Shown: positions 1 to 55,436 of the stretch, one piece after another
Numbering within the stretch: position 1 is the first letter of the stretch
Layout of the letters: every line of letters starts with the position of its first letter
Assembly (NCBI GenBank): GCA_024278175.1
Contig: JAJRTS010000007.1
Coordinates: 1-55,436 of the forward strand
Direction: 5' to 3'
Source: Gemmatimonadales bacterium
Lineage (GTDB): Bacteria > Gemmatimonadota > Glassbacteria > GWA2-58-10
DNA length: 55,436 bases
Notes under the pieces: model-generated
Database searches by the model: none
What the model saw: the letters and a program-made list of their open reading frames with translations, nothing else
What the model was told of the DNA's origin: nothing
Program-made: the position numbers and the translations under genes

Positions 1-224
1 ATCTCCCTATCCGGTAAGGTGTTATACGAAATTGCCAGGTTGGAGCTATTGTGTAAAAGTCAATGATAATATTCCGTAAAACCTCTTTTTAAAAACGTTC
101 GGTGACCAATGATACTGCAAGTTCCTAACCGGACAACGCTGTGTACCAGTCATAATGTTAGGATTTTGGGGCCGGGGTGTCAGGTAGCTCAGGATAAAAA
201 TCACGGCAACGTATCGCCGCTCTG

Positions 225-2510
225 TTACAAGCTTATGAATTCAATTTCCCGGCCATTCCCATGCATTTTCAATTTGAGGTTTGATAAGGCACTATCAGTA
301 CGCTTCTTCAATTTTCCAATTTGTATATTTACCCTGGGATAGATAACTTTTTTTACAATAATCTCTGCTTGTTGCGCCAACCTATCCTCTTCTTCCATCA
401 ATTGCTGCTGCTTTACCTTGAGTTCACTTTGAGTGTTGATAATTTTTTTTAAGCGTTTCAGGGTATCGACATACAGCAACCGGTCCCTCGGTGCTATCTG
501 TTCCAGGCGTTTTTTTAAGTTTTGCACATCAGAGATACCGATACGCAGCGATTTAGAAGCCTGAGCATATTCATTTTCCAAGTATTCCAGAGCCTCCTGA
601 ATTTTTTTCAACTGAATTTCAAGGTCCGGACTTTCTCCGACAATAATCGTGGTCCTTGTGGACATCTCCGAACCGATGGAGTTCGCCTCGATCCCCTTTG
701 TCCCGTAAATTTCACTGCCAAAAATAGAGCCCTTCATCAATGAGGGTGCGAATGGGGAAGGAAGGATGGCTTTGCCTTTCGTGTTGACGATGGAATTGAT
801 GATGTAATCATCTACGATAACATCTCCCCCGGCTTCTATCGTGGCTCCTTGTATATAGTTGGCTATCACATCCCCCTTAGACAGTATCATCGTATCTCTA
901 ACGCCGGCCAGACCGATGATTCCCTTCCTGATCATAATATTGCCATCCGCTTCTAACTGTACTTTCTGGTTTACCATGCCTGCGATGGTAATATTACCCT
1001 TGGCGCAAATCTTAAAGCCGGAAACAACTGATCCCTTGACATTCACATCACCGTTGAAAGAGATATTGCCGGTAGAAAAATTCACATCCGTTTCGATATT
1101 GAGGACGGGCTTGACACCGATAGCAGTGTCGCCGACCATATCGACACTTCCTTCCAGATCCGCATAAAAAAGCATTTTTCCTTTGCCCATTTCAACGCGC
1201 ACATTTTCCAGCGCTTTCAAGACAATATCATCACCCTTTGGCGCCTCGATATCGTTGCCCATCAAATCTCTACCCAGCTTCCCCCTCGTTGGGAAAAATT
1301 TAACCGCGAGCAACTGATTTTTTTGAACAGTTTTTACTTTTCCGATTTCGCGATAATCCATTGTTCCGTTATTCAGGAGTTTCCCGGGCCGGGTGTCCCG
1401 GTCGAAAAAAAGTTCGATACGGGCAGCGCAGCCCTTTTCCGCCGGAATGCCGGCTGCAATTTTAAAAGCGGAAAAATCGGGCTGGTCTTGCTCAATCCGG
1501 TGAGGGATGGCGGTTATCTCTGCTGTGATTGTTCCCTCAACAACTCCAGCAGCGGATAGTTGCTCAGTAATTTCGACAGGGTCCAGTTTTTTCTTCAAAG
1601 AATTCAATAAGGGCAGTTTCAAAAAATATGCTTCTGACTTGTCGGGAGAAATCCATATCGGAGAATGGATCCGGAGCGTGTCGTCTTTGCATTCCAGGTA
1701 TCCGGAGATTTCAGCGCTGTAGATTACATGATCTTCCACACTTTCGGCCCTTACATGATCTCCGGCCTTGAACGGCAGCTTACCCTTTTGGGGTAATATC
1801 GGCTTACCGAGGACATCGTGTCCTATTTTACCACGGCCGGGCTTTGCTATTAGAACTAATAGTTCCCCTTTTTGTACGATCCATGCCGGAAAGGCGTTGT
1901 CCCGGATCCGGTCAACAGAGTCCCGGGAAACGAGTTCCTCCAAGCCCAGGCCGGCAATTGCCTGATAGTTTATTTCGCTCTTATCGGGAAAGGTGCTCTG
2001 GAGAATATTAGACTCTTCATTGACTGGGGGAGTCCCTTTCGCTATTTCAACATCTTCCAGGATATCATAGTTTTCCAGCGCATTTTTGACTGCTTGCTTA
2101 ATGACTTCCTTATCTAAACCGTAAGTGATCTTCGCTTTCCTGACCAGGGAGAGAATATACGGATAAGTAATTTCGGTCCCGTCCGGCTTTTTCGGGTAGA
2201 GAACCTTGATCGAAGCAGACAACTTATCAGCAGAGATCTGGATTTGAGAAGCTCCGTGGACCGGTTTACGGGTGAACTCGATGCGCAAGAACTCTACGAG
2301 ACCTCCATCGACTTCCCGGTTGATGTTATCGATGATCCTGTACTGTAATTCTTTACATTGGAGATCAAGTATTTCACTCGCTTTTTTCAGGCCTTCCGCC
2401 GGTGTCTTTGCTTCAAGCACCAGAAAAACCGGTTCATGACCAGATTGCGGCTCCACCGGTTTTTGTTTGTCTCCTTTATCCGGGTGCTTACCGGTTTTCC
2501 CATCGATCAT
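225..2510 (-). CDS. fapA: FapA-family (DUF342) polymer-like beta-helix protein
   Basis: A protein of about 761 aa of the FapA/DUF342 family, cytoplasmic proteins linked in some bacteria to polar flagellar assembly. The middle is rich in short glycine- and valine-rich strands such as GDVNVKGSVVSG and GNITIAGMV, which fits the family's beta-helix. The C-terminal part (about residues 640-740) is a charged coiled coil. An upstream in-frame TTG at 2534 is possible, but ATG at 2510 has AAAGGA seven bases before it and is preferred. That ATG overlaps the stop of a tiny ORF (ATGA). The gene follows two response regulators, so a link to chemotaxis or motility is reasonable, but no flagellar gene is in view. 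The family call is firm; the role is inferred. Confidence 0.85.
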   Translation of the reverse strand: MIDGKTGKHPDKGDKQKPVEPQSGHEPVFLVLEAKTPAEGLKKASEILDLQCKELQYRIIDNINREVDGGLVEFLRIEFTRKPVHGASQIQISADKLSASIKVLYPKKPDGTEITYPYILSLVRKAKITYGLDKEVIKQAVKNALENYDILEDVEIAKGTPPVNEESNILQSTFPDKSEINYQAIAGLGLEELVSRDSVDRIRDNAFPAWIVQKGELLVLIAKPGRGKIGHDVLGKPILPQKGKLPFKAGDHVRAESVEDHVIYSAEISGYLECKDDTLRIHSPIWISPDKSEAYFLKLPLLNSLKKKLDPVEITEQLSAAGVVEGTITAEITAIPHRIEQDQPDFSAFKIAAGIPAEKGCAARIELFFDRDTRPGKLLNNGTMDYREIGKVKTVQKNQLLAVKFFPTRGKLGRDLMGNDIEAPKGDDIVLKALENVRVEMGKGKMLFYADLEGSVDMVGDTAIGVKPVLNIETDVNFSTGNISFNGDVNVKGSVVSGFKICAKGNITIAGMVNQKVQLEADGNIMIRKGIIGLAGVRDTMILSKGDVIANYIQGATIEAGGDVIVDDYIINSIVNTKGKAILPSPFAPSLMKGSIFGSEIYGTKGIEANSIGSEMSTRTTIIVGESPDLEIQLKKIQEALEYLENEYAQASKSLRIGISDVQNLKKRLEQIAPRDRLLYVDTLKRLKKIINTQSELKVKQQQLMEEEDRLAQQAEIIVKKVIYPRVNIQIGKLKKRTDSALSNLKLKMHGNGREIEFISL

Positions 2511-2614
2511 GCCTGAATCCTTTCGGTCGAACAAAATCCACTCTGATGCATCCCCTTGTGACGTCCAAGCAGGCGAGTTTCAGTATCGGTGATTTTTTGT
2601 TCAGGCTGTCTCAT
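2507..2614 (-). CDS. Small 35-aa ORF coupled to fapA
   Basis: This short frame fills the gap between the response regulator ending at 2632 and fapA. It starts MRQPEQKITD and ends ERIQA. Its stop overlaps the fapA start as ATGA, the usual arrangement for translational coupling, and CAAGG lies about seven bases before its ATG. It has no recognisable domain and no membrane segment. It could be a genuine small protein, a leader peptide that controls fapA translation, or chance. Only its position and the start/stop overlap support it. Confidence 0.35.
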   Translation of the reverse strand: MRQPEQKITDTETRLLGRHKGMHQSGFCSTERIQA

Positions 2615-2631
2615 GAGAATGCCTTGCAAGG

Positions 2632-3660
2632 TTACTGCAGTATTGCATGGATGGTTTTTTCGATGTCTGAAGACGAAGTTGTCACCAGGTAATCGTTAAC
2701 GGCAATGGCGGTCAATGAAGCAAACGAAGCAGCCAGTTTAATATCGGATTCCTGGAAAGACGTCTTTGTCTCGGTATTATCAAGCAGTAACAAGCCGAGG
2801 CAGTTATGCTGTTTCTCAAAAGGGATAAATACTGAATATTCGCCGAGCCGGTTGGCTGCCGAAAGACCGTTATAATATTTCTCATCCTGGTCTTCAGGAA
2901 CAGAGGGCGAGAGGGTGGGACAGCGCTTTAACTCTTTTGAAGCGAGAACGGCTGTCACTTTCCCCTTTCGCGCAATCCCGAATCTCGGTTTCATGGACTT
3001 CCTGTTGGGCGCAAGAACATATGCGGCCAACTTGTGCACCGGGATGAGAGCCATGATTTCATTCAGGATTACCTCCAGAGATTCTTCCAGAGTATGAACC
3101 TCCAGTAAAAACTCCAGAACCTTATCCCGCCCCTGCAGTTCCCTAATCTTCTGTTTCAATATGTTATTCATTTCTTTAATTTTTTTGGTCTTTTTATCGA
3201 CCTTTTTCTCCAGAGTGACGTTCCATTCTTTCAGCTGGCGGTTTTGTTCCTTTACTGTTGTCACCAGCTCATCCTGTTGCTTTTTCATCCGGAAGTACTC
3301 AAGACCTTTTTGGATTTCCAGCTTTAAATTTGCCTCCTCCCAGGGTTTCAAGATAAACTTATAAACATGGCCCTCATTAATTGCTGACATGATAACTTCC
3401 ATGTCAGCATAGCCGGTCAAAATTATGCGCGTGGCGAAAGGGGATATTTCTCTCGCCTGCTCAAGGAATTCAATGCCGTTTAAACCAGGCATTCGATAGT
3501 CAGAAAGAATCAATGAAACATCGTGATCTTTCATCAGCCGCAGCCCTTGCTGGCCGTCCTCGGCAGTGAGGATCTCGTAACCAGTTTCCTCAAAAACTCT
3601 CTTTAACGACTTCAAAATAAATTTTTCATCATCCACGAAAAGCAGTGTGTTCGTGTCCAT
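2632..3660 (-). CDS. RpfG-type receiver with coiled coil and GAF-like domain
   Basis: A response regulator of about 342 aa. An N-terminal receiver (about 1-120) carries the acidic pair in LLFVDDEK, a phosphoacceptor Asp in LSDYRMPG, and the VYKFILKPW lysine motif typical of RpfG-like receivers. A basic coiled coil (about 125-190) follows, then a GAF-like region (about 195-330). No DNA-binding, GGDEF or HD output is visible, so it probably acts through partners. ATG at 3660 with AAGGGG upstream is preferred over in-frame TTG and GTG just before it. It lies 42 bp after a related receiver gene and directly before fapA, in what looks like one operon. Confidence 0.8.
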   Translation of the reverse strand: MDTNTLLFVDDEKFILKSLKRVFEETGYEILTAEDGQQGLRLMKDHDVSLILSDYRMPGLNGIEFLEQAREISPFATRIILTGYADMEVIMSAINEGHVYKFILKPWEEANLKLEIQKGLEYFRMKKQQDELVTTVKEQNRQLKEWNVTLEKKVDKKTKKIKEMNNILKQKIRELQGRDKVLEFLLEVHTLEESLEVILNEIMALIPVHKLAAYVLAPNRKSMKPRFGIARKGKVTAVLASKELKRCPTLSPSVPEDQDEKYYNGLSAANRLGEYSVFIPFEKQHNCLGLLLLDNTETKTSFQESDIKLAASFASLTAIAVNDYLVTTSSSDIEKTIHAILQ

Positions 3661-3702
3661 CACCAACCCCTTGTAACGGTTTCCGTAATCTTGAGCCTCC
3701 TT

Positions 3703-4203
3703 TTAAGAAAGCCGGTAAATGCCGTCCTCCGGCATCCTGGTAATCCCGGGGTGCTTCTTTTCCAGTTCCTGCAAAACCGCATCCCGTTTCTTGAGTTCTT
3801 TTGTCAGATCTTTGTTGTCCTGGAGTAAGTGGTACTGTTCCAAAGCCCTCTTGACCGTGATTTTCAAATCGTAATTATTCCAGGGTTTCAGAATGAACTT
3901 ATAGACACAGCCGTTGTTGATCGCCTTGATTGCCATCTCTAATTCCGCCTGGCCGGTTAGAATAATCCTGATCACGTCCGGGTATTGGGGAAGCGTCTTC
4001 TCGAAAAATTCCAGCCCGCTCATGCCCGGCATCCTATGATCGGAAATAATAAGGTCCACCGGGGCCTGTTCAAGTATCTTCAGCCCTTCCGCGGCATTTT
4101 CCGCAGTCAGTATTATGCAATCTTCGCCCTCAAAAAGCCGCTGCAGGGCGCGCAGCACATTAACCTCGTCATCGATTAATAATATAGTATGTTTCTCAGA
4201 CAT
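3703..4203 (-). CDS. RpfG-type receiver with short coiled-coil tail
   Basis: A 166-aa response regulator. The receiver occupies about 1-120, with IDDE, phosphoacceptor Asp in ISDHRMPG, and VYKFILKPW near its end. The rest is a charged helix (about 125-155) with no output domain. AAGGAG precedes the ATG. It is a close relative of the receiver in the next gene and may share its kinase. The gene lies 73 bp after the end of the large hybrid kinase gene at 4277-7462, which is the obvious candidate partner. Function beyond phosphoacceptance cannot be read from the sequence. Confidence 0.8.
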   Translation of the reverse strand: MSEKHTILLIDDEVNVLRALQRLFEGEDCIILTAENAAEGLKILEQAPVDLIISDHRMPGMSGLEFFEKTLPQYPDVIRIILTGQAELEMAIKAINNGCVYKFILKPWNNYDLKITVKRALEQYHLLQDNKDLTKELKKRDAVLQELEKKHPGITRMPEDGIYRLS

Positions 4204-4276
4204 GGTTCACACCGCTCCTTTCGTTAATAAGTGGTTTTGGGTTAAAGTCTTCCCGGCTTTCACCGCTCACTCCCAA

Positions 4277-7200
4277 TTAAAGCCTCCCCGCCATCACTTT
4301 TTGAATTGCCTGTTTCAATTCCTGCGCGGTTATCGGTTTTCTCAAGAAAGCATCCGCGCCCGCGGCATAAGCCTGTTGTTGCATATCATCATTAACCCTC
4401 CCGGTTATCAAGACTACCTTTCGTTTCCTGTGTTTTGTGCTGTCCTTTATTCTTTTACACATCTCCAGGCCGCTGATTCCGGGCATGGTTATATCCAATA
4501 AAATCAGGTCCGGCTCGTACAGGTTCATCAGATTTCCCGCATCAAAACCGTTTTCAGCGATTGCAACGGAAGAGAATGGATAAAGCTGTGAGACCATCTT
4601 GCTTAATGATTCCCTGACCATCGCATCGTCATCAACAACAATGACTTTCAGTTTTACAACCTCATCGGCTTTTGTTAAGGGAAGCGTGACGGTAAAAGTT
4701 GTGCCAACGCCTTTTTTACTCTCGACCGCAATAATTCCGCGATGTTCACTGATAATATTATACGAGATACTCAATCCCAATCCAGTGCCCTTGCCCGGCT
4801 CTTTGGTGGTAAAGAAAGCATCAAATATTTTCCCAAGCTGGTCCTCCGGGATTCCTTTGCCAGTATCGCTGATCTGGACTTTGATCGAATTCCGTACCTG
4901 AAAGGTTTTGATCTTGATGACACCATGTTGCTCAATGGCTTGCACCGCGTTCACCAGCAGGTTTACAAAAACCTGGGTTAAACGTCCGGGGTTACATTCG
5001 ATTTGAGGGAGGCTGCCGAACTCTTTGACAACCTCAGCTTTGTATTTCAGTTCATTCCAGACCAGACTCAAGGTCTTTTCCAGCACATTATTGATATCGG
5101 CAGATTCAAATTCCGTCTTGTCTGTCCGGGAAAAATCTTTCAAATCCGAGACAATTTTTTTGACCCTTGCGGTGCCATCCAGAGATTCCGCAATCGCGTC
5201 CTTAAGGTTCTCAAGGATGTGGTCCAGTTTGATATTTTGACTCAACTGATTAAACTCGTTGATAAATTCCTCGGGGTCACAATCGTCGTCTTCAACTGCT
5301 GTCTTTAACAGGTCATGAACCTGGTGGATGTATTCCGTCAGCTTTTTGCCATAACGGTTCAATGTGTTCAGGTTACTGTCTATAAATCCGATGGGATTGT
5401 TGATCTCATGTGCAATTCCGGCGGCAAGCTGGCCGATGGAGGCCATCTTTTCAGCCTGGATCAACATCGTCTCCATTCTTTTCTTCTCGGTGATGTCCTT
5501 GAAGATGCCAAAGCTGTATTTGAATTTTCCGTCAGCATCGCGGACCGCGGAGACAATCACATCAGCCCACATCAGACTGCCGTCTTTGAGGTTATAGCGT
5601 TTTTCCAACCGGAAAAAATCCTGTTTCTCATCAACCAGATCCACGATATTTTTCAGGGTGGCTTGCCTGTCTTCCGCTAGCGTCAAATCTAAAAACGTCA
5701 TTCTCTGGAGTTCATCCTCTGAATAGCCGAGCATCCGCCGAAACACGGGATTTGCCTGCAGAATTTTTCCCTTTGAGTCTGACAAGACGATCCCCAACGG
5801 GGCGGACTCATAAATAGCTCTGAATCGTGCCTCGCTGTCGCGCAGTTGTTCTTCGGCCAGTTTACGCTTAGTAATGTCGATTAAAATCCCAACGAATGTC
5901 AGCTGTTTTTCAAGGCGCACTTCGCTCACGTAAAGTTCCAGTGGGAAGATTGTTCCATTTTTCCGCCTTCCGACAACTTCTCGAACAACGTTGAGCGTTC
6001 TACTTTCACTGTCCTTCAAATAACGTTTTAAGTAACTGTCATGTTTACTGCGATAGGGCTCGGGCATCAGCATTTTGACGTTTTTACCCGCCACCTCGTT
6101 CATGGAATAACCGAACATGCGCTCGGATGCTAAATTGAACGACTTGATGATCCCCTGCTCGTCGATTGTAATGATACTTTCCGCGGCGTTGTCCAGGATA
6201 TTTCTTAATCGGGTCGCGCTATCAAGAAGCGCCTCCTGGGTTTTATTGAGATCGGTAATATCCTGAACCGTTCCGAACATCCGAACAGGGGCGCCGGATT
6301 GATCAAAAACAACTTCCGCCTGTGCGTGAATAAAGCGCTCAGCGCCATTAGGCAGAACTATCCGATAATCAACATTGTAAGGTTTGTTCTCATATAAGGC
6401 CTCATTGACCGCCTTTTTGACAGTCTCTCTATCATCGGGATGGACAGAGTTTAAAAACGTCTCGTATGACCCATTGATTTCCTGAGCTTTCAACCCAAAT
6501 ATCCGGTATGCCTCATCCGAGAAGTGCAGTTCATTTTTTAAGATGTTCCACTCCCAATTCCCCAGATGTGCAATTCGCTGCGCCTCTGCAAGACTGTAAA
6601 GGCTTGCACGCAACCTTTCCTGATCCCGCCTGCGCTTGGTGATGTTCCTCGCTATCCCGAATCCGCCAATAAATTTTTTTGCCTTGCATATCGAAGATAT
6701 ACTGATTTCAACATTTAAGGTTTTGCCATCTTTTTTAATCATTTCTACTTCAAAAAAATCACTGGTGCCAGCTTCCTTGTTTGCTCTTTGGAAAAAGTTT
6801 ATCCCCACCTCCCGGCTCCGTGGCGTGAGCAGTTCGGTGAAGCGCTTTCCAATAATCTCCCCGGATGAGTAACCGGTCATTTCCACCCTGCTGTTGACAC
6901 CAGTGATACACCCATCCTGATCCGTGGAGAATATCCAGTCGTTCACATTTTCGCAGAGGCTGTGATATTTTTTCTCCGATTCTTTCAGCTCCAGCATCTT
7001 CTGCTCCAGCTTCTTAACCAGGCGCTGGTTGTAAAGCTTGAACACTTCTTTCTCTTTTTCCAAAACAGGCCTGTCACCTTTTATTTTCCCCTCCTTCACC
7101 TCTCTGATTACGCTCTGGATGATTTTTGTAAACTCAACCGGTTCAACGGGCTTACGAATGAACTTGTTTGCTCCAGCTTTTAGGGCGATCAGTTCATCTT

Positions 7201-7462
7201 TTTCATCCGTATATGTTGCAGTGTAAAAAACGAAGGGGATATCCTTCAGTTTGTTGTCTTTCTTTACTTCCATGCAAAGCCGAAACCCATCCATTTCCGG
7301 CATCAGAATATCGGAGACAATCAGCTTAAAACTCCCTGCCCGGAGTTTTTCAAGGGCTTTCACTCCATTAGAAGCCGATACGACGTCACATTCAATATTT
7401 TTGAGCAAAGTCTCCAACAGATAGAGGGTTTCTTCTTTATCGTCCACGATCAGGACATTCAT
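4277..7462 (-). CDS. Hybrid sensor kinase REC-PAS4-HisKA-HATPase-REC
   Basis: A soluble kinase of 1061 aa. Domains in order: receiver (Asp51 in [10 protein letters not shown]), four PAS domains (about 165-280, 285-405, 415-535, 540-660), HisKA with His685 in GIAHEINNP, HATPase with N box near 834 and GTGLGLS near 892, and a C-terminal receiver (Asp990 in LLDITMPG). There is no transmembrane segment, so it senses inside the cell. The third PAS keeps the FixL-like FG-helix His474 (SKHDSYLKRY) and an Arg near 494, so haem binding is possible. AGGGGG precedes the ATG. The DivK-like receiver ends 12 bp upstream. Architecture is certain; ligand and targets are unknown. Confidence 0.92.
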   Translation of the reverse strand: MNVLIVDDKEETLYLLETLLKNIECDVVSASNGVKALEKLRAGSFKLIVSDILMPEMDGFRLCMEVKKDNKLKDIPFVFYTATYTDEKDELIALKAGANKFIRKPVEPVEFTKIIQSVIREVKEGKIKGDRPVLEKEKEVFKLYNQRLVKKLEQKMLELKESEKKYHSLCENVNDWIFSTDQDGCITGVNSRVEMTGYSSGEIIGKRFTELLTPRSREVGINFFQRANKEAGTSDFFEVEMIKKDGKTLNVEISISSICKAKKFIGGFGIARNITKRRRDQERLRASLYSLAEAQRIAHLGNWEWNILKNELHFSDEAYRIFGLKAQEINGSYETFLNSVHPDDRETVKKAVNEALYENKPYNVDYRIVLPNGAERFIHAQAEVVFDQSGAPVRMFGTVQDITDLNKTQEALLDSATRLRNILDNAAESIITIDEQGIIKSFNLASERMFGYSMNEVAGKNVKMLMPEPYRSKHDSYLKRYLKDSESRTLNVVREVVGRRKNGTIFPLELYVSEVRLEKQLTFVGILIDITKRKLAEEQLRDSEARFRAIYESAPLGIVLSDSKGKILQANPVFRRMLGYSEDELQRMTFLDLTLAEDRQATLKNIVDLVDEKQDFFRLEKRYNLKDGSLMWADVIVSAVRDADGKFKYSFGIFKDITEKKRMETMLIQAEKMASIGQLAAGIAHEINNPIGFIDSNLNTLNRYGKKLTEYIHQVHDLLKTAVEDDDCDPEEFINEFNQLSQNIKLDHILENLKDAIAESLDGTARVKKIVSDLKDFSRTDKTEFESADINNVLEKTLSLVWNELKYKAEVVKEFGSLPQIECNPGRLTQVFVNLLVNAVQAIEQHGVIKIKTFQVRNSIKVQISDTGKGIPEDQLGKIFDAFFTTKEPGKGTGLGLSISYNIISEHRGIIAVESKKGVGTTFTVTLPLTKADEVVKLKVIVVDDDAMVRESLSKMVSQLYPFSSVAIAENGFDAGNLMNLYEPDLILLDITMPGISGLEMCKRIKDSTKHRKRKVVLITGRVNDDMQQQAYAAGADAFLRKPITAQELKQAIQKVMAGRL

Positions 7463-7474
7463 TTTTCCCCCTTA

Positions 7475-7849
7475 TTATTTTCCACCTGCTGTCAAATACT
7501 TTTTAATTTCTGCTATAAATATATCAGGATTGATAGGTTTTTCAAGATAACCGTCACAGCCGGCATCCAGTGCTTTCTTTCTATCGCCTGCCATCGCATA
7601 GGAAGTAAGAGCTATTATTATTATGTCCTTGGTTTCCTCCTTTGATTTAAGCCTTCTTGTTGCTTCCAAACCGTCAATTCCCGGGAGCTGAATATCCATT
7701 AATATTAAATCCGGCTTCTTCCTGGTTGCCAATTCCACACCTGCAAGACCGTCGCTCGCCTCGATGAAATCGAATCCGTTCGTCTGGAGTAAGAACTTCA
7801 TCAGGTATAGATTGTTTTTTTTGTCCTCAATCACCAACACCGTTGGCAT
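7475..7849 (-). CDS. DivK-like stand-alone receiver
   Basis: A 124-aa single-domain receiver with the phosphoacceptor in LILMDIQLPG, the switch Thr in IIALTSYAM, and conserved Lys in YLEKPINPD. The DivK/CheY-like form suggests it relays phosphate or regulates a partner kinase. The ATG lies inside the 3' end of the upstream GAF/PAS kinase gene (23-bp overlap), with AGAGGAT upstream, so the two are translationally linked and probably a cognate pair. The large hybrid kinase follows after 12 bp. Confidence 0.88.
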   Translation of the reverse strand: MPTVLVIEDKKNNLYLMKFLLQTNGFDFIEASDGLAGVELATRKKPDLILMDIQLPGIDGLEATRRLKSKEETKDIIIIALTSYAMAGDRKKALDAGCDGYLEKPINPDIFIAEIKKYLTAGGK

Positions 7850-10721
7850 TTTGGCGATCCTCTTTTAAATTTAATAGAATAGTTAAAATGAATTCGCTCC
7901 CCCTGCCGTATTCACTCTTCACTGAAACATCACCCTGCAGCAGGACTGCCAGTTTTTTGGTGAGGTAAAGTCCCAACCCGGTTCCTTCAAAGTTCTTTGT
8001 CGAGGACATGTCAATCTGCTGAAATGGCATGAAGAGCTTGTTTAAGTTTTCTTTTTTTATCCCTATCCCCGTATCGATAACACGTATTTCAAAGTTATTA
8101 TCATTTAACATTTTAGCAGCAAGCTTGATGCTTCCCCGGCTGGTGAACTTAAAAGCATTGCTCACAAAATTCATCAGGATCTGTTTTAACCTCCTCTTAT
8201 CGCTGAATAACGTGATGCCTTCGGGCACATCCGTAAAAAATTCCAGATCTTTTTTATGTGCCAGCTGTGAGAAGTTCTCAACCACCTCTTTCACGACATC
8301 ATTAACGTCGAATTCCTCGAGGAAAAGTTCTACCTTTCCGCTTTCTATCTTGCTTACATCGAGAATGTCATTTATCAGCCGCAGTAGATGATTAGCGCTG
8401 TTCTTTACTATGGTGAGCTGTTTTCTTTGTTCTTTATTGATCTTCCCGGCCATTTCCTGCAAAATAACGCCCGTAAATCCAATAATAGAATTCAATGGAG
8501 TCCTGAGCTCATGGCTCATAGTTGCGAGAAAGATAGATTTATGCCGGTCCGCTTCCTGAAGACGGAGGTTTGTCTGCTCCAGCTCAGCAGTTTTTTCTCC
8601 GAGTTCTTTTGTCCGCTCCTGTACCAGTTCCACCAGGTGTTCCTCGTGTTTTTTTAACTGCTCTTCTGCCTTTGTGCGCTCGGTGATGTCCTCAAAAGCC
8701 AGAAGAATCAACCGAGTCTTGTTGACTTCCCGATAGATACGGCGGGCGTTCAGGAGTATTATCCGCTGTCCGACAGTGGGAAAGTCGAGCTCCACCTTGA
8801 AGTCTTCAAAAAAAGTATTCCTGGGCAGAATTTCCTCCAGTAGCTCCCGCAGCCCGGGGATGTCCAACTGGTGGTTGCCCAATTCATAGATGAGCCGCCC
8901 CTCGGTTTCTTCGGGTGTCACCTTGAAGCTCTGGTAGAAAAAGCGATTGGCCGAGACTACCCGCAGGCCGGTATCCAGCACCATCAGGGGCTCATGCATC
9001 GTATCCACGATGTTCTCAGCGTACTTACGAGCCTCCTGAACGGCCAGCGCCGCCCGCTTGTGCTTTAATGCTTCCAATATTGCAATGGATACGGTTTCCA
9101 CAGCTTCCAGATCAAAAGAATTATAACCCGATTCTTTGTTACCCAGGGCAATCATCCCAATAGTCTTACCCGCCTGTTGCAATGGAACGCCCAAAAAAGA
9201 AGTCAGCGAAGGGTGACCTGGCGGAACGCCCACACTGTCGGGATGGGATTCAGGGTCATTGGTCAGCAGAGATATCCCATCTTTGAGTGCTTTGCCCCAG
9301 ATTCCTCGCACCTCCATGTCGTTAATGAATACGGTGGCTTTCGACTTCGGGATTTTACAAATACCCCAGCCCGGATTGCTTATCACGATGGTATCGAAGC
9401 GACCGGCACTGTTGAGTTCACCTATAAAACCGAACCGGCTACCGGTTAACTCTTCGACCACGGCAAGGCATGTGCTGGCCAGTTCTTCTTCGGTTTCACT
9501 TGTTATCGATTCCAAAAACACTTTATTAATCGCATTTAACATCGCGTTTTGCCTGAAGACCTTTGCCTCAGCTCTGTTACGCTCGGTTATGTCAAGAAGA
9601 GATGCTACACTTTTTTTTGTACCCGGGATCATCGCTACGTTTACTATTATATCTTTGAGATTGCCATTTTTATCGGTGAAGCGAAATTCATAGGATTTTG
9701 GAGCAGATTCGGGATCGATTCTTCGGGATTTATGATACTCCGACATTTTCTCAAGGTATTCTCCCTCTACAAAATCCTTCCAGCTTTTCCTCCCCTCCAC
9801 TTCTGCCCTGGAGTAACCTGAAAGTCTTTCAAATTCATCGTTTGCCAAAGAGATAGTAGAGTTTTCCTCGATGATTGTTGTTGCAGTGCCCGTATTCCCA
9901 AAAATAGTCTTATACCTCTTCTCGCTTTCCAGCAGTTTCTCCTCGGACCTCTTGTGCTCGGCGCGTGTGCGAATCGCTAATATTCCATATGCCAGATCGT
10001 CAGCCAGCTCAGTGAGCAAATTGACTTCCACCTCGTCGAATGCATTCGGTTGCAGCGAATAAATATTCAGCGCTCCAAAGGTCTGTTCCCCGGAAGTCAG
10101 GGGCAGAGCGATGGAGGAAGCAAAACCTCGCTTTGTGGCTTCTGTGCGCCATGGCTCGTAGTCGAGTTGAGCTGAAATGTTGCGAGCTATGCTTGGAGCA
10201 CCGGTTCGGATCGCCGTGCCTGTCGGGCCGCGTCCCAGTTCGCTGTCGCTCCAGGTAACTTTTATCGTGTCCAGATAACTATCCTTGTATCCCGCCCCCC
10301 CCACTGGACGAACGTTTTTTTCTTCATCCTGCTCAGCATACCCTACCCACGCCAAATGATATCTGCCTGTATCCACAATGATACGGCATATTTCATTTAA
10401 TAAATCCAGCTCATCCTCAGCACGCACCAACACCTGATTGCATTCAGAAAGAGTTTTATATGCACGATTAACCTTGCGCAATTCATCTTCGGCCTGCTTG
10501 CGTTTAGTAAAAATTATAGCTGTGATTATTCCCCAAATGACAAAACTTGCCCAAGCTAATGTTCGAATGTAAACCTCGTGTTTTGGAATATCGGTTATAA
10601 GCAATTCCCAAAAAGAACCTTCATAGAAAATGATACTATCAAATACCGAGTCTATTACCCAAACCAAAAGGCCGGCAATAAACGAATAAACAATTATTTT
10701 ATAATTTTTATCCTTAATCAC
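7827..10721 (-). CDS. Membrane sensor kinase TM2-GAF-PAS-GAF-PAS-HisKA
   Basis: A histidine kinase of 964 aa. Two hydrophobic segments (about 9-32 and 53-72) anchor the N terminus. Then come GAF (about 100-250), PAS (265-385), GAF (400-555), PAS (565-685), a coiled coil, HisKA with His737 in MSHELRTPLNS, and HATPase (about 840-950, GTGLGLY). It has no receiver of its own; the DivK-like receiver gene overlaps its 3' end and probably supplies one. The start is GTG with CGGAG about eight bases upstream; no in-frame ATG exists nearby. The leader holds a hairpin and a possible promoter. Ligands of the GAF domains are unknown. Confidence 0.9.
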   Translation of the reverse strand: MIKDKNYKIIVYSFIAGLLVWVIDSVFDSIIFYEGSFWELLITDIPKHEVYIRTLAWASFVIWGIITAIIFTKRKQAEDELRKVNRAYKTLSECNQVLVRAEDELDLLNEICRIIVDTGRYHLAWVGYAEQDEEKNVRPVGGAGYKDSYLDTIKVTWSDSELGRGPTGTAIRTGAPSIARNISAQLDYEPWRTEATKRGFASSIALPLTSGEQTFGALNIYSLQPNAFDEVEVNLLTELADDLAYGILAIRTRAEHKRSEEKLLESEKRYKTIFGNTGTATTIIEENSTISLANDEFERLSGYSRAEVEGRKSWKDFVEGEYLEKMSEYHKSRRIDPESAPKSYEFRFTDKNGNLKDIIVNVAMIPGTKKSVASLLDITERNRAEAKVFRQNAMLNAINKVFLESITSETEEELASTCLAVVEELTGSRFGFIGELNSAGRFDTIVISNPGWGICKIPKSKATVFINDMEVRGIWGKALKDGISLLTNDPESHPDSVGVPPGHPSLTSFLGVPLQQAGKTIGMIALGNKESGYNSFDLEAVETVSIAILEALKHKRAALAVQEARKYAENIVDTMHEPLMVLDTGLRVVSANRFFYQSFKVTPEETEGRLIYELGNHQLDIPGLRELLEEILPRNTFFEDFKVELDFPTVGQRIILLNARRIYREVNKTRLILLAFEDITERTKAEEQLKKHEEHLVELVQERTKELGEKTAELEQTNLRLQEADRHKSIFLATMSHELRTPLNSIIGFTGVILQEMAGKINKEQRKQLTIVKNSANHLLRLINDILDVSKIESGKVELFLEEFDVNDVVKEVVENFSQLAHKKDLEFFTDVPEGITLFSDKRRLKQILMNFVSNAFKFTSRGSIKLAAKMLNDNNFEIRVIDTGIGIKKENLNKLFMPFQQIDMSSTKNFEGTGLGLYLTKKLAVLLQGDVSVKSEYGRGSEFILTILLNLKEDRQNANGVGD

Positions 10722-10785
10722 TGTGACTCCGGAAACAGACGGCTTGCCACTGACGTTATGCCACTTTTCGAGTTAGTCCGCCCGC

Positions 10786-10826
10786 CGTTGTTGCTCGGCT
10801 CGGCTCGGCTCCACCTCACAACAACG
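10786..10826. repeat. Hairpin with tandem CTCGG pentamers in the kinase leader
   Basis: Perfect 8-bp arms CGTTGTTG and CAACAACG enclose a loop that contains three tandem CTCGG units. It lies in the likely untranslated leader of the GAF/PAS kinase gene, about 65 bases before its GTG start. There is no following T-run, so a simple terminator is not indicated. Confidence 0.45.
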
Positions 10827-10896
10827 CGACATCCGCCTGCAGGATTACCTCAGGGGCGAGTGGGCAATATCTCAAATAACTGTAGAGTCTTATATA

Positions 10897-10928
10897 ATTA
10901 TACTCCCACCTCCATCGCTCTAAGTCAA
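10897..10928 (-). promoter_or_regulatory. Possible sigma-70 promoter for the GAF/PAS kinase operon
   Basis: On the minus strand TTGACT (10928-10923) and a perfect TATAAT (10902-10897) are separated by 20 bp, longer than the usual 17. It is the best promoter-like pair upstream of the kinase and would give a leader of about 170 bases. The spacing weakens it. Confidence 0.35.
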
Positions 10929-11151
10929 GTCTTTAAAGTTATGTGAAATAGATTTTTTTCAAAAGTATCAGGTTTACTATTAGTTGCTCCTGAGAGATGA
11001 AGATCTCCTTTAGTTGATTTGCCAGAACTTTACTGATTACTGAACTTCCCGGGAACCAGGTTAAGCATGTTCCATCAAGGCCGTATAAGCGCCGAACGGT
11101 GGCCGTGACAGGCTCTGTTGCTCAATTGCATTCCATAGTGTTTCTCGAAAG

Positions 11152-11475
11152 TTATGTCCTTACTGCACAAGTTTTTTTATTTTGATTTTTTCGATTGATA
11201 GTCCAACACAGAGCGAGCCGACCGATCAATTCTTGTCGGTTTTTAGCGACAAAGTCAGAGAACCACTCCGCTTTCATTAACAGCCACAAGCGCTCGATAG
11301 GATTGAAATCCGGCAAATAGGACGGCAGATAAAGGACTTCGAAGTACCCTCATTGCAAGTTTTTTCTTCTGTGCCACGAGGCGTTGTCCAGAACAAAAAT
11401 CTGTCGTATGCGCTCAAAGTACACATCTTTGTTGGCCTCATTCAGAAATGCCTGGAGCGTTGTTCCATCCGATTT
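11152..11475 (-). pseudogene. IS630-family transposase C-terminal relic
   Basis: Read on the minus strand this gives the C-terminal part of an IS630/Tc1-like DDE transposase: FVLDNASWH with the second catalytic Asp, and LPDFNPIERLW with the third acidic residue, ending at a TAA at 11154-11152. A TGA at 11352-11350 breaks the frame between the two motifs, and the N-terminal two thirds are missing beyond about 11475. Short inverted CATAACT copies at 11150-11156 and 11498-11504 may be what remains of the element ends. It is a dead, internally deleted insertion sequence. Confidence 0.85.
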
Positions 11476-11540
11476 TCAATATTTTCAAATTGTTTAGCAT
11501 AACTCTATGTAATAGCTATCAATTGAGCCTCTAACAACAA

Positions 11541-11570
11541 AAAAGCACCCAATCCGGTAGAATTAGGTGC
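11541..11570 (-). terminator. Rho-independent terminator
   Basis: On the minus strand GCACCTAATT pairs with the facing ATTGGGTGC and is followed by a run of six T residues. It lies downstream of the zinc-ribbon gene and is correctly oriented to end minus-strand transcripts. Confidence 0.6.
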
Positions 11571-11718
11571 TATCCAAAAATGGTGGGGCCGACAATACTA
11601 GTGTCAAACTTTTATACGCGAGAGCCACAAGAATTGATTGAGTTAATTCAGGTGGTGGTGGCTTGAATGCCCTGCTATCAACTGGAATCGTATCCGTAGG
11701 GCAGGTCAAACCCTATTC

Positions 11719-11750
11719 AAAAGGGCCTGCAATCACTTGCAGGCCCTTTT
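11719..11750. terminator. Bidirectional hairpin terminator
   Basis: A perfect 14-bp stem, AAAAGGGCCTGCAA against its complement, with a TCAC loop. The A and T tails let it work on either strand. It lies 76 bp beyond the stop of the zinc-ribbon gene and probably ends that transcript. Confidence 0.75.
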
Positions 11751-11826
11751 GACAAGTAAGTCGGTCCATAAGCCAGCAGTTCGAGCTACTTTTCCCGTAT
11801 CCCGGAGCTTTGGGCGCAGAAAAACA

Positions 11827-12144
11827 TCATTCACCGGAAGCAGGGACTTCCGCGTCCAGATTACTCTTGCAGTGAGAACACACCGTCGCATCCACGTGAT
11901 TCCGCCGTTTGCAGAAAGGGCAGGCTTTTGTCGCCGGTAACAATGCCATACAGCCCACGACGATTATCCCTACCACGACCGCCCCCAGGGAAACAAGCAA
12001 CTTCCCCCCCATCATATAGAACGGAATCAGAGGCAACATCAGGGCGAAAGTCAAGATGCCCCAGATAATCCCGTTCCTGGCTTTCCAATAGTGGGCTATC
12101 CAGCCAACCAGTATGCTTATACCGTAAACGAGGACGTATTCCAT
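11827..12144 (-). CDS. Small membrane protein with C-terminal zinc ribbon
   Basis: A 105-aa protein with two or three hydrophobic helices (about 3-18, 25-45, 50-70), then a zinc ribbon with two Cys pairs, CPFCKRRN and CSHC, about 75-95. The Cys pairs are predicted to bind one zinc atom on the cytoplasmic side. The family is unnamed to me. AGGAAA precedes the ATG. It follows the NrfD gene after 115 bp on the same strand and may be co-transcribed, but nothing links it functionally to the respiratory unit. Confidence 0.7.
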   Translation of the reverse strand: MEYVLVYGISILVGWIAHYWKARNGIIWGILTFALMLPLIPFYMMGGKLLVSLGAVVVGIIVVGCMALLPATKACPFCKRRNHVDATVCSHCKSNLDAEVPASGE

Positions 12145-12259
12145 TTTTTCCTCACTATGCGGAACGTTATTAATCTCTGCTTGAGTGAAATCCGAGTATC
12201 TTCATTTAAAGAGCACTTAATTCATCCAAGCAAGGAGAGTTGCCAATATTAACTCCTGA

Positions 12260-13459
12260 TCAACTGGCGGCGCCGATGTCTTCTTTCCAGGGCGGCAGGA
12301 TTTTAATCATAACGATGAGTATCACTACCGGCAGAATCAGCAGACCGATGGAAATTAACAACCCCTCGATGCCGAGTAATTCCATCTTATAATTCGTCAG
12401 GCCCCGTAAGCTTTTGCTGAAAAGCTGCCCTCCTATCACCACATTCCAGCGGGTACTGAATATTCCGATCTGGACAAAAATAGCTGCCATAAAATATACC
12501 AGCCGCCTTAATTCCGCGGGCACATTGAACGTTTTTGTCACGACAATCAGCACTATGGGTAAAAGTGTACCCAGCATTAGTTGTACCACTATTAAAGAAA
12601 TAAATAACTTCTGAGAAATCATCTGCCCCATGATATGGATTGACTCAACCGACTCGTAAACCCGGTGGATGAAATCGAGAGTTTCCAGCGAGAGGTCGAT
12701 TATAAGCGCATTCAGCAGATAGGTGGCGAGTTTGTCCATACAAGGCATGTTGATCGACTTGCCGCGCAAAAGGGTGCTGATCCCGTAAATGAGAACCATC
12801 AAGGCTATTCCGGAAACGATTGCCGAAAAAAGAAAAACTATCGGTATCAGCACGCTACTCCACCAGGGATTGGCTTTGATGGAACCGAATATGAACCCGA
12901 CATATCCGTGCAGAATAAAAGCCGACGGTATACCCAGGATAGTAATAAAACCCACCGCCTTTTTATCGAATTGCAGGGATTTTTCTGACAGGTCTAATGA
13001 GCCCAGCGTGAGGAGGTAATAAAAATATTTTTTCAGACCCGACTCCTCACGTGCCAAAACCACCAGGTCCTGCCTGTATTCAAACCATATTTCCAATATC
13101 AAAACCATCATCAGATACCAGACATAAACAAAACCAAACATTGCCATCGCCGATTGCAGATGCGGCGTGATCATTATTTCATAAAATCGTTCCGGGTGTC
13201 CCAGATGCAGCAGAAGCGGAAGCGGCGCGATAAGCAAAAACGATAGAGCGGTGAGCAGGGAAAGGCGGTAAGTCGGCATAATTTCCTTTACATTGAACAC
13301 GCGCTCCAGAGATGCCAGGATAAATGCTCCTGCAACAAGCCCGGTAATGTAAGGGTATACGACAATTAAAATACCCCAGTGCAATTCAATCTCATTGGGA
13401 TAGATATAACCGACTATCTGGGATAAATTGCGTTCGAGTTGTTCTAATAATCTATCCAA
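12260..13459 (-). CDS. NrfD/PsrC-type quinone-interacting membrane subunit
   Basis: A 399-aa polytopic protein with about ten hydrophobic helices, beginning after ELHWGILIVVYPYITG. This is the NrfD/PsrC fold that exchanges electrons with the quinone pool and anchors a periplasmic iron-sulfur subunit. The start appears to be TTG, two bases after the stop of the ferredoxin gene; no closer in-frame ATG is seen and the ribosome site is poor, so translation may depend on coupling. With the two genes upstream it forms a cytochrome/FeS/NrfD complex resembling Nrf, Dsr or Qrc modules. Direction of electron flow cannot be decided from sequence. Confidence 0.85.
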   Translation of the reverse strand: MDRLLEQLERNLSQIVGYIYPNEIELHWGILIVVYPYITGLVAGAFILASLERVFNVKEIMPTYRLSLLTALSFLLIAPLPLLLHLGHPERFYEIMITPHLQSAMAMFGFVYVWYLMMVLILEIWFEYRQDLVVLAREESGLKKYFYYLLTLGSLDLSEKSLQFDKKAVGFITILGIPSAFILHGYVGFIFGSIKANPWWSSVLIPIVFLFSAIVSGIALMVLIYGISTLLRGKSINMPCMDKLATYLLNALIIDLSLETLDFIHRVYESVESIHIMGQMISQKLFISLIVVQLMLGTLLPIVLIVVTKTFNVPAELRRLVYFMAAIFVQIGIFSTRWNVVIGGQLFSKSLRGLTNYKMELLGIEGLLISIGLLILPVVILIVMIKILPPWKEDIGAAS

Positions 13460-13461
13460 TT

Positions 13462-14226
13462 TTATTTCACCACTCCATCCAAGTGAGCGTAAAAAACCCT
13501 GGGCCCGGTATTTAAATCAGGCTTTAGAACTTGAATCTCATTGAAGCGGAGAAAGCGAGTCAAGGGGCTGCTACGCAAGCCAACCTCTCCAAAAACACGA
13601 GCCTTGGTGGGACAGACTTCCACACAAGCAGGAACCAATCCTTTGGCCAGGCGATGGTAGCAGAATGTGCATTTATCCGCCGTCCTCGTTTCCGGATTTA
13701 AAAACCGAGCCCCGTAGTGACACGCCTGAATGCAATATCTGCAACCGATACAGTAATCCTTGTCTACAAGAACTACTCCGTCCTTGGTGCTGAACGTGGC
13801 GCCGACAGGACATACCTGTACACATGGAGGGTTGTCGCAATGATTGCACAATTTGGGGATGAAAAAAGAACGCAACAGCGAATATTTTTCCTTTAATTCA
13901 TCAAAACCTTCCATTCCGCCGTTAGGACTGTGAACTATTACATCTCCATCGGTTGTGACAATGTAACGTTCGACCCAGGTACGGAAATAAAACGGATCCT
14001 TCGGGACGTTGTTTTCATTTTTACAACCTGACACACATCTTCCACACCCGATACATTTGTTCACCAGAATGCCCATGGCATAATACCGCACCGATCCTTC
14101 ATCTCCGGTTACCCCCTTTTCACTTGCATCCAGAACTTTGGGGCCGAGCACAAAAACTACCGGGCCGGATGCCGCTACCTTCAGCAGAAAATTTCTTCGG
14201 TTTATTTTATTGTGTTGTTTGCCCAT
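13462..14226 (-). CDS. Tat-exported ferredoxin subunit with four [4Fe-4S] motifs
   Basis: A 254-aa NrfC/DsrO-like protein. The N terminus has a twin-arginine signal (NRRNFLLKVAA) and a hydrophobic stretch. Four cysteine groups follow: CIGCGRCVSGC, CNHCDNPPCVQVCP, CIGCRYCIQAC and CTFC...CVEVCP, enough for four [4Fe-4S] clusters. It would carry electrons in the periplasm between the octahaem cytochrome and the NrfD subunit. ATG at 14226 is chosen over an ATG 42 bases earlier because it overlaps the upstream stop as TGATG and has AGAGG in front. The NrfD start follows after two bases. Confidence 0.9.
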   Translation of the reverse strand: MGKQHNKINRRNFLLKVAASGPVVFVLGPKVLDASEKGVTGDEGSVRYYAMGILVNKCIGCGRCVSGCKNENNVPKDPFYFRTWVERYIVTTDGDVIVHSPNGGMEGFDELKEKYSLLRSFFIPKLCNHCDNPPCVQVCPVGATFSTKDGVVLVDKDYCIGCRYCIQACHYGARFLNPETRTADKCTFCYHRLAKGLVPACVEVCPTKARVFGEVGLRSSPLTRFLRFNEIQVLKPDLNTGPRVFYAHLDGVVK

Positions 14227-14990
14227 CAATAGGCCTCTGGGTAGTGAGGATAATGACATTCCCAGCAAAGATTTGATCCACCATGACTTTCAAGATCAAT
14301 CCTGGGGATCTCTCTCCCACTGTTCGCATTCTCTCCATGGCACGCCCCACAGAACTGCCGGTTGGCTGGCTTATGCGGGATAGCCGCCCGGGGATTGTGT
14401 TTATGTTCGTCAGGAGTTTCGTGACAGTACACGCAGTTTAAGCCGGCATGATGAGAAATCGCTTTTGTTCTCGCGATTTCTCCGTGACAGGCACCACATT
14501 CTTCCGGAGTAGATGGTGGCGTCGGGTCATGTGGGTCATGGCAGTTGTTACAGGGCTCCAGAGGGTTGTGCTGCATCGGATCGATCTGAGGAAAGCCGGT
14601 TGGTCTGGATGGATTATAGGCGTGGCATATCGTACATAGACCTCTTCCTTTTGGAGGTCTTAACTGATAAGTCTCAGGGTCTTCAAGGTGCATTGCCCCC
14701 GGGCCGTGGCAAATCTCACAAGATAAATCCCGATGATAACTTGCGGATTTAAGATCGCTGACGTCATCGTGGCATTCCACGCATACGCTCTGCCCCAGGT
14801 AAGAAACAGGTTGGGCTTCAATTGAGTCAATGGCCGTTAAGCGATAGTGACCGGCATCGCCAAATGTTTTCGGCACAAGCCTCTGCCTTAGCGCAAACCA
14901 GCAGGATAAAAGGAGAGCAAAAATAATAACCAAGCGTTTTACTTGGTCAGGGCCAGGCAGCGCATTCCAGAGGTGAGCAATAGTCTTCAA
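14226..14990 (-). CDS. Membrane-anchored octahaem c-type cytochrome
   Basis: A 254-aa protein with one N-terminal membrane anchor (about 17-38) and eight CxxCH haem sites: CVECH, CEICH, CTICH, CNNCH, CGACH, CVYCH, CGACH and CWECH. It is expected to face the periplasm and pass electrons to or from the ferredoxin/NrfD pair encoded next. The start looks like TTG at 14990, with GAGGG about eight bases before it; no upstream ATG fits. The start sits in one arm of a direct repeat. Its closest named family is uncertain; it is not a clear NrfH, NapC or MtrA. Confidence 0.85.
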   Translation of the reverse strand: MKTIAHLWNALPGPDQVKRLVIIFALLLSCWFALRQRLVPKTFGDAGHYRLTAIDSIEAQPVSYLGQSVCVECHDDVSDLKSASYHRDLSCEICHGPGAMHLEDPETYQLRPPKGRGLCTICHAYNPSRPTGFPQIDPMQHNPLEPCNNCHDPHDPTPPSTPEECGACHGEIARTKAISHHAGLNCVYCHETPDEHKHNPRAAIPHKPANRQFCGACHGENANSGREIPRIDLESHGGSNLCWECHYPHYPEAY

Positions 14991-15025
14991 TTAAGAGACC
15001 CTCGGCCTTCAATTAAAGATACCCT
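14985..15025. repeat. Tandem direct repeat at the octahaem cytochrome start
   Basis: Two near-identical 18-19 bp units, CTTCAATTAAGAGACCCT (14985-15002) and CTTCAATTAAAGATACCCT (15007-15025), are four bases apart. The first unit contains the TTG start and its ribosome site. It may be a regulator site or a slippage duplication. Confidence 0.5.
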
Positions 15026-15152
15026 AAAGCATTATAGCAGGAAGCAATTGTTCCGGAGCTTTCAGGAAAGACACTCTATAGAAATATCAAGCCATATTTC
15101 AAACAGCCGGCTGAGATATCAGGTGCGGCAGGTGTTTGATAATCGTTTCTTA

Positions 15153-15181
15153 TTCTTAATTTATTTTTGACCGCTTGTCAA
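15153..15181 (-). promoter_or_regulatory. Sigma-70 promoter for the octahaem/FeS/NrfD unit
   Basis: On the minus strand a perfect TTGACA (15181-15176) is followed after 17 bp by TAAGAA (15158-15153). This would start transcription near 15146, about 155 bases before the cytochrome gene. The -35 box and spacing are good; the -10 box is weak. Confidence 0.5.
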
Positions 15182-15509
15182 CACCATTGTGCAAAAAATA
15201 TGTGAAAGCTTATTTGGGTGCGTTCAAGCCGAGGTTCCATTAGAACGGCACTCGATCTATCCGTGTAGAATGATTCGAGTATAATATGGAGAGCTGTTGA
15301 GCTGTTTGCGACAAGAAAGCCAGTCGCTTTTCAAGATAGAGGGGCCCGTCAGGTTTACGATCTAAATGGACTGTAGCTCAGGCAGGAGATTGGGAATCGA
15401 TAAAATATTGCTGAACTTTCTTCCAGTTGCGATGAAGTCCCCTCCTCTTTGGGAGCATTAAGGTAATGTGCTTTTTCTTACATTTTTTGTCCAGCAGGGG
15501 GGGGGGCTG
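15182..15509. other. Intergenic stretch without recognised feature
   Basis: Between the respiratory operon end and the promoter of the next unit I find no gene. A tract of about ten G residues lies near 15497-15506, and no convincing terminator with a T-run is visible after the monohaem cytochrome gene. Confidence 0.5.
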
Positions 15510-15989
15510 CTATTTTGCCGGTTTTTTTGAGAGTATTGTTTGAGAGTATTGTCTGATATAGCGCACGAGATAGCTGATTTCCAGGGGACTGAAAGTATTG
15601 CCCCAGGCAGGCATTAACACTGATTTATTTACTCCCCTTCCGCCCTCGCTTACGGCTTCGGCCAACCGGCTGTCAGTTAAAGCGTCCATATAAATACTGT
15701 CGGTAAAATTTCTCGGCTGCGTTTCAAGGATGTAGGCGTTAAAACCGTTTCCCTCACCGCTCTCCCCGTGGCAGACATGGCAGTATTTCAGATACAACTC
15801 TTCGCCCACGCGGATAGGATACGGGTCGGCTTCGAAAGAGCCACCCGGCTTCCTTGCCGACACTTTTGATTCGGGAGAGCTTGCTTCGGCCCTGCTCGGG
15901 ATGGGGCCGGAATCAGTAAACAAATAACATAGCACGGCAAAAACAGAAAGCAGCCCGATTGCCATGGTTTTCCCCGGATATCTCATCAT
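15510..15989 (-). CDS. Monohaem cytochrome c, exported
   Basis: A 159-aa protein with an N-terminal signal or anchor (about 9-27) and a single haem site CHVCH, followed by the GEGNG loop and a likely Met ligand in VLMPAWG, as in class I cytochromes. It would accept electrons from the quinol oxidoreductase in the periplasm. Its start overlaps the stop of the octahaem gene (ATGA), with AGAGG upstream, and it is the last gene of the eight-gene respiratory cluster. It may be a soluble carrier or a bound subunit. Confidence 0.85.
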   Translation of the reverse strand: MMRYPGKTMAIGLLSVFAVLCYLFTDSGPIPSRAEASSPESKVSARKPGGSFEADPYPIRVGEELYLKYCHVCHGESGEGNGFNAYILETQPRNFTDSIYMDALTDSRLAEAVSEGGRGVNKSVLMPAWGNTFSPLEISYLVRYIRQYSQTILSKKPAK

Positions 15990-17959
15990 CGTTGGTTGCC
16001 TCTTTCGGCAAACAGAAAAGTGGTCAGAGCCCTGGCTTCTTCGTCTGTCAGGTTAAAAGTCGGTTCCAGGATACCAGGCTGATACCGGTGTGGATTTTTC
16101 AGTCTCTGGTATACCCAACCCGGTTGCAAGCGTTGATCGAGATTATCAAGTGGAGGGCCGACATATCCCCCCTTGCCTCCGAGCTGGTGGCATGCCTGGC
16201 AGCCGTAGTTATTAAAGTAGAGTTTCCGGCCCAGTTCTACATCCGCCGCCGTTGATTGCAGACGGGGCTCTGTTTCCAGGGAGTCATCCCTCAACACCAG
16301 AGAGATGTACTGGCTCAGCAACTCGATATCTTTCTCCGGCATAAAGAAATTCGGCATCCGTTCGGTTAAAATGGGACGGAGAGTATAAGGCAGCCTGAAA
16401 TATTCTTTGATCCATTCATGGTTTAGCTGGCTGCCTGATCTCGAAAGATCCGGGGCTATCTCACCTCCCCGGCCGTTAATCTGATGGCAGGTGAGGCACT
16501 GGTATTTTTCCACCAGTTGTCCGAACTCTCCCGCGAGAACGGGCTTCGGAGTATTAGCCTGTTCAACACGGTAGGGCGCCGGAGTTGGCTGCTGCTGAAA
16601 ACTGAGCAGGGCGGTGGCGATTGCCAGGCGCTGCTGATCGCTGAATTGATAGCTCGGCATCAAAGCGTTGCTGAGAAAACCACGGGGATCTTTTATCTTC
16701 TCTATTACATAGCGTTCCCTGGTATGAGGTATGTCTTTCAAGCCGAATTCCAGTTGGTACATCGGTTTTTTCCTCAGGTTGACCAGGGATGGCCCCAACT
16801 CCTCACCGGTTGTAACACCTGCCAGAGCATGACAGCCCCCGCAGTTATATTCCTGAAACAGTTTAAGCCCTTTTTCGTAGAAGTTAGGGTCCGGCGAGTG
16901 AGCCACGGTGTCGGCCTCTTCAGGAGCATCCCAGTCGATAAATTCCGTGGCGATATAGGCGGTAACCGCCTGGAGCTCTCCGGAGGAAAAAGCATAACGG
17001 GACATGGGGATTCCCGGCTGCAGGGAGCGGGGTTCCTGAAGAAAATTGTAAATCCATTGCCGGCTGGCTTTAGAGGCAACGGTACCGATCTCCGGAGCGA
17101 CAGACCCGCCTTTTCCCTGAACCAGGTGACAACTGATGCACCGCGCTTGCCGGAACAGGGTCTCGCCCCGCTCGTAGAGACTATCGGGGATTTCATCCTG
17201 AAGTACTCCGGGCAGAGGTTCCAGCTTTTCCCGGGTGGGGAATTCAGTAAAACTGAGCAGGAAATCCGCGAGCAGTCCCGCGTCCCGGTTCGAGAGGTGG
17301 AAATTGGGCATGCGGGTGGTGGCGGAGACTCCGCGGGGATTTTCAAGCCAGCGGACAAGCCAGTCACGGGAGACCTTGCTCCCGACACCGTCGAGCCGGG
17401 GCGTGAACTCTTTCTCCACCCCTTTAATCTCATGGCAACCGGCACAGTTATATTTTTCTATCAGCTCTTTCCCCTTATTCAAAACAGGGGCATGCCTGAC
17501 CCGCTCCTCCCCATGGCAAGTGCCGCAAGAGGATTCGATTAAAGGAGCTGAAAGGACCGGTTCATCCCAGTCCCCGGTAAAGCCGAACGAGTCTTCCACA
17601 TTGGTGGCCACCCCCTGTCCCTGATGGCAGGGGGTGCAGCCGAAGCGCTCGGGTTGGTGGTACATCGGCGGGTGGGCAGTAAAGGGCTGCGGGGCATCCG
17701 CCAGCGCCGGCTCGTTCAGCCCCAGGTGACAGGAGGTACAATGGTCGATGACGTCCAGTTCGGGGACCCAGATCTGTTTCAGTCCCTCCTCCACCGGAGA
17801 AATACGCTGGGGTAAATCCTCGATATGTTTATTGTATTCCCGCTGATATTGCCGCCATTGCCGGTAATACTCTTTAAACGGGGAAATGGCCATCACTATC
17901 AGAAAAATAACGCTTACTATCCCGAAGTATTTAGACAGGTCACGCATAGTCGGCTTCAT
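15986..17959 (-). CDS. Octahaem cytochrome c subunit of the quinol oxidoreductase
   Basis: A 657-aa protein with one N-terminal membrane helix (about 12-28) and eight CxxCH sites: CTSCH, CTPCH, CGTCH, CAGCH, CISCH, CGGCH, CLTCH and CQACH. The later part consists of repeated class-I-like cytochrome domains, each with a MP(N/S)(F/Y) motif after the haem (TRMPNFHLS, ALMPSYQFS, ERMPNFFMP) that probably supplies an axial Met. It takes the place of cytochrome c1 or f as electron acceptor from the Rieske protein. It follows the cytochrome b C-terminal subunit by four bases and overlaps the monohaem gene. A large antisense frame opposite it is a shadow. Confidence 0.9.
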   Translation of the reverse strand: MKPTMRDLSKYFGIVSVIFLIVMAISPFKEYYRQWRQYQREYNKHIEDLPQRISPVEEGLKQIWVPELDVIDHCTSCHLGLNEPALADAPQPFTAHPPMYHQPERFGCTPCHQGQGVATNVEDSFGFTGDWDEPVLSAPLIESSCGTCHGEERVRHAPVLNKGKELIEKYNCAGCHEIKGVEKEFTPRLDGVGSKVSRDWLVRWLENPRGVSATTRMPNFHLSNRDAGLLADFLLSFTEFPTREKLEPLPGVLQDEIPDSLYERGETLFRQARCISCHLVQGKGGSVAPEIGTVASKASRQWIYNFLQEPRSLQPGIPMSRYAFSSGELQAVTAYIATEFIDWDAPEEADTVAHSPDPNFYEKGLKLFQEYNCGGCHALAGVTTGEELGPSLVNLRKKPMYQLEFGLKDIPHTRERYVIEKIKDPRGFLSNALMPSYQFSDQQRLAIATALLSFQQQPTPAPYRVEQANTPKPVLAGEFGQLVEKYQCLTCHQINGRGGEIAPDLSRSGSQLNHEWIKEYFRLPYTLRPILTERMPNFFMPEKDIELLSQYISLVLRDDSLETEPRLQSTAADVELGRKLYFNNYGCQACHQLGGKGGYVGPPLDNLDQRLQPGWVYQRLKNPHRYQPGILEPTFNLTDEEARALTTFLFAERGNQR

Positions 17960-17963
17960 TTCC

Positions 17964-18674
17964 TCAATAATAGATTCCGTCGATCCAAGGCCAGATCCAG
18001 CGCCACTCCGGCCCCCGAAAGAAAACTCCGATAACGGTCAACACCGTACCAACCAGGATAAACCAGATCATGATCCAGTCGGCCAGAGCACACTGCCTGA
18101 ACCGCTCCAGAATTCCCCGGCCGCGGGGCAGAAAGACCGGCAGGACCATCAGGGAATAGATTATCGCGCTGCAGGAGTAGATCGGCACCGCTCCGGAGAC
18201 TACAAATGGAATATTCATCGGCAGAACGACAGCACTGAGTATGGTGAATTTCTTTCTCACATCACCGGTCCAGAACGACTCCCGGGCCAGGTTGATCCGG
18301 AAGTAGGGTATCACCACGAGGGCAACAACCACCAGGGTGGGCAATACCACCCCGGCCACCACGGGAGGGAAGTAATGCAAAAGCTCCTGCAAACCTAAAA
18401 AATACCAGGGAGCCTTGGCCGGGTTGGGCGAATGTTCCGGATTGGCGATACTCTCAAGAGGGGCGTCGAAAAGAAAGGAACACAGTACCAGCGCAATCAG
18501 CAGTATTTCAAAGAGCAGCACTTCCCGCACGATGAGGTGGGGAAAGGTCATTACTTCTTCATCCCGCTCGCGTTCCACGGCAATGGAAGTATCCCCTTTC
18601 ACATAAGCAACCCTGGTCTGTGTGACCTGGGCATCATCGCCGAATTCTACTTTTACCGGATGGTCATCGTTCAT
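17964..18674 (-). CDS. Cytochrome b C-terminal subunit (subunit IV-like)
   Basis: A 236-aa membrane protein with about six hydrophobic segments, matching the C-terminal half of cytochrome b (PetD or QcrC type). The quinol-site PEWY signature reads APWY here, within [14 protein letters not shown]. An extra cytoplasmic N-terminal stretch of about 45 residues precedes the first helix. Its start overlaps the stop of the cytochrome b N-terminal gene as ATGA, so the two halves are made together. The split arrangement is that of b6-type complexes. Confidence 0.88.
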
Positions 18675-19486
18675 TTCGACCTGATCGAGTTAGAGTGGAC
18701 GAGTGATTCATCCTTGCGAGGATTCGTTTTTTCTCCCAGGATAAGGTCTGTTTTTTCACTCAACCGGCCCGCTGATTCCGCCTGCAAGCCCCCATCCTTG
18801 CGAATGCGCCAGAAATGCACTCCCACCAGGACACTCAGTACCAGGGGCAGGATAACGCAGTGGAGGACGTAAAACCTGAGCAGAGCGTTTTCTCCGGTAA
18901 TGTTCCCCCCCAGCAGGAGAAAGCGGATCTTGTCCCCGACCACCGGCATGGCCTTGATCATGTTGGTGCCTACCGATACTCCCCAGTAGGCCAACTGGTC
19001 CCATGGCAGCAGGTAGCCGGTATAGCTGAGCAGCAGGGTGATGAGCAATAAAAAGACCCCGATAACCCAGTTAAATTCCCGGGGGGGATGAAAGGCTCTT
19101 GTAAAGAAAACTCTCAGCATGTGAAGAGAAGCTGTCACTACCATTGCATGGGCCGACCAGCGGTGAAGGTTGCGCAGCAGCTTGCCGTTGGAGACCACGA
19201 ATTCCAGATCTTTCATGTCCCGGTACGCCAGTGGAACGGCGGGATGGTAATAGAACATCAGGAAAATTCCGGTGACGGTCAGGATCAGGAAAAGCGCGAA
19301 GGACAGGCCTCCCAGGTAAAAAGTGGTTGTAAATTTTATTGAACTCTTTTTGACTTTTGCCGGGTGTAAATGGAGAAAGAAATTGTTCAGGATCACCAGA
19401 GACCGGCGATAATTGGTACTCGGCAGACCGGTACGAAAGATTGATCGCCAGATTCGCCCTGCTGTTATTTTGTTAATAAGTTTCAT
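18671..19486 (-). CDS. Cytochrome b6-type N-terminal subunit
   Basis: A protein of about 271 aa with four main membrane helices and two pairs of haem-ligand histidines: LHRWSAHAM to SLHMLRV (14 apart) and VLHCVILP to GVHFWRI (15 apart). The 15-residue spacing of the second pair is as in cytochrome b6. The Cys that binds the extra c-type haem in b6f (YCLGG) is absent; the equivalent reads FYLGG. ATG at 19486 with AAGG upstream is preferred over a TTG at 19504 that would overlap the Rieske stop. It carries the quinol oxidation and reduction sites of the complex. Confidence 0.88.
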
Positions 19487-19500
19487 AGCCTCAGTCGCCT

Positions 19501-19983
19501 TCAAACTTTTAAAATTACCTCGGGATCGACTAAAATACCTTTATCCACTTGCAAGTAACCATCCACGGTTAAACTCATGGCAAAGTGATTCAACGGCTTT
19601 GGCGCCGGCCCGGCAATCACTTCGCCGGTTTTGTTGAAGCGGCTCCCGTGGCACGGGCAGGCAATTGCCCCTTCCTGGGGTTTCCAATTGACAATACAGC
19701 CAAGATGAGTGCAGACCGCGGAGAGGGTGTAGAAATACCCCGCCGCCTCCCGGATGATAAATATCTGGGGCTTGGCCATGAAAAAAACGGAATCGAGTGG
19801 ATATTGATCCGGCGTTCCCACCAGAAATTTATTGGGTGGCTCATAAAGCACATTCGGTTCAAGAAATTCGCCGGTCAGGGCAATCCCTCCCACTGTTGCC
19901 ACTGCCAGAGCCCCGCTGCCCATAACGACAAAAAATTGCCGGCGGGAGTAAAAAGCACTATCCTGTTGAGCCGAATCAGACAT
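19501..19983 (-). CDS. Rieske [2Fe-2S] protein
   Basis: A 160-aa protein with a short N-terminal region SRRQFFVV and hydrophobic helix (Tat-like anchor, about 12-37), then the two cluster-binding loops CTHLGC and CPCHGS. This is the high-potential Rieske subunit that takes the first electron from quinol at cytochrome b and passes it to the multihaem subunit. The start overlaps the 3' end of the upstream FAD/FeS oxidoreductase gene by eight bases, which ties that enzyme closely to the complex. Confidence 0.92.
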
Positions 19984-21838
19984 CCGCCGTCTCCTCGAAA
20001 AAAATCGCTTGCATGGTAATACAGCCTACCGGGCACCTTCTGGCGCACAAACCGCAACGGATACACCGGCTTTCATTTTTTGTAATCACCGCGCCTGAAC
20101 CGCCGGTTGAGCAGCGGTTCTGTTCACTATGAATTGCCGCCGCCGCAAGTTTTTCCAACACCGGGGGGTCGGCGGTAAACACCCTGGAGGGGAGAATCTC
20201 GATGCATTTCTCGGGGCAAATGTCCGCGCACGCGCCACAGAGGACGCACTCGTTTGCTTCTTCTTCTTTGCTTTCGAAGATCGTGTTGATCCAGCAGCGA
20301 AGGCAGCGGCTTGCCTCGCGCACCGCCTGCTCCCGGGTAAAACCCAATTCCACCTGGGCAATCCCGGTACGCCGGTCCAGAGAGAGCTTGGGGATTTTCT
20401 GGGTGGGAATCGAGTCAAAATCTTTCACCGGCCGGTAGGAGGAAGTATCGGGCAGAAAAATGTGTCCTCCTTTTTTCTTTGAGGACTCGGGTGCGCCCAT
20501 CAAATACCGGTGGATCGAGAGCGCGGCCCGCTTGCCGTCGGCTACGGCATGGATCACGTTGCGCGGTCCGAAAGCCGCGTCGCCACCGGCCCAGATGCCC
20601 GCCTTGGACGTGGAGAGGGTTGCCTGGTCCACCAGGATTGTCCGGTTGGGCCGGAGCTCCAGCTCATCGGTGGGAGTGAGAAAAGAGAGATCAGGCACCT
20701 GGCCGATAGCGACGATGATCGAGTCGGTTTCGAGTATCTCCTCGCTCCCCTCGACGAAACTGGGGTTGAACCGTCCGTTTTCATCGAACACCGATGAGAC
20801 AGTGAGCACCTCCAGAGCGGTAACCTTCCCCTGCCGGGTCAGGACCTGTTTCGGCCCCCGGGAGTAACGGATGACGATGCCCTCATCCTGGGCGTCATCG
20901 ATCTCCTCCGCATCCGCCGGCATTTCATCGGGCCCCTCCAGACAGATCATCTCCACTTGTTTGGCGCCGAAACGGATGGCTGAACGCGCCACGTCCAGGG
21001 CGCTCACCATGTCGGAAACCTGGCGCGTTTCCTTACCCACCTGGCGGGCGACGCTACGCGCCACATCAAAGGCCACGTTGCCGCCTCCGACCACGATAAT
21101 GCGCTCCCCGGTCTGTACGCGATAGCCGCGATTGACGTTGAGCAGAAAATCCAGGGCCTGGATCACGCCGTCGGCGTGGATTCCCGCGAGACTCAGTTCC
21201 CTCCCCTGCTGGGCTCCCAGCGCCAGAAAGATGGCGTTATACCCGTTCTCCCACAAATCGGCCAGGGTAAAATCACGGCCCAGTTTTTTGCCCAGATGAA
21301 CGTCGATCCCCATGTTGACGATGGCATTGATTTCCAGCCGGATCAGCTCACGGGGCAGGCGGTATTCCGGGATTCCATGGGTCAGCATCCCACCCAGGAC
21401 TTCTTGGGCTTCAAACAGGGAGACCTGATGTCCCTGCAGGGCCAGATCGTGTGCCGCCGCCAGCCCGGCCGGCCCTCCGCCGATAACGGCAACCCATTTC
21501 CCGCTGGAGCGAAGTCTTTCTCCCAGGATAGTCTCCACACTGGCGAGATCGAGCATACTCTCCACCCCGTAGCGTTCACAGACCACGCGTTTCAGGGCCC
21601 GAATGGAAATCGGGGTATCTATTTTCCCCCTGGTGCAGGCGTCCTCGCAAGGTGCCGCGCAAATCCTTCCGCAGATCGAGGCCAGCGGATTAGTCCGCCT
21701 GGCCACCCGGTAGGCTTCCTCAAGGCGGCCCTGGGCGATCAGAGAGACGTACCGGCCTGACTCGGTGTGTACCGGGCAGGCCTGACGGCAGGGGAAATTG
21801 GTTTTCCACCAGTGGAGATTGATCTCACTCGAGGACAT
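19976..21838 (-). CDS. GltD-like NAD(P)/FAD oxidoreductase with C-terminal ferredoxin
   Basis: A 620-aa enzyme. The N terminus has the Cys-rich [4Fe-4S] helix of glutamate-synthase beta-like proteins (CRQACPVHT, CGRICAAPCEDAC). Then come an FAD-binding site (VIGGGPAGLAAA), an NAD(P)-binding site (IVVGGGNVAFDVAR) and a second FAD contact (GIWAGGDAAFG). The C-terminal 120 residues hold two ferredoxin-like groups (CVLCGACADICP, CIRCGLCARRCP). It overlaps the Rieske gene, so it probably exchanges electrons between NAD(P)H and the quinol complex rather than making glutamate. No GltB partner is nearby. Whether it binds the complex in the membrane is unproven. Confidence 0.88.
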   Translation of the reverse strand: MSSSEINLHWWKTNFPCRQACPVHTESGRYVSLIAQGRLEEAYRVARRTNPLASICGRICAAPCEDACTRGKIDTPISIRALKRVVCERYGVESMLDLASVETILGERLRSSGKWVAVIGGGPAGLAAAHDLALQGHQVSLFEAQEVLGGMLTHGIPEYRLPRELIRLEINAIVNMGIDVHLGKKLGRDFTLADLWENGYNAIFLALGAQQGRELSLAGIHADGVIQALDFLLNVNRGYRVQTGERIIVVGGGNVAFDVARSVARQVGKETRQVSDMVSALDVARSAIRFGAKQVEMICLEGPDEMPADAEEIDDAQDEGIVIRYSRGPKQVLTRQGKVTALEVLTVSSVFDENGRFNPSFVEGSEEILETDSIIVAIGQVPDLSFLTPTDELELRPNRTILVDQATLSTSKAGIWAGGDAAFGPRNVIHAVADGKRAALSIHRYLMGAPESSKKKGGHIFLPDTSSYRPVKDFDSIPTQKIPKLSLDRRTGIAQVELGFTREQAVREASRCLRCWINTIFESKEEEANECVLCGACADICPEKCIEILPSRVFTADPPVLEKLAAAAIHSEQNRCSTGGSGAVITKNESRCIRCGLCARRCPVGCITMQAIFFEETADV

Positions 21839-21840
21839 CG

Positions 21841-22446
21841 CTATCTCTTCAGGCTGAAGTCTGCGTTCACGGTTCCCTCGGCCGGCACTTCCACGCTTTG
21901 GGGCTCGTACTTATTCAGTTTCTCATGCCAGAGTTTCAGGATGTAGCTCCCCGCCGGCAAATCCTTGATAGTGTAAGCTCCTGATTTATCGGTTACGGCG
22001 AAATAAGGATTCTGCAGTACCACCACCCAGGCTTCCATCTCCGGGTGGACGTTGCAGAGCATTACCGCGGCCCCTTCCTGCTTGAAGGTGTAAGGACGAG
22101 TCTCACCCATGGGCCAGGTACCCAGGTTGAACTTGTCAGCCGTTCCGGAGGGGGTGAAAACGTTGTGCATCACGTTGTCGTTGTTTAAATAATCCACCGT
22201 GGTGCCCACCAGCACGGGCAGCACATGGGGAACGAATTTCAAGCCTTTCTGGTCCATCCGGGCATGTTTTTCAGGCGCTGGAAACTCACCCTGGGCCTTT
22301 TCCACGAAAACCACAATGTTGGCGCTGTTTCTGGCACCCCGCGCCGTGACCGTGCCGCTGATCTCACCGGCCTGCGCCGCCGAACTCATTCCCCAAAAAA
22401 CCGCCATTGCCGCTGCAATGGTAACAATTTCCCTTATACGCATCAT
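21841..22446 (-). CDS. Exported cupredoxin-like protein with Cna-B-type region
   Basis: A 201-aa secreted protein with a signal peptide ending near AQA-GE (about residue 26). It has the type-1 copper ligand pattern: His in MHNVF, then Cys, His and Met in LCNVHPEM. The C-terminal 60 residues (AVTDKSGAYTIKDLPAG) resemble a carboxypeptidase-regulatory beta-sandwich. It could be a periplasmic electron carrier between the quinol complex and the outer membrane. Two ATG codons follow AAGGAG; the first is used here. The gene ends just before the NAD(P) oxidoreductase start. Confidence 0.78.
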   Translation of the reverse strand: MMRIREIVTIAAAMAVFWGMSSAAQAGEISGTVTARGARNSANIVVFVEKAQGEFPAPEKHARMDQKGLKFVPHVLPVLVGTTVDYLNNDNVMHNVFTPSGTADKFNLGTWPMGETRPYTFKQEGAAVMLCNVHPEMEAWVVVLQNPYFAVTDKSGAYTIKDLPAGSYILKLWHEKLNKYEPQSVEVPAEGTVNADFSLKR

Positions 22447-22502
22447 ACCGCTCCTTTCATCGTCATCGAATTATTTGCCTGTGTTTCCGGGGCGGCCGGA
22501 AC

Positions 22503-23762
22503 TCACATCGCGAAATCAATCCCGATCACGAATTGGTCTTGGTTGTCTCCGGCATCATCCTGCCGCCATTGCATCTCGCAGCTCACCTTGATATTGGCCC
22601 GGATCATCGCGACCATTCCCGGGACAAATAATTTCTGTGCTTCCAGACTATCGTCACGATTATTGTCTGTATAGTCGTAGCGGGCAAAAGCGATCAGCCA
22701 GGGGTACAATACCAGATCGGCTTCGGTGCTGCTGGCCATGCTCCTGACTTCTTTCATGCTGTTCGCAATGGGGTTATCGTCCTTCTGGAACTGGGTGGAG
22801 TGCCAGAGATTGAGCCGGTCAAACCAGAGGTCCCAGAACACCCCGACCACGTTGAAAGAGTTTTCGAACCCGCCGCCATAGGTGCTCTTTCCATTATAGG
22901 TATTGAATCCCAGGGTGAAGGAGTTGTCTCTCCAGAAGGCCGACTTGGTGCTGGCCGGTTCCGCTCCGCCGGCCACTCCCATACCACCGATTTTGTAGGA
23001 AAAAATGGAATAATAATCCTTGCTGTTGTTTACGTCATCGTTGGTATCACTGTTCTGGCCGTTCACCAGTCCGATTTGGTATTTGAAACCACCATAGCCC
23101 TTCGGCCCATCCGCCACACCCCAGAGTTCCATTCCAGACTGTCCGTTGCGCAGACGCCAGCCGCTTTCGGAAACCTGCATACTCAGGTACCCGAAAGAAG
23201 AGGACGACAATCTCATGTGGTTCGCAATGGGGCTGGGATCGACCTTGCCGAGCTTGACGTTGAACGCGGGGCGGTAGTTATACTGCAGGTAAAAGTCGTA
23301 GTCGAACTCATCGGCATTCTCGTATTCCACCCCTCCGAAAAAAGAGAACGACTCGCCCAGGGTCCCGCCGAAAAGTATCCCGAGCTCTTTTGGAAACTCG
23401 AAACTCGACCTTGGCTCCTGGTCGGGCTGAAAGTTGACGCGGTTGATCATCCGAATGCTCACCGGTGCGGAACCGGGAATGTCAGAGGGCCAGATGGCGT
23501 CGGGAAAAACCTCCTTGTACCTTTCCGCGCCCATGCTGGTGGGGTCTTCCTTGATGTAGCTGGGGTCCTCTCCCTTGGGATAGCGAAAGCCGTTGTTTAA
23601 AAAAGTCCTGCCGAACTTGTTCAACTTGGGATAAGCGTAATGGCAGGTGGAGCACGAGGTCTGATACTTCCGCGCAAAGGCCGGGATTGCTGCGGCGCGG
23701 CTGGCGAGCAACAAGACTAAAAGCATGGATCCGGTAATAATCGCAGACATTGAACGGCTCAT
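22503..23762 (-). CDS. Outer-membrane beta-barrel with one N-terminal c-haem
   Basis: A 419-aa protein with signal peptide (cleavage near residue 25), a single haem site CSTCH at 37-41, and then a long alternating polar/aromatic sequence ending in VIGIDFAM, typical of a porin barrel with a terminal aromatic region. The haem near the N terminus suggests a plug or periplasmic contact. It may let electrons or ions cross the outer membrane for the downstream respiratory complex. AGGAG lies six bases before the ATG and a sigma-54-like promoter lies about 70 bases upstream. The family is not named with certainty. Confidence 0.75.
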   Translation of the reverse strand: MSRSMSAIITGSMLLVLLLASRAAAIPAFARKYQTSCSTCHYAYPKLNKFGRTFLNNGFRYPKGEDPSYIKEDPTSMGAERYKEVFPDAIWPSDIPGSAPVSIRMINRVNFQPDQEPRSSFEFPKELGILFGGTLGESFSFFGGVEYENADEFDYDFYLQYNYRPAFNVKLGKVDPSPIANHMRLSSSSFGYLSMQVSESGWRLRNGQSGMELWGVADGPKGYGGFKYQIGLVNGQNSDTNDDVNNSKDYYSIFSYKIGGMGVAGGAEPASTKSAFWRDNSFTLGFNTYNGKSTYGGGFENSFNVVGVFWDLWFDRLNLWHSTQFQKDDNPIANSMKEVRSMASSTEADLVLYPWLIAFARYDYTDNNRDDSLEAQKLFVPGMVAMIRANIKVSCEMQWRQDDAGDNQDQFVIGIDFAM

Positions 23763-23832
23763 ACAAGTCTCCTGACAGAAGGTGTAGCGATGAGTGGCAC
23801 AATCCTGAGAAAAAAGCTTTCAGAGCCGATTT

Positions 23833-23848
23833 CGCAAATAGTATACCA
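23833..23848 (-). promoter_or_regulatory. Sigma-54-type promoter for the respiratory operon
   Basis: The minus strand reads TGGTATACTATTTGCG, with GG and GC separated by exactly ten bases, matching TGGYAYR-N4-TTGC. It lies about 70 bases before the porin-like gene. The neighbouring regulator has the sigma-54-contact motif GAFTGA. The same bases also form an extended -10 element (TGGTATACT), so a sigma-70 reading is possible. Confidence 0.6.
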
Positions 23849-24002
23849 TATAGATAAAAGGCTTTTTCGATCAGAATAAAAAGCGGATAACTGATTTGAT
23901 TTCAATGAGTAATGAGTGATGGAAGGATTCGCCTGCTGGAGCACGGAAGAAGCCGTACCGCCACTGGGAGGGTTGCACTCCTGCCACCGAACCGATTGCG
24001 GA

Positions 24003-25406
24003 TCAGTCGCGGAAGTCCTCGGAAAGGATGCCGTAGCGACGCATCAGACGCTGGAAGCTTTGCCGTTCGATTTGAGCTTCCTCCGCCGCCCTGGTCACGT
24101 TCCCCCCTGAGCTCTGGAGGCGGGCAATCACAAATTCTTTTTCAAAGGTGGCCAGCAGTTCCCGGCGGGCCGGTTTCCAGGCGGTGCTGCGAATGGGAAG
24201 CGTTATTCTGGACACCTCGGAGCGACCCCGGATATGGGGAGGAAGGCTTTCGGGAGTAAGCACCCGGCTCTTCTCCACCATCACCGCGCCTTCAATGATA
24301 TGTTCCAGTTCCCTGACATTGCCGGGGTAATCGTAGTGCAGGATAAGCTGCAACGTTTCGGGGTCGATGGCGTAAACATTTTTTTCCATCTGTTGAGCGT
24401 AACGTTTCAGAAACACGTTTGCCAGCAAGGGAATATCGAGCTTGCGCTCTTTGAGCGGAGGGAGATAAATGGCGATCACATTAAGGCGGTAAAAAAGATC
24501 CTCGCGAAAACGCCCCTCCGCGACCTCTTTGTTCAGATCACGGTTGGTGGAAGTAATAAACCGGGCTCTCACCGGAATCGGACTGTTGCTGCCCAATCGT
24601 TCGAAGGTACGTTCCTGGAGAACCCGCAGCAGCTTTTGCTGCAGGTTGAGTGAGAGATCGCCTATTTCATCCAGAAATATCGTCCCCGACTGGGCCACCT
24701 CAAATTTTCCGATCCTTCTTTCCACGGCTCCGGTAAAGGCGCCTTTCTCGTGTCCGAAAAGCTCGCTTTCCATCAAAGACTCCGGCAGTACGGTACAATT
24801 AATCGCGGTAAAGGGCTGCTCACGATTGGGCCCGTGGTTATGAACGGCACGGGCCACCAGCTCCTTGCCCGTTCCGCTTTCCCCATTAATAAACACATTT
24901 GTGGAGTTGGGAGTGCCGGTTACCGCGCCGATCCTTTTATAGATATCCTGGATTCGAGGGTGGTTGCCCAGGAGTTCATACTGCTGGGGAAAAGATTGAA
25001 TGGTGGATTCCAGGCCCTTCACCCGCTCTTTAAGTTGATAGACCTCCAGAGCCCTGCTGGTTAAGATCCGAATTTTATCAATGTCCAGTGGTTTTGTGAT
25101 ATACTCGTAAGCGCCTAGTTGGATGGCTTTTATCGCAGTCTGCATCGTCCCGAACCCGGTAATGATAATAGCCGGGATATCAATTTCTTCCTCCTTCATC
25201 GCCTCCATCACTTCGAACCCATTCAACTCCGGCATGGAATAGTCCAGGAACGCCACCTGAGGATGGTCGTTTTTCAACAGGTGGACAGCCTCTTTGCCAT
25301 CAGAAGCCTGCAGAACGGCCAGCGTTTTGCTCTCCAGCGTTTCCGCGAACGCGTAGCGGATGTTCGGATCATCATCGGCAATAAGTATTTTCTTTTTTTT
25401 CAGCAC
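24003..25406 (-). CDS. NtrC-type sigma-54 response regulator
   Basis: A 467-aa activator. Receiver (Asp55 in AFLDYSMPE), AAA+ domain with Walker A GESGTGKE near 175-182, GAFTGA at 222-227 and Walker B LDEIGDL, then a Fis-type helix-turn-helix (about 425-460). It would activate sigma-54 promoters after phosphorylation. The start is GTG directly after the stop of the kinase gene, so the pair is coupled. It lies 240 bp upstream of the respiratory operon on the same strand, and that gap holds a sigma-54-like promoter, making the operon its most likely target. Confidence 0.93.
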   Translation of the reverse strand: MLKKKKILIADDDPNIRYAFAETLESKTLAVLQASDGKEAVHLLKNDHPQVAFLDYSMPELNGFEVMEAMKEEEIDIPAIIITGFGTMQTAIKAIQLGAYEYITKPLDIDKIRILTSRALEVYQLKERVKGLESTIQSFPQQYELLGNHPRIQDIYKRIGAVTGTPNSTNVFINGESGTGKELVARAVHNHGPNREQPFTAINCTVLPESLMESELFGHEKGAFTGAVERRIGKFEVAQSGTIFLDEIGDLSLNLQQKLLRVLQERTFERLGSNSPIPVRARFITSTNRDLNKEVAEGRFREDLFYRLNVIAIYLPPLKERKLDIPLLANVFLKRYAQQMEKNVYAIDPETLQLILHYDYPGNVRELEHIIEGAVMVEKSRVLTPESLPPHIRGRSEVSRITLPIRSTAWKPARRELLATFEKEFVIARLQSSGGNVTRAAEEAQIERQSFQRLMRRYGILSEDFRD

Positions 25407-27371
25407 CTAAGCGGTCGCCTTCAGCGGAAAATAAATGGTAAAAGTCGATCCACGGCTCTCCCCGTTTCGCGCGGTGATAATTCCACTGTGGGCGTTGACA
25501 ACACGCTTGGCAAGAGAAAGCCCCAAGCCCGTTCCATCGGGTTTCGTGGTGAAAAACGGATCGAAGATTCGTGTAATATTAGCCCGGGGAATACCCGGTC
25601 CGGTGTCTGAAATTTTGATTACAACAACCGGCTCACCTTCTCTGAGCATTATTTTCTGAATCGCGGCAGAGGATGATACCCCATCGGCCGCGCAGGGAAG
25701 TGAGGCAAAATCGGAGAGAGTTCCGGAGAGAACGGTTTTACGGGTTGTAATTGTTATGCTGCCTGAATCCGCTATCGCCTGTGCCGCGTTGATGAAAAGA
25801 TTGATGAAAACTTTTTCCATATTATCCTTGTCGATCAGGATCATGGGCATATCCGCATCAAAATCCAGGTCGACCTCGATCGGCTTCTGCTTGAATTGAT
25901 GGCGGGCGAGTTCAACACTTTCCCTGAGTAATTGATGCAAGTCCTGGCGAGACTTCCGCACTTCCACCGGCGGAGCAAAGCGCAAAAGATTATTCACGGT
26001 ATCTTCCATCTGGGAAATGGAATTCAAGGCGACCCTGATTGATCGATGGTGGGACTCTTCCACTTTTTCCAGAAATAATTGAAGAATCATTTTTACCGAA
26101 GTGAGAGAATTGCGGACCTCATGGGCCAGGAGGGCGGCGAACTCCCCGGTAGTGGCTAATTTCTCCGCGCGAATGATCTGGTTTTGGATCTCGAATTCAT
26201 CAGACACATCAGTAATGATTTCCAGTACACCATAAATCTTATTCTTCCAGAGCAGGGGGACGGCCACTTCTTCCAGGTGCCGCTGTGACAGTGAATCGCC
26301 CGGCTGATGAATAATCCGGCTTTTAATTTCTCCATCCTCCAGACATTGACCTATCCGGCATGACAGGGGATTACACCAGCAGGAAACCTCTTGTGTGCAA
26401 GGCCTGCCTAAAATATCGGCAGCGGGTTTGTTGACCAGAGATTCAAACCTGGCATTCACCATCTGAATCTTCAGCTCTTTATCCAACATGATAATCGCAC
26501 TGGGAACATGATCCAGGATCGCCCGTAATTTGTCCCGTTCCTCAGCCAACTCTTTTGTCCTGGCTGTTACCATGCCCTCCAGGTGATTCTTGTGCTCCAG
26601 AATAACCGCTTCGCGATTCCGGATGGCCTCGGCCATAATATTAAACGCATTGCCCAGAACTTCTATCTCGTCTCCTGTGCGGACATCGACTTTTTCCGCT
26701 AAATTCCCATCCGCTAATTTTCTGGTGACGGAAATCAGGTGGGTTAATATTTTCTTCAACCGGCGATCTATCCAAAAAATTACGAGCATACCTGCCAGAA
26801 TCGTTCCGACAATTATCTGGATCCCCTTAATACTTTCCCCGGCCAGCCGTTGATTGGCGCGTGCGGTAGTGATGCCCAGTTGAACCTTGCCGAAATAAGT
26901 TTTGTCCTTGTATAGAGGGATGATAAAGTCAAAAAAGTGCCCTTCCCGATGGAAGAACCCGTCGGGATGACCGATTTCTCGTGAGATGACCTTTACGGGA
27001 CGTTCCTCTTTCCGCTCCAGAAGCAGTTGTTGAAACTGCTCCCGGAACTCGGGGTTGACCTCTTTGTCCAGAAGCCGGTTGTTTTCATCGAAAATTGCCG
27101 CATAGATTATTTCCGGATTGTTGTTTTGTTGTGCTAAATACCCCCGGATAAAATCCAATTCCTTTTTCTGCACGGCTTCGGTCAACAGTGGAGTAAAAGT
27201 GGAATAGATTACGGCGTAATGCTCCCGGATAAGGTCTTCTACCATGCGATGATGGCCGGATATCGTATAAAAAATCAGCGAACTGATCAAAATTGAATGC
27301 AAAAGAATTAAGACCAGAATAACCTTGAACCGTAAGCTGAAACAGGGCCTTGAAATTCGTTTGGGTTCCAT
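25407..27371 (-). CDS. Membrane sensor kinase with HAMP and Cys-rich PAS
   Basis: A 654-aa histidine kinase. TM1 (about 15-37), a periplasmic domain of about 140 residues, TM2 (about 184-201), HAMP (about 202-255), PAS (about 280-395), HisKA with His417 in LLAHEVRNSLTS, and HATPase (GTGLGLS near the end). The PAS holds five clustered cysteines at 325, 331, 333, 338 and 343, which could bind metal or report redox state. It is the cognate partner of the NtrC-type regulator, whose start touches its stop. Periplasmic ligand unknown. Confidence 0.9.
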   Translation of the reverse strand: MEPKRISRPCFSLRFKVILVLILLHSILISSLIFYTISGHHRMVEDLIREHYAVIYSTFTPLLTEAVQKKELDFIRGYLAQQNNNPEIIYAAIFDENNRLLDKEVNPEFREQFQQLLLERKEERPVKVISREIGHPDGFFHREGHFFDFIIPLYKDKTYFGKVQLGITTARANQRLAGESIKGIQIIVGTILAGMLVIFWIDRRLKKILTHLISVTRKLADGNLAEKVDVRTGDEIEVLGNAFNIMAEAIRNREAVILEHKNHLEGMVTARTKELAEERDKLRAILDHVPSAIIMLDKELKIQMVNARFESLVNKPAADILGRPCTQEVSCWCNPLSCRIGQCLEDGEIKSRIIHQPGDSLSQRHLEEVAVPLLWKNKIYGVLEIITDVSDEFEIQNQIIRAEKLATTGEFAALLAHEVRNSLTSVKMILQLFLEKVEESHHRSIRVALNSISQMEDTVNNLLRFAPPVEVRKSRQDLHQLLRESVELARHQFKQKPIEVDLDFDADMPMILIDKDNMEKVFINLFINAAQAIADSGSITITTRKTVLSGTLSDFASLPCAADGVSSSAAIQKIMLREGEPVVVIKISDTGPGIPRANITRIFDPFFTTKPDGTGLGLSLAKRVVNAHSGIITARNGESRGSTFTIYFPLKATA

Positions 27372-27422
27372 CCTGTCCGCCTGACAAATATCAGTCTCTC
27401 TAGTATAAGCACTGCACGTATT

Positions 27423-27428
27423 ATTATA
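27423..27428 (-). promoter_or_regulatory. Possible -10 box for the kinase/regulator pair
   Basis: A perfect TATAAT on the minus strand lies 52 bases before the kinase ATG. I see no good -35 box at the usual distance, so this is only a candidate. Confidence 0.25.
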
Positions 27429-27545
27429 CGCTTATAAAGATTAGACAGCGAATATCGGCCTCCGCGTTATTTTCGCTTATCCTGGCCAGGTTCTTAAAAT
27501 CCATTCAGGTACCGGAGGGATTGTGAGCGATTAGCAAGAGGCTAG

Positions 27546-27776
27546 CTTTTAATAATTTCAAAAGCAATTCGGCCACCGGGCAACTGTGTTACGATCAGCT
27601 TAAGGAAGCCACGTTGGCCCAAGATATTTGAGTGTCCAAAATGTGGTTGGCACGAATCATATTATATCAGCAAGAGGAAGCTTCTCCAATGTAAAAAATG
27701 CGGATATCAAGCTTCAGTGGCGTCTGATACAATTTTCGGGTATCGCTCAGGAAGTGGTTCCTGCCCATTATTCTGA
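27546..27776 (+). pseudogene. IS1595-family transposase N-terminal relic, frameshifted
   Basis: On the plus strand the frame gives WPKIFECPKCGW, then LLQCKKCGYQASVASDTIFG, the zinc ribbon and following strand of an IS1595/ISPna2-type transposase, ending in TGA at 27774. The residues expected before it (FNNFKSNSATGQLCYDQLKEA) are in another frame, so a frameshift lies near 27612. The catalytic domain is missing. It is the only plus-strand coding trace I accept in the window. Confidence 0.8.
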
Positions 27777-27792
27777 TCGGTTTTGACAATGA

Positions 27793-27836
27793 GAAAACAG
27801 GCGGCAACCGGTAGCGAGGTGATTCTCCGGTTACCG
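27793..27836 (-). terminator. Terminator after larC
   Basis: On the minus strand CGGTAACCGG pairs with CCGGTTGCCG (one G-T wobble) across a 15-base loop and is followed by CCTGTTTTCTC. It lies 19 bases beyond the larC stop. Confidence 0.6.
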
Positions 27837-27855
27837 TAGAGGAGAGGAAAAACTC

Positions 27856-29031
27856 TTATTTTTCATTAAGATAAGCTTCGATTTGAAAAGACAGGTCGAG
27901 CAGGGGCAAACCGGACTCGCGCGCCAGGGCCTTAAGACCGTCGTATTCGGGCTTGACCCTGCGCTCACCGCCGGGGAGTGTCACTTCCTTCACTGTTAAA
28001 TCACCCCAGGGCGTCGAGATTTTCCGGCTGCTTCTGGCAAGCGTAACACGGCCGAGCGTGTGGTAGCGCAGGCCGATAGTGCTGGTATGCTCCAACACCG
28101 TGCGCGCCATGGTATCCCTGTCAGGCTGGCCGGCCAGTACGTGAAGGCACACAGCGGGACGGTTTTTCTTCATCTGGACCGGGGCCAGGTAAACATCCAG
28201 CGCCCCGGCGTCGAACAGTTTTTCGATCAGGTAATCGTAGTACTCCGGGTTCATGTCATCGATATTGCACTCCAGCTCGACAATCTCCCGCTCAGCGCCG
28301 GTCACACCGGCTTCCTCACCGATATAGAGCCGCAGCAGGTTGGGCCTGTCTTCATGTCTGCGGCTGCCCATCCCGTAGCCCACCTGAGCGAATGTCAGCG
28401 GCCGGGTGGACGAAAAATCATCCGCAGCGGCCAGGGCGGTTACAATCGCCGCGCCGGTGGGAGTGGTTAGTTCCGCTTCAACCGTGGTGCGCTCCACCGG
28501 GTAGCCCAGAGTAAGACGCGCCACCGCCGGAACCGGCAACGCCAGCCGTCCGTGCGAGAACTTGACGAATCCGGTACCGACCCTGAAAGGGCCGCAGTAG
28601 AAGCGTTCCAGCCCGAGGTGGATTATTCCGGCCGCCGCTCCCACGATATCGACAATCGAATCAAGCGCCCCGACCTCGTGGAAATGAATTTTTTCCAGTT
28701 CAACCCCGTGAACCGCGGCCTCGGCCCGGCCAAGACGCAGGAAAATCTTTTGCGCAAGTTCTTTGACCGGCTCCGGCAGCGCACTGGAATCGATAATGGT
28801 GTTGATCTCTGTCAGGCCGCGATGGTGAGACCCCTCGCGCGCAAGCACTTTGACACTGGTGGCCTGAATCCCGTGGTCCTTTTCCCGGCTGACTGCAAGC
28901 TTCACATCCTTAAGCCCGAGGGCCTGAGGAACCTCTTGCAGCTTTTCAAAGGGATAACCGTTATCGACCAGAGCGCCGAGAATCATATCGCCGCTTACTC
29001 CGGAAAACATATCGAAATATGCACTCTTCAT
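27856..29031 (-). CDS. larC: Nickel-pincer-nucleotide cofactor protein LarC (full-length)
   Basis: A protein of about 391 aa of the LarC (DUF111) family, the nickel insertase that completes the nickel-pincer nucleotide used by lactate racemase and related enzymes. Family motifs seen are YFDMFSGVSGDM at the start, IHFHEVGALDSIVD near 115, and LTTPTGAA near 190. It is one continuous frame, unlike the larC1/larC2 frameshift form in lactobacilli. ATG at 29031 is preferred over an ATG 21 bases earlier because GAGGTGG precedes it. It lies 293 bp after the nickel transporter gene, the gap being occupied by a dispersed repeat. Confidence 0.93.
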   Translation of the reverse strand: MKSAYFDMFSGVSGDMILGALVDNGYPFEKLQEVPQALGLKDVKLAVSREKDHGIQATSVKVLAREGSHHRGLTEINTIIDSSALPEPVKELAQKIFLRLGRAEAAVHGVELEKIHFHEVGALDSIVDIVGAAAGIIHLGLERFYCGPFRVGTGFVKFSHGRLALPVPAVARLTLGYPVERTTVEAELTTPTGAAIVTALAAADDFSSTRPLTFAQVGYGMGSRRHEDRPNLLRLYIGEEAGVTGAEREIVELECNIDDMNPEYYDYLIEKLFDAGALDVYLAPVQMKKNRPAVCLHVLAGQPDRDTMARTVLEHTSTIGLRYHTLGRVTLARSSRKISTPWGDLTVKEVTLPGGERRVKPEYDGLKALARESGLPLLDLSFQIEAYLNEK

Positions 29032-29121
29032 CTGCCACCACCTCACGTTCAATCAAAGCGCACGCCGTAAAAGAGATGTTATCGACAATCCATTAAAGAG
29101 GGCGCCCCTCTAAAAGTAACT

Positions 29122-29290
29122 ATGTTGAAATATACGAAGAATAGGAATAAAGGTTGTCAAGGGCCGTTTCCAGCCAGGCCGGTCCAAAACAGCTCGAGCG
29201 ACGCAACGGCTTGATATAACATAAGTAACAGGATCAGCAAAAGAAACGGCTTGCCTTGCCCTTGACAACCGAACAAACGAAATTTTTCAC
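29122..29290 (-). repeat. Dispersed repeat copy A
   Basis: This stretch upstream of larC resembles 37281-37451 in opposite orientation. Shared strings include ATTTCGT, CAAGGGCAA, CGTTTCT, TTGACAAC and ATTCTTCGTAT. It also carries a perfect 13-bp inverted repeat, GGTTGTCAAGGGC at 29152-29164 against 29258-29270, giving it a MITE-like outline. Translated pieces (KGKA, PFLLLILL, LTTFIPILRIFQH) match the other copy but are spread over frames. Confidence 0.65.
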
Positions 29291-29324
29291 CATAGGGCAT
29301 TGAGCGTATTATTTCAACGCCCCG

Positions 29325-30047
29325 CTAAAGACCAAGAAACAGAATCGCCGCACCGCACAGGGCGATAGCCGCTCCGGCCAGAAAATGGCTCGCCCGTTCC
29401 AGTGTACCCAGGTGCAAGGTTTTCAGCCCGGCCGAGAGCGCCGTCACCACCACCAGCATCGTCCCGATAGTGGCAACCGCGAAAACCAATACCACCGCGA
29501 ACAGCGCTACGAAGTTCTTCTCGCTGGCAGGGTACATTAACAGCGGAATCAGCGGCTCACAAGGACCCAGCACAAAAATGATAAAAATTATCCAGATACT
29601 GCCACTATTCGAACCACCGGCCGACTCGCTGCCCGGGCCGTCTGTTTCATCGTCCCGGTGTTCGTGCGGGTGCGCGTGGGAAATGCCGGCCTTGTGCAAC
29701 AAGGCATGGCTGTGACCGACGGGACGGTAAAACCGCCAGAGCCCCCAGAACATGTACACGATCCCGAAACTGAACAGCAGAGTAGCGGCCAGGTCGCCGC
29801 GGAAAGCCTCGAAAGTTTCCAGCCGGCCCACGACAATTCCGGCCACAAGTCCGATTAAACCTAGGACCACCGAACCGAACACATGCCCGATCCCGCACAG
29901 ACCGGTTACCAGCAGCGTGCGTGATCTGCTCCAGTTGCGGCTGCGGGCCAGGGCTACAAATGGAAGGTAGTGGTCAGGGCCCAGCAGGGTGTGTACAACT
30001 CCGATAGTCAGGGCGGTAGTGGAAAGGGCCAGCAACCCACCGGTCAT
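29325..30047 (-). CDS. NiCoT/UreH-like nickel transporter
   Basis: A protein of about 240 aa with six or so hydrophobic helices. It carries HTLLGPDH near the N terminus and GHVFGSV soon after, motifs of the UreH/HupE/NiCoT group of nickel and cobalt transporters. A soluble loop (about 115-150) is rich in His (HSHALLHKAGISHAHPHEHRD), as expected for metal capture. ATG at 30047 with GGAGA upstream is preferred over a TTG 30 bases earlier. It lies among larE and larC, so it most likely supplies nickel for the LarC step. Confidence 0.8.
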   Translation of the reverse strand: MTGGLLALSTTALTIGVVHTLLGPDHYLPFVALARSRNWSRSRTLLVTGLCGIGHVFGSVVLGLIGLVAGIVVGRLETFEAFRGDLAATLLFSFGIVYMFWGLWRFYRPVGHSHALLHKAGISHAHPHEHRDDETDGPGSESAGGSNSGSIWIIFIIFVLGPCEPLIPLLMYPASEKNFVALFAVVLVFAVATIGTMLVVVTALSAGLKTLHLGTLERASHFLAGAAIALCGAAILFLGL

Positions 30048-30169
30048 AATGTTCTCCAAACCTGAAAGAGAGGGCAATTACGTGTCATCCAAACAGCTAT
30101 CGTGTTACGCATCTGAAGCAAACAATCCTTCCAGCCCAATTCTACTCTTTGCAACGGCCACTGCCGGAA

Positions 30170-31018
30170 TCAACCCGGCAGGTTCATCTTTTCGATAGCC
30201 TCGTTCAGGCTGCCGCTTCTGAATCCCTGCAGGTCGAGAGTGACGTACTTGTAGCCGATTTCCTTGAACTTCGCCACTACCTTGGCCTGTATCGCCGGTT
30301 CGAGCAGGAACGGGATTCCACTGGAATCCACTTCAATCCGCGCCAGGTCGTCGTGATGGCGTACCCGGACCGGCCCCTGAATCCCGAGCGCCTTGAGATA
30401 TTGTTCTCCCTGGTCGATACGGCTCAGGGCTTCGTCGGTGATCTTCATCCCATAAGGGATGCGGGAACTCAGGCATGGGAAAGCCGGCTTGTCCCAGGTC
30501 GGCAGCCCGGCCTCTTTTGACAGATAGCGGATTTGCTCTTTGGTAAGACCTGCTTCCACCATTGGCGAGCGAATCCCCAGCTCACGGATAGCTTTCATGC
30601 CGGGACGATAGTCCTGAAGATCATCGGCATTCGACCCGTCGACCACCGCCCCGACCTCCCGTTCACTGGCCAGAGCCGATAAGCGGGTGTACAAATCGTT
30701 TTTGCACATAAAACACCGATCGGTCGGATTGTCCCTGAAACCGGGCTTCTCCAGCTCACGGGTCTCCATTATTTCATGCCGGGCGCCGATCAATTCCGCG
30801 TATTCGACAGCCGCATCCAACTGGTGCTGTGGGATGGTATTGCTTTTTCCGGTTACCGCCAGCACCTTGTCCCGCCCCAAGGCCTTTACCGCGGCGTACA
30901 GCAGAAAAGTACTGTCCACCCCGGCGCTGAACCCTACAACCACTGAACCCATCTCCCGAAGAAGCTTGTTCAGGTGTTCCAGCTTTTCCTCCGCCTCCAG
31001 CGCAATCGCATCCACCAT
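30170..31018 (-). CDS. larE: LarE-type ATP pyrophosphatase/sulfur transferase
   Basis: A 282-aa PP-loop enzyme that sulfurates the pyridinium precursor of the nickel-pincer nucleotide. The PP-loop reads SAGVDST (31-37) where most relatives have SGGVDS. The Cys in PCLSSRIP (Cys182) matches the Cys sacrificed in the lactobacillus enzyme. Two further Cys in RCFMCK (102, 105) place it with LarE forms thought to hold a [4Fe-4S] cluster and to act catalytically. GGAGG precedes the ATG. It lies between larB and the nickel transporter. Confidence 0.92.
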   Translation of the reverse strand: MVDAIALEAEEKLEHLNKLLREMGSVVVGFSAGVDSTFLLYAAVKALGRDKVLAVTGKSNTIPQHQLDAAVEYAELIGARHEIMETRELEKPGFRDNPTDRCFMCKNDLYTRLSALASEREVGAVVDGSNADDLQDYRPGMKAIRELGIRSPMVEAGLTKEQIRYLSKEAGLPTWDKPAFPCLSSRIPYGMKITDEALSRIDQGEQYLKALGIQGPVRVRHHDDLARIEVDSSGIPFLLEPAIQAKVVAKFKEIGYKYVTLDLQGFRSGSLNEAIEKMNLPG

Positions 31019-31081
31019 TTTTATCCTCCAGGTTCGACAAGCGGAAACGGCGCCGCTTCGAAGATTACCCTTGTCCGGAGA

Positions 31082-31831
31082 TTATAACTTCCGGTTAATC
31101 AGCGCTGCCGCGAATGCCGCTCCGAAACCGTTGTCGATGTTCACTACGCTCACTCCCGCCGCACAACTGTTGAGCATTGTCAAGAGTGCGGCTATTCCGC
31201 CAAAACTCGCCCCGTATCCCACACTGGTGGGTACGGCGATAATCGGCTTGTCGAACATGCCGCCGACCACCGAGGCCAAAGCTCCCTCCATGCCGGCCAC
31301 CACTATCAGGACCCGGGCGCCGGAGATCTGCCGCCGGCGGGCCAGAAGGCGGTGAAGCCCCGCCACGCCTACATCGTAGATTCTCTCGACGCTGCTGCCC
31401 ATTACCTCCGCGCATACAGCCGCTTCCTCGGCTACCGGTATATCGGCCGTACCGGCGCACAGAACGGCCACTGAGCCCTGCATAGCCGGTGTGGGAGCCT
31501 GGCTGAAAGCTACGATCCGGGCTTGAGGGTGATGGACAGCTTCCGGAAAAGAAGTGAGCAGGGCTTCCGCGGTCCGCCGCTCGCAGCGTGTCGCCAGCAG
31601 GTTCTGCCCACGCGCGACAATGCTGCCGGCGATGGCAACCACCTGGTCATCTGTCTTGCCCTGGCAGAGGATAACCTCGGCAAAAGAGCTTCTCAGTTCG
31701 CGGTGATGATCCACCACCGCAAATCCCAAGTCCTCAAACGGCAAATCCTTCAGTTCCTCCATTGCCGCTTCGATATCGATTTGCCCGCTCCTGACCCCCT
31801 CTAGTAACTCCCGCACATACTCAGGACGCAT
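31082..31831 (-). CDS. larB: LarB, pyridinium-dicarboxylate synthase
   Basis: A protein of about 249 aa similar to the PurE/AIR-carboxylase fold of LarB, which carboxylates and hydrolyses nicotinic acid adenine dinucleotide in the first step of nickel-pincer nucleotide synthesis. Typical motifs are VVAGMEGALASVVGG and ALINRKL at the C terminus. ATG at 31831 with AGGGGG upstream is chosen; the frame extends 39 codons further upstream without family-like sequence. It is the first of four genes (larB, larE, transporter, larC) in one direction. No larA racemase is in the window. Confidence 0.92.
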   Translation of the reverse strand: MRPEYVRELLEGVRSGQIDIEAAMEELKDLPFEDLGFAVVDHHRELRSSFAEVILCQGKTDDQVVAIAGSIVARGQNLLATRCERRTAEALLTSFPEAVHHPQARIVAFSQAPTPAMQGSVAVLCAGTADIPVAEEAAVCAEVMGSSVERIYDVGVAGLHRLLARRRQISGARVLIVVAGMEGALASVVGGMFDKPIIAVPTSVGYGASFGGIAALLTMLNSCAAGVSVVNIDNGFGAAFAAALINRKL

Positions 31832-32112
31832 CCTGGCCCCCCCTGCGTTTACTGAAAACCGGAATAATCGAAGCTGCAACCATCGCCAATACAATTTGCC
31901 GCACAATGTTACGATCCGTGCAATTGGTGTTACTCTGCCGGCAAGCAATATGTAGCAAGGTCGGACGCAAAAATCAAGACTGATGCAACTATACGTTTAA
32001 TGCCAAACTGAATCATTCACCGGCGAGAGTTGAATACCAATCCTTTTGAATTAAAGAAAACGGTAGTATACTTCCTGTCGGTACCATGGATCCGATTTAT
32101 TAACCAGTCTCT

Positions 32113-32148
32113 TATAAAAACAGACACATCCAATGGAAGTGTCTGTTT
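32113..32148 (-). terminator. Terminator after the six-PAS hybrid kinase
   Basis: AAACAGACAC at 32118-32127 pairs perfectly with GTGTCTGTTT at 32139-32148 around an 11-base loop. On the minus strand it is followed by more T residues and ATAAG. It lies 45 bases beyond the kinase stop. Confidence 0.75.
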
Positions 32149-32192
32149 GATGACAGCGAAATCTAACATTACAGCCAGGTCCACTTTGCCAA

Positions 32193-35100
32193 TCAGCCGC
32201 CGGTTTCCTGCATAACCTTGCACAGTACGCCTCTCAGTTGCCCAATTTTGTACGGCTTAGGCACAACACCTCTGAAACCGAATTTCTCTGGTTCAGACAT
32301 CACCGGATCGTTGGAATAACCGCTGGAGACAATGGCCCTCACATCCGGGTCTATCTTCCGTAATTTTTCGATGGTCTCCTTGCCACCCATGCCTCCCGGA
32401 ATCGTCAGGTCCAGGATTACCACATCAAACGGCTTGCCGGACTTCATGGCCTTTTTGTACAACTTGACAGCTTCAACGCCGTCCGTAACTCCTTCCGCCT
32501 TCTGCCCCAGGCGTTCCAACACCCTGACAGCCGCTTCGAACACTTCCTGCTCATCGTCCATCACCAGAATCTTACCCTTTGGCAGGTCTGCTTCCTCTTT
32601 CGTCTCTTTTCTTTCAGGAACCTGCTCTAATGAAGCCGGAAGATAGACATGGAAACTTGTCCCGGCATTTTGTTCACTCTCCACCGCAATGTGCCCGCCG
32701 TGCCTTTTAACAATCGAATAACACGTGGCAAGCCCGAGTCCGCTTCCTTTTTGCTTGGTGGTGAAATAGGGATCGAATATTTTCGGCAGATAATCCTCCG
32801 GTATACCGTAGCCCTGATCCTTGATCGTTATCTTTACATACTTGTCTGGCTCCAGCGGCAGGGCATCCCTGGAGTCGATAACAACGTTCTTAGCATAGAC
32901 ACTTATCGTTCCGCCATTGGGCATGGCCTGGTCTGCATTGATCACCAGATTGTTGACAACCTGGCTTATCTGGCCCTTGTCAATTTCGCACGACCAGAGG
33001 TCTTTGTCGAGGTAATGCCTGCTCCTGACGTTGGAGCCCCGCAACGAGAAGCCGGTGGATTCCTTGATAAGTTCTTCCAATAACGCAATCTCCTTAACGG
33101 GCTCTCCACCCTTGGAGAACGTGAGAAGCTGATAAGTCAGTCCCGTTGCTCTTTTCCCCGCGTTCTCGGACAGAGTTAACCGCTCCCTTATCTCTTCATT
33201 ACTATCACCGGTAAGCATCATTTTAGCCAAAGATATGTTTATCAGAATCGTGGTGAGGATATTGTTGAAGTCATGGGCGATCCCGCCGGCGAGAATCCCA
33301 ATTGACTCAAGCTTGGAAGCTTTGGCGCGCTCTTCTTCGAGTTGATTGCGCTCGGTGGTGTCCCTGGAAATTTCTATTACTGTGGCAGGCCGCCCCTCTT
33401 CATCTCTTAAAGCTACGCTTGCAGTGCAGTGGTAACATCTGACATCCCCATTTTTTTCCGTCACATAAATATCACCTTCATGAACCTTCTCATCCAGGAA
33501 TGCATTAAGCGCAAGACAGGGAGAGAGCTGGTCAGGTTCCCTGCGACTATTGGAATAATGGCAGATGTCATAACATTTTCGACCGACAATCCCTGCGCCA
33601 AAGGCTTCTTTTGAAGTTTCGTTGGCCCATAGAATATTTAAATCCTTATCCACCATTCTGATGTGGTCGCCAATAGACTGCAACATGGCGTTAAGTTTGG
33701 CTTCGCTCTCGCGCAACGCCTCCTCGGCACGCTTGCGATCGGTGATGTCCACATCCAGGCAGAACAGTTCGACTTCCCTGCCAGGGCGCTGAACAACCGC
33801 GTGACTGGAAATCACAGAGACTCTCGATCCATCCTTGCGCATCAGAGAGAGTTCGGCGGCCGGAGGCATCTTGCCCGTTTCCACGCCGCGTGCGATTGTC
33901 CGGCGCACCTCATCGCGCATCTCCGGAGGAACGACCAGCTCTAACAAGTTCTTTCCCAGGGCCTCCTCCCGTGTGTACCCGTAAACACTCTCGTTGGCGC
34001 GGTTCCAGTAGTTAACCGTTCCATCCGCGCCATATCCCTGGATGGCGATAGTGGGCACCTCCTCCAGCAGCAGGCGGAAGCGGCCCTCGCTCTCGCGCAG
34101 TGCCTCCTCGGCCCGCTTGCGCTCGGTGACATCCCAAACTGTCGATATCATTAACTGTTTGCCGGGAACCGGTATATTTCTCGCGGTAATGAAAGATACC
34201 TCCTCCCCTTTACGGGTAATCGGTACATCTTCCCAATACATTTTCTCCGGGTCACCGCTTGCACAATCGTCCAACACCCGTTTCTTTATCTCTTCCCTGA
34301 ATTCCGGTTCCTCGTAAACGGCCTTCCAAAATGTATCCGGGGCGGCGAGGGCCTCTCTCGTTGTCCGGTAGAATTTGGGAAAGTTGTCGTTCATATATTC
34401 AACTATTACACTAGAGTCAACAGAGTTCACGGCTATCCCTACAGGGAGATTATTCAAAATCGCTTTATTAAGGGCCTCGCTCTCGCGCAGCGCCTCCTCG
34501 GCCCGCTTGCGCTCGGTGATGTCCTCCACGAGTCCATCGTAACGGATCAGCTGGCCGCTGCTGTTGCGGAAAAGCACTATGGTAACCCGCACCCAGCGCA
34601 CCGACCCGTCGCGGTGGGTAATCCGGTGCTCGATGGCCGGCACGTCTTCGCCGGCAAGCACCAGTGACACATGGTCGCAAACGACCTCCTTGTCTTGCGG
34701 ATAAATCATCGAATGCCACAGATTGGGATCTGACTCATAGTCCTCCGGTCGGTAACCGGTAACCGCCAGGCAGCCCTCGCCGTTCCTGGTGGAAACCGCC
34801 TTGCCAGCCTCAACTTCAACCGAATATGTATAGGCGGTCACGGCGGCTATCATCATTCGATACCGATTCTCACTCTCTCGCAACGCCTCCTCGGCCCGCT
34901 GGCGCTCGGTGACGTCGAGAATGGTCGCGCAGAAGAGAGGAGGACCCTCCTGCAACAGTTGAAGATAGATTTCGGCAGGATAGCACGTCCCATCCTTCCG
35001 TCGATGAACCGTGTTGAACTGGATCGTTTCCTCAGTCCCTGCCCGCAGGGGCTCAACCAGTTCAGCGAACATCTCAGCAGTGAATTCCGGCTTCAGGTCC

Positions 35101-36443
35101 AGGGGAGTCAGGCCGCGCAGTTCCTCCAGAGAGTATCCCAGGTTTTCCCGGGCGCCGCGATTGACCTCGACGAAATGAAGCGTCTCGGCGTCGAAGATAT
35201 AGATCTCATTGAGGGAGCTCTCCAGCACGCGGCTGAAGCGCGTGGTTTGCTCCTCGGCTTTTTTTCGCTCACTGATGTCGGACACAATCGTGAGCACGTT
35301 CCTGACTTCGTTTCCATCCATGACAGGTCTTTTGTGCGTTTCGGTGATGATCAACCGGCCGCCGAGTTCCGTTTCCTCTTGTGTACTGATGGGGTGACCG
35401 GTTTCCAGTACCCGGCGGTATTGGTCGAGAATCTCTTCAGATAGAAAAGGAAAAGCGGCTTGAAGGGGACTGCCGACGGTACCCAGGTGAACTCCCCATT
35501 GCTCGCACCAGCGCTCGATTTGCTTGTTGAACAAGACAACACGGAGATCGCGGTCAACGAGATAAACCGCATTTCCGAGTGAATCAATCGTTGTCCTGAG
35601 CAAATGTTCACTCGCTCGAAGTTCGAGCGTCCTTTGCTCCAGCAAGTCTTCCACCCGCAGCAGGACTCTTTCCCGATGAGCCTTGGCACAGAGCTCGATA
35701 AGGTACTCCGGTTCGAAGGGCTTGTGCAAGTAGGCGGCCGCGCCCTTGCGCATCCATGCCAGCGCCAGTTCAGGGTTTGGATCATTGGTCATCACCAGGC
35801 AGATGCAATCGGGCCGCTGCGCAAGGAATTCCACGAGCAGCGAATCACCCCTGCTGTCGGGAAGGTGATAGGCCAATACGGCTACGTCGTACTTCTCGCT
35901 TTGGAAAAGCTTGCCGGCCTGCGTGGCCGTAAAGGCCATATCCACCCGGTAGCCGTGAGCCTCGAAAGTTATCTTCAAGGAGTTGGCCAGGCTCTTGTCA
36001 TCCTCCACAACCAGGACTTTCAGAGGCGGGCTCGCCCGCTCACCGGCGAGCATCGCCCGGACTTGCTTAATGAACTGTTTACCGTCCACGGGTAAGGGCA
36101 GAAAGGCGTTGGCGCCCAGGTCAGTCGCAATCCCCTCGACATGCTCTCCGGCGAATGTCGCTGAGACCATCAGAATGGGCACTTTGTTGAGGTGCTTGTA
36201 TTCCGGGGAGCGCAACAGACGACAGAAACGCCAGCCGTCGATTCCCGGCATGTAAAGGTCGGTGACAATGATGTCGGGCGGATTGTGATGGTTCATGGCG
36301 GCAAGCGCTTCTTCCGCGGTTTCGAAATCACTAACGATCAACCCTTCTTTCTCGAGCAGCCCTGAAAAAAATCGTAACTGGGTAGGATCGTCGTTTACTA
36401 CAACGGCGCTGAGGATGGTGGTATTACTGCCATCGTTTTCCAT
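32193..36443 (-). CDS. Hybrid kinase REC-REC-PAS6-HisKA-HATPase-REC
   Basis: A soluble kinase of 1416 aa. Receiver 1 (Asp62 in TDLYMPG), receiver 2 (about 140-255, where Ala191 replaces the phosphoacceptor Asp in VLAYHLPD), six PAS domains (about 285-395, 405-515, 525-645, 655-775, 785-905, 910-1035), HisKA with His1057 in GGIAHDFNN, HATPase (SGLGLAT), and a C-terminal receiver with Asp1345. PAS linkers repeat the phrase ERKRAEEALRESE, and their DNA is repeated too. The last PAS has scattered Cys (CYDICH, SPC). It is the first of the signalling island genes downstream of the duplicated receivers, but its partner is unknown. Confidence 0.93.
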   Translation of the reverse strand: MENDGSNTTILSAVVVNDDPTQLRFFSGLLEKEGLIVSDFETAEEALAAMNHHNPPDIIVTDLYMPGIDGWRFCRLLRSPEYKHLNKVPILMVSATFAGEHVEGIATDLGANAFLPLPVDGKQFIKQVRAMLAGERASPPLKVLVVEDDKSLANSLKITFEAHGYRVDMAFTATQAGKLFQSEKYDVAVLAYHLPDSRGDSLLVEFLAQRPDCICLVMTNDPNPELALAWMRKGAAAYLHKPFEPEYLIELCAKAHRERVLLRVEDLLEQRTLELRASEHLLRTTIDSLGNAVYLVDRDLRVVLFNKQIERWCEQWGVHLGTVGSPLQAAFPFLSEEILDQYRRVLETGHPISTQEETELGGRLIITETHKRPVMDGNEVRNVLTIVSDISERKKAEEQTTRFSRVLESSLNEIYIFDAETLHFVEVNRGARENLGYSLEELRGLTPLDLKPEFTAEMFAELVEPLRAGTEETIQFNTVHRRKDGTCYPAEIYLQLLQEGPPLFCATILDVTERQRAEEALRESENRYRMMIAAVTAYTYSVEVEAGKAVSTRNGEGCLAVTGYRPEDYESDPNLWHSMIYPQDKEVVCDHVSLVLAGEDVPAIEHRITHRDGSVRWVRVTIVLFRNSSGQLIRYDGLVEDITERKRAEEALRESEALNKAILNNLPVGIAVNSVDSSVIVEYMNDNFPKFYRTTREALAAPDTFWKAVYEEPEFREEIKKRVLDDCASGDPEKMYWEDVPITRKGEEVSFITARNIPVPGKQLMISTVWDVTERKRAEEALRESEGRFRLLLEEVPTIAIQGYGADGTVNYWNRANESVYGYTREEALGKNLLELVVPPEMRDEVRRTIARGVETGKMPPAAELSLMRKDGSRVSVISSHAVVQRPGREVELFCLDVDITDRKRAEEALRESEAKLNAMLQSIGDHIRMVDKDLNILWANETSKEAFGAGIVGRKCYDICHYSNSRREPDQLSPCLALNAFLDEKVHEGDIYVTEKNGDVRCYHCTASVALRDEEGRPATVIEISRDTTERNQLEEERAKASKLESIGILAGGIAHDFNNILTTILINISLAKMMLTGDSNEEIRERLTLSENAGKRATGLTYQLLTFSKGGEPVKEIALLEELIKESTGFSLRGSNVRSRHYLDKDLWSCEIDKGQISQVVNNLVINADQAMPNGGTISVYAKNVVIDSRDALPLEPDKYVKITIKDQGYGIPEDYLPKIFDPYFTTKQKGSGLGLATCYSIVKRHGGHIAVESEQNAGTSFHVYLPASLEQVPERKETKEEADLPKGKILVMDDEQEVFEAAVRVLERLGQKAEGVTDGVEAVKLYKKAMKSGKPFDVVILDLTIPGGMGGKETIEKLRKIDPDVRAIVSSGYSNDPVMSEPEKFGFRGVVPKPYKIGQLRGVLCKVMQETGG

Positions 36444-36503
36444 TTATTAGCACCCACTTTCACACTTTTGTCCAGCATCCGGAACACACTGCCAGGAATT
36501 ATG

Positions 36504-36804
36504 TCAGCTTCCAGCCTTTTGAATTCCTGCAATTGTGCAATTACGGCTATTTTCTTTAGCTTGATGCGCGGCTTTGTCGGCACCGGCAATTAAGTCAGGC
36601 ACTTTTGCGTTTCCACCCCCGGCAGCAGCTTGCGGGCCGATAGTCCATCCTGAGCGGCAGCCACCTCCTAACCCCACTATTTCCAGAGATATTCCATGAT
36701 TTTTTTGCAAAGGAGAAACGATCTCCGGTTGCTCTTTTTCTATCCTAACACTTGCCTTCAATTATACAAGGGATTAAATCATCTTCAGCCACCGACACCC
36801 CTAT
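36504..36804 (-). pseudogene. Relic of a receiver-GGDEF response regulator
   Basis: Two fragments of one former gene remain. At 36804-36770 the minus strand reads VAEDDL, matching the start VAEDDF of the intact regulator at 38853, but its ATG has become ATA. At 36620-36504 the frame reads PDLIAGADKAAHQAKENSRN to a TGA, the C-terminal end of a GGDEF domain (compare ADKALYQAKE). The receiver body and the GGDEF active site between them are gone. The relic lies just after the duplicated receiver gene, as expected if a whole segment was copied and one copy decayed. Confidence 0.7.
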
Positions 36805-37208
36805 GACCGGGATTCTTCCAGAAACCCAAAAGATTGAAGAAGTTTCAGCAGTTTTTTCTTTTCGATGGGCTTCACCAGGTACCCGTCGCACTGCTCCCTG
36901 AAAGCTTCCATGATATTCTTTCTGTCTCCAAGAACCGTGGTCATGATCACTTTCGACCTGTCAAGCCCGCGGCTACCGGCCTTTTCCTCAATTCCCCGAA
37001 TCCTTCTTAGAACTTCCTGGCCGTCCATCTCCGGCATCATGATATCCAGACAGACCAGGTCGTAGGGTTTGTTTTCCTCCGCGGCAAGTTGAAAAGCCTC
37101 AACTGCTTCCTTTCCGTCCACAGCCACATTGTTTTCACCAAAAGGTGAAAGGTACCGCTGCATAATCAAACGGCTGGTAAGGTCGTCCTCCACCACAAGC
37201 GTTCTCAT
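36801..37208 (-). CDS. Single-domain receiver, duplicate copy 1
   Basis: A 135-aa CheY-like receiver starting MRTLVVEDD, with phosphoacceptor in CLDIMMPEMDG and Lys in YLVKPIEKKK. It is closely similar, over its full length, to the receiver at 38850-39257; both end in ESRS. No output domain is present. AGGAGG precedes the ATG at 37208; an earlier ATG 63 bases upstream is less likely. Downstream lies the relic of a second regulator that in the other copy is intact, so the pair arose by segmental duplication. Confidence 0.88.
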   Translation of the reverse strand: MRTLVVEDDLTSRLIMQRYLSPFGENNVAVDGKEAVEAFQLAAEENKPYDLVCLDIMMPEMDGQEVLRRIRGIEEKAGSRGLDRSKVIMTTVLGDRKNIMEAFREQCDGYLVKPIEKKKLLKLLQSFGFLEESRS

Positions 37209-37280
37209 GATCCTCCTCCTTGTTTTTATAGCATGGACCGTTTTTAGTTTCTTTAAAGGGGCGCTGTGCAACGCCCTCGG

Positions 37281-37451
37281 ATAAAATATTTCGTCTGGTT
37301 GGTCGCCAAGGGCAAAGCACGGCCGTTTCTGTTAACAATTTTACTATTTATCTTACTTCCAAGAAGTTGCATCGCTCATGCCAACTTCAGGCAGGAGAAC
37401 GGGGAGCGGTCATTGACAACTCTTATTCCCATTCTTCGTATTTTTCAACAT
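37281..37451 (+). repeat. Dispersed repeat copy B
   Basis: The plus strand here aligns with the minus strand of 29290-29122, with conserved blocks at both ends and a diverged middle. The inverted repeat of copy A is not kept. A single open frame runs through it (AKGKARPFLLTILLFILL, then SLTTLIPILRIFQH), with peptide similarity to copy A. It lies between two receiver genes. Whether this is a former coding sequence, a MITE or a conserved noncoding element is unresolved. Confidence 0.65.
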
Positions 37452-37523
37452 GCTTCTGAAGCCTCTCACACTCACCCCTGTTCTTTTCATCATAAAGAAC
37501 CAGCCTGCGCGAGGTCGCAATCC

Positions 37524-37940
37524 TTACGATTCAAAAAAAACGTTTACGGCGTCTACCAGCTTATCGAACTCTGGCTTTGGAATGCACTTAAGAATATCCT
37601 CATTGTATTCATTCTGCAGGCTCAGGATATCCTTGCAGACCTTGCCGGACCCCAGGAAGCCTGAAAAAATAATGATGGGGATATGCGTATTCCGGTCTTC
37701 CCACAAGTGCATTAAAACATCCTTACCACTTGGGCCGTCAGGCTGCTCAGATAAATTCCAATCCAGGATGATCAGGTCCGGTACCCACTTTCCGCCGATG
37801 CTCATCGCTGCCTGAAACGCATCTTCCTTGCATCGGATATCATATGCCTGATGCTCAAATAGTTTAGTCAGCACATTTCGCAGACTTTTTTCGTCTTCGA
37901 TCAGCAATATCTTTTTGGTGGCATTCTCCGAGAGTTTCAT
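37524..37940 (-). CDS. Single-domain receiver, atypical
   Basis: A 138-aa receiver with acidic pair in LLIEDEK, phosphoacceptor in LIILDWNLSEQ and a Lys in KCIPKPEFD. The loop after the Asp is longer than usual (SEQPDGPSGKDV) and the alpha-4 region differs from its neighbours, so it belongs to another receiver subfamily. ATG at 37940 with GGAGG upstream is preferred over an in-frame start 42 bases earlier. It stands alone between repeat copy B and the zinc-ribbon receiver, and has no output domain. Confidence 0.8.
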   Translation of the reverse strand: MKLSENATKKILLIEDEKSLRNVLTKLFEHQAYDIRCKEDAFQAAMSIGGKWVPDLIILDWNLSEQPDGPSGKDVLMHLWEDRNTHIPIIIFSGFLGSGKVCKDILSLQNEYNEDILKCIPKPEFDKLVDAVNVFFES

Positions 37941-38235
37941 CAGAAGAACCTCCGTTGAGCGAGTGGTTATTGGTATCCGCATTGGTAATGAAAGGCATTT
38001 TGAGTATTCTTAAGGATGAGGTTCAATACTGGATATCCGAAATAGTCAGAGGGGCCACGGCGTGAGACAATGGCGCTTTCCGGCACCGGTTTCCCGCTCA
38101 CGCTCAATGCGATTTCCCGAGAGGTCGGTGGCAACGCCAGTTCAGTCATGGACCGGCCCGATACAATTGCTCAGCCATCGATACTCCATGATTCCATTGA
38201 AAACAGCAGTAACAATTAAACAGTTCAGCTCATCT

Positions 38236-38853
38236 TCATGCTTTCAACTTATCGATCCGCTTCAGCTCTTGCTCCAGAACCTTCTTTTCGCAGACAGGAC
38301 ACAGCCCATGGCTGAACACCGTATCCATGCGTTCAGACAAGTAAACCTCGATTTGCTCCCAGTAATTTTGATCATTCCGGATCTTCTTGCAGCAACTGCA
38401 AATCGGCAGAAAGCCTTGTAAGGTTTTTATTTCCGCGAGAGCTGTTTCAAGTTCATCAATTTTTGCTACCAGAGACAGTTGCAGTTTGACGTACTCCACG
38501 CCAACTTTTATACGAGCCTGCAATTCATTACTATCGAATGGCTTTTCAATATAGTCGTTCGCCCCTGCACTGAGACCGGCAACAATATCTTCCTTTTCCG
38601 CCCTGGATGTCAGCAGGATGATATATGGGGGCACTCTTGTTTCAAGCTGCCTCAACTTTCGGCAGACTTCTACTCCTTCCATTGAAGGCATCATCCAGTC
38701 CAGGATGGCAAGACGTGGGGCGTCCGGGGTTTTCAGCACCTCCCAGGCCTCCAGTCCGTCGTGGGCGGAAACCACCTCATAGCCCCACTTCTTCAGGACG
38801 GATTCCAGGATTTTCAATGATGTAAAATCATCTTCAGCCACTAATATCCTCAT
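38236..38853 (-). CDS. Receiver with C-terminal Cys-rich (zinc-ribbon-like) tail
   Basis: A protein of 205 aa. Receiver (about 1-120) with VAEDD and phosphoacceptor in AILDWMMPSMEG, a short helix, then a tail with ICSCCKKIR and SHGLCPVC. This CxxC pair motif occurs at the end of many PAS kinases and regulators and probably binds a metal. The ATG overlaps the stop of the preceding receiver (ATGA), which fixes the start at 38853. This is the intact counterpart of the relic at 36804, which carried a GGDEF instead of this tail. Confidence 0.85.
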   Translation of the reverse strand: MRILVAEDDFTSLKILESVLKKWGYEVVSAHDGLEAWEVLKTPDAPRLAILDWMMPSMEGVEVCRKLRQLETRVPPYIILLTSRAEKEDIVAGLSAGANDYIEKPFDSNELQARIKVGVEYVKLQLSLVAKIDELETALAEIKTLQGFLPICSCCKKIRNDQNYWEQIEVYLSERMDTVFSHGLCPVCEKKVLEQELKRIDKLKA

Positions 38854-39237
38854 GACCGGGATTCCCCCGGAAACCCAAGTGAGCCAAGAAGTTCCAGAAA
38901 TTTTTTCTTGTCGATGGGTTTTACCAGGTAACCGTCGCACTGCTCCCTGAAAGCGCCCATGATATTCTTTCTGTCTCCAAGGGCCGTGGTCATGATTACT
39001 TTCGCCCTGTCAAGCCCCCGGCTGCCGGCTTCTTCCTCAATTTCCCGAATTCTTTTAAGAACCTCCTGGCCGTCCATCTCCGGCATCAGGATATCAAGAC
39101 AGACCAAATCGTAGGGCTGGTTTTCCTCGGTGGCATGTTGAAAAGCCTCGACTGCCTCTTTCCCGTCCACAGCCACATTGTTTTCACCATAAGGTGAAAG
39201 ATACCGCTGCATAATCAACCGGCTGGTAAGGTCGTCT

Positions 39238-39257
<20 letters not shown>
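38850..39257 (-). CDS. Single-domain receiver, duplicate copy 2
   Basis: A 135-aa CheY-like receiver ([30 protein letters not shown]) closely matching the copy at 36801-37208. The ATG lies inside the end of the large hybrid kinase gene (20-bp overlap) and has GGAGG upstream; its stop overlaps the start of the zinc-tail receiver. The coupling suggests that this copy keeps the original operon context and that the kinase with HPt is its phosphodonor. Confidence 0.88.
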
Positions 39258-42864
<3,607 letters not shown>

Positions 42865-42865
42865 A

Positions 42866-42967
42866 TCAACACTCCCGGTAGTTCTCTGATATCCTGTTCC
42901 ATTCTTTTTCAAATTCACCGGCTGGCAAGCTTATCCCCGGAGGGGAACTGAAAAGGGGGCCTTCCAT
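42866..42967 (-). CDS. Small 33-aa ORF coupled to the HPt hybrid kinase
   Basis: Between the chemoreceptor stop and the kinase start, the minus strand carries GAGGAGGAGG two bases before an ATG and an open frame of 33 codons ([11 protein letters not shown] to ENYREC). Its TGA is followed after one base by the kinase ATG, so translation of the two is likely coupled. No domain or membrane helix is visible. It may be a small protein or a leader peptide. The strong ribosome site and tight spacing are the only evidence. Confidence 0.4.
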
Positions 42968-43003
42968 AACCTCCTCCTCGAACTCCCTGGCGGGAGCAGC
43001 TTA

Positions 43004-45496
43004 TCAGAAGTCCTCGAAGTCCTCATCGTCCATGGGGATTATCAATTCCGGCTCTGCCGCATTTGTTACTGTAGACTTGGCGCCACCGCCGCCATTGTCC
43101 GGTTTCACTATCCTCTTGATCCGGTTTTTCGGCCCTTTGGCCGGGGCCTGCCTGGAGAAATCAAGGCGAGGAACTTCCTTTTCGGCCGCAGCGGTACCCC
43201 GGGCACCAGCGGATCCGTCCGCTGTCAGCATGAACTCGGACACCAGGCGCTTGAGCTCTTCAGCCTGATAGTTCAGATTGTCGGCCTGGCCGTTAAGCTC
43301 CTCGGACTGGCTGTTGAGCTGCTCGGCGGCACTGGCGCTTTCTTCGCTGCTGGCGGCATTTTGCTGAGTGACCTTGTCCATCTCGGCCACAGCGGCACTG
43401 ATCTGGTCGATTCCCTGGGCCTGTTCCCGAGCGGCTGCCGCGATTTCCGCCACCAGATCGTTCACGTTGCCGCAGCCTCCCGCGATCTCCTGGAGGACCT
43501 TGGCCACTTCATTAGTGATTTTAACACCATTCCCGGCGTTTTCGACCGATTCCTCTATCATTTCGGCTGTATTTCTCGCCGCCTCGGCACTGCGCTGGGC
43601 CAGGTTTCGCACCTCCTCGGCCACCACCGCGAATCCTTTGCCGGCCTCACCGGCACGAGCCGCCTCAACCGCTGCATTCAGGGCCAGCAAGTTGGTCTGG
43701 AAAGCGATCTCGTCGATAGTTTTCACGATCTTCGCAGTTTCATCAGATGAGCTTTTAATCCTGCTGATCGCCGCGCTCATCTGCTCCATGGCCTGGTTGC
43801 CATCGTCCGCTGATTTACGGGCTTCCTGCGAAAGAGCATTAGCCTGATTTGCACTATCCGCGCTCTGCTTGCTCACGGAAGCCATCTGTTCCAGGCCCGA
43901 GGAGACTTCCTCAAGCGAACTGGCCTGCACACTGGCGCCCTGGGCCAGTTCCTGGCTACCGGTCGAGATCTGGCCGCTGGCCGAGCTCACCTGATTGGAT
44001 GCATCTTTCACCTGTGTCACTGAAGAACCGACCCGTTCAACTGTTTCGGACACCTGGCCCAATGCCTTATCCAGAGCATTGATAGTGGTGTTTATATTGT
44101 TTTTCAGGTCAGCAAACTGGCCTTTGTATTCCCCTTCAACGGATTTGGTGAGGTCCTTGCCCGCGGCCGCTTCGAGTACCTTAGAGGACTCTCTGATCGG
44201 TGCGACTATTGCATCGAGCAAATCGTTAACTCCACCGATTATTCTCCCGAAATCGCCCTTATGCCCGGCAAGATCAGCCCTGACATCGAGTTTTCCTTCC
44301 AGTGAAGCTTTAGTAAGCATTCCGAGATCTGAATTCACTGCCTGCAAAGCAGTCACCATCCGGCGGAAAGCTTCCGCGAGCTGACCGATTTCATCCTGCT
44401 GGCGGATATTAATTTCCTGGCTGAGGTCTCCCTCCGCCATTACCCGCGCAACAGCCGTTACCTTACTTATACCGGCAACGGTGATCCGCACCGTGGTTAC
44501 ACCCAAGACTACGCTTATGCCTAGAATTAACAGAAACACAACAGCCAAAACCGTCATCCTGGATTTCATCTCTCCCATCTTGCGCTGCGTCTGGGCCTGC
44601 AGGTTAGCCGAAAGCTTATCTTCAACCTTTTTAAGCAGATTAATCTTTTGAGTAATACTGCTAAACCAATCGTTGGCATCCACGCCAAAAGACCGGGAAG
44701 TTTTAAGGTTAACGTCAAATGCTACGTTGCGCATGCGGTTAACTTCATCAACCGCGGGCCCCTGGAGGGTGGCCTGAAAAAAGTCGTTGTCTTCCTTCGA
44801 CGCCAGGGTCGTGAAGACCGACATGTAAGATTTTTGTTCTACTACCAACCCGACAGCTGTTATAAACTGCTGGGTATTAAACCTGCCCTGCGCAAAAACA
44901 CTGCTTAAAACCGCCCGCTCCAGCCCTGCCCGTTCCTTGGCCTGGAGAAAATTGAATCCGGCGATAATATTGGTGCTGACCTCCGCATCCCTGCTGAGCT
45001 TTCCCATAAAACCGATGACATCCAACAGTTTTTTGTTGGCGGAGGTATAATATGCGACTTCCTCTTGTGTTGAAATCCGCAGGGATGATATCTGCTGGCG
45101 TTTTTCAGAAAGATCTTCCGAGAAAGCGATTGCCGCGTCCAACTTGGCTGCAAGCTCTTTATCGAACATATCCGTATCAAATTCTTTCAGCCCTGCTTGT
45201 AAAGCCCTGTACTTCTCATCAGTGTTCTGATGTTGAGCCTTAAGTTCAGGACCGAACTTTTTTCCCTTGCTGCCCAGGTATCCTGCCGACATACCGCGTT
45301 CCTTTTGCAGCTCATGCACCAATCCACCGATACTGCTCGAAAGGATGGATAACTGGTTTATCGCTTCATATGAGCGCAGGTCCCGGTATTGCTCGGTAAA
45401 CCTTTGTCCCGAGACAAGCAGAAATCCCAGGAAAGGAATGAGTACGATAAAAATGATCTTGGATTTCATCGAAAGGTTTTTGATAAAAGTAGTCAT
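43004..45496 (-). CDS. Chemoreceptor with NIT sensor domain
   Basis: An 830-aa methyl-accepting chemotaxis protein. TM1 (about 12-30), a periplasmic NIT domain ([15 protein letters not shown] near 61, about 45-300), TM2 (about 315-337), HAMP and a second HAMP-like stretch, then the signalling hairpin with tip [23 protein letters not shown] domains are linked to nitrate/nitrite sensing. The C terminus ends [10 protein letters not shown], almost the same as the neighbouring receptor. AAGGAG precedes the ATG. No che genes are present in the window, so its signalling cluster lies elsewhere. Confidence 0.9.
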
Positions 45497-46025
45497 GCTA
45501 AATCTCCTTGCGTGTAAGCCATCCGTTTTTTTGCGGCGCCACTACCAGTTGGCCGTTTTGCTTTTCGGAGTTCCTGTTTTCCCGTAAGAGAAAATCCCGG
45601 AACCCTCATTTCTAATTCGCTGGCTTCGCAGCATTGGCCGCCACTCGTTTTTTCGAAGTTGAATCCGTTCAGTGCCGCCTTGATTTATTCAATAGAGCCC
45701 CCTGTGTTTACGTAAACCGCGAAAGCATCCCTGATTCCCCCAGGTCGGATCGGGAGCCTGAGCACCATGAGCCAAAGATCCTCCCGCGGGCGCTACTTGA
45801 ATACCGGATTCAACAAATTCGTCTCCGGGGGGAGAAAATGATCCTTCATCACTGCCCCTGCCGCCCCCATGCCCTTTCCCTTTATTTGCATTGTTTATAT
45901 TTATTGCGATCCACATTCACGCTGCCGGTTTATATTCAGCTCATCATTCAGGAGAGGGTTAATTGGGGAGCGGGGGGGAGGTCTTCCCTGTCCCCCCCCC
46001 CCAACTCCCCACACGGGAATAATGA
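45497..46025. other. Spacer between two chemoreceptor genes
   Basis: I see no convincing gene here. A 75-aa minus-strand frame (45689-45916) is Gly/Pro-rich and lacks a ribosome site. The leader of the NIT receptor has structured-looking sequence near 45530-45590 that I could not assign to a known riboswitch. The left half has no clear promoter. Confidence 0.4.
45965..46010 (-). terminator. G/C-rich hairpin after the haem chemoreceptor
   Basis: GGGGAG followed by a G-tract at 45965-45980 faces a C-tract and CTCCCC at 45992-46010. It starts 16 bases beyond the receptor stop. There is no T-run, so it may act as a transcript-end stabiliser rather than an intrinsic terminator. Confidence 0.45.
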
Positions 46026-48230
46026 TCAGAAGTCCCCGAAATCCTCATCATCCATGGGGATGATCGATTCCGGATCCGCCGCCTTTGCCTGCACTGCCTC
46101 CGCACCATCGCCGCCGTTACCTGATTTCGCCATCACCTTGATCCGGTTTTTCTTCGGCTTGGCGGCCGGGGCCTGCCTGGCGAAATTAAGGTGATGGCCT
46201 TCCCTTTTAACCTCGGCGGTACGCCAGGCATTAGCTGATCCGGCTGCTGTGAGCTTGAACTCCTCGACCATCCTTCGCATCTCTTCGGCCTGGCCGTTGA
46301 GCTGCTCGGCCGCACTGGCGCTTTCCTCGCTGTTAGCTGCATTTTGTTGAGTAACCTTGTCCATCTCGGCCACGGAGTTGTTAACCAGCTCGATACCCTG
46401 TGACTGTTCGCCAACCGCGGCGGAGATTTCGGCCACCAGGTCGTTGACCTTCCCTGATCCTTCAAAAATCTCCGCCAGAATCTTAGCCACTTCCTCTGTA
46501 ATCTGCACACCATCCTCGGCATTCCTGACTGATTCCTCAATCATCGCCGCCGTGTTTTTGGCCGCTTCCGCACTGCGCTGGGCCAGGTTGCGCACCTCCT
46601 CGGCCACCACGGCAAAGCCTTTACCGGCCTCTCCCGCGCGGGCGGCCTCCACCGCGGCATTCAGGGCCAGCAAGTTAGTCTGGAAGGCGATCTCATCAAT
46701 GGTCTTGATAATCTTGGCCGTCTCGTCGCTTGAAGACTTGATCCTGTCAATAGACTCGCTCATCCGAACCATCGCCTCGTTGCCCTGCTCGGCGGATTTG
46801 CGGGCATCACCCGAAAGAGATTTGGCCTGGTTGGCGTTGTCCGCGTTCTGCCTGGTCATCGAGGCCATCTCCTCCAGGCTGCTGGAGACTTCCTCCAGCG
46901 AACTGGCCTGCTCGCTGGCGCCCTGGGCCAGAGACTGGCTTCCGCTGGAAACCTGACCGCTGGCTGCGCTTACCTGCTCAACCGCTCCGCCTACCTGGGT
47001 TAAAGCTTCATCCAGTGCGCCGATAGTGGCGTTGATGTTGTCCTTAAGATCACCAAGCTGGCCCTTGTAGTTCCCTTCGACTCTCCTGGTCAGATCTTTT
47101 CCGGCAGCGGACTCAAGTACTTTCGCCCCCTCCTGGATCGGCGCCACAACCGCGTCGAGCAGCTCATTGATGCCGCCGATGACCTTGCCGTAATCTCCTT
47201 CGTGCCTGGAGGCATCGGCCCTGGTGTCAAGCCGGCCCTCCAGTGCCGCCTGAGTAAGGGAGCCTACTTCGGAATTCATCTCTTTCAGGCTCTGAACCAT
47301 ATTTGTCATGGATTGGCCCAGGATATCCTTGTCCGAAGCTACTTTTACCTCCACAGCCAGATTCCCCCCGGCAATCTGCTCCGCGGCACCGGCCTTATCT
47401 TTCAAAGCCTCCGTCATGGTGCGGAAAGAATCCGCCAGACGGCCGACCTCGTCCTGTTGATCAATGTCGACATTTTGATTAAGGTCGCCCACCGCGATGG
47501 CTTTTGCCACATCAGTGACCTTCTTCAGCGGATTTGTGATGGTGTGTACCACGTAGAGCAGAGCAGCGCCGATCAGCAGCACGACCAAAACCGAGGTGAG
47601 AATGATGGAATTCCTGGCCCTGGCGACGGTGGCTTTTGTTTGGTCCAGCGAACTGATAATGTGGAAGGCCCCGTGAATCTGGCCGACTTTCCAGCCTTCC
47701 TTGATTCCTCCGAGCGGGTCAGGTGAGCCTTTGGGATCGCCGTGGCAGGTAAGACACCCCTCCGTAAGGGTGATTGCCCGGAAGTAATGGATATTGTCCT
47801 CGTCCTCGATTATTTGCTCCGTCATCTGGCCCTGCATCATTGCCTTCAGTACAGCGGTTTCGAGACTGTCGGGGGTGTTATTCGGATTGCGAGGCTGGAA
47901 CTTGGGCACCCTGAACACATAACCGGCTTCCTCCGCCTTTTTGGCGGCAACATTTATGGCCGTCACAATCGGAACGGCTTCAAGCAAGGCCTCGCCGGAG
48001 AGCTCTTCGAACGGTTTGACCACACCCATGGCGAGTTTCTTGGTCATCTCCTCCCTGGCGCTTTCGGCTGCAAGCACCACCGCTTTGCTTTTTTCCTCCA
48101 CGGCACGGACAGCTTCGGTCCTGATGTCCCTGATGTGCTGGACAGCGGATAACACTGAGATAAGTATCAGGCCCAGCAGGCTGATAGATAATAATTTCCA
48201 TCTGATGCCGAGATTCTTGAAGCTGGCCAT
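46026..48230 (-). CDS. Chemoreceptor with c-haem Tll0287-like (DUF3365) sensor
   Basis: A chemotaxis receptor of about 734 aa. TM1 (about 12-31), a periplasmic domain (about 35-205) of the DUF3365/Tll0287-like type that contains CLTCH at 159-163, so it should bind a c-type haem, then TM2 (about 208-228), HAMP domains and a signalling hairpin with the usual [17 protein letters not shown] tip. It probably senses redox state or a gas. The end reads [13 protein letters not shown] at 48230 with GGAGGG upstream is chosen; the frame runs 50 codons further upstream without family-like sequence. It resembles its neighbour in the signalling half but has a different sensor. Confidence 0.9.
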
Positions 48231-48828
48231 CTGAACCCTCCATGCCGGCTGGCGGCGGAACATTTGAACTGGGAAAACAACTAAAAAAACATCAATTACC
48301 CTGAGAAATAACAATTTCGTCCAGGGACAGTATCTCCTCGCGTTCTGGTTGAAGGCCTGCGCCATCGGCAGGGCCAACACGGTTCTGAATTGTGCTCAAT
48401 CCGCTCGTGAAAAACCTTGAAAGCAATTACTAAGCCAACTCCAGCATGACGCATAACTTATTGATATTGTGTCAGATAGTAAAATTGGGGAGCTGATGAT
48501 TCAGCCCTGAAATCAAAAATGCTGTGATTCGAACAGCATGTCCTGAAAAAGTGTTCGATATGGCACATGATTCTCTCATAGTTAGGTGGCTCAGTTTGTT
48601 CGGGGCGGGTCGACAGGCGCGGCTCAACAGAAATTTCATCTTTGTTAAGTCGCAATCCGCCGGATGAGATAAGCTGCCCGATGGACCGTATGGGGGATGG
48701 ACTGAAAAAGAGGGGTATTATTGATATTCTCGTTGGCGGTTGCCCTTGCGCTCCATGAGATGGAGACGTTCAAGCTCAGCCGCTAACACCTGAGGGACAG
48801 GAGTGTTATCTTGATTAGCCGGAGCATA
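48231..48828. other. Intergenic stretch upstream of the haem chemoreceptor
   Basis: No intact gene is seen. On the minus strand directly after the receiver stop at 48829, the same frame continues for about 36 codons to REYQ and a TAA, possibly a former C-terminal end. The rest up to the chemoreceptor start has no recognised promoter or RNA. Confidence 0.4.
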
Positions 48829-49215
48829 TCAGTTGCCCTGGTGAGCACTGTCCTGATTCATTTCATCTTCAATCTTTGCAAGTGTATCCAATAACTGCCT
48901 GATATTCAGCGGCTTGGTTAAACATGCATTTGCGCTTTCACTTGCGGATAATTCAGCCTTACTTAACGCAGAGTTTCCTGTTGTAATAAGCACGCATGCG
49001 TTTGGATTGTGCGCCCTGACCGCTTCCATAACCTCAACCCCACTCATCCGCGGCATCTGCAAATCCGTGATAACAACATCGTATCTTCCCCGCATGAATT
49101 CGTCCACGGCGCCCTGGGGGTCGCTGAACTCTTTGGACCGATGGCCTCTTATGCTCAGAAAAATACTCAGACAGCGCAGGATCTCCGGCTCGTCATCGAT
49201 CAACAGAACATTCAC
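48829..49215 (-). CDS. Single-domain receiver
   Basis: A 128-aa response regulator starting MNVLLIDDEPE, with phosphoacceptor in VVITDLQMPRMSG, Thr in LITTGNS and Lys in CLTKPLNIR. No output domain. The start is GTG with AAGGAA about nine bases before it. A good promoter with a flanking dyad lies about 250 bases upstream. It sits between the second sigma-54 activator and the chemoreceptors. In-frame codons after its stop suggest that it was once longer. Confidence 0.85.
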   Translation of the reverse strand: MNVLLIDDEPEILRCLSIFLSIRGHRSKEFSDPQGAVDEFMRGRYDVVITDLQMPRMSGVEVMEAVRAHNPNACVLITTGNSALSKAELSASESANACLTKPLNIRQLLDTLAKIEDEMNQDSAHQGN

Positions 49216-49437
49216 GGCACTTATTCCTTAATTCAAAAAGTTCAAATGGCGTCTTCGGAGAGAGAACCCGGCAAAAACCAAGCTCTATACTTTTTCAGTC
49301 AGCTGATACGTCAAGGAATGAATGTGGACTGCGTTCTTTATATACAAAAAGAATACCATAATCGTGGAGGCGGCTTAATAGCGGGCTATTCTTTGGGCAA
49401 TTAAGAAGTTACGACATTGCGAAGGACAATATCAGAG

Positions 49438-49495
49438 TTGTTCGATTCCGGTCATTTGATCGATTTCATTATACAATTCCGAACAATCGATACAA
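49438..49495 (-). promoter_or_regulatory. Promoter with flanking dyad for the receiver gene
   Basis: On the minus strand TTGTAT (49495-49490) and a perfect TATAAT (49473-49468) are 16 bp apart. A 7-bp inverted repeat, TTGTTCG at 49438-49444 and CGAACAA at 49480-49486, brackets the -10 box and could be an operator. The predicted leader is about 250 bases. Confidence 0.5.
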
Positions 49496-49516
49496 GCGGA
49501 GCGTGAGATGGGGGAG

Positions 49517-50974
49517 TTAGAAATACTTTTTAATTCTTCTCTCCAGGCTGCTTCGGTTGATGCCCAGATAATCTGCTGTCCTGGTTTTAACACCGTTATG
49601 CATTGACAGGGCTTTTTCGATTATTATTTTCTCGACCTCCTCCATGTGAAAACGATCCGGAGGAAGAGCCTGCGATTTTAAATCCACATATAATCGTTGA
49701 GACCTCGGTTCATCATCGGCAAGAGAAGGTTCAGTCTCAAGGAATCCTAAATGATCCGGCTTGAGCTCTATGTCGTCATACATAATAACCGCTCGTTCAA
49801 TTGCATTTTTCAACTCACGGATATTCCCCGGCCAGGAATGATCTTGCAGGACTTTCACCGCTTCCTTATGAATTGACTTAAACCGTTTCTTTTTCTGCTC
49901 AGAGAATTGCTGCAAAAACAGATGCGCCATCTGTCGGATAGTTTCCGGGACTTCCTGAAGAGTTGGAAGAGTTATCGTTACCACATTCAGCCGATAATAC
50001 AAATCTCTCCTGAATTTATTTTCTTTCACCATGTTTCTCAAGTTTCTGTTTGAAGCGCAGATCACCCGGGCTCTGAACTTATGTTTGATTAATCCTCCTA
50101 CCCGGTAATACTCCCTTTCCTCCAAGACTCGCAATAACTTAGGTTGCATTTCCAGCGGCATTTCCCCTATTTCATCAAGAAACAATGTCCCGTCCTCAGC
50201 CAATTCCAATTTCCCGGGTGATCCCTCCTTATGGGCTCCGCTAAACGCACCTCCCTCATATCCAAAAAGCTCGCTCTCGAATAAATGCGATGGAATAGCA
50301 GAACAGTTGATGGGCACAAAAGGTGTACAAACATCGCCTTTTCCGAAATGCACCAACCGGGCAATAATCTCTTTTCCCGTACCGGTTTCTCCCTCGATCA
50401 GAACCGAAGCCGAGGGGTCTTTGTGAAACTGCTCGGCCTGCTCCACACACACTTGCATCGGCTTTGAAAAGATGCCGACTTCACCTATTCCGACAATTTC
50501 CGCATAAGCTTTTTGAAGCTCCTGAAGCCTCGATTTGATCTGTTTTGAGAAGCTGGAAACTTTTTGCTCGAAGCGATAGTTTAATTCGTAGTTCTCCCGC
50601 AACAAAGCCTGATGCTCGGCAACCCGCTCGACAATTGCTTTAAGATCCGCCAATTCGATAGGTTTCAGCAGGTAATCGTACGCTCCCCCCTGTAAAGCCT
50701 CGATGGCCGATTGCATGTCACCATAACCTGTGATCAAAACGATGTCCGCGTTTTTCCCCTTAGGCAATACCTTCAGCTCATTCAACAACCTGATCCCGTC
50801 CATTCCCGGCATGTGAATATCACTCAGTACCATTGGGAAAGGAGATCGTTTGAATTTCTCGATTGCATCCTGAGCATTGTCGCAGGTCGTTACTTGATGA
50901 CCAAGCCGCTTTTCAAAAAAGCAACCAACGCTTTCCAATATCATTTTCTCATCATCTACAAGCAGTATGCGCAC
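49517..50974 (-). CDS. NtrC-type sigma-54 response regulator (GAFSGA variant)
   Basis: A 485-aa activator. Receiver with phosphoacceptor in MVLSDIHMPGMDG, a coiled linker, AAA+ domain with GETGTGKE and Walker B LDEIGEM, and a Fis-type helix-turn-helix at the C terminus (TRTADYLGINRSSLERR). The sigma-54-contact loop reads GAFSGA instead of GAFTGA, a conservative change. The start is GTG with AGGGAA upstream. A near-consensus sigma-70 promoter lies about 290 bases before it. No kinase is adjacent, so its partner is unknown. Confidence 0.92.
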   Translation of the reverse strand: MRILLVDDEKMILESVGCFFEKRLGHQVTTCDNAQDAIEKFKRSPFPMVLSDIHMPGMDGIRLLNELKVLPKGKNADIVLITGYGDMQSAIEALQGGAYDYLLKPIELADLKAIVERVAEHQALLRENYELNYRFEQKVSSFSKQIKSRLQELQKAYAEIVGIGEVGIFSKPMQVCVEQAEQFHKDPSASVLIEGETGTGKEIIARLVHFGKGDVCTPFVPINCSAIPSHLFESELFGYEGGAFSGAHKEGSPGKLELAEDGTLFLDEIGEMPLEMQPKLLRVLEEREYYRVGGLIKHKFRARVICASNRNLRNMVKENKFRRDLYYRLNVVTITLPTLQEVPETIRQMAHLFLQQFSEQKKKRFKSIHKEAVKVLQDHSWPGNIRELKNAIERAVIMYDDIELKPDHLGFLETEPSLADDEPRSQRLYVDLKSQALPPDRFHMEEVEKIIIEKALSMHNGVKTRTADYLGINRSSLERRIKKYF

Positions 50975-51267
50975 CGGTTGTTCCCTGCTGTTGTCCGGAA
51001 GTACTAAACAACCTCGTAGTCCATCCCGTTGATTTTCAGGAATCCCTCGCCACAGTAGCGATAGACACAGGCAGGCCCCTTACTCCAAACCAAGAGTTGC
51101 CGATATCAATCGCAACTGTAACCAGCGTTTAACGTTGGGTGGAAGATATGAACAGCTTGATTCCCGCCGGGACCCGCCAGATCGGGATTCTAAGAAGACG
51201 TCGTTTTATAGGCATGTCCTACTTTATTGCCTATTACTATCTCAGGAGATCATACCAACCCTTCATG
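50975..51267. other. Long leader of the second sigma-54 activator
   Basis: About 290 bases lie between the promoter and the activator start. Short minus-strand frames occur (for example one ending GEGFLKINGMDYEVV at a TAG near 51005), but none has a clear start or known family. I see no known riboswitch. Confidence 0.35.
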
Positions 51268-51296
51268 ATTATATACCATAATCGTTAATATTTCAA
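51268..51296 (-). promoter_or_regulatory. Sigma-70 promoter for the second sigma-54 activator
   Basis: The minus strand has TTGAAA (51296-51291), a 17-bp spacer and TATAAT (51273-51268), close to consensus. A start near 51261 is expected. Confidence 0.65.
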
Positions 51297-51331
51297 GTCA
51301 TCGGAGGTTTTTTTGCGGAAAATCGATCGCT

Positions 51332-51408
51332 GCGGGCGGGCGGCGCGCGCATATATGCGCGCAACCCGCGCGGTTGCCGGTGCGTAAGCACCGGCGCCGC
51401 CCGCCCGC
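51332..51408. repeat. 77-bp nested palindrome forming a perfect four-way junction
   Basis: An outer 13-bp stem (GCGGGCGGGCGGC at 51332-51344 against 51396-51408) encloses three hairpins with no linker bases: an 18-base perfect palindrome GCGCGCATATATGCGCGC (51345-51362), AACC/GGTT around a CGCGC loop (51363-51375), and GCCGGTGC/GCACCGGC around GTAA (51376-51395). Every base is paired or in a loop. It lies between the HD-GYP-like gene and the activator promoter. The class of element is unknown to me. Confidence 0.8.
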
Positions 51409-51598
51409 GAATGCCCGTGCTGTTATGCTAACATCAGCCGGTTGCGTGGCTTGCGGCATTTCATGGCCTGTGCAGTTCCGCTCTTCTTTGCGCCGGCACA
51501 CGTATCGGTGTAGACATTGCCAACAGCTTAAGCCTCTGTGGCCAGCTTTATGCTGTCAGAAAACATTGTGTAACGCACAGCCTTGCCCGGGACAGAAA

Positions 51599-52969
51599 TC
51601 AATCGGTCCCAGCTTCGGGCTCTTCGGGCTCGGGCTTTTTTCGATACACGTAAACAGTGGCAAGTATCGAATTGGTCTCTTGATATTTTTTTATTTTGTA
51701 AAGATCATCCTGCTGCACTTGATTGTCCTTTGACAGCAGCTTTTTACCATCAGCAAGAATCAGGTCTTGTGAAAGCACCATGCCCGGCCGCAGTTCCTTA
51801 AGATTGATTTCTACTATTTCCGATTCCTGCCTCCTTCGTTTCTCCTCGGTCAAGCACGTGGCAAGTACGGAGACGACGTCCGGATCAAAAAAACTTGGGC
51901 TGCGATCCTGCAAGTACCTTAACGCATCCGATGGTGTAGTGGACTCGAAACTTGAACTCAGATTGAGGAAAGTATCGTAGGCTTCCACTACGGCAATGAT
52001 CCTGGAAGCCAGGGGAATGTCCTCTCCCTTCAGATGCTCCGGGTACCCCTGACCGTTGAATAATTCCTGCATATGGCGCAAATAATTTGCCGCTTTGGTA
52101 AGATTAGGCACCAGTTTAAGGACCGCCTCTCCCCGCAGAGGGTTGTTTTGCAGCTTCTCCTTTTCCTCCGCGGTAAGAGAGTCTTTAGGCTTTTTAAAAA
52201 CCTCAGGATCGATCCCCACGTTCCCAATATTATGGAGGGACGCCGCCGCCTCGAGTTGAAAAAGATCCTCAGCGCTCATACCCTTGCGGATGCCGACCTC
52301 GTGACAGAGCATGGCTACCCGTTTGGAATGGTTCCCGACAACCTCGCTGTGCATTCCCGTAAGCTGCGCCATCACGCGAACCGAGATCAGGAAATTTTCC
52401 TCCAATTGCTTGTTCATCGCGGCAATCTCACGGGTGCGTTCCTCCACCCTGCTTTCAAGCTCGATTGCGATATCCTGCAACAGTTTATACTGGTCATCCG
52501 CCAGAGTTTTGAGCTCTTCCTTTTCTTTTACCAGTTTGTATTGAGCGATTGCCTGCCTGATCGCCAAGCGAAGTTCGATGTCGTTCCAGGGCTTGGCGAG
52601 AAACCGGCTGACAGCCCCTTTGTTGATTGCTTCTATGGCCGCCTGGACATCCGCATAGCCGGTCAATATTATCCGAACCGTATCCGGGGAAATCTTTTGC
52701 GCGAATTGCATCAGCTGCGTACCTGTCGAAGTCGGCATCCGCTGATCAGATACAATGACGGCGTATTGATTTGTTTTTAGCAGTTGCAACGCTTTTTCAG
52801 GAGAGGTTGTAGTGGACACCTCCACTTTTTCCTTTCGCAGCAGGCGTTTTAAGGCCTGAAGAACATTTTCTTCGTCGTCGACAAGAAGAATTTTGATTTT
52901 TTGGGGTTGCCCACTTCCCTTTTCAAGAGCGAACTCTTCGCCTTGAGGCTCCGCGCCGAGCTTTTCCAT
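51599..52969 (-). CDS. Receiver fused to a degenerate HD-GYP domain
   Basis: A 456-aa response regulator. N-terminal extension, receiver (about 25-145, Asp75 in VSDQRMPT, RFLAKPW), coiled coil (about 150-190), then an HD-GYP domain (about 195-380). The GYP loop is intact (NGQGYPEHLKGEDIP), but the HD pair reads HN (SLHNIGN, 246-247) and the later metal residues also differ (RHMQE, AVVEAYD). It may bind c-di-GMP or a partner without cleaving it. The C-terminal 75 residues resemble the usual HD-GYP tail. ATG at 52969. It follows the HDOD gene by 20 bp. Confidence 0.87.
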   Translation of the reverse strand: MEKLGAEPQGEEFALEKGSGQPQKIKILLVDDEENVLQALKRLLRKEKVEVSTTTSPEKALQLLKTNQYAVIVSDQRMPTSTGTQLMQFAQKISPDTVRIILTGYADVQAAIEAINKGAVSRFLAKPWNDIELRLAIRQAIAQYKLVKEKEELKTLADDQYKLLQDIAIELESRVEERTREIAAMNKQLEENFLISVRVMAQLTGMHSEVVGNHSKRVAMLCHEVGIRKGMSAEDLFQLEAAASLHNIGNVGIDPEVFKKPKDSLTAEEKEKLQNNPLRGEAVLKLVPNLTKAANYLRHMQELFNGQGYPEHLKGEDIPLASRIIAVVEAYDTFLNLSSSFESTTPSDALRYLQDRSPSFFDPDVVSVLATCLTEEKRRRQESEIVEINLKELRPGMVLSQDLILADGKKLLSKDNQVQQDDLYKIKKYQETNSILATVYVYRKKPEPEEPEAGTD

Positions 52970-52989
52970 GGAAATATCTTCCCGTTTGT

Positions 52990-54192
52990 TTAATAATGAG
53001 CCAATTTACTCTTCAACCAGGATCTCAGGCTGGGAATGTGCATGGAAGCCTTCCCTTCCGTGTGGCTTTCTTTTTTCCACTCAAGCAAGTCCAGGACAGG
53101 TACTCCCCGTTGTTCCAGCTCTTCGATTGATGATGGTGAAATTGATTTATCGGCGATAACCGCCACCAGTCTGGTATCGCCATCGTGGGAGCGCTGGAAA
53201 TTAACAAGGGAATAACCCATGCTAAGCAATGACATGGCCAGGATTTCTCTTTCTCCGTCATCTTCCACTATTAACGCAATTGCCGGAGGTTTTGTTTTCT
53301 CCTCCTGAGTCAGCGTTTCCTTTGCCGAACCCATCTTCAGAAACGCCTCGGTCTTACTTACTTCCTCCGGCAGTGCAAGCAGAATCTGACGAAGGCCTTC
53401 TTTGGTTAACTTCTCGGAATCGACTATTTCCAGAAGAGTCCCCTCCACGTGGGAGTCTCCGGAAGAACCGATCTGTGCAATTTTGGCCATGCTGTTGCCT
53501 GCCTGGACCGCATAACACAAGACATCCTCTTCACCAACCGTTTGTTTTCGCTTCGGGGGCAGATGGTGCTCCGCTATTATCCGGCTCATCTTGGCGGGGA
53601 TATTCCAGTGTTCGCAAAGCACAAAACCTACCTCGGCGTGATCCATTCCGAATGCTTCTTTTTCCAATTGATAAAGCCGTTTTTCCTGTGCTCTGTCGAT
53701 TTCCAGCAATAGTTCCCATTCCTCCCCGAAATTATTCATCAGGACCAGTTTGCCCATGTCGTGAAGCAAACCGGCCACAAACGCCTCTTCGGGCTCTGAT
53801 AATCCGGTTCTGGCCGTCATCATCCGCGCAGCACTGGCTACTGCCATGGAATGCCTCCAGATATCCTCGATAGGCAACGACGACGTCCGCTGCCGGGGCT
53901 GTAACCGGTCTAACACCGACATACCCAGAGCCAGGTTTTTGACACCCTGAAAACCAAGGATCATAATGGCCTGGGATACAGTGCCGACTGTGCGGGAAAG
54001 TCCGAAGAAGGATGAGTTTGCCACCCGCAGAATCCGGGCTGTAAGGCTTGAATCATTATGAATAATTATTGCCATTTCATTGGGATCGACTTCCGGATTG
54101 TCGGCCATGCGAATCACTTTCTCGACTGCGGCAGGCAACGGCGGCAAGGATCTCACATTTTCAATGATTTGATCGATCCTCTCAGCGGCCAC
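52990..54192 (-). CDS. HDOD-domain signalling protein
   Basis: A protein of about 400 aa. The HDOD domain (about 10-215) shows the typical LPPLPAAVEKVIRM start, SLTARILRVANSSFFG and the HDMGKLVLMNNF helix. The C-terminal third (about 290-400) is a poorly defined alpha/beta stretch that could be a degenerate receiver. HDOD proteins act in signalling and do not usually cleave c-di-GMP. The start is GTG at 54192 with GGAGG six bases upstream, better than a TTG at 54213. It overlaps the preceding receiver gene by 11 bases and belongs with its neighbours in one operon. Confidence 0.85.
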   Translation of the reverse strand: MAAERIDQIIENVRSLPPLPAAVEKVIRMADNPEVDPNEMAIIIHNDSSLTARILRVANSSFFGLSRTVGTVSQAIMILGFQGVKNLALGMSVLDRLQPRQRTSSLPIEDIWRHSMAVASAARMMTARTGLSEPEEAFVAGLLHDMGKLVLMNNFGEEWELLLEIDRAQEKRLYQLEKEAFGMDHAEVGFVLCEHWNIPAKMSRIIAEHHLPPKRKQTVGEEDVLCYAVQAGNSMAKIAQIGSSGDSHVEGTLLEIVDSEKLTKEGLRQILLALPEEVSKTEAFLKMGSAKETLTQEEKTKPPAIALIVEDDGEREILAMSLLSMGYSLVNFQRSHDGDTRLVAVIADKSISPSSIEELEQRGVPVLDLLEWKKESHTEGKASMHIPSLRSWLKSKLAHY

Positions 54193-54991
54193 TTTCAACC
54201 TCCAGCAGTACAAGACAACCCACGATCGATTTATATGATTTCAATGCTTCGAGATGCAGACTGACAGCCCGCTGCTGCAATTGAATGATAACCGGACCGT
54301 CAGGTTTAACTCCATCAAGACAATCTTTTACGGCCCTGATGGCTTTTTCAGGGAAAACATCCCGCAGTTCCACACCGGGCGGCAACGGGACCATCTTCGG
54401 AAAAAACCTGCCGGCCGCCTGGTTGGCAATCACTATCATACATTCATTGCTGACCCCGACAACAGGTAAGGGCAGTATTCCAAGGATCTGCTGCGAAAGT
54501 TCGAGCACCCTGGTGCGTTCATCAACTCTGTGCTCCAGAATTTTGTTCAAACGCTCCAGTTCCTCGTTCTTCCCCCGGATTTCGTCGATCAGCACCCGGT
54601 TTTCTGCAAGCAGGTCGTAATGCGACAGGCACTGCTGGATTGCTATCTTCAGTTCTTCGTCACTCCACGGTTTAGCGAAAAAGCGGTAGATTTCGCCCCT
54701 GTTTATCGCCTCGAACAAGACATTTACATTAGCGTAGCCCGAAAGAATGACCCGCACCGTATCCGGGTAGCTCTCTTTCACTTTCTGGAGGAACTCTACT
54801 CCTGTCATTTTGGGCATTCTCTGATCAGAGATCACCAGTTGCACCTTATGCGTTTCCAACAGGGCGAGTCCCTCTTCTCCACTGGAGGCCGTCAGCAAGT
54901 GATAATCCTCTTTACGGAGCAATCTTTTAAGCGCACTGAGAATGGAGACTTCATCGTCGACACACAGTACCTTTTTTTCATCTTCACTCAT
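54182..54991 (-). CDS. RpfG-type receiver with PAS-like domain
   Basis: A 269-aa response regulator. Receiver (about 1-125) with VDDE, phosphoacceptor in ISDQRMPKM and RFFAKPW; a coiled coil (about 130-165); and a C-terminal PAS-like region (about 170-265) with [14 protein letters not shown]. No DNA-binding or enzymatic output. GAGGAT lies seven bases before the ATG. Its start overlaps the stop of the broken histidine kinase (ATGA), which was probably its original partner. Confidence 0.85.
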
Positions 54992-55179
54992 GCTTCATCC
55001 TCGTTTACCGGTATTTTTATGGTGCAGGTTGCTCCTTGCCATACCTCGCTCTCAACATCAACCGAGCCATTGTGCTTTTTGATTATACCATAACTGATCG
55101 ATAAGCTCAAACCCGTTCCTTGACCGACTTCTTTTGTCGTCTAAAAAGGATCAAACAGCCGCGTCATCAGTGGATTGCG
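54988..55179 (-). pseudogene. C-terminal relic of a histidine kinase
   Basis: The minus strand encodes the end of a HATPase domain: RLFDPF, then [18 protein letters not shown], to VNEDEA and a TGA that overlaps the next gene as ATGA. A TAG at 55143-55141 replaces the codon for the second Phe of DPFFTTK, and sequence upstream of about 55179 no longer matches a kinase. The G box also reads GTGLSLS. The kinase has therefore lost its core while the downstream operon survives, unless the break is a sequencing error. Confidence 0.75.
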
Positions 55180-55436
55180 CCATAGAGCAGCACAGCGGCG
55201 CCACTGTTTCCCTGCTCTCGAACAAATCATGCATTCCTAAAGCAAAAGCACAATATTTGTCGGCGGATAATTATTATTTAAAAGGTATCAGTTAAATATT
55301 AGCCCTAATCCAGCGATAAGAGGGGCAAAAGTTATTTGATCTCGATTTCGACAGAGTTCAAGTTAAAGATGAGATTATTTAAGTGAATTCAGGTCATACC
55401 GACCATGAGAAAGCGCTTTGCCGGGTGTTGAATTTG

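Follow-up and report, generated by a model that had tools for sequence, protein, structure and literature searches.

The dispersed structured repeats described so far in bacteria are, to our knowledge, mostly single hairpins or pairs of hairpins, and for uncultured Glassbacteria the repeat family added here is the first known to us. Terminal hairpins of the AAV type consist of an outer stem that encloses further hairpins and occur in flip and flop orientations. REP and BIME repeats are palindromes tagged by GTAG and CGTC (PMC3733652; RepRanger, PMC12306157). They are single hairpins of 20-40 bp, GC-rich, extragenic and dispersed in hundreds of copies, are enriched downstream of stop codons, occur in both orientations and have a candidate role at mRNA 3′ ends. 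MITEs and the RU/ERIC-type sequences of enterobacteria are likewise small, non-coding, dispersed and foldable (PMC2229807, PMC10969869). In chloroplast genomes, stem-loop regions are known to have undergone similar inversions: the inverted repeats at chloroplast mRNA 3′ ends (discussed in PMC3123225) are intergenic stem-loops with conserved stems and a loop region recurrently inverted in place.

Here, a 77-bp sequence at positions 51,332 to 51,408 of the window, which is the whole stretch of 55,436 nucleotides that was analysed, is described as one copy of a family of extragenic structured repeats that is restricted to a single lineage, one family of Glassbacteria, a group placed in the Gemmatimonadota by the literature (Candidatus Glassbacteria, PMC11596202). 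The sequence and coordinates of the element check out as described in an earlier note on this DNA, and the four-way junction without linkers proposed there was reproduced both by RNA folding (−66.6 kcal/mol, z = −5.7) and by DNA folding (−43.4 kcal/mol, z = −6.0), with none of 200 shuffled 77-mers as stable as the real one. In both foldings the outer stem has 13 bp, arm 1 has 7 bp, arm 2 has 4 bp and arm 3 has 8 bp (Table 1). The view that the element is not a tRNA agrees with ARAGORN, which gave no tRNA or tmRNA match for the 77-mer, and neither the window copy nor its relatives matched any family among the Rfam covariance models. The element lies in a gap of 624 bp between two genes on the minus strand, and its placing within about 200 bp of the end of an HD-GYP-like gene was borne out by the distance to the stop codon, 190 bp. 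A dense signalling cluster occupies positions 43,004 to 54,991 of the window on the minus strand and holds two chemotaxis receptors, of which one contains a NIT domain, HD-GYP and HDOD proteins, and receiver-only and sigma-54 response regulators; no evidence was found that links the element to the adjoining signalling genes.

Table 1. Parts of the 77-bp element and its neighbouring genes (positions in the window), and loci of the MITE in genome G005.
Feature	Position	Strand	Remark
Outer stem, 5′ half GCGGGCGGGCGGC	51332..51344	+	pairs with 51396-51408
Arm 1 hairpin GCGCGCA-TATA-TGCGCGC	51345..51362	+	family-wide strong sequence conservation
Arm 2 hairpin AACC-CGCGC-GGTT, variable arm	51363..51375	+	4 bp in this copy; relatives reach 11 bp or more
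Arm 3 hairpin GCCGGTGC-GTAA-GCACCGGC	51376..51395	+	fold; double-sided changes among relatives
Outer stem, 3′ half GCCGCCCGCCCGC	51396..51408	+	pairs with 51332-51344
Response regulator, HD-GYP-type domain (NosR-family c-di-GMP phosphodiesterase)	51599..52969	-	transcriptionally upstream; stop 190 bp from element
Sigma-54 activator response regulator	49517..50974	-	downstream gene; start 357 bp from element
MITE loci in G005	L061, L065, L093, L167, L169, L183, L185		

A plain DNA search revealed further copies in the window genome (G000) and in its sister species (G001), which form the same cross from differing stem sequences. A first covariance model, built on eight copies, gave matches in these two genomes, in G002 (Candidatus Glassbacteria bacterium RIFCSPLOWO2_12_FULL_58_11, of a related genus) and in G005, of another genus. 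A second model built on 49 copies gave higher counts, and among the matches listed there were about 8 copies in G000, 12 in G001, 25 in G002 and 13 in G005, the whole family amounting to some 60 related, dispersed intergenic copies. The second model found no copy in G003 and G004, members of the same family, and no copy was among the matches listed for 389 other genomes of the phylum, an absence that is not absolute because it rests on listed matches and strict filters. Viral contigs gave no match to the one pattern searched. Pattern matches in Proteobacteria, Actinobacteria and other groups look like chance similarity to arm 1, and five outside matches that scored with the model lacked the full cross when folded. 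Among open-licence papers, no cloverleaf-shaped dispersed bacterial repeat was found. The order of parts is constant among copies: an outer stem ending in GGC, arm 1, arm 2, arm 3 and the outer stem again. Arm 1 is usually GCGCGCAT/ATGCGCGC, arm 2 varies from 4 to 11 bp or more, and arm 3 is GCCGGTGC, GCCTGTGC, GCCTGCGC or GCCTGGGC with the respective complements. The GTAA loop of arm 3, rightly called GNRA-type in the window copy, is not a family trait because the loops vary freely.

In the alignment of 49 copies, 89% of cells were paired, compared with 81.5 ± 0.6% after shuffling and at most 57% in slid controls, and the equivalent of the outer stem was 96% paired. Double-sided changes numbered 95 versus 38 expected, as exemplified in arm 3 by CCGGTGC, CCTGTGC, CCTGCGC and CCTGGGC stems, and the covariation score exceeded that of all 500 shuffles and of the slid controls. 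Since paralogs are mixed in this alignment and arm 2 is poorly aligned, orthologous pairs provide the cleaner test. Seven of the eight G000 copies are present at the same locus in G001, inside regions about 73-82% identical; the window copy is the exception, as no G001 ortholog was found for its flanking DNA or for the neighbouring HDOD gene. The HDOD protein of the window cluster has a best match of only 35% identity in the sister species. The seven pairs offer 235 comparable base pairs, of which 221 (94%) were unchanged, 4 had changed on one side and were still paired, 3 had changed on both sides and 7 were broken, while 7 further base pairs fell in gaps. Unpaired positions differed in 60 of 139 cases (43%), and the intergenic flanks next to the orthologous elements mostly aligned poorly. 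The near-constancy of stem pairs and the change in loops indicate that the stems are constrained and the loops are not. Judged by this pattern, in which arms stay almost unchanged while loops and surroundings drift, the folded shape is probably functional. Template-switching palindrome correction as the sole source of covariation is disfavoured, since stem pairs would then drift as fast as loops, whereas 94% of the comparable pairs are unchanged. The earlier note had named genomic copies or compensatory changes, sought with a covariance model, as support for a functional element; both were found, which argues for a functional dispersed structured element and not a one-off.

All 57 copies examined lie clear of called genes. 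With approximate gene calls, 24 copies lie between tandem, 10 between convergent and 8 between divergent genes. The tandem copies are nearer to the upstream stop in 21 of 24 cases, with p = 3e-4, a value that is somewhat optimistic because some of them are orthologs of one another, and their median distance is 45 bp to the upstream stop versus 187 bp to the downstream start. Relative to the upstream gene, 12 of these copies are sense and 12 antisense, so strand preference is absent. The stop-proximal position and the very stable GC-rich stem could bring to mind an intrinsic transcription terminator of unusual shape, but this reading, already disfavoured, is barely conceivable: a T-tract is found on neither side (mean T content in 18 nt is 3.5 downstream versus 3.7 upstream in the 24 tandem copies), both orientations are used and the element is also present in divergent regions. 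Independent structured non-coding RNAs, or a cis-regulatory RNA such as a riboswitch or leader, would account for the strong covariation and for the fact that some copies precede a start codon by 37-60 bp. Such RNAs are nevertheless very improbable with no consistent orientation to genes (12:12), loops that are not conserved and no match in Rfam. A common regulon was rejected as well, since the adjoining genes are unrelated and include sugar hydrolases, transporters, oxidoreductases, cytochromes and a helicase.

The explanation we favour, tentatively and at somewhat less than an even chance, sees in the family a new, branched kind of REP-like extragenic repeat whose copies were kept because they work as a folded block where transcripts end. 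Its dispersal would have been that of a small mobile repeat, carried in G005 as MITE cargo (transposition is indicated in G005 only), and individual copies would then have been retained at transcript 3′ ends, where the compact cross would resist 3′-to-5′ exonucleases and read-through without a U-tract. Since the reverse complement folds into the same cross again, orientation would not matter. The stop-codon bias tips the balance towards an RNA role over a DNA cruciform, although selection against insertions close to promoters could also produce this bias. Two further observations speak against a barrier. About 8 copies are called divergent, where no 3′ UTR would be expected, among them the orthologous pair on G000 C59 and G001 C6, whose divergent arrangement is well supported in the window genome and its sister alike and counts against a role confined to 3′ UTRs. 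Conservation also extends beyond complementarity to the stem sequence itself, more than stability alone would require.

Two of the seven orthologous loci, C47/C10 and C7/C81, carry the element in opposite orientation in the two species, judged against the flanks. For the C47/C10 elements, 48 of 75 positions agree with the flanks aligned, and agreement rises to 92% on inversion. Single hairpins have flipped too, as seen in the arm-1 loops of C63/C23, TTGAAA and TTTCAA, which are reverse complements, and in G005, where exact reverse complements between copies occur at the tips of arm 3 (GACTCCAAGTC/GACTTGGAGTC and GACCCAAGTC/GACTTGGGTC) and of arm 2 (CGCAAGCG/CGCTTGCG). These flips suggest that the hairpins are, at least now and then, formed in DNA, and flips of whole unit and single arms would be natural evidence for crosses forming in living cells; alone they are no proof of function. 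With transcript-end retention as the preferred reading, they would originate from hairpin or cruciform formation at replication. AAV-type hairpins share the outer stem, the inner hairpins and the two orientations, but the resemblance is one of shape only; the Glassbacteria element is not at a replicon end and has neither a replication protein nor a viral context. The chloroplast stem-loops (discussed in PMC3123225) are single hairpins that form no multicopy family, whereas here flips affect the complete three-arm unit as well as single arms.

The flips bear further on the possibility that the element is a site acting in DNA, where a cruciform or single-stranded hairpin cross would be bound or processed by a structure-specific protein (candidates are gyrase, a nucleoid protein or a Holliday-junction binder) and serve as an architectural or recombination site. 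A cruciform role accounts at least as well as an RNA barrier for the absent strand preference, the copies between divergent genes and the conserved stem sequence, and the inverted loci, the flipped loops and the z-score of the DNA fold are consistent with it. No partner protein was found, however, the stop-codon bias is not obviously required by such a site, and the inversions could simply be a side effect of palindromic sequence, as in the chloroplast stem-loops (PMC3123225 and works cited there). We hold this explanation to be possible, if on the unlikely side. Bolder still, and decidedly unlikely, is a new multicopy class of DNA element whose functional form would be the extruded, Holliday-junction-like four-way junction, on which selection would act for both stem sequence and shape regardless of orientation, and which a structure-specific host protein would read; the element would itself undergo programmed or recurrent inversion.

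Mobility is most apparent in G005, where the cloverleaf is carried in an inverted-repeat MITE of ~207 bp with the ends CCCGGATTATTCATAAA/TTTCATGAATAATCCGGG, about 44 end-motif sites and a probable TA-type target. Copies of this MITE hold the cloverleaf or other stem-loops, or have shrunk to 68 bp, and no parent transposon or transposase was found in the stretches read. In two of them, L093 (G005:C4) and L171 (G005:C84), a clean deletion has removed all three hairpins together with most of the outer stem and left the junction GGGCGGCGGCTGAT, as though by slippage between GGCGGC repeats. Neither a terminal inverted repeat nor a target duplication was seen at the element in G000 and G001 or on inspection of the flanks in G002, and no association with a transposase was seen outside G005. 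Three G001 copies are absent from the matching G000 loci, one of which leaves an outer-stem remnant. On the strength of these comparisons, the family is one that has spread and been lost over time, yet in the window's genus the majority of copies are old. A selfish MITE- or REP-like element lacking host function, with hairpins serving its own transposition and copies surviving in intergenic gaps, would suit the dispersal to unrelated loci, the MITE of G005 with its inverted ends and its deletion derivatives without a cloverleaf, and the several copies present in only one of two sister species. We regard it as unlikely because dead copies should decay evenly, whereas seven of eight copies are old and position-stable, and their stems are much better conserved than loops and flanks; nor does it sit well with the missing terminal repeats, target duplications and transposases outside G005.

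The comparison with MITEs is thus divided: the cloverleaf of G005 sits within one, whereas in the window's genus and G002 no terminal inverted repeats beyond the element's own stem and no target duplications were seen, and the window's genus shows stable orthologous positions and conserved stems. Among the readings offered in the earlier note (a structured RNA, a recombination or replication site, a mobile palindromic repeat), the last describes the spread best, inside a MITE in one genus, and nothing ties the element to replication. Like REP and BIME sequences, the repeat is short, palindromic, extragenic and dispersed, but its copy number, in the tens, is below what is typical of them, its length is 77-100 bp, and it has three hairpins inside an outer stem in place of one. 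At 114 stem feet, GTAG and CGTC were seen 1-3 times per tag versus about 5.8 expected by chance, and RAYT-like genes did not adjoin the repeat in the genomes tested; with neither tag nor RAYT link, it therefore falls outside the REP definition (PMC3733652). A RAYT-driven REP was rejected: partial Y1_Tnp matches of RAYT size occur in G001, G002 and G004, and at five such loci, with flanks of about 1.5 kb, no element was found above noise. The genomes of the family also contain full-length Y1 transposases of the IS200 type. The description as far more ordered than a REP consequently holds for topology, while the genomic habits are REP-like. A conserved family of linker-free four-way junctions makes selection on branched DNA or RNA shape in intergenic regions testable.

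Some minor observations concern the surroundings of the copies. The window genome holds near full-length IS200-type Y1 transposases (G000:C62:48334-48693, C18:8620-8979 and C28:49-399), and fragments of such transposases are found at its contig ends. Synteny appears to break at the edges of elements, where diverged intergenic sequence stops alignments anyway. Finally, when G000:C74 (L136:3087-5329) is compared with G001:C27 (L143:5575-5586), an amidohydrolase-like gene is found on a 2.2-kb segment that directly adjoins the element in one species and is lacking in the other, the junction being about 10 bp from the element.
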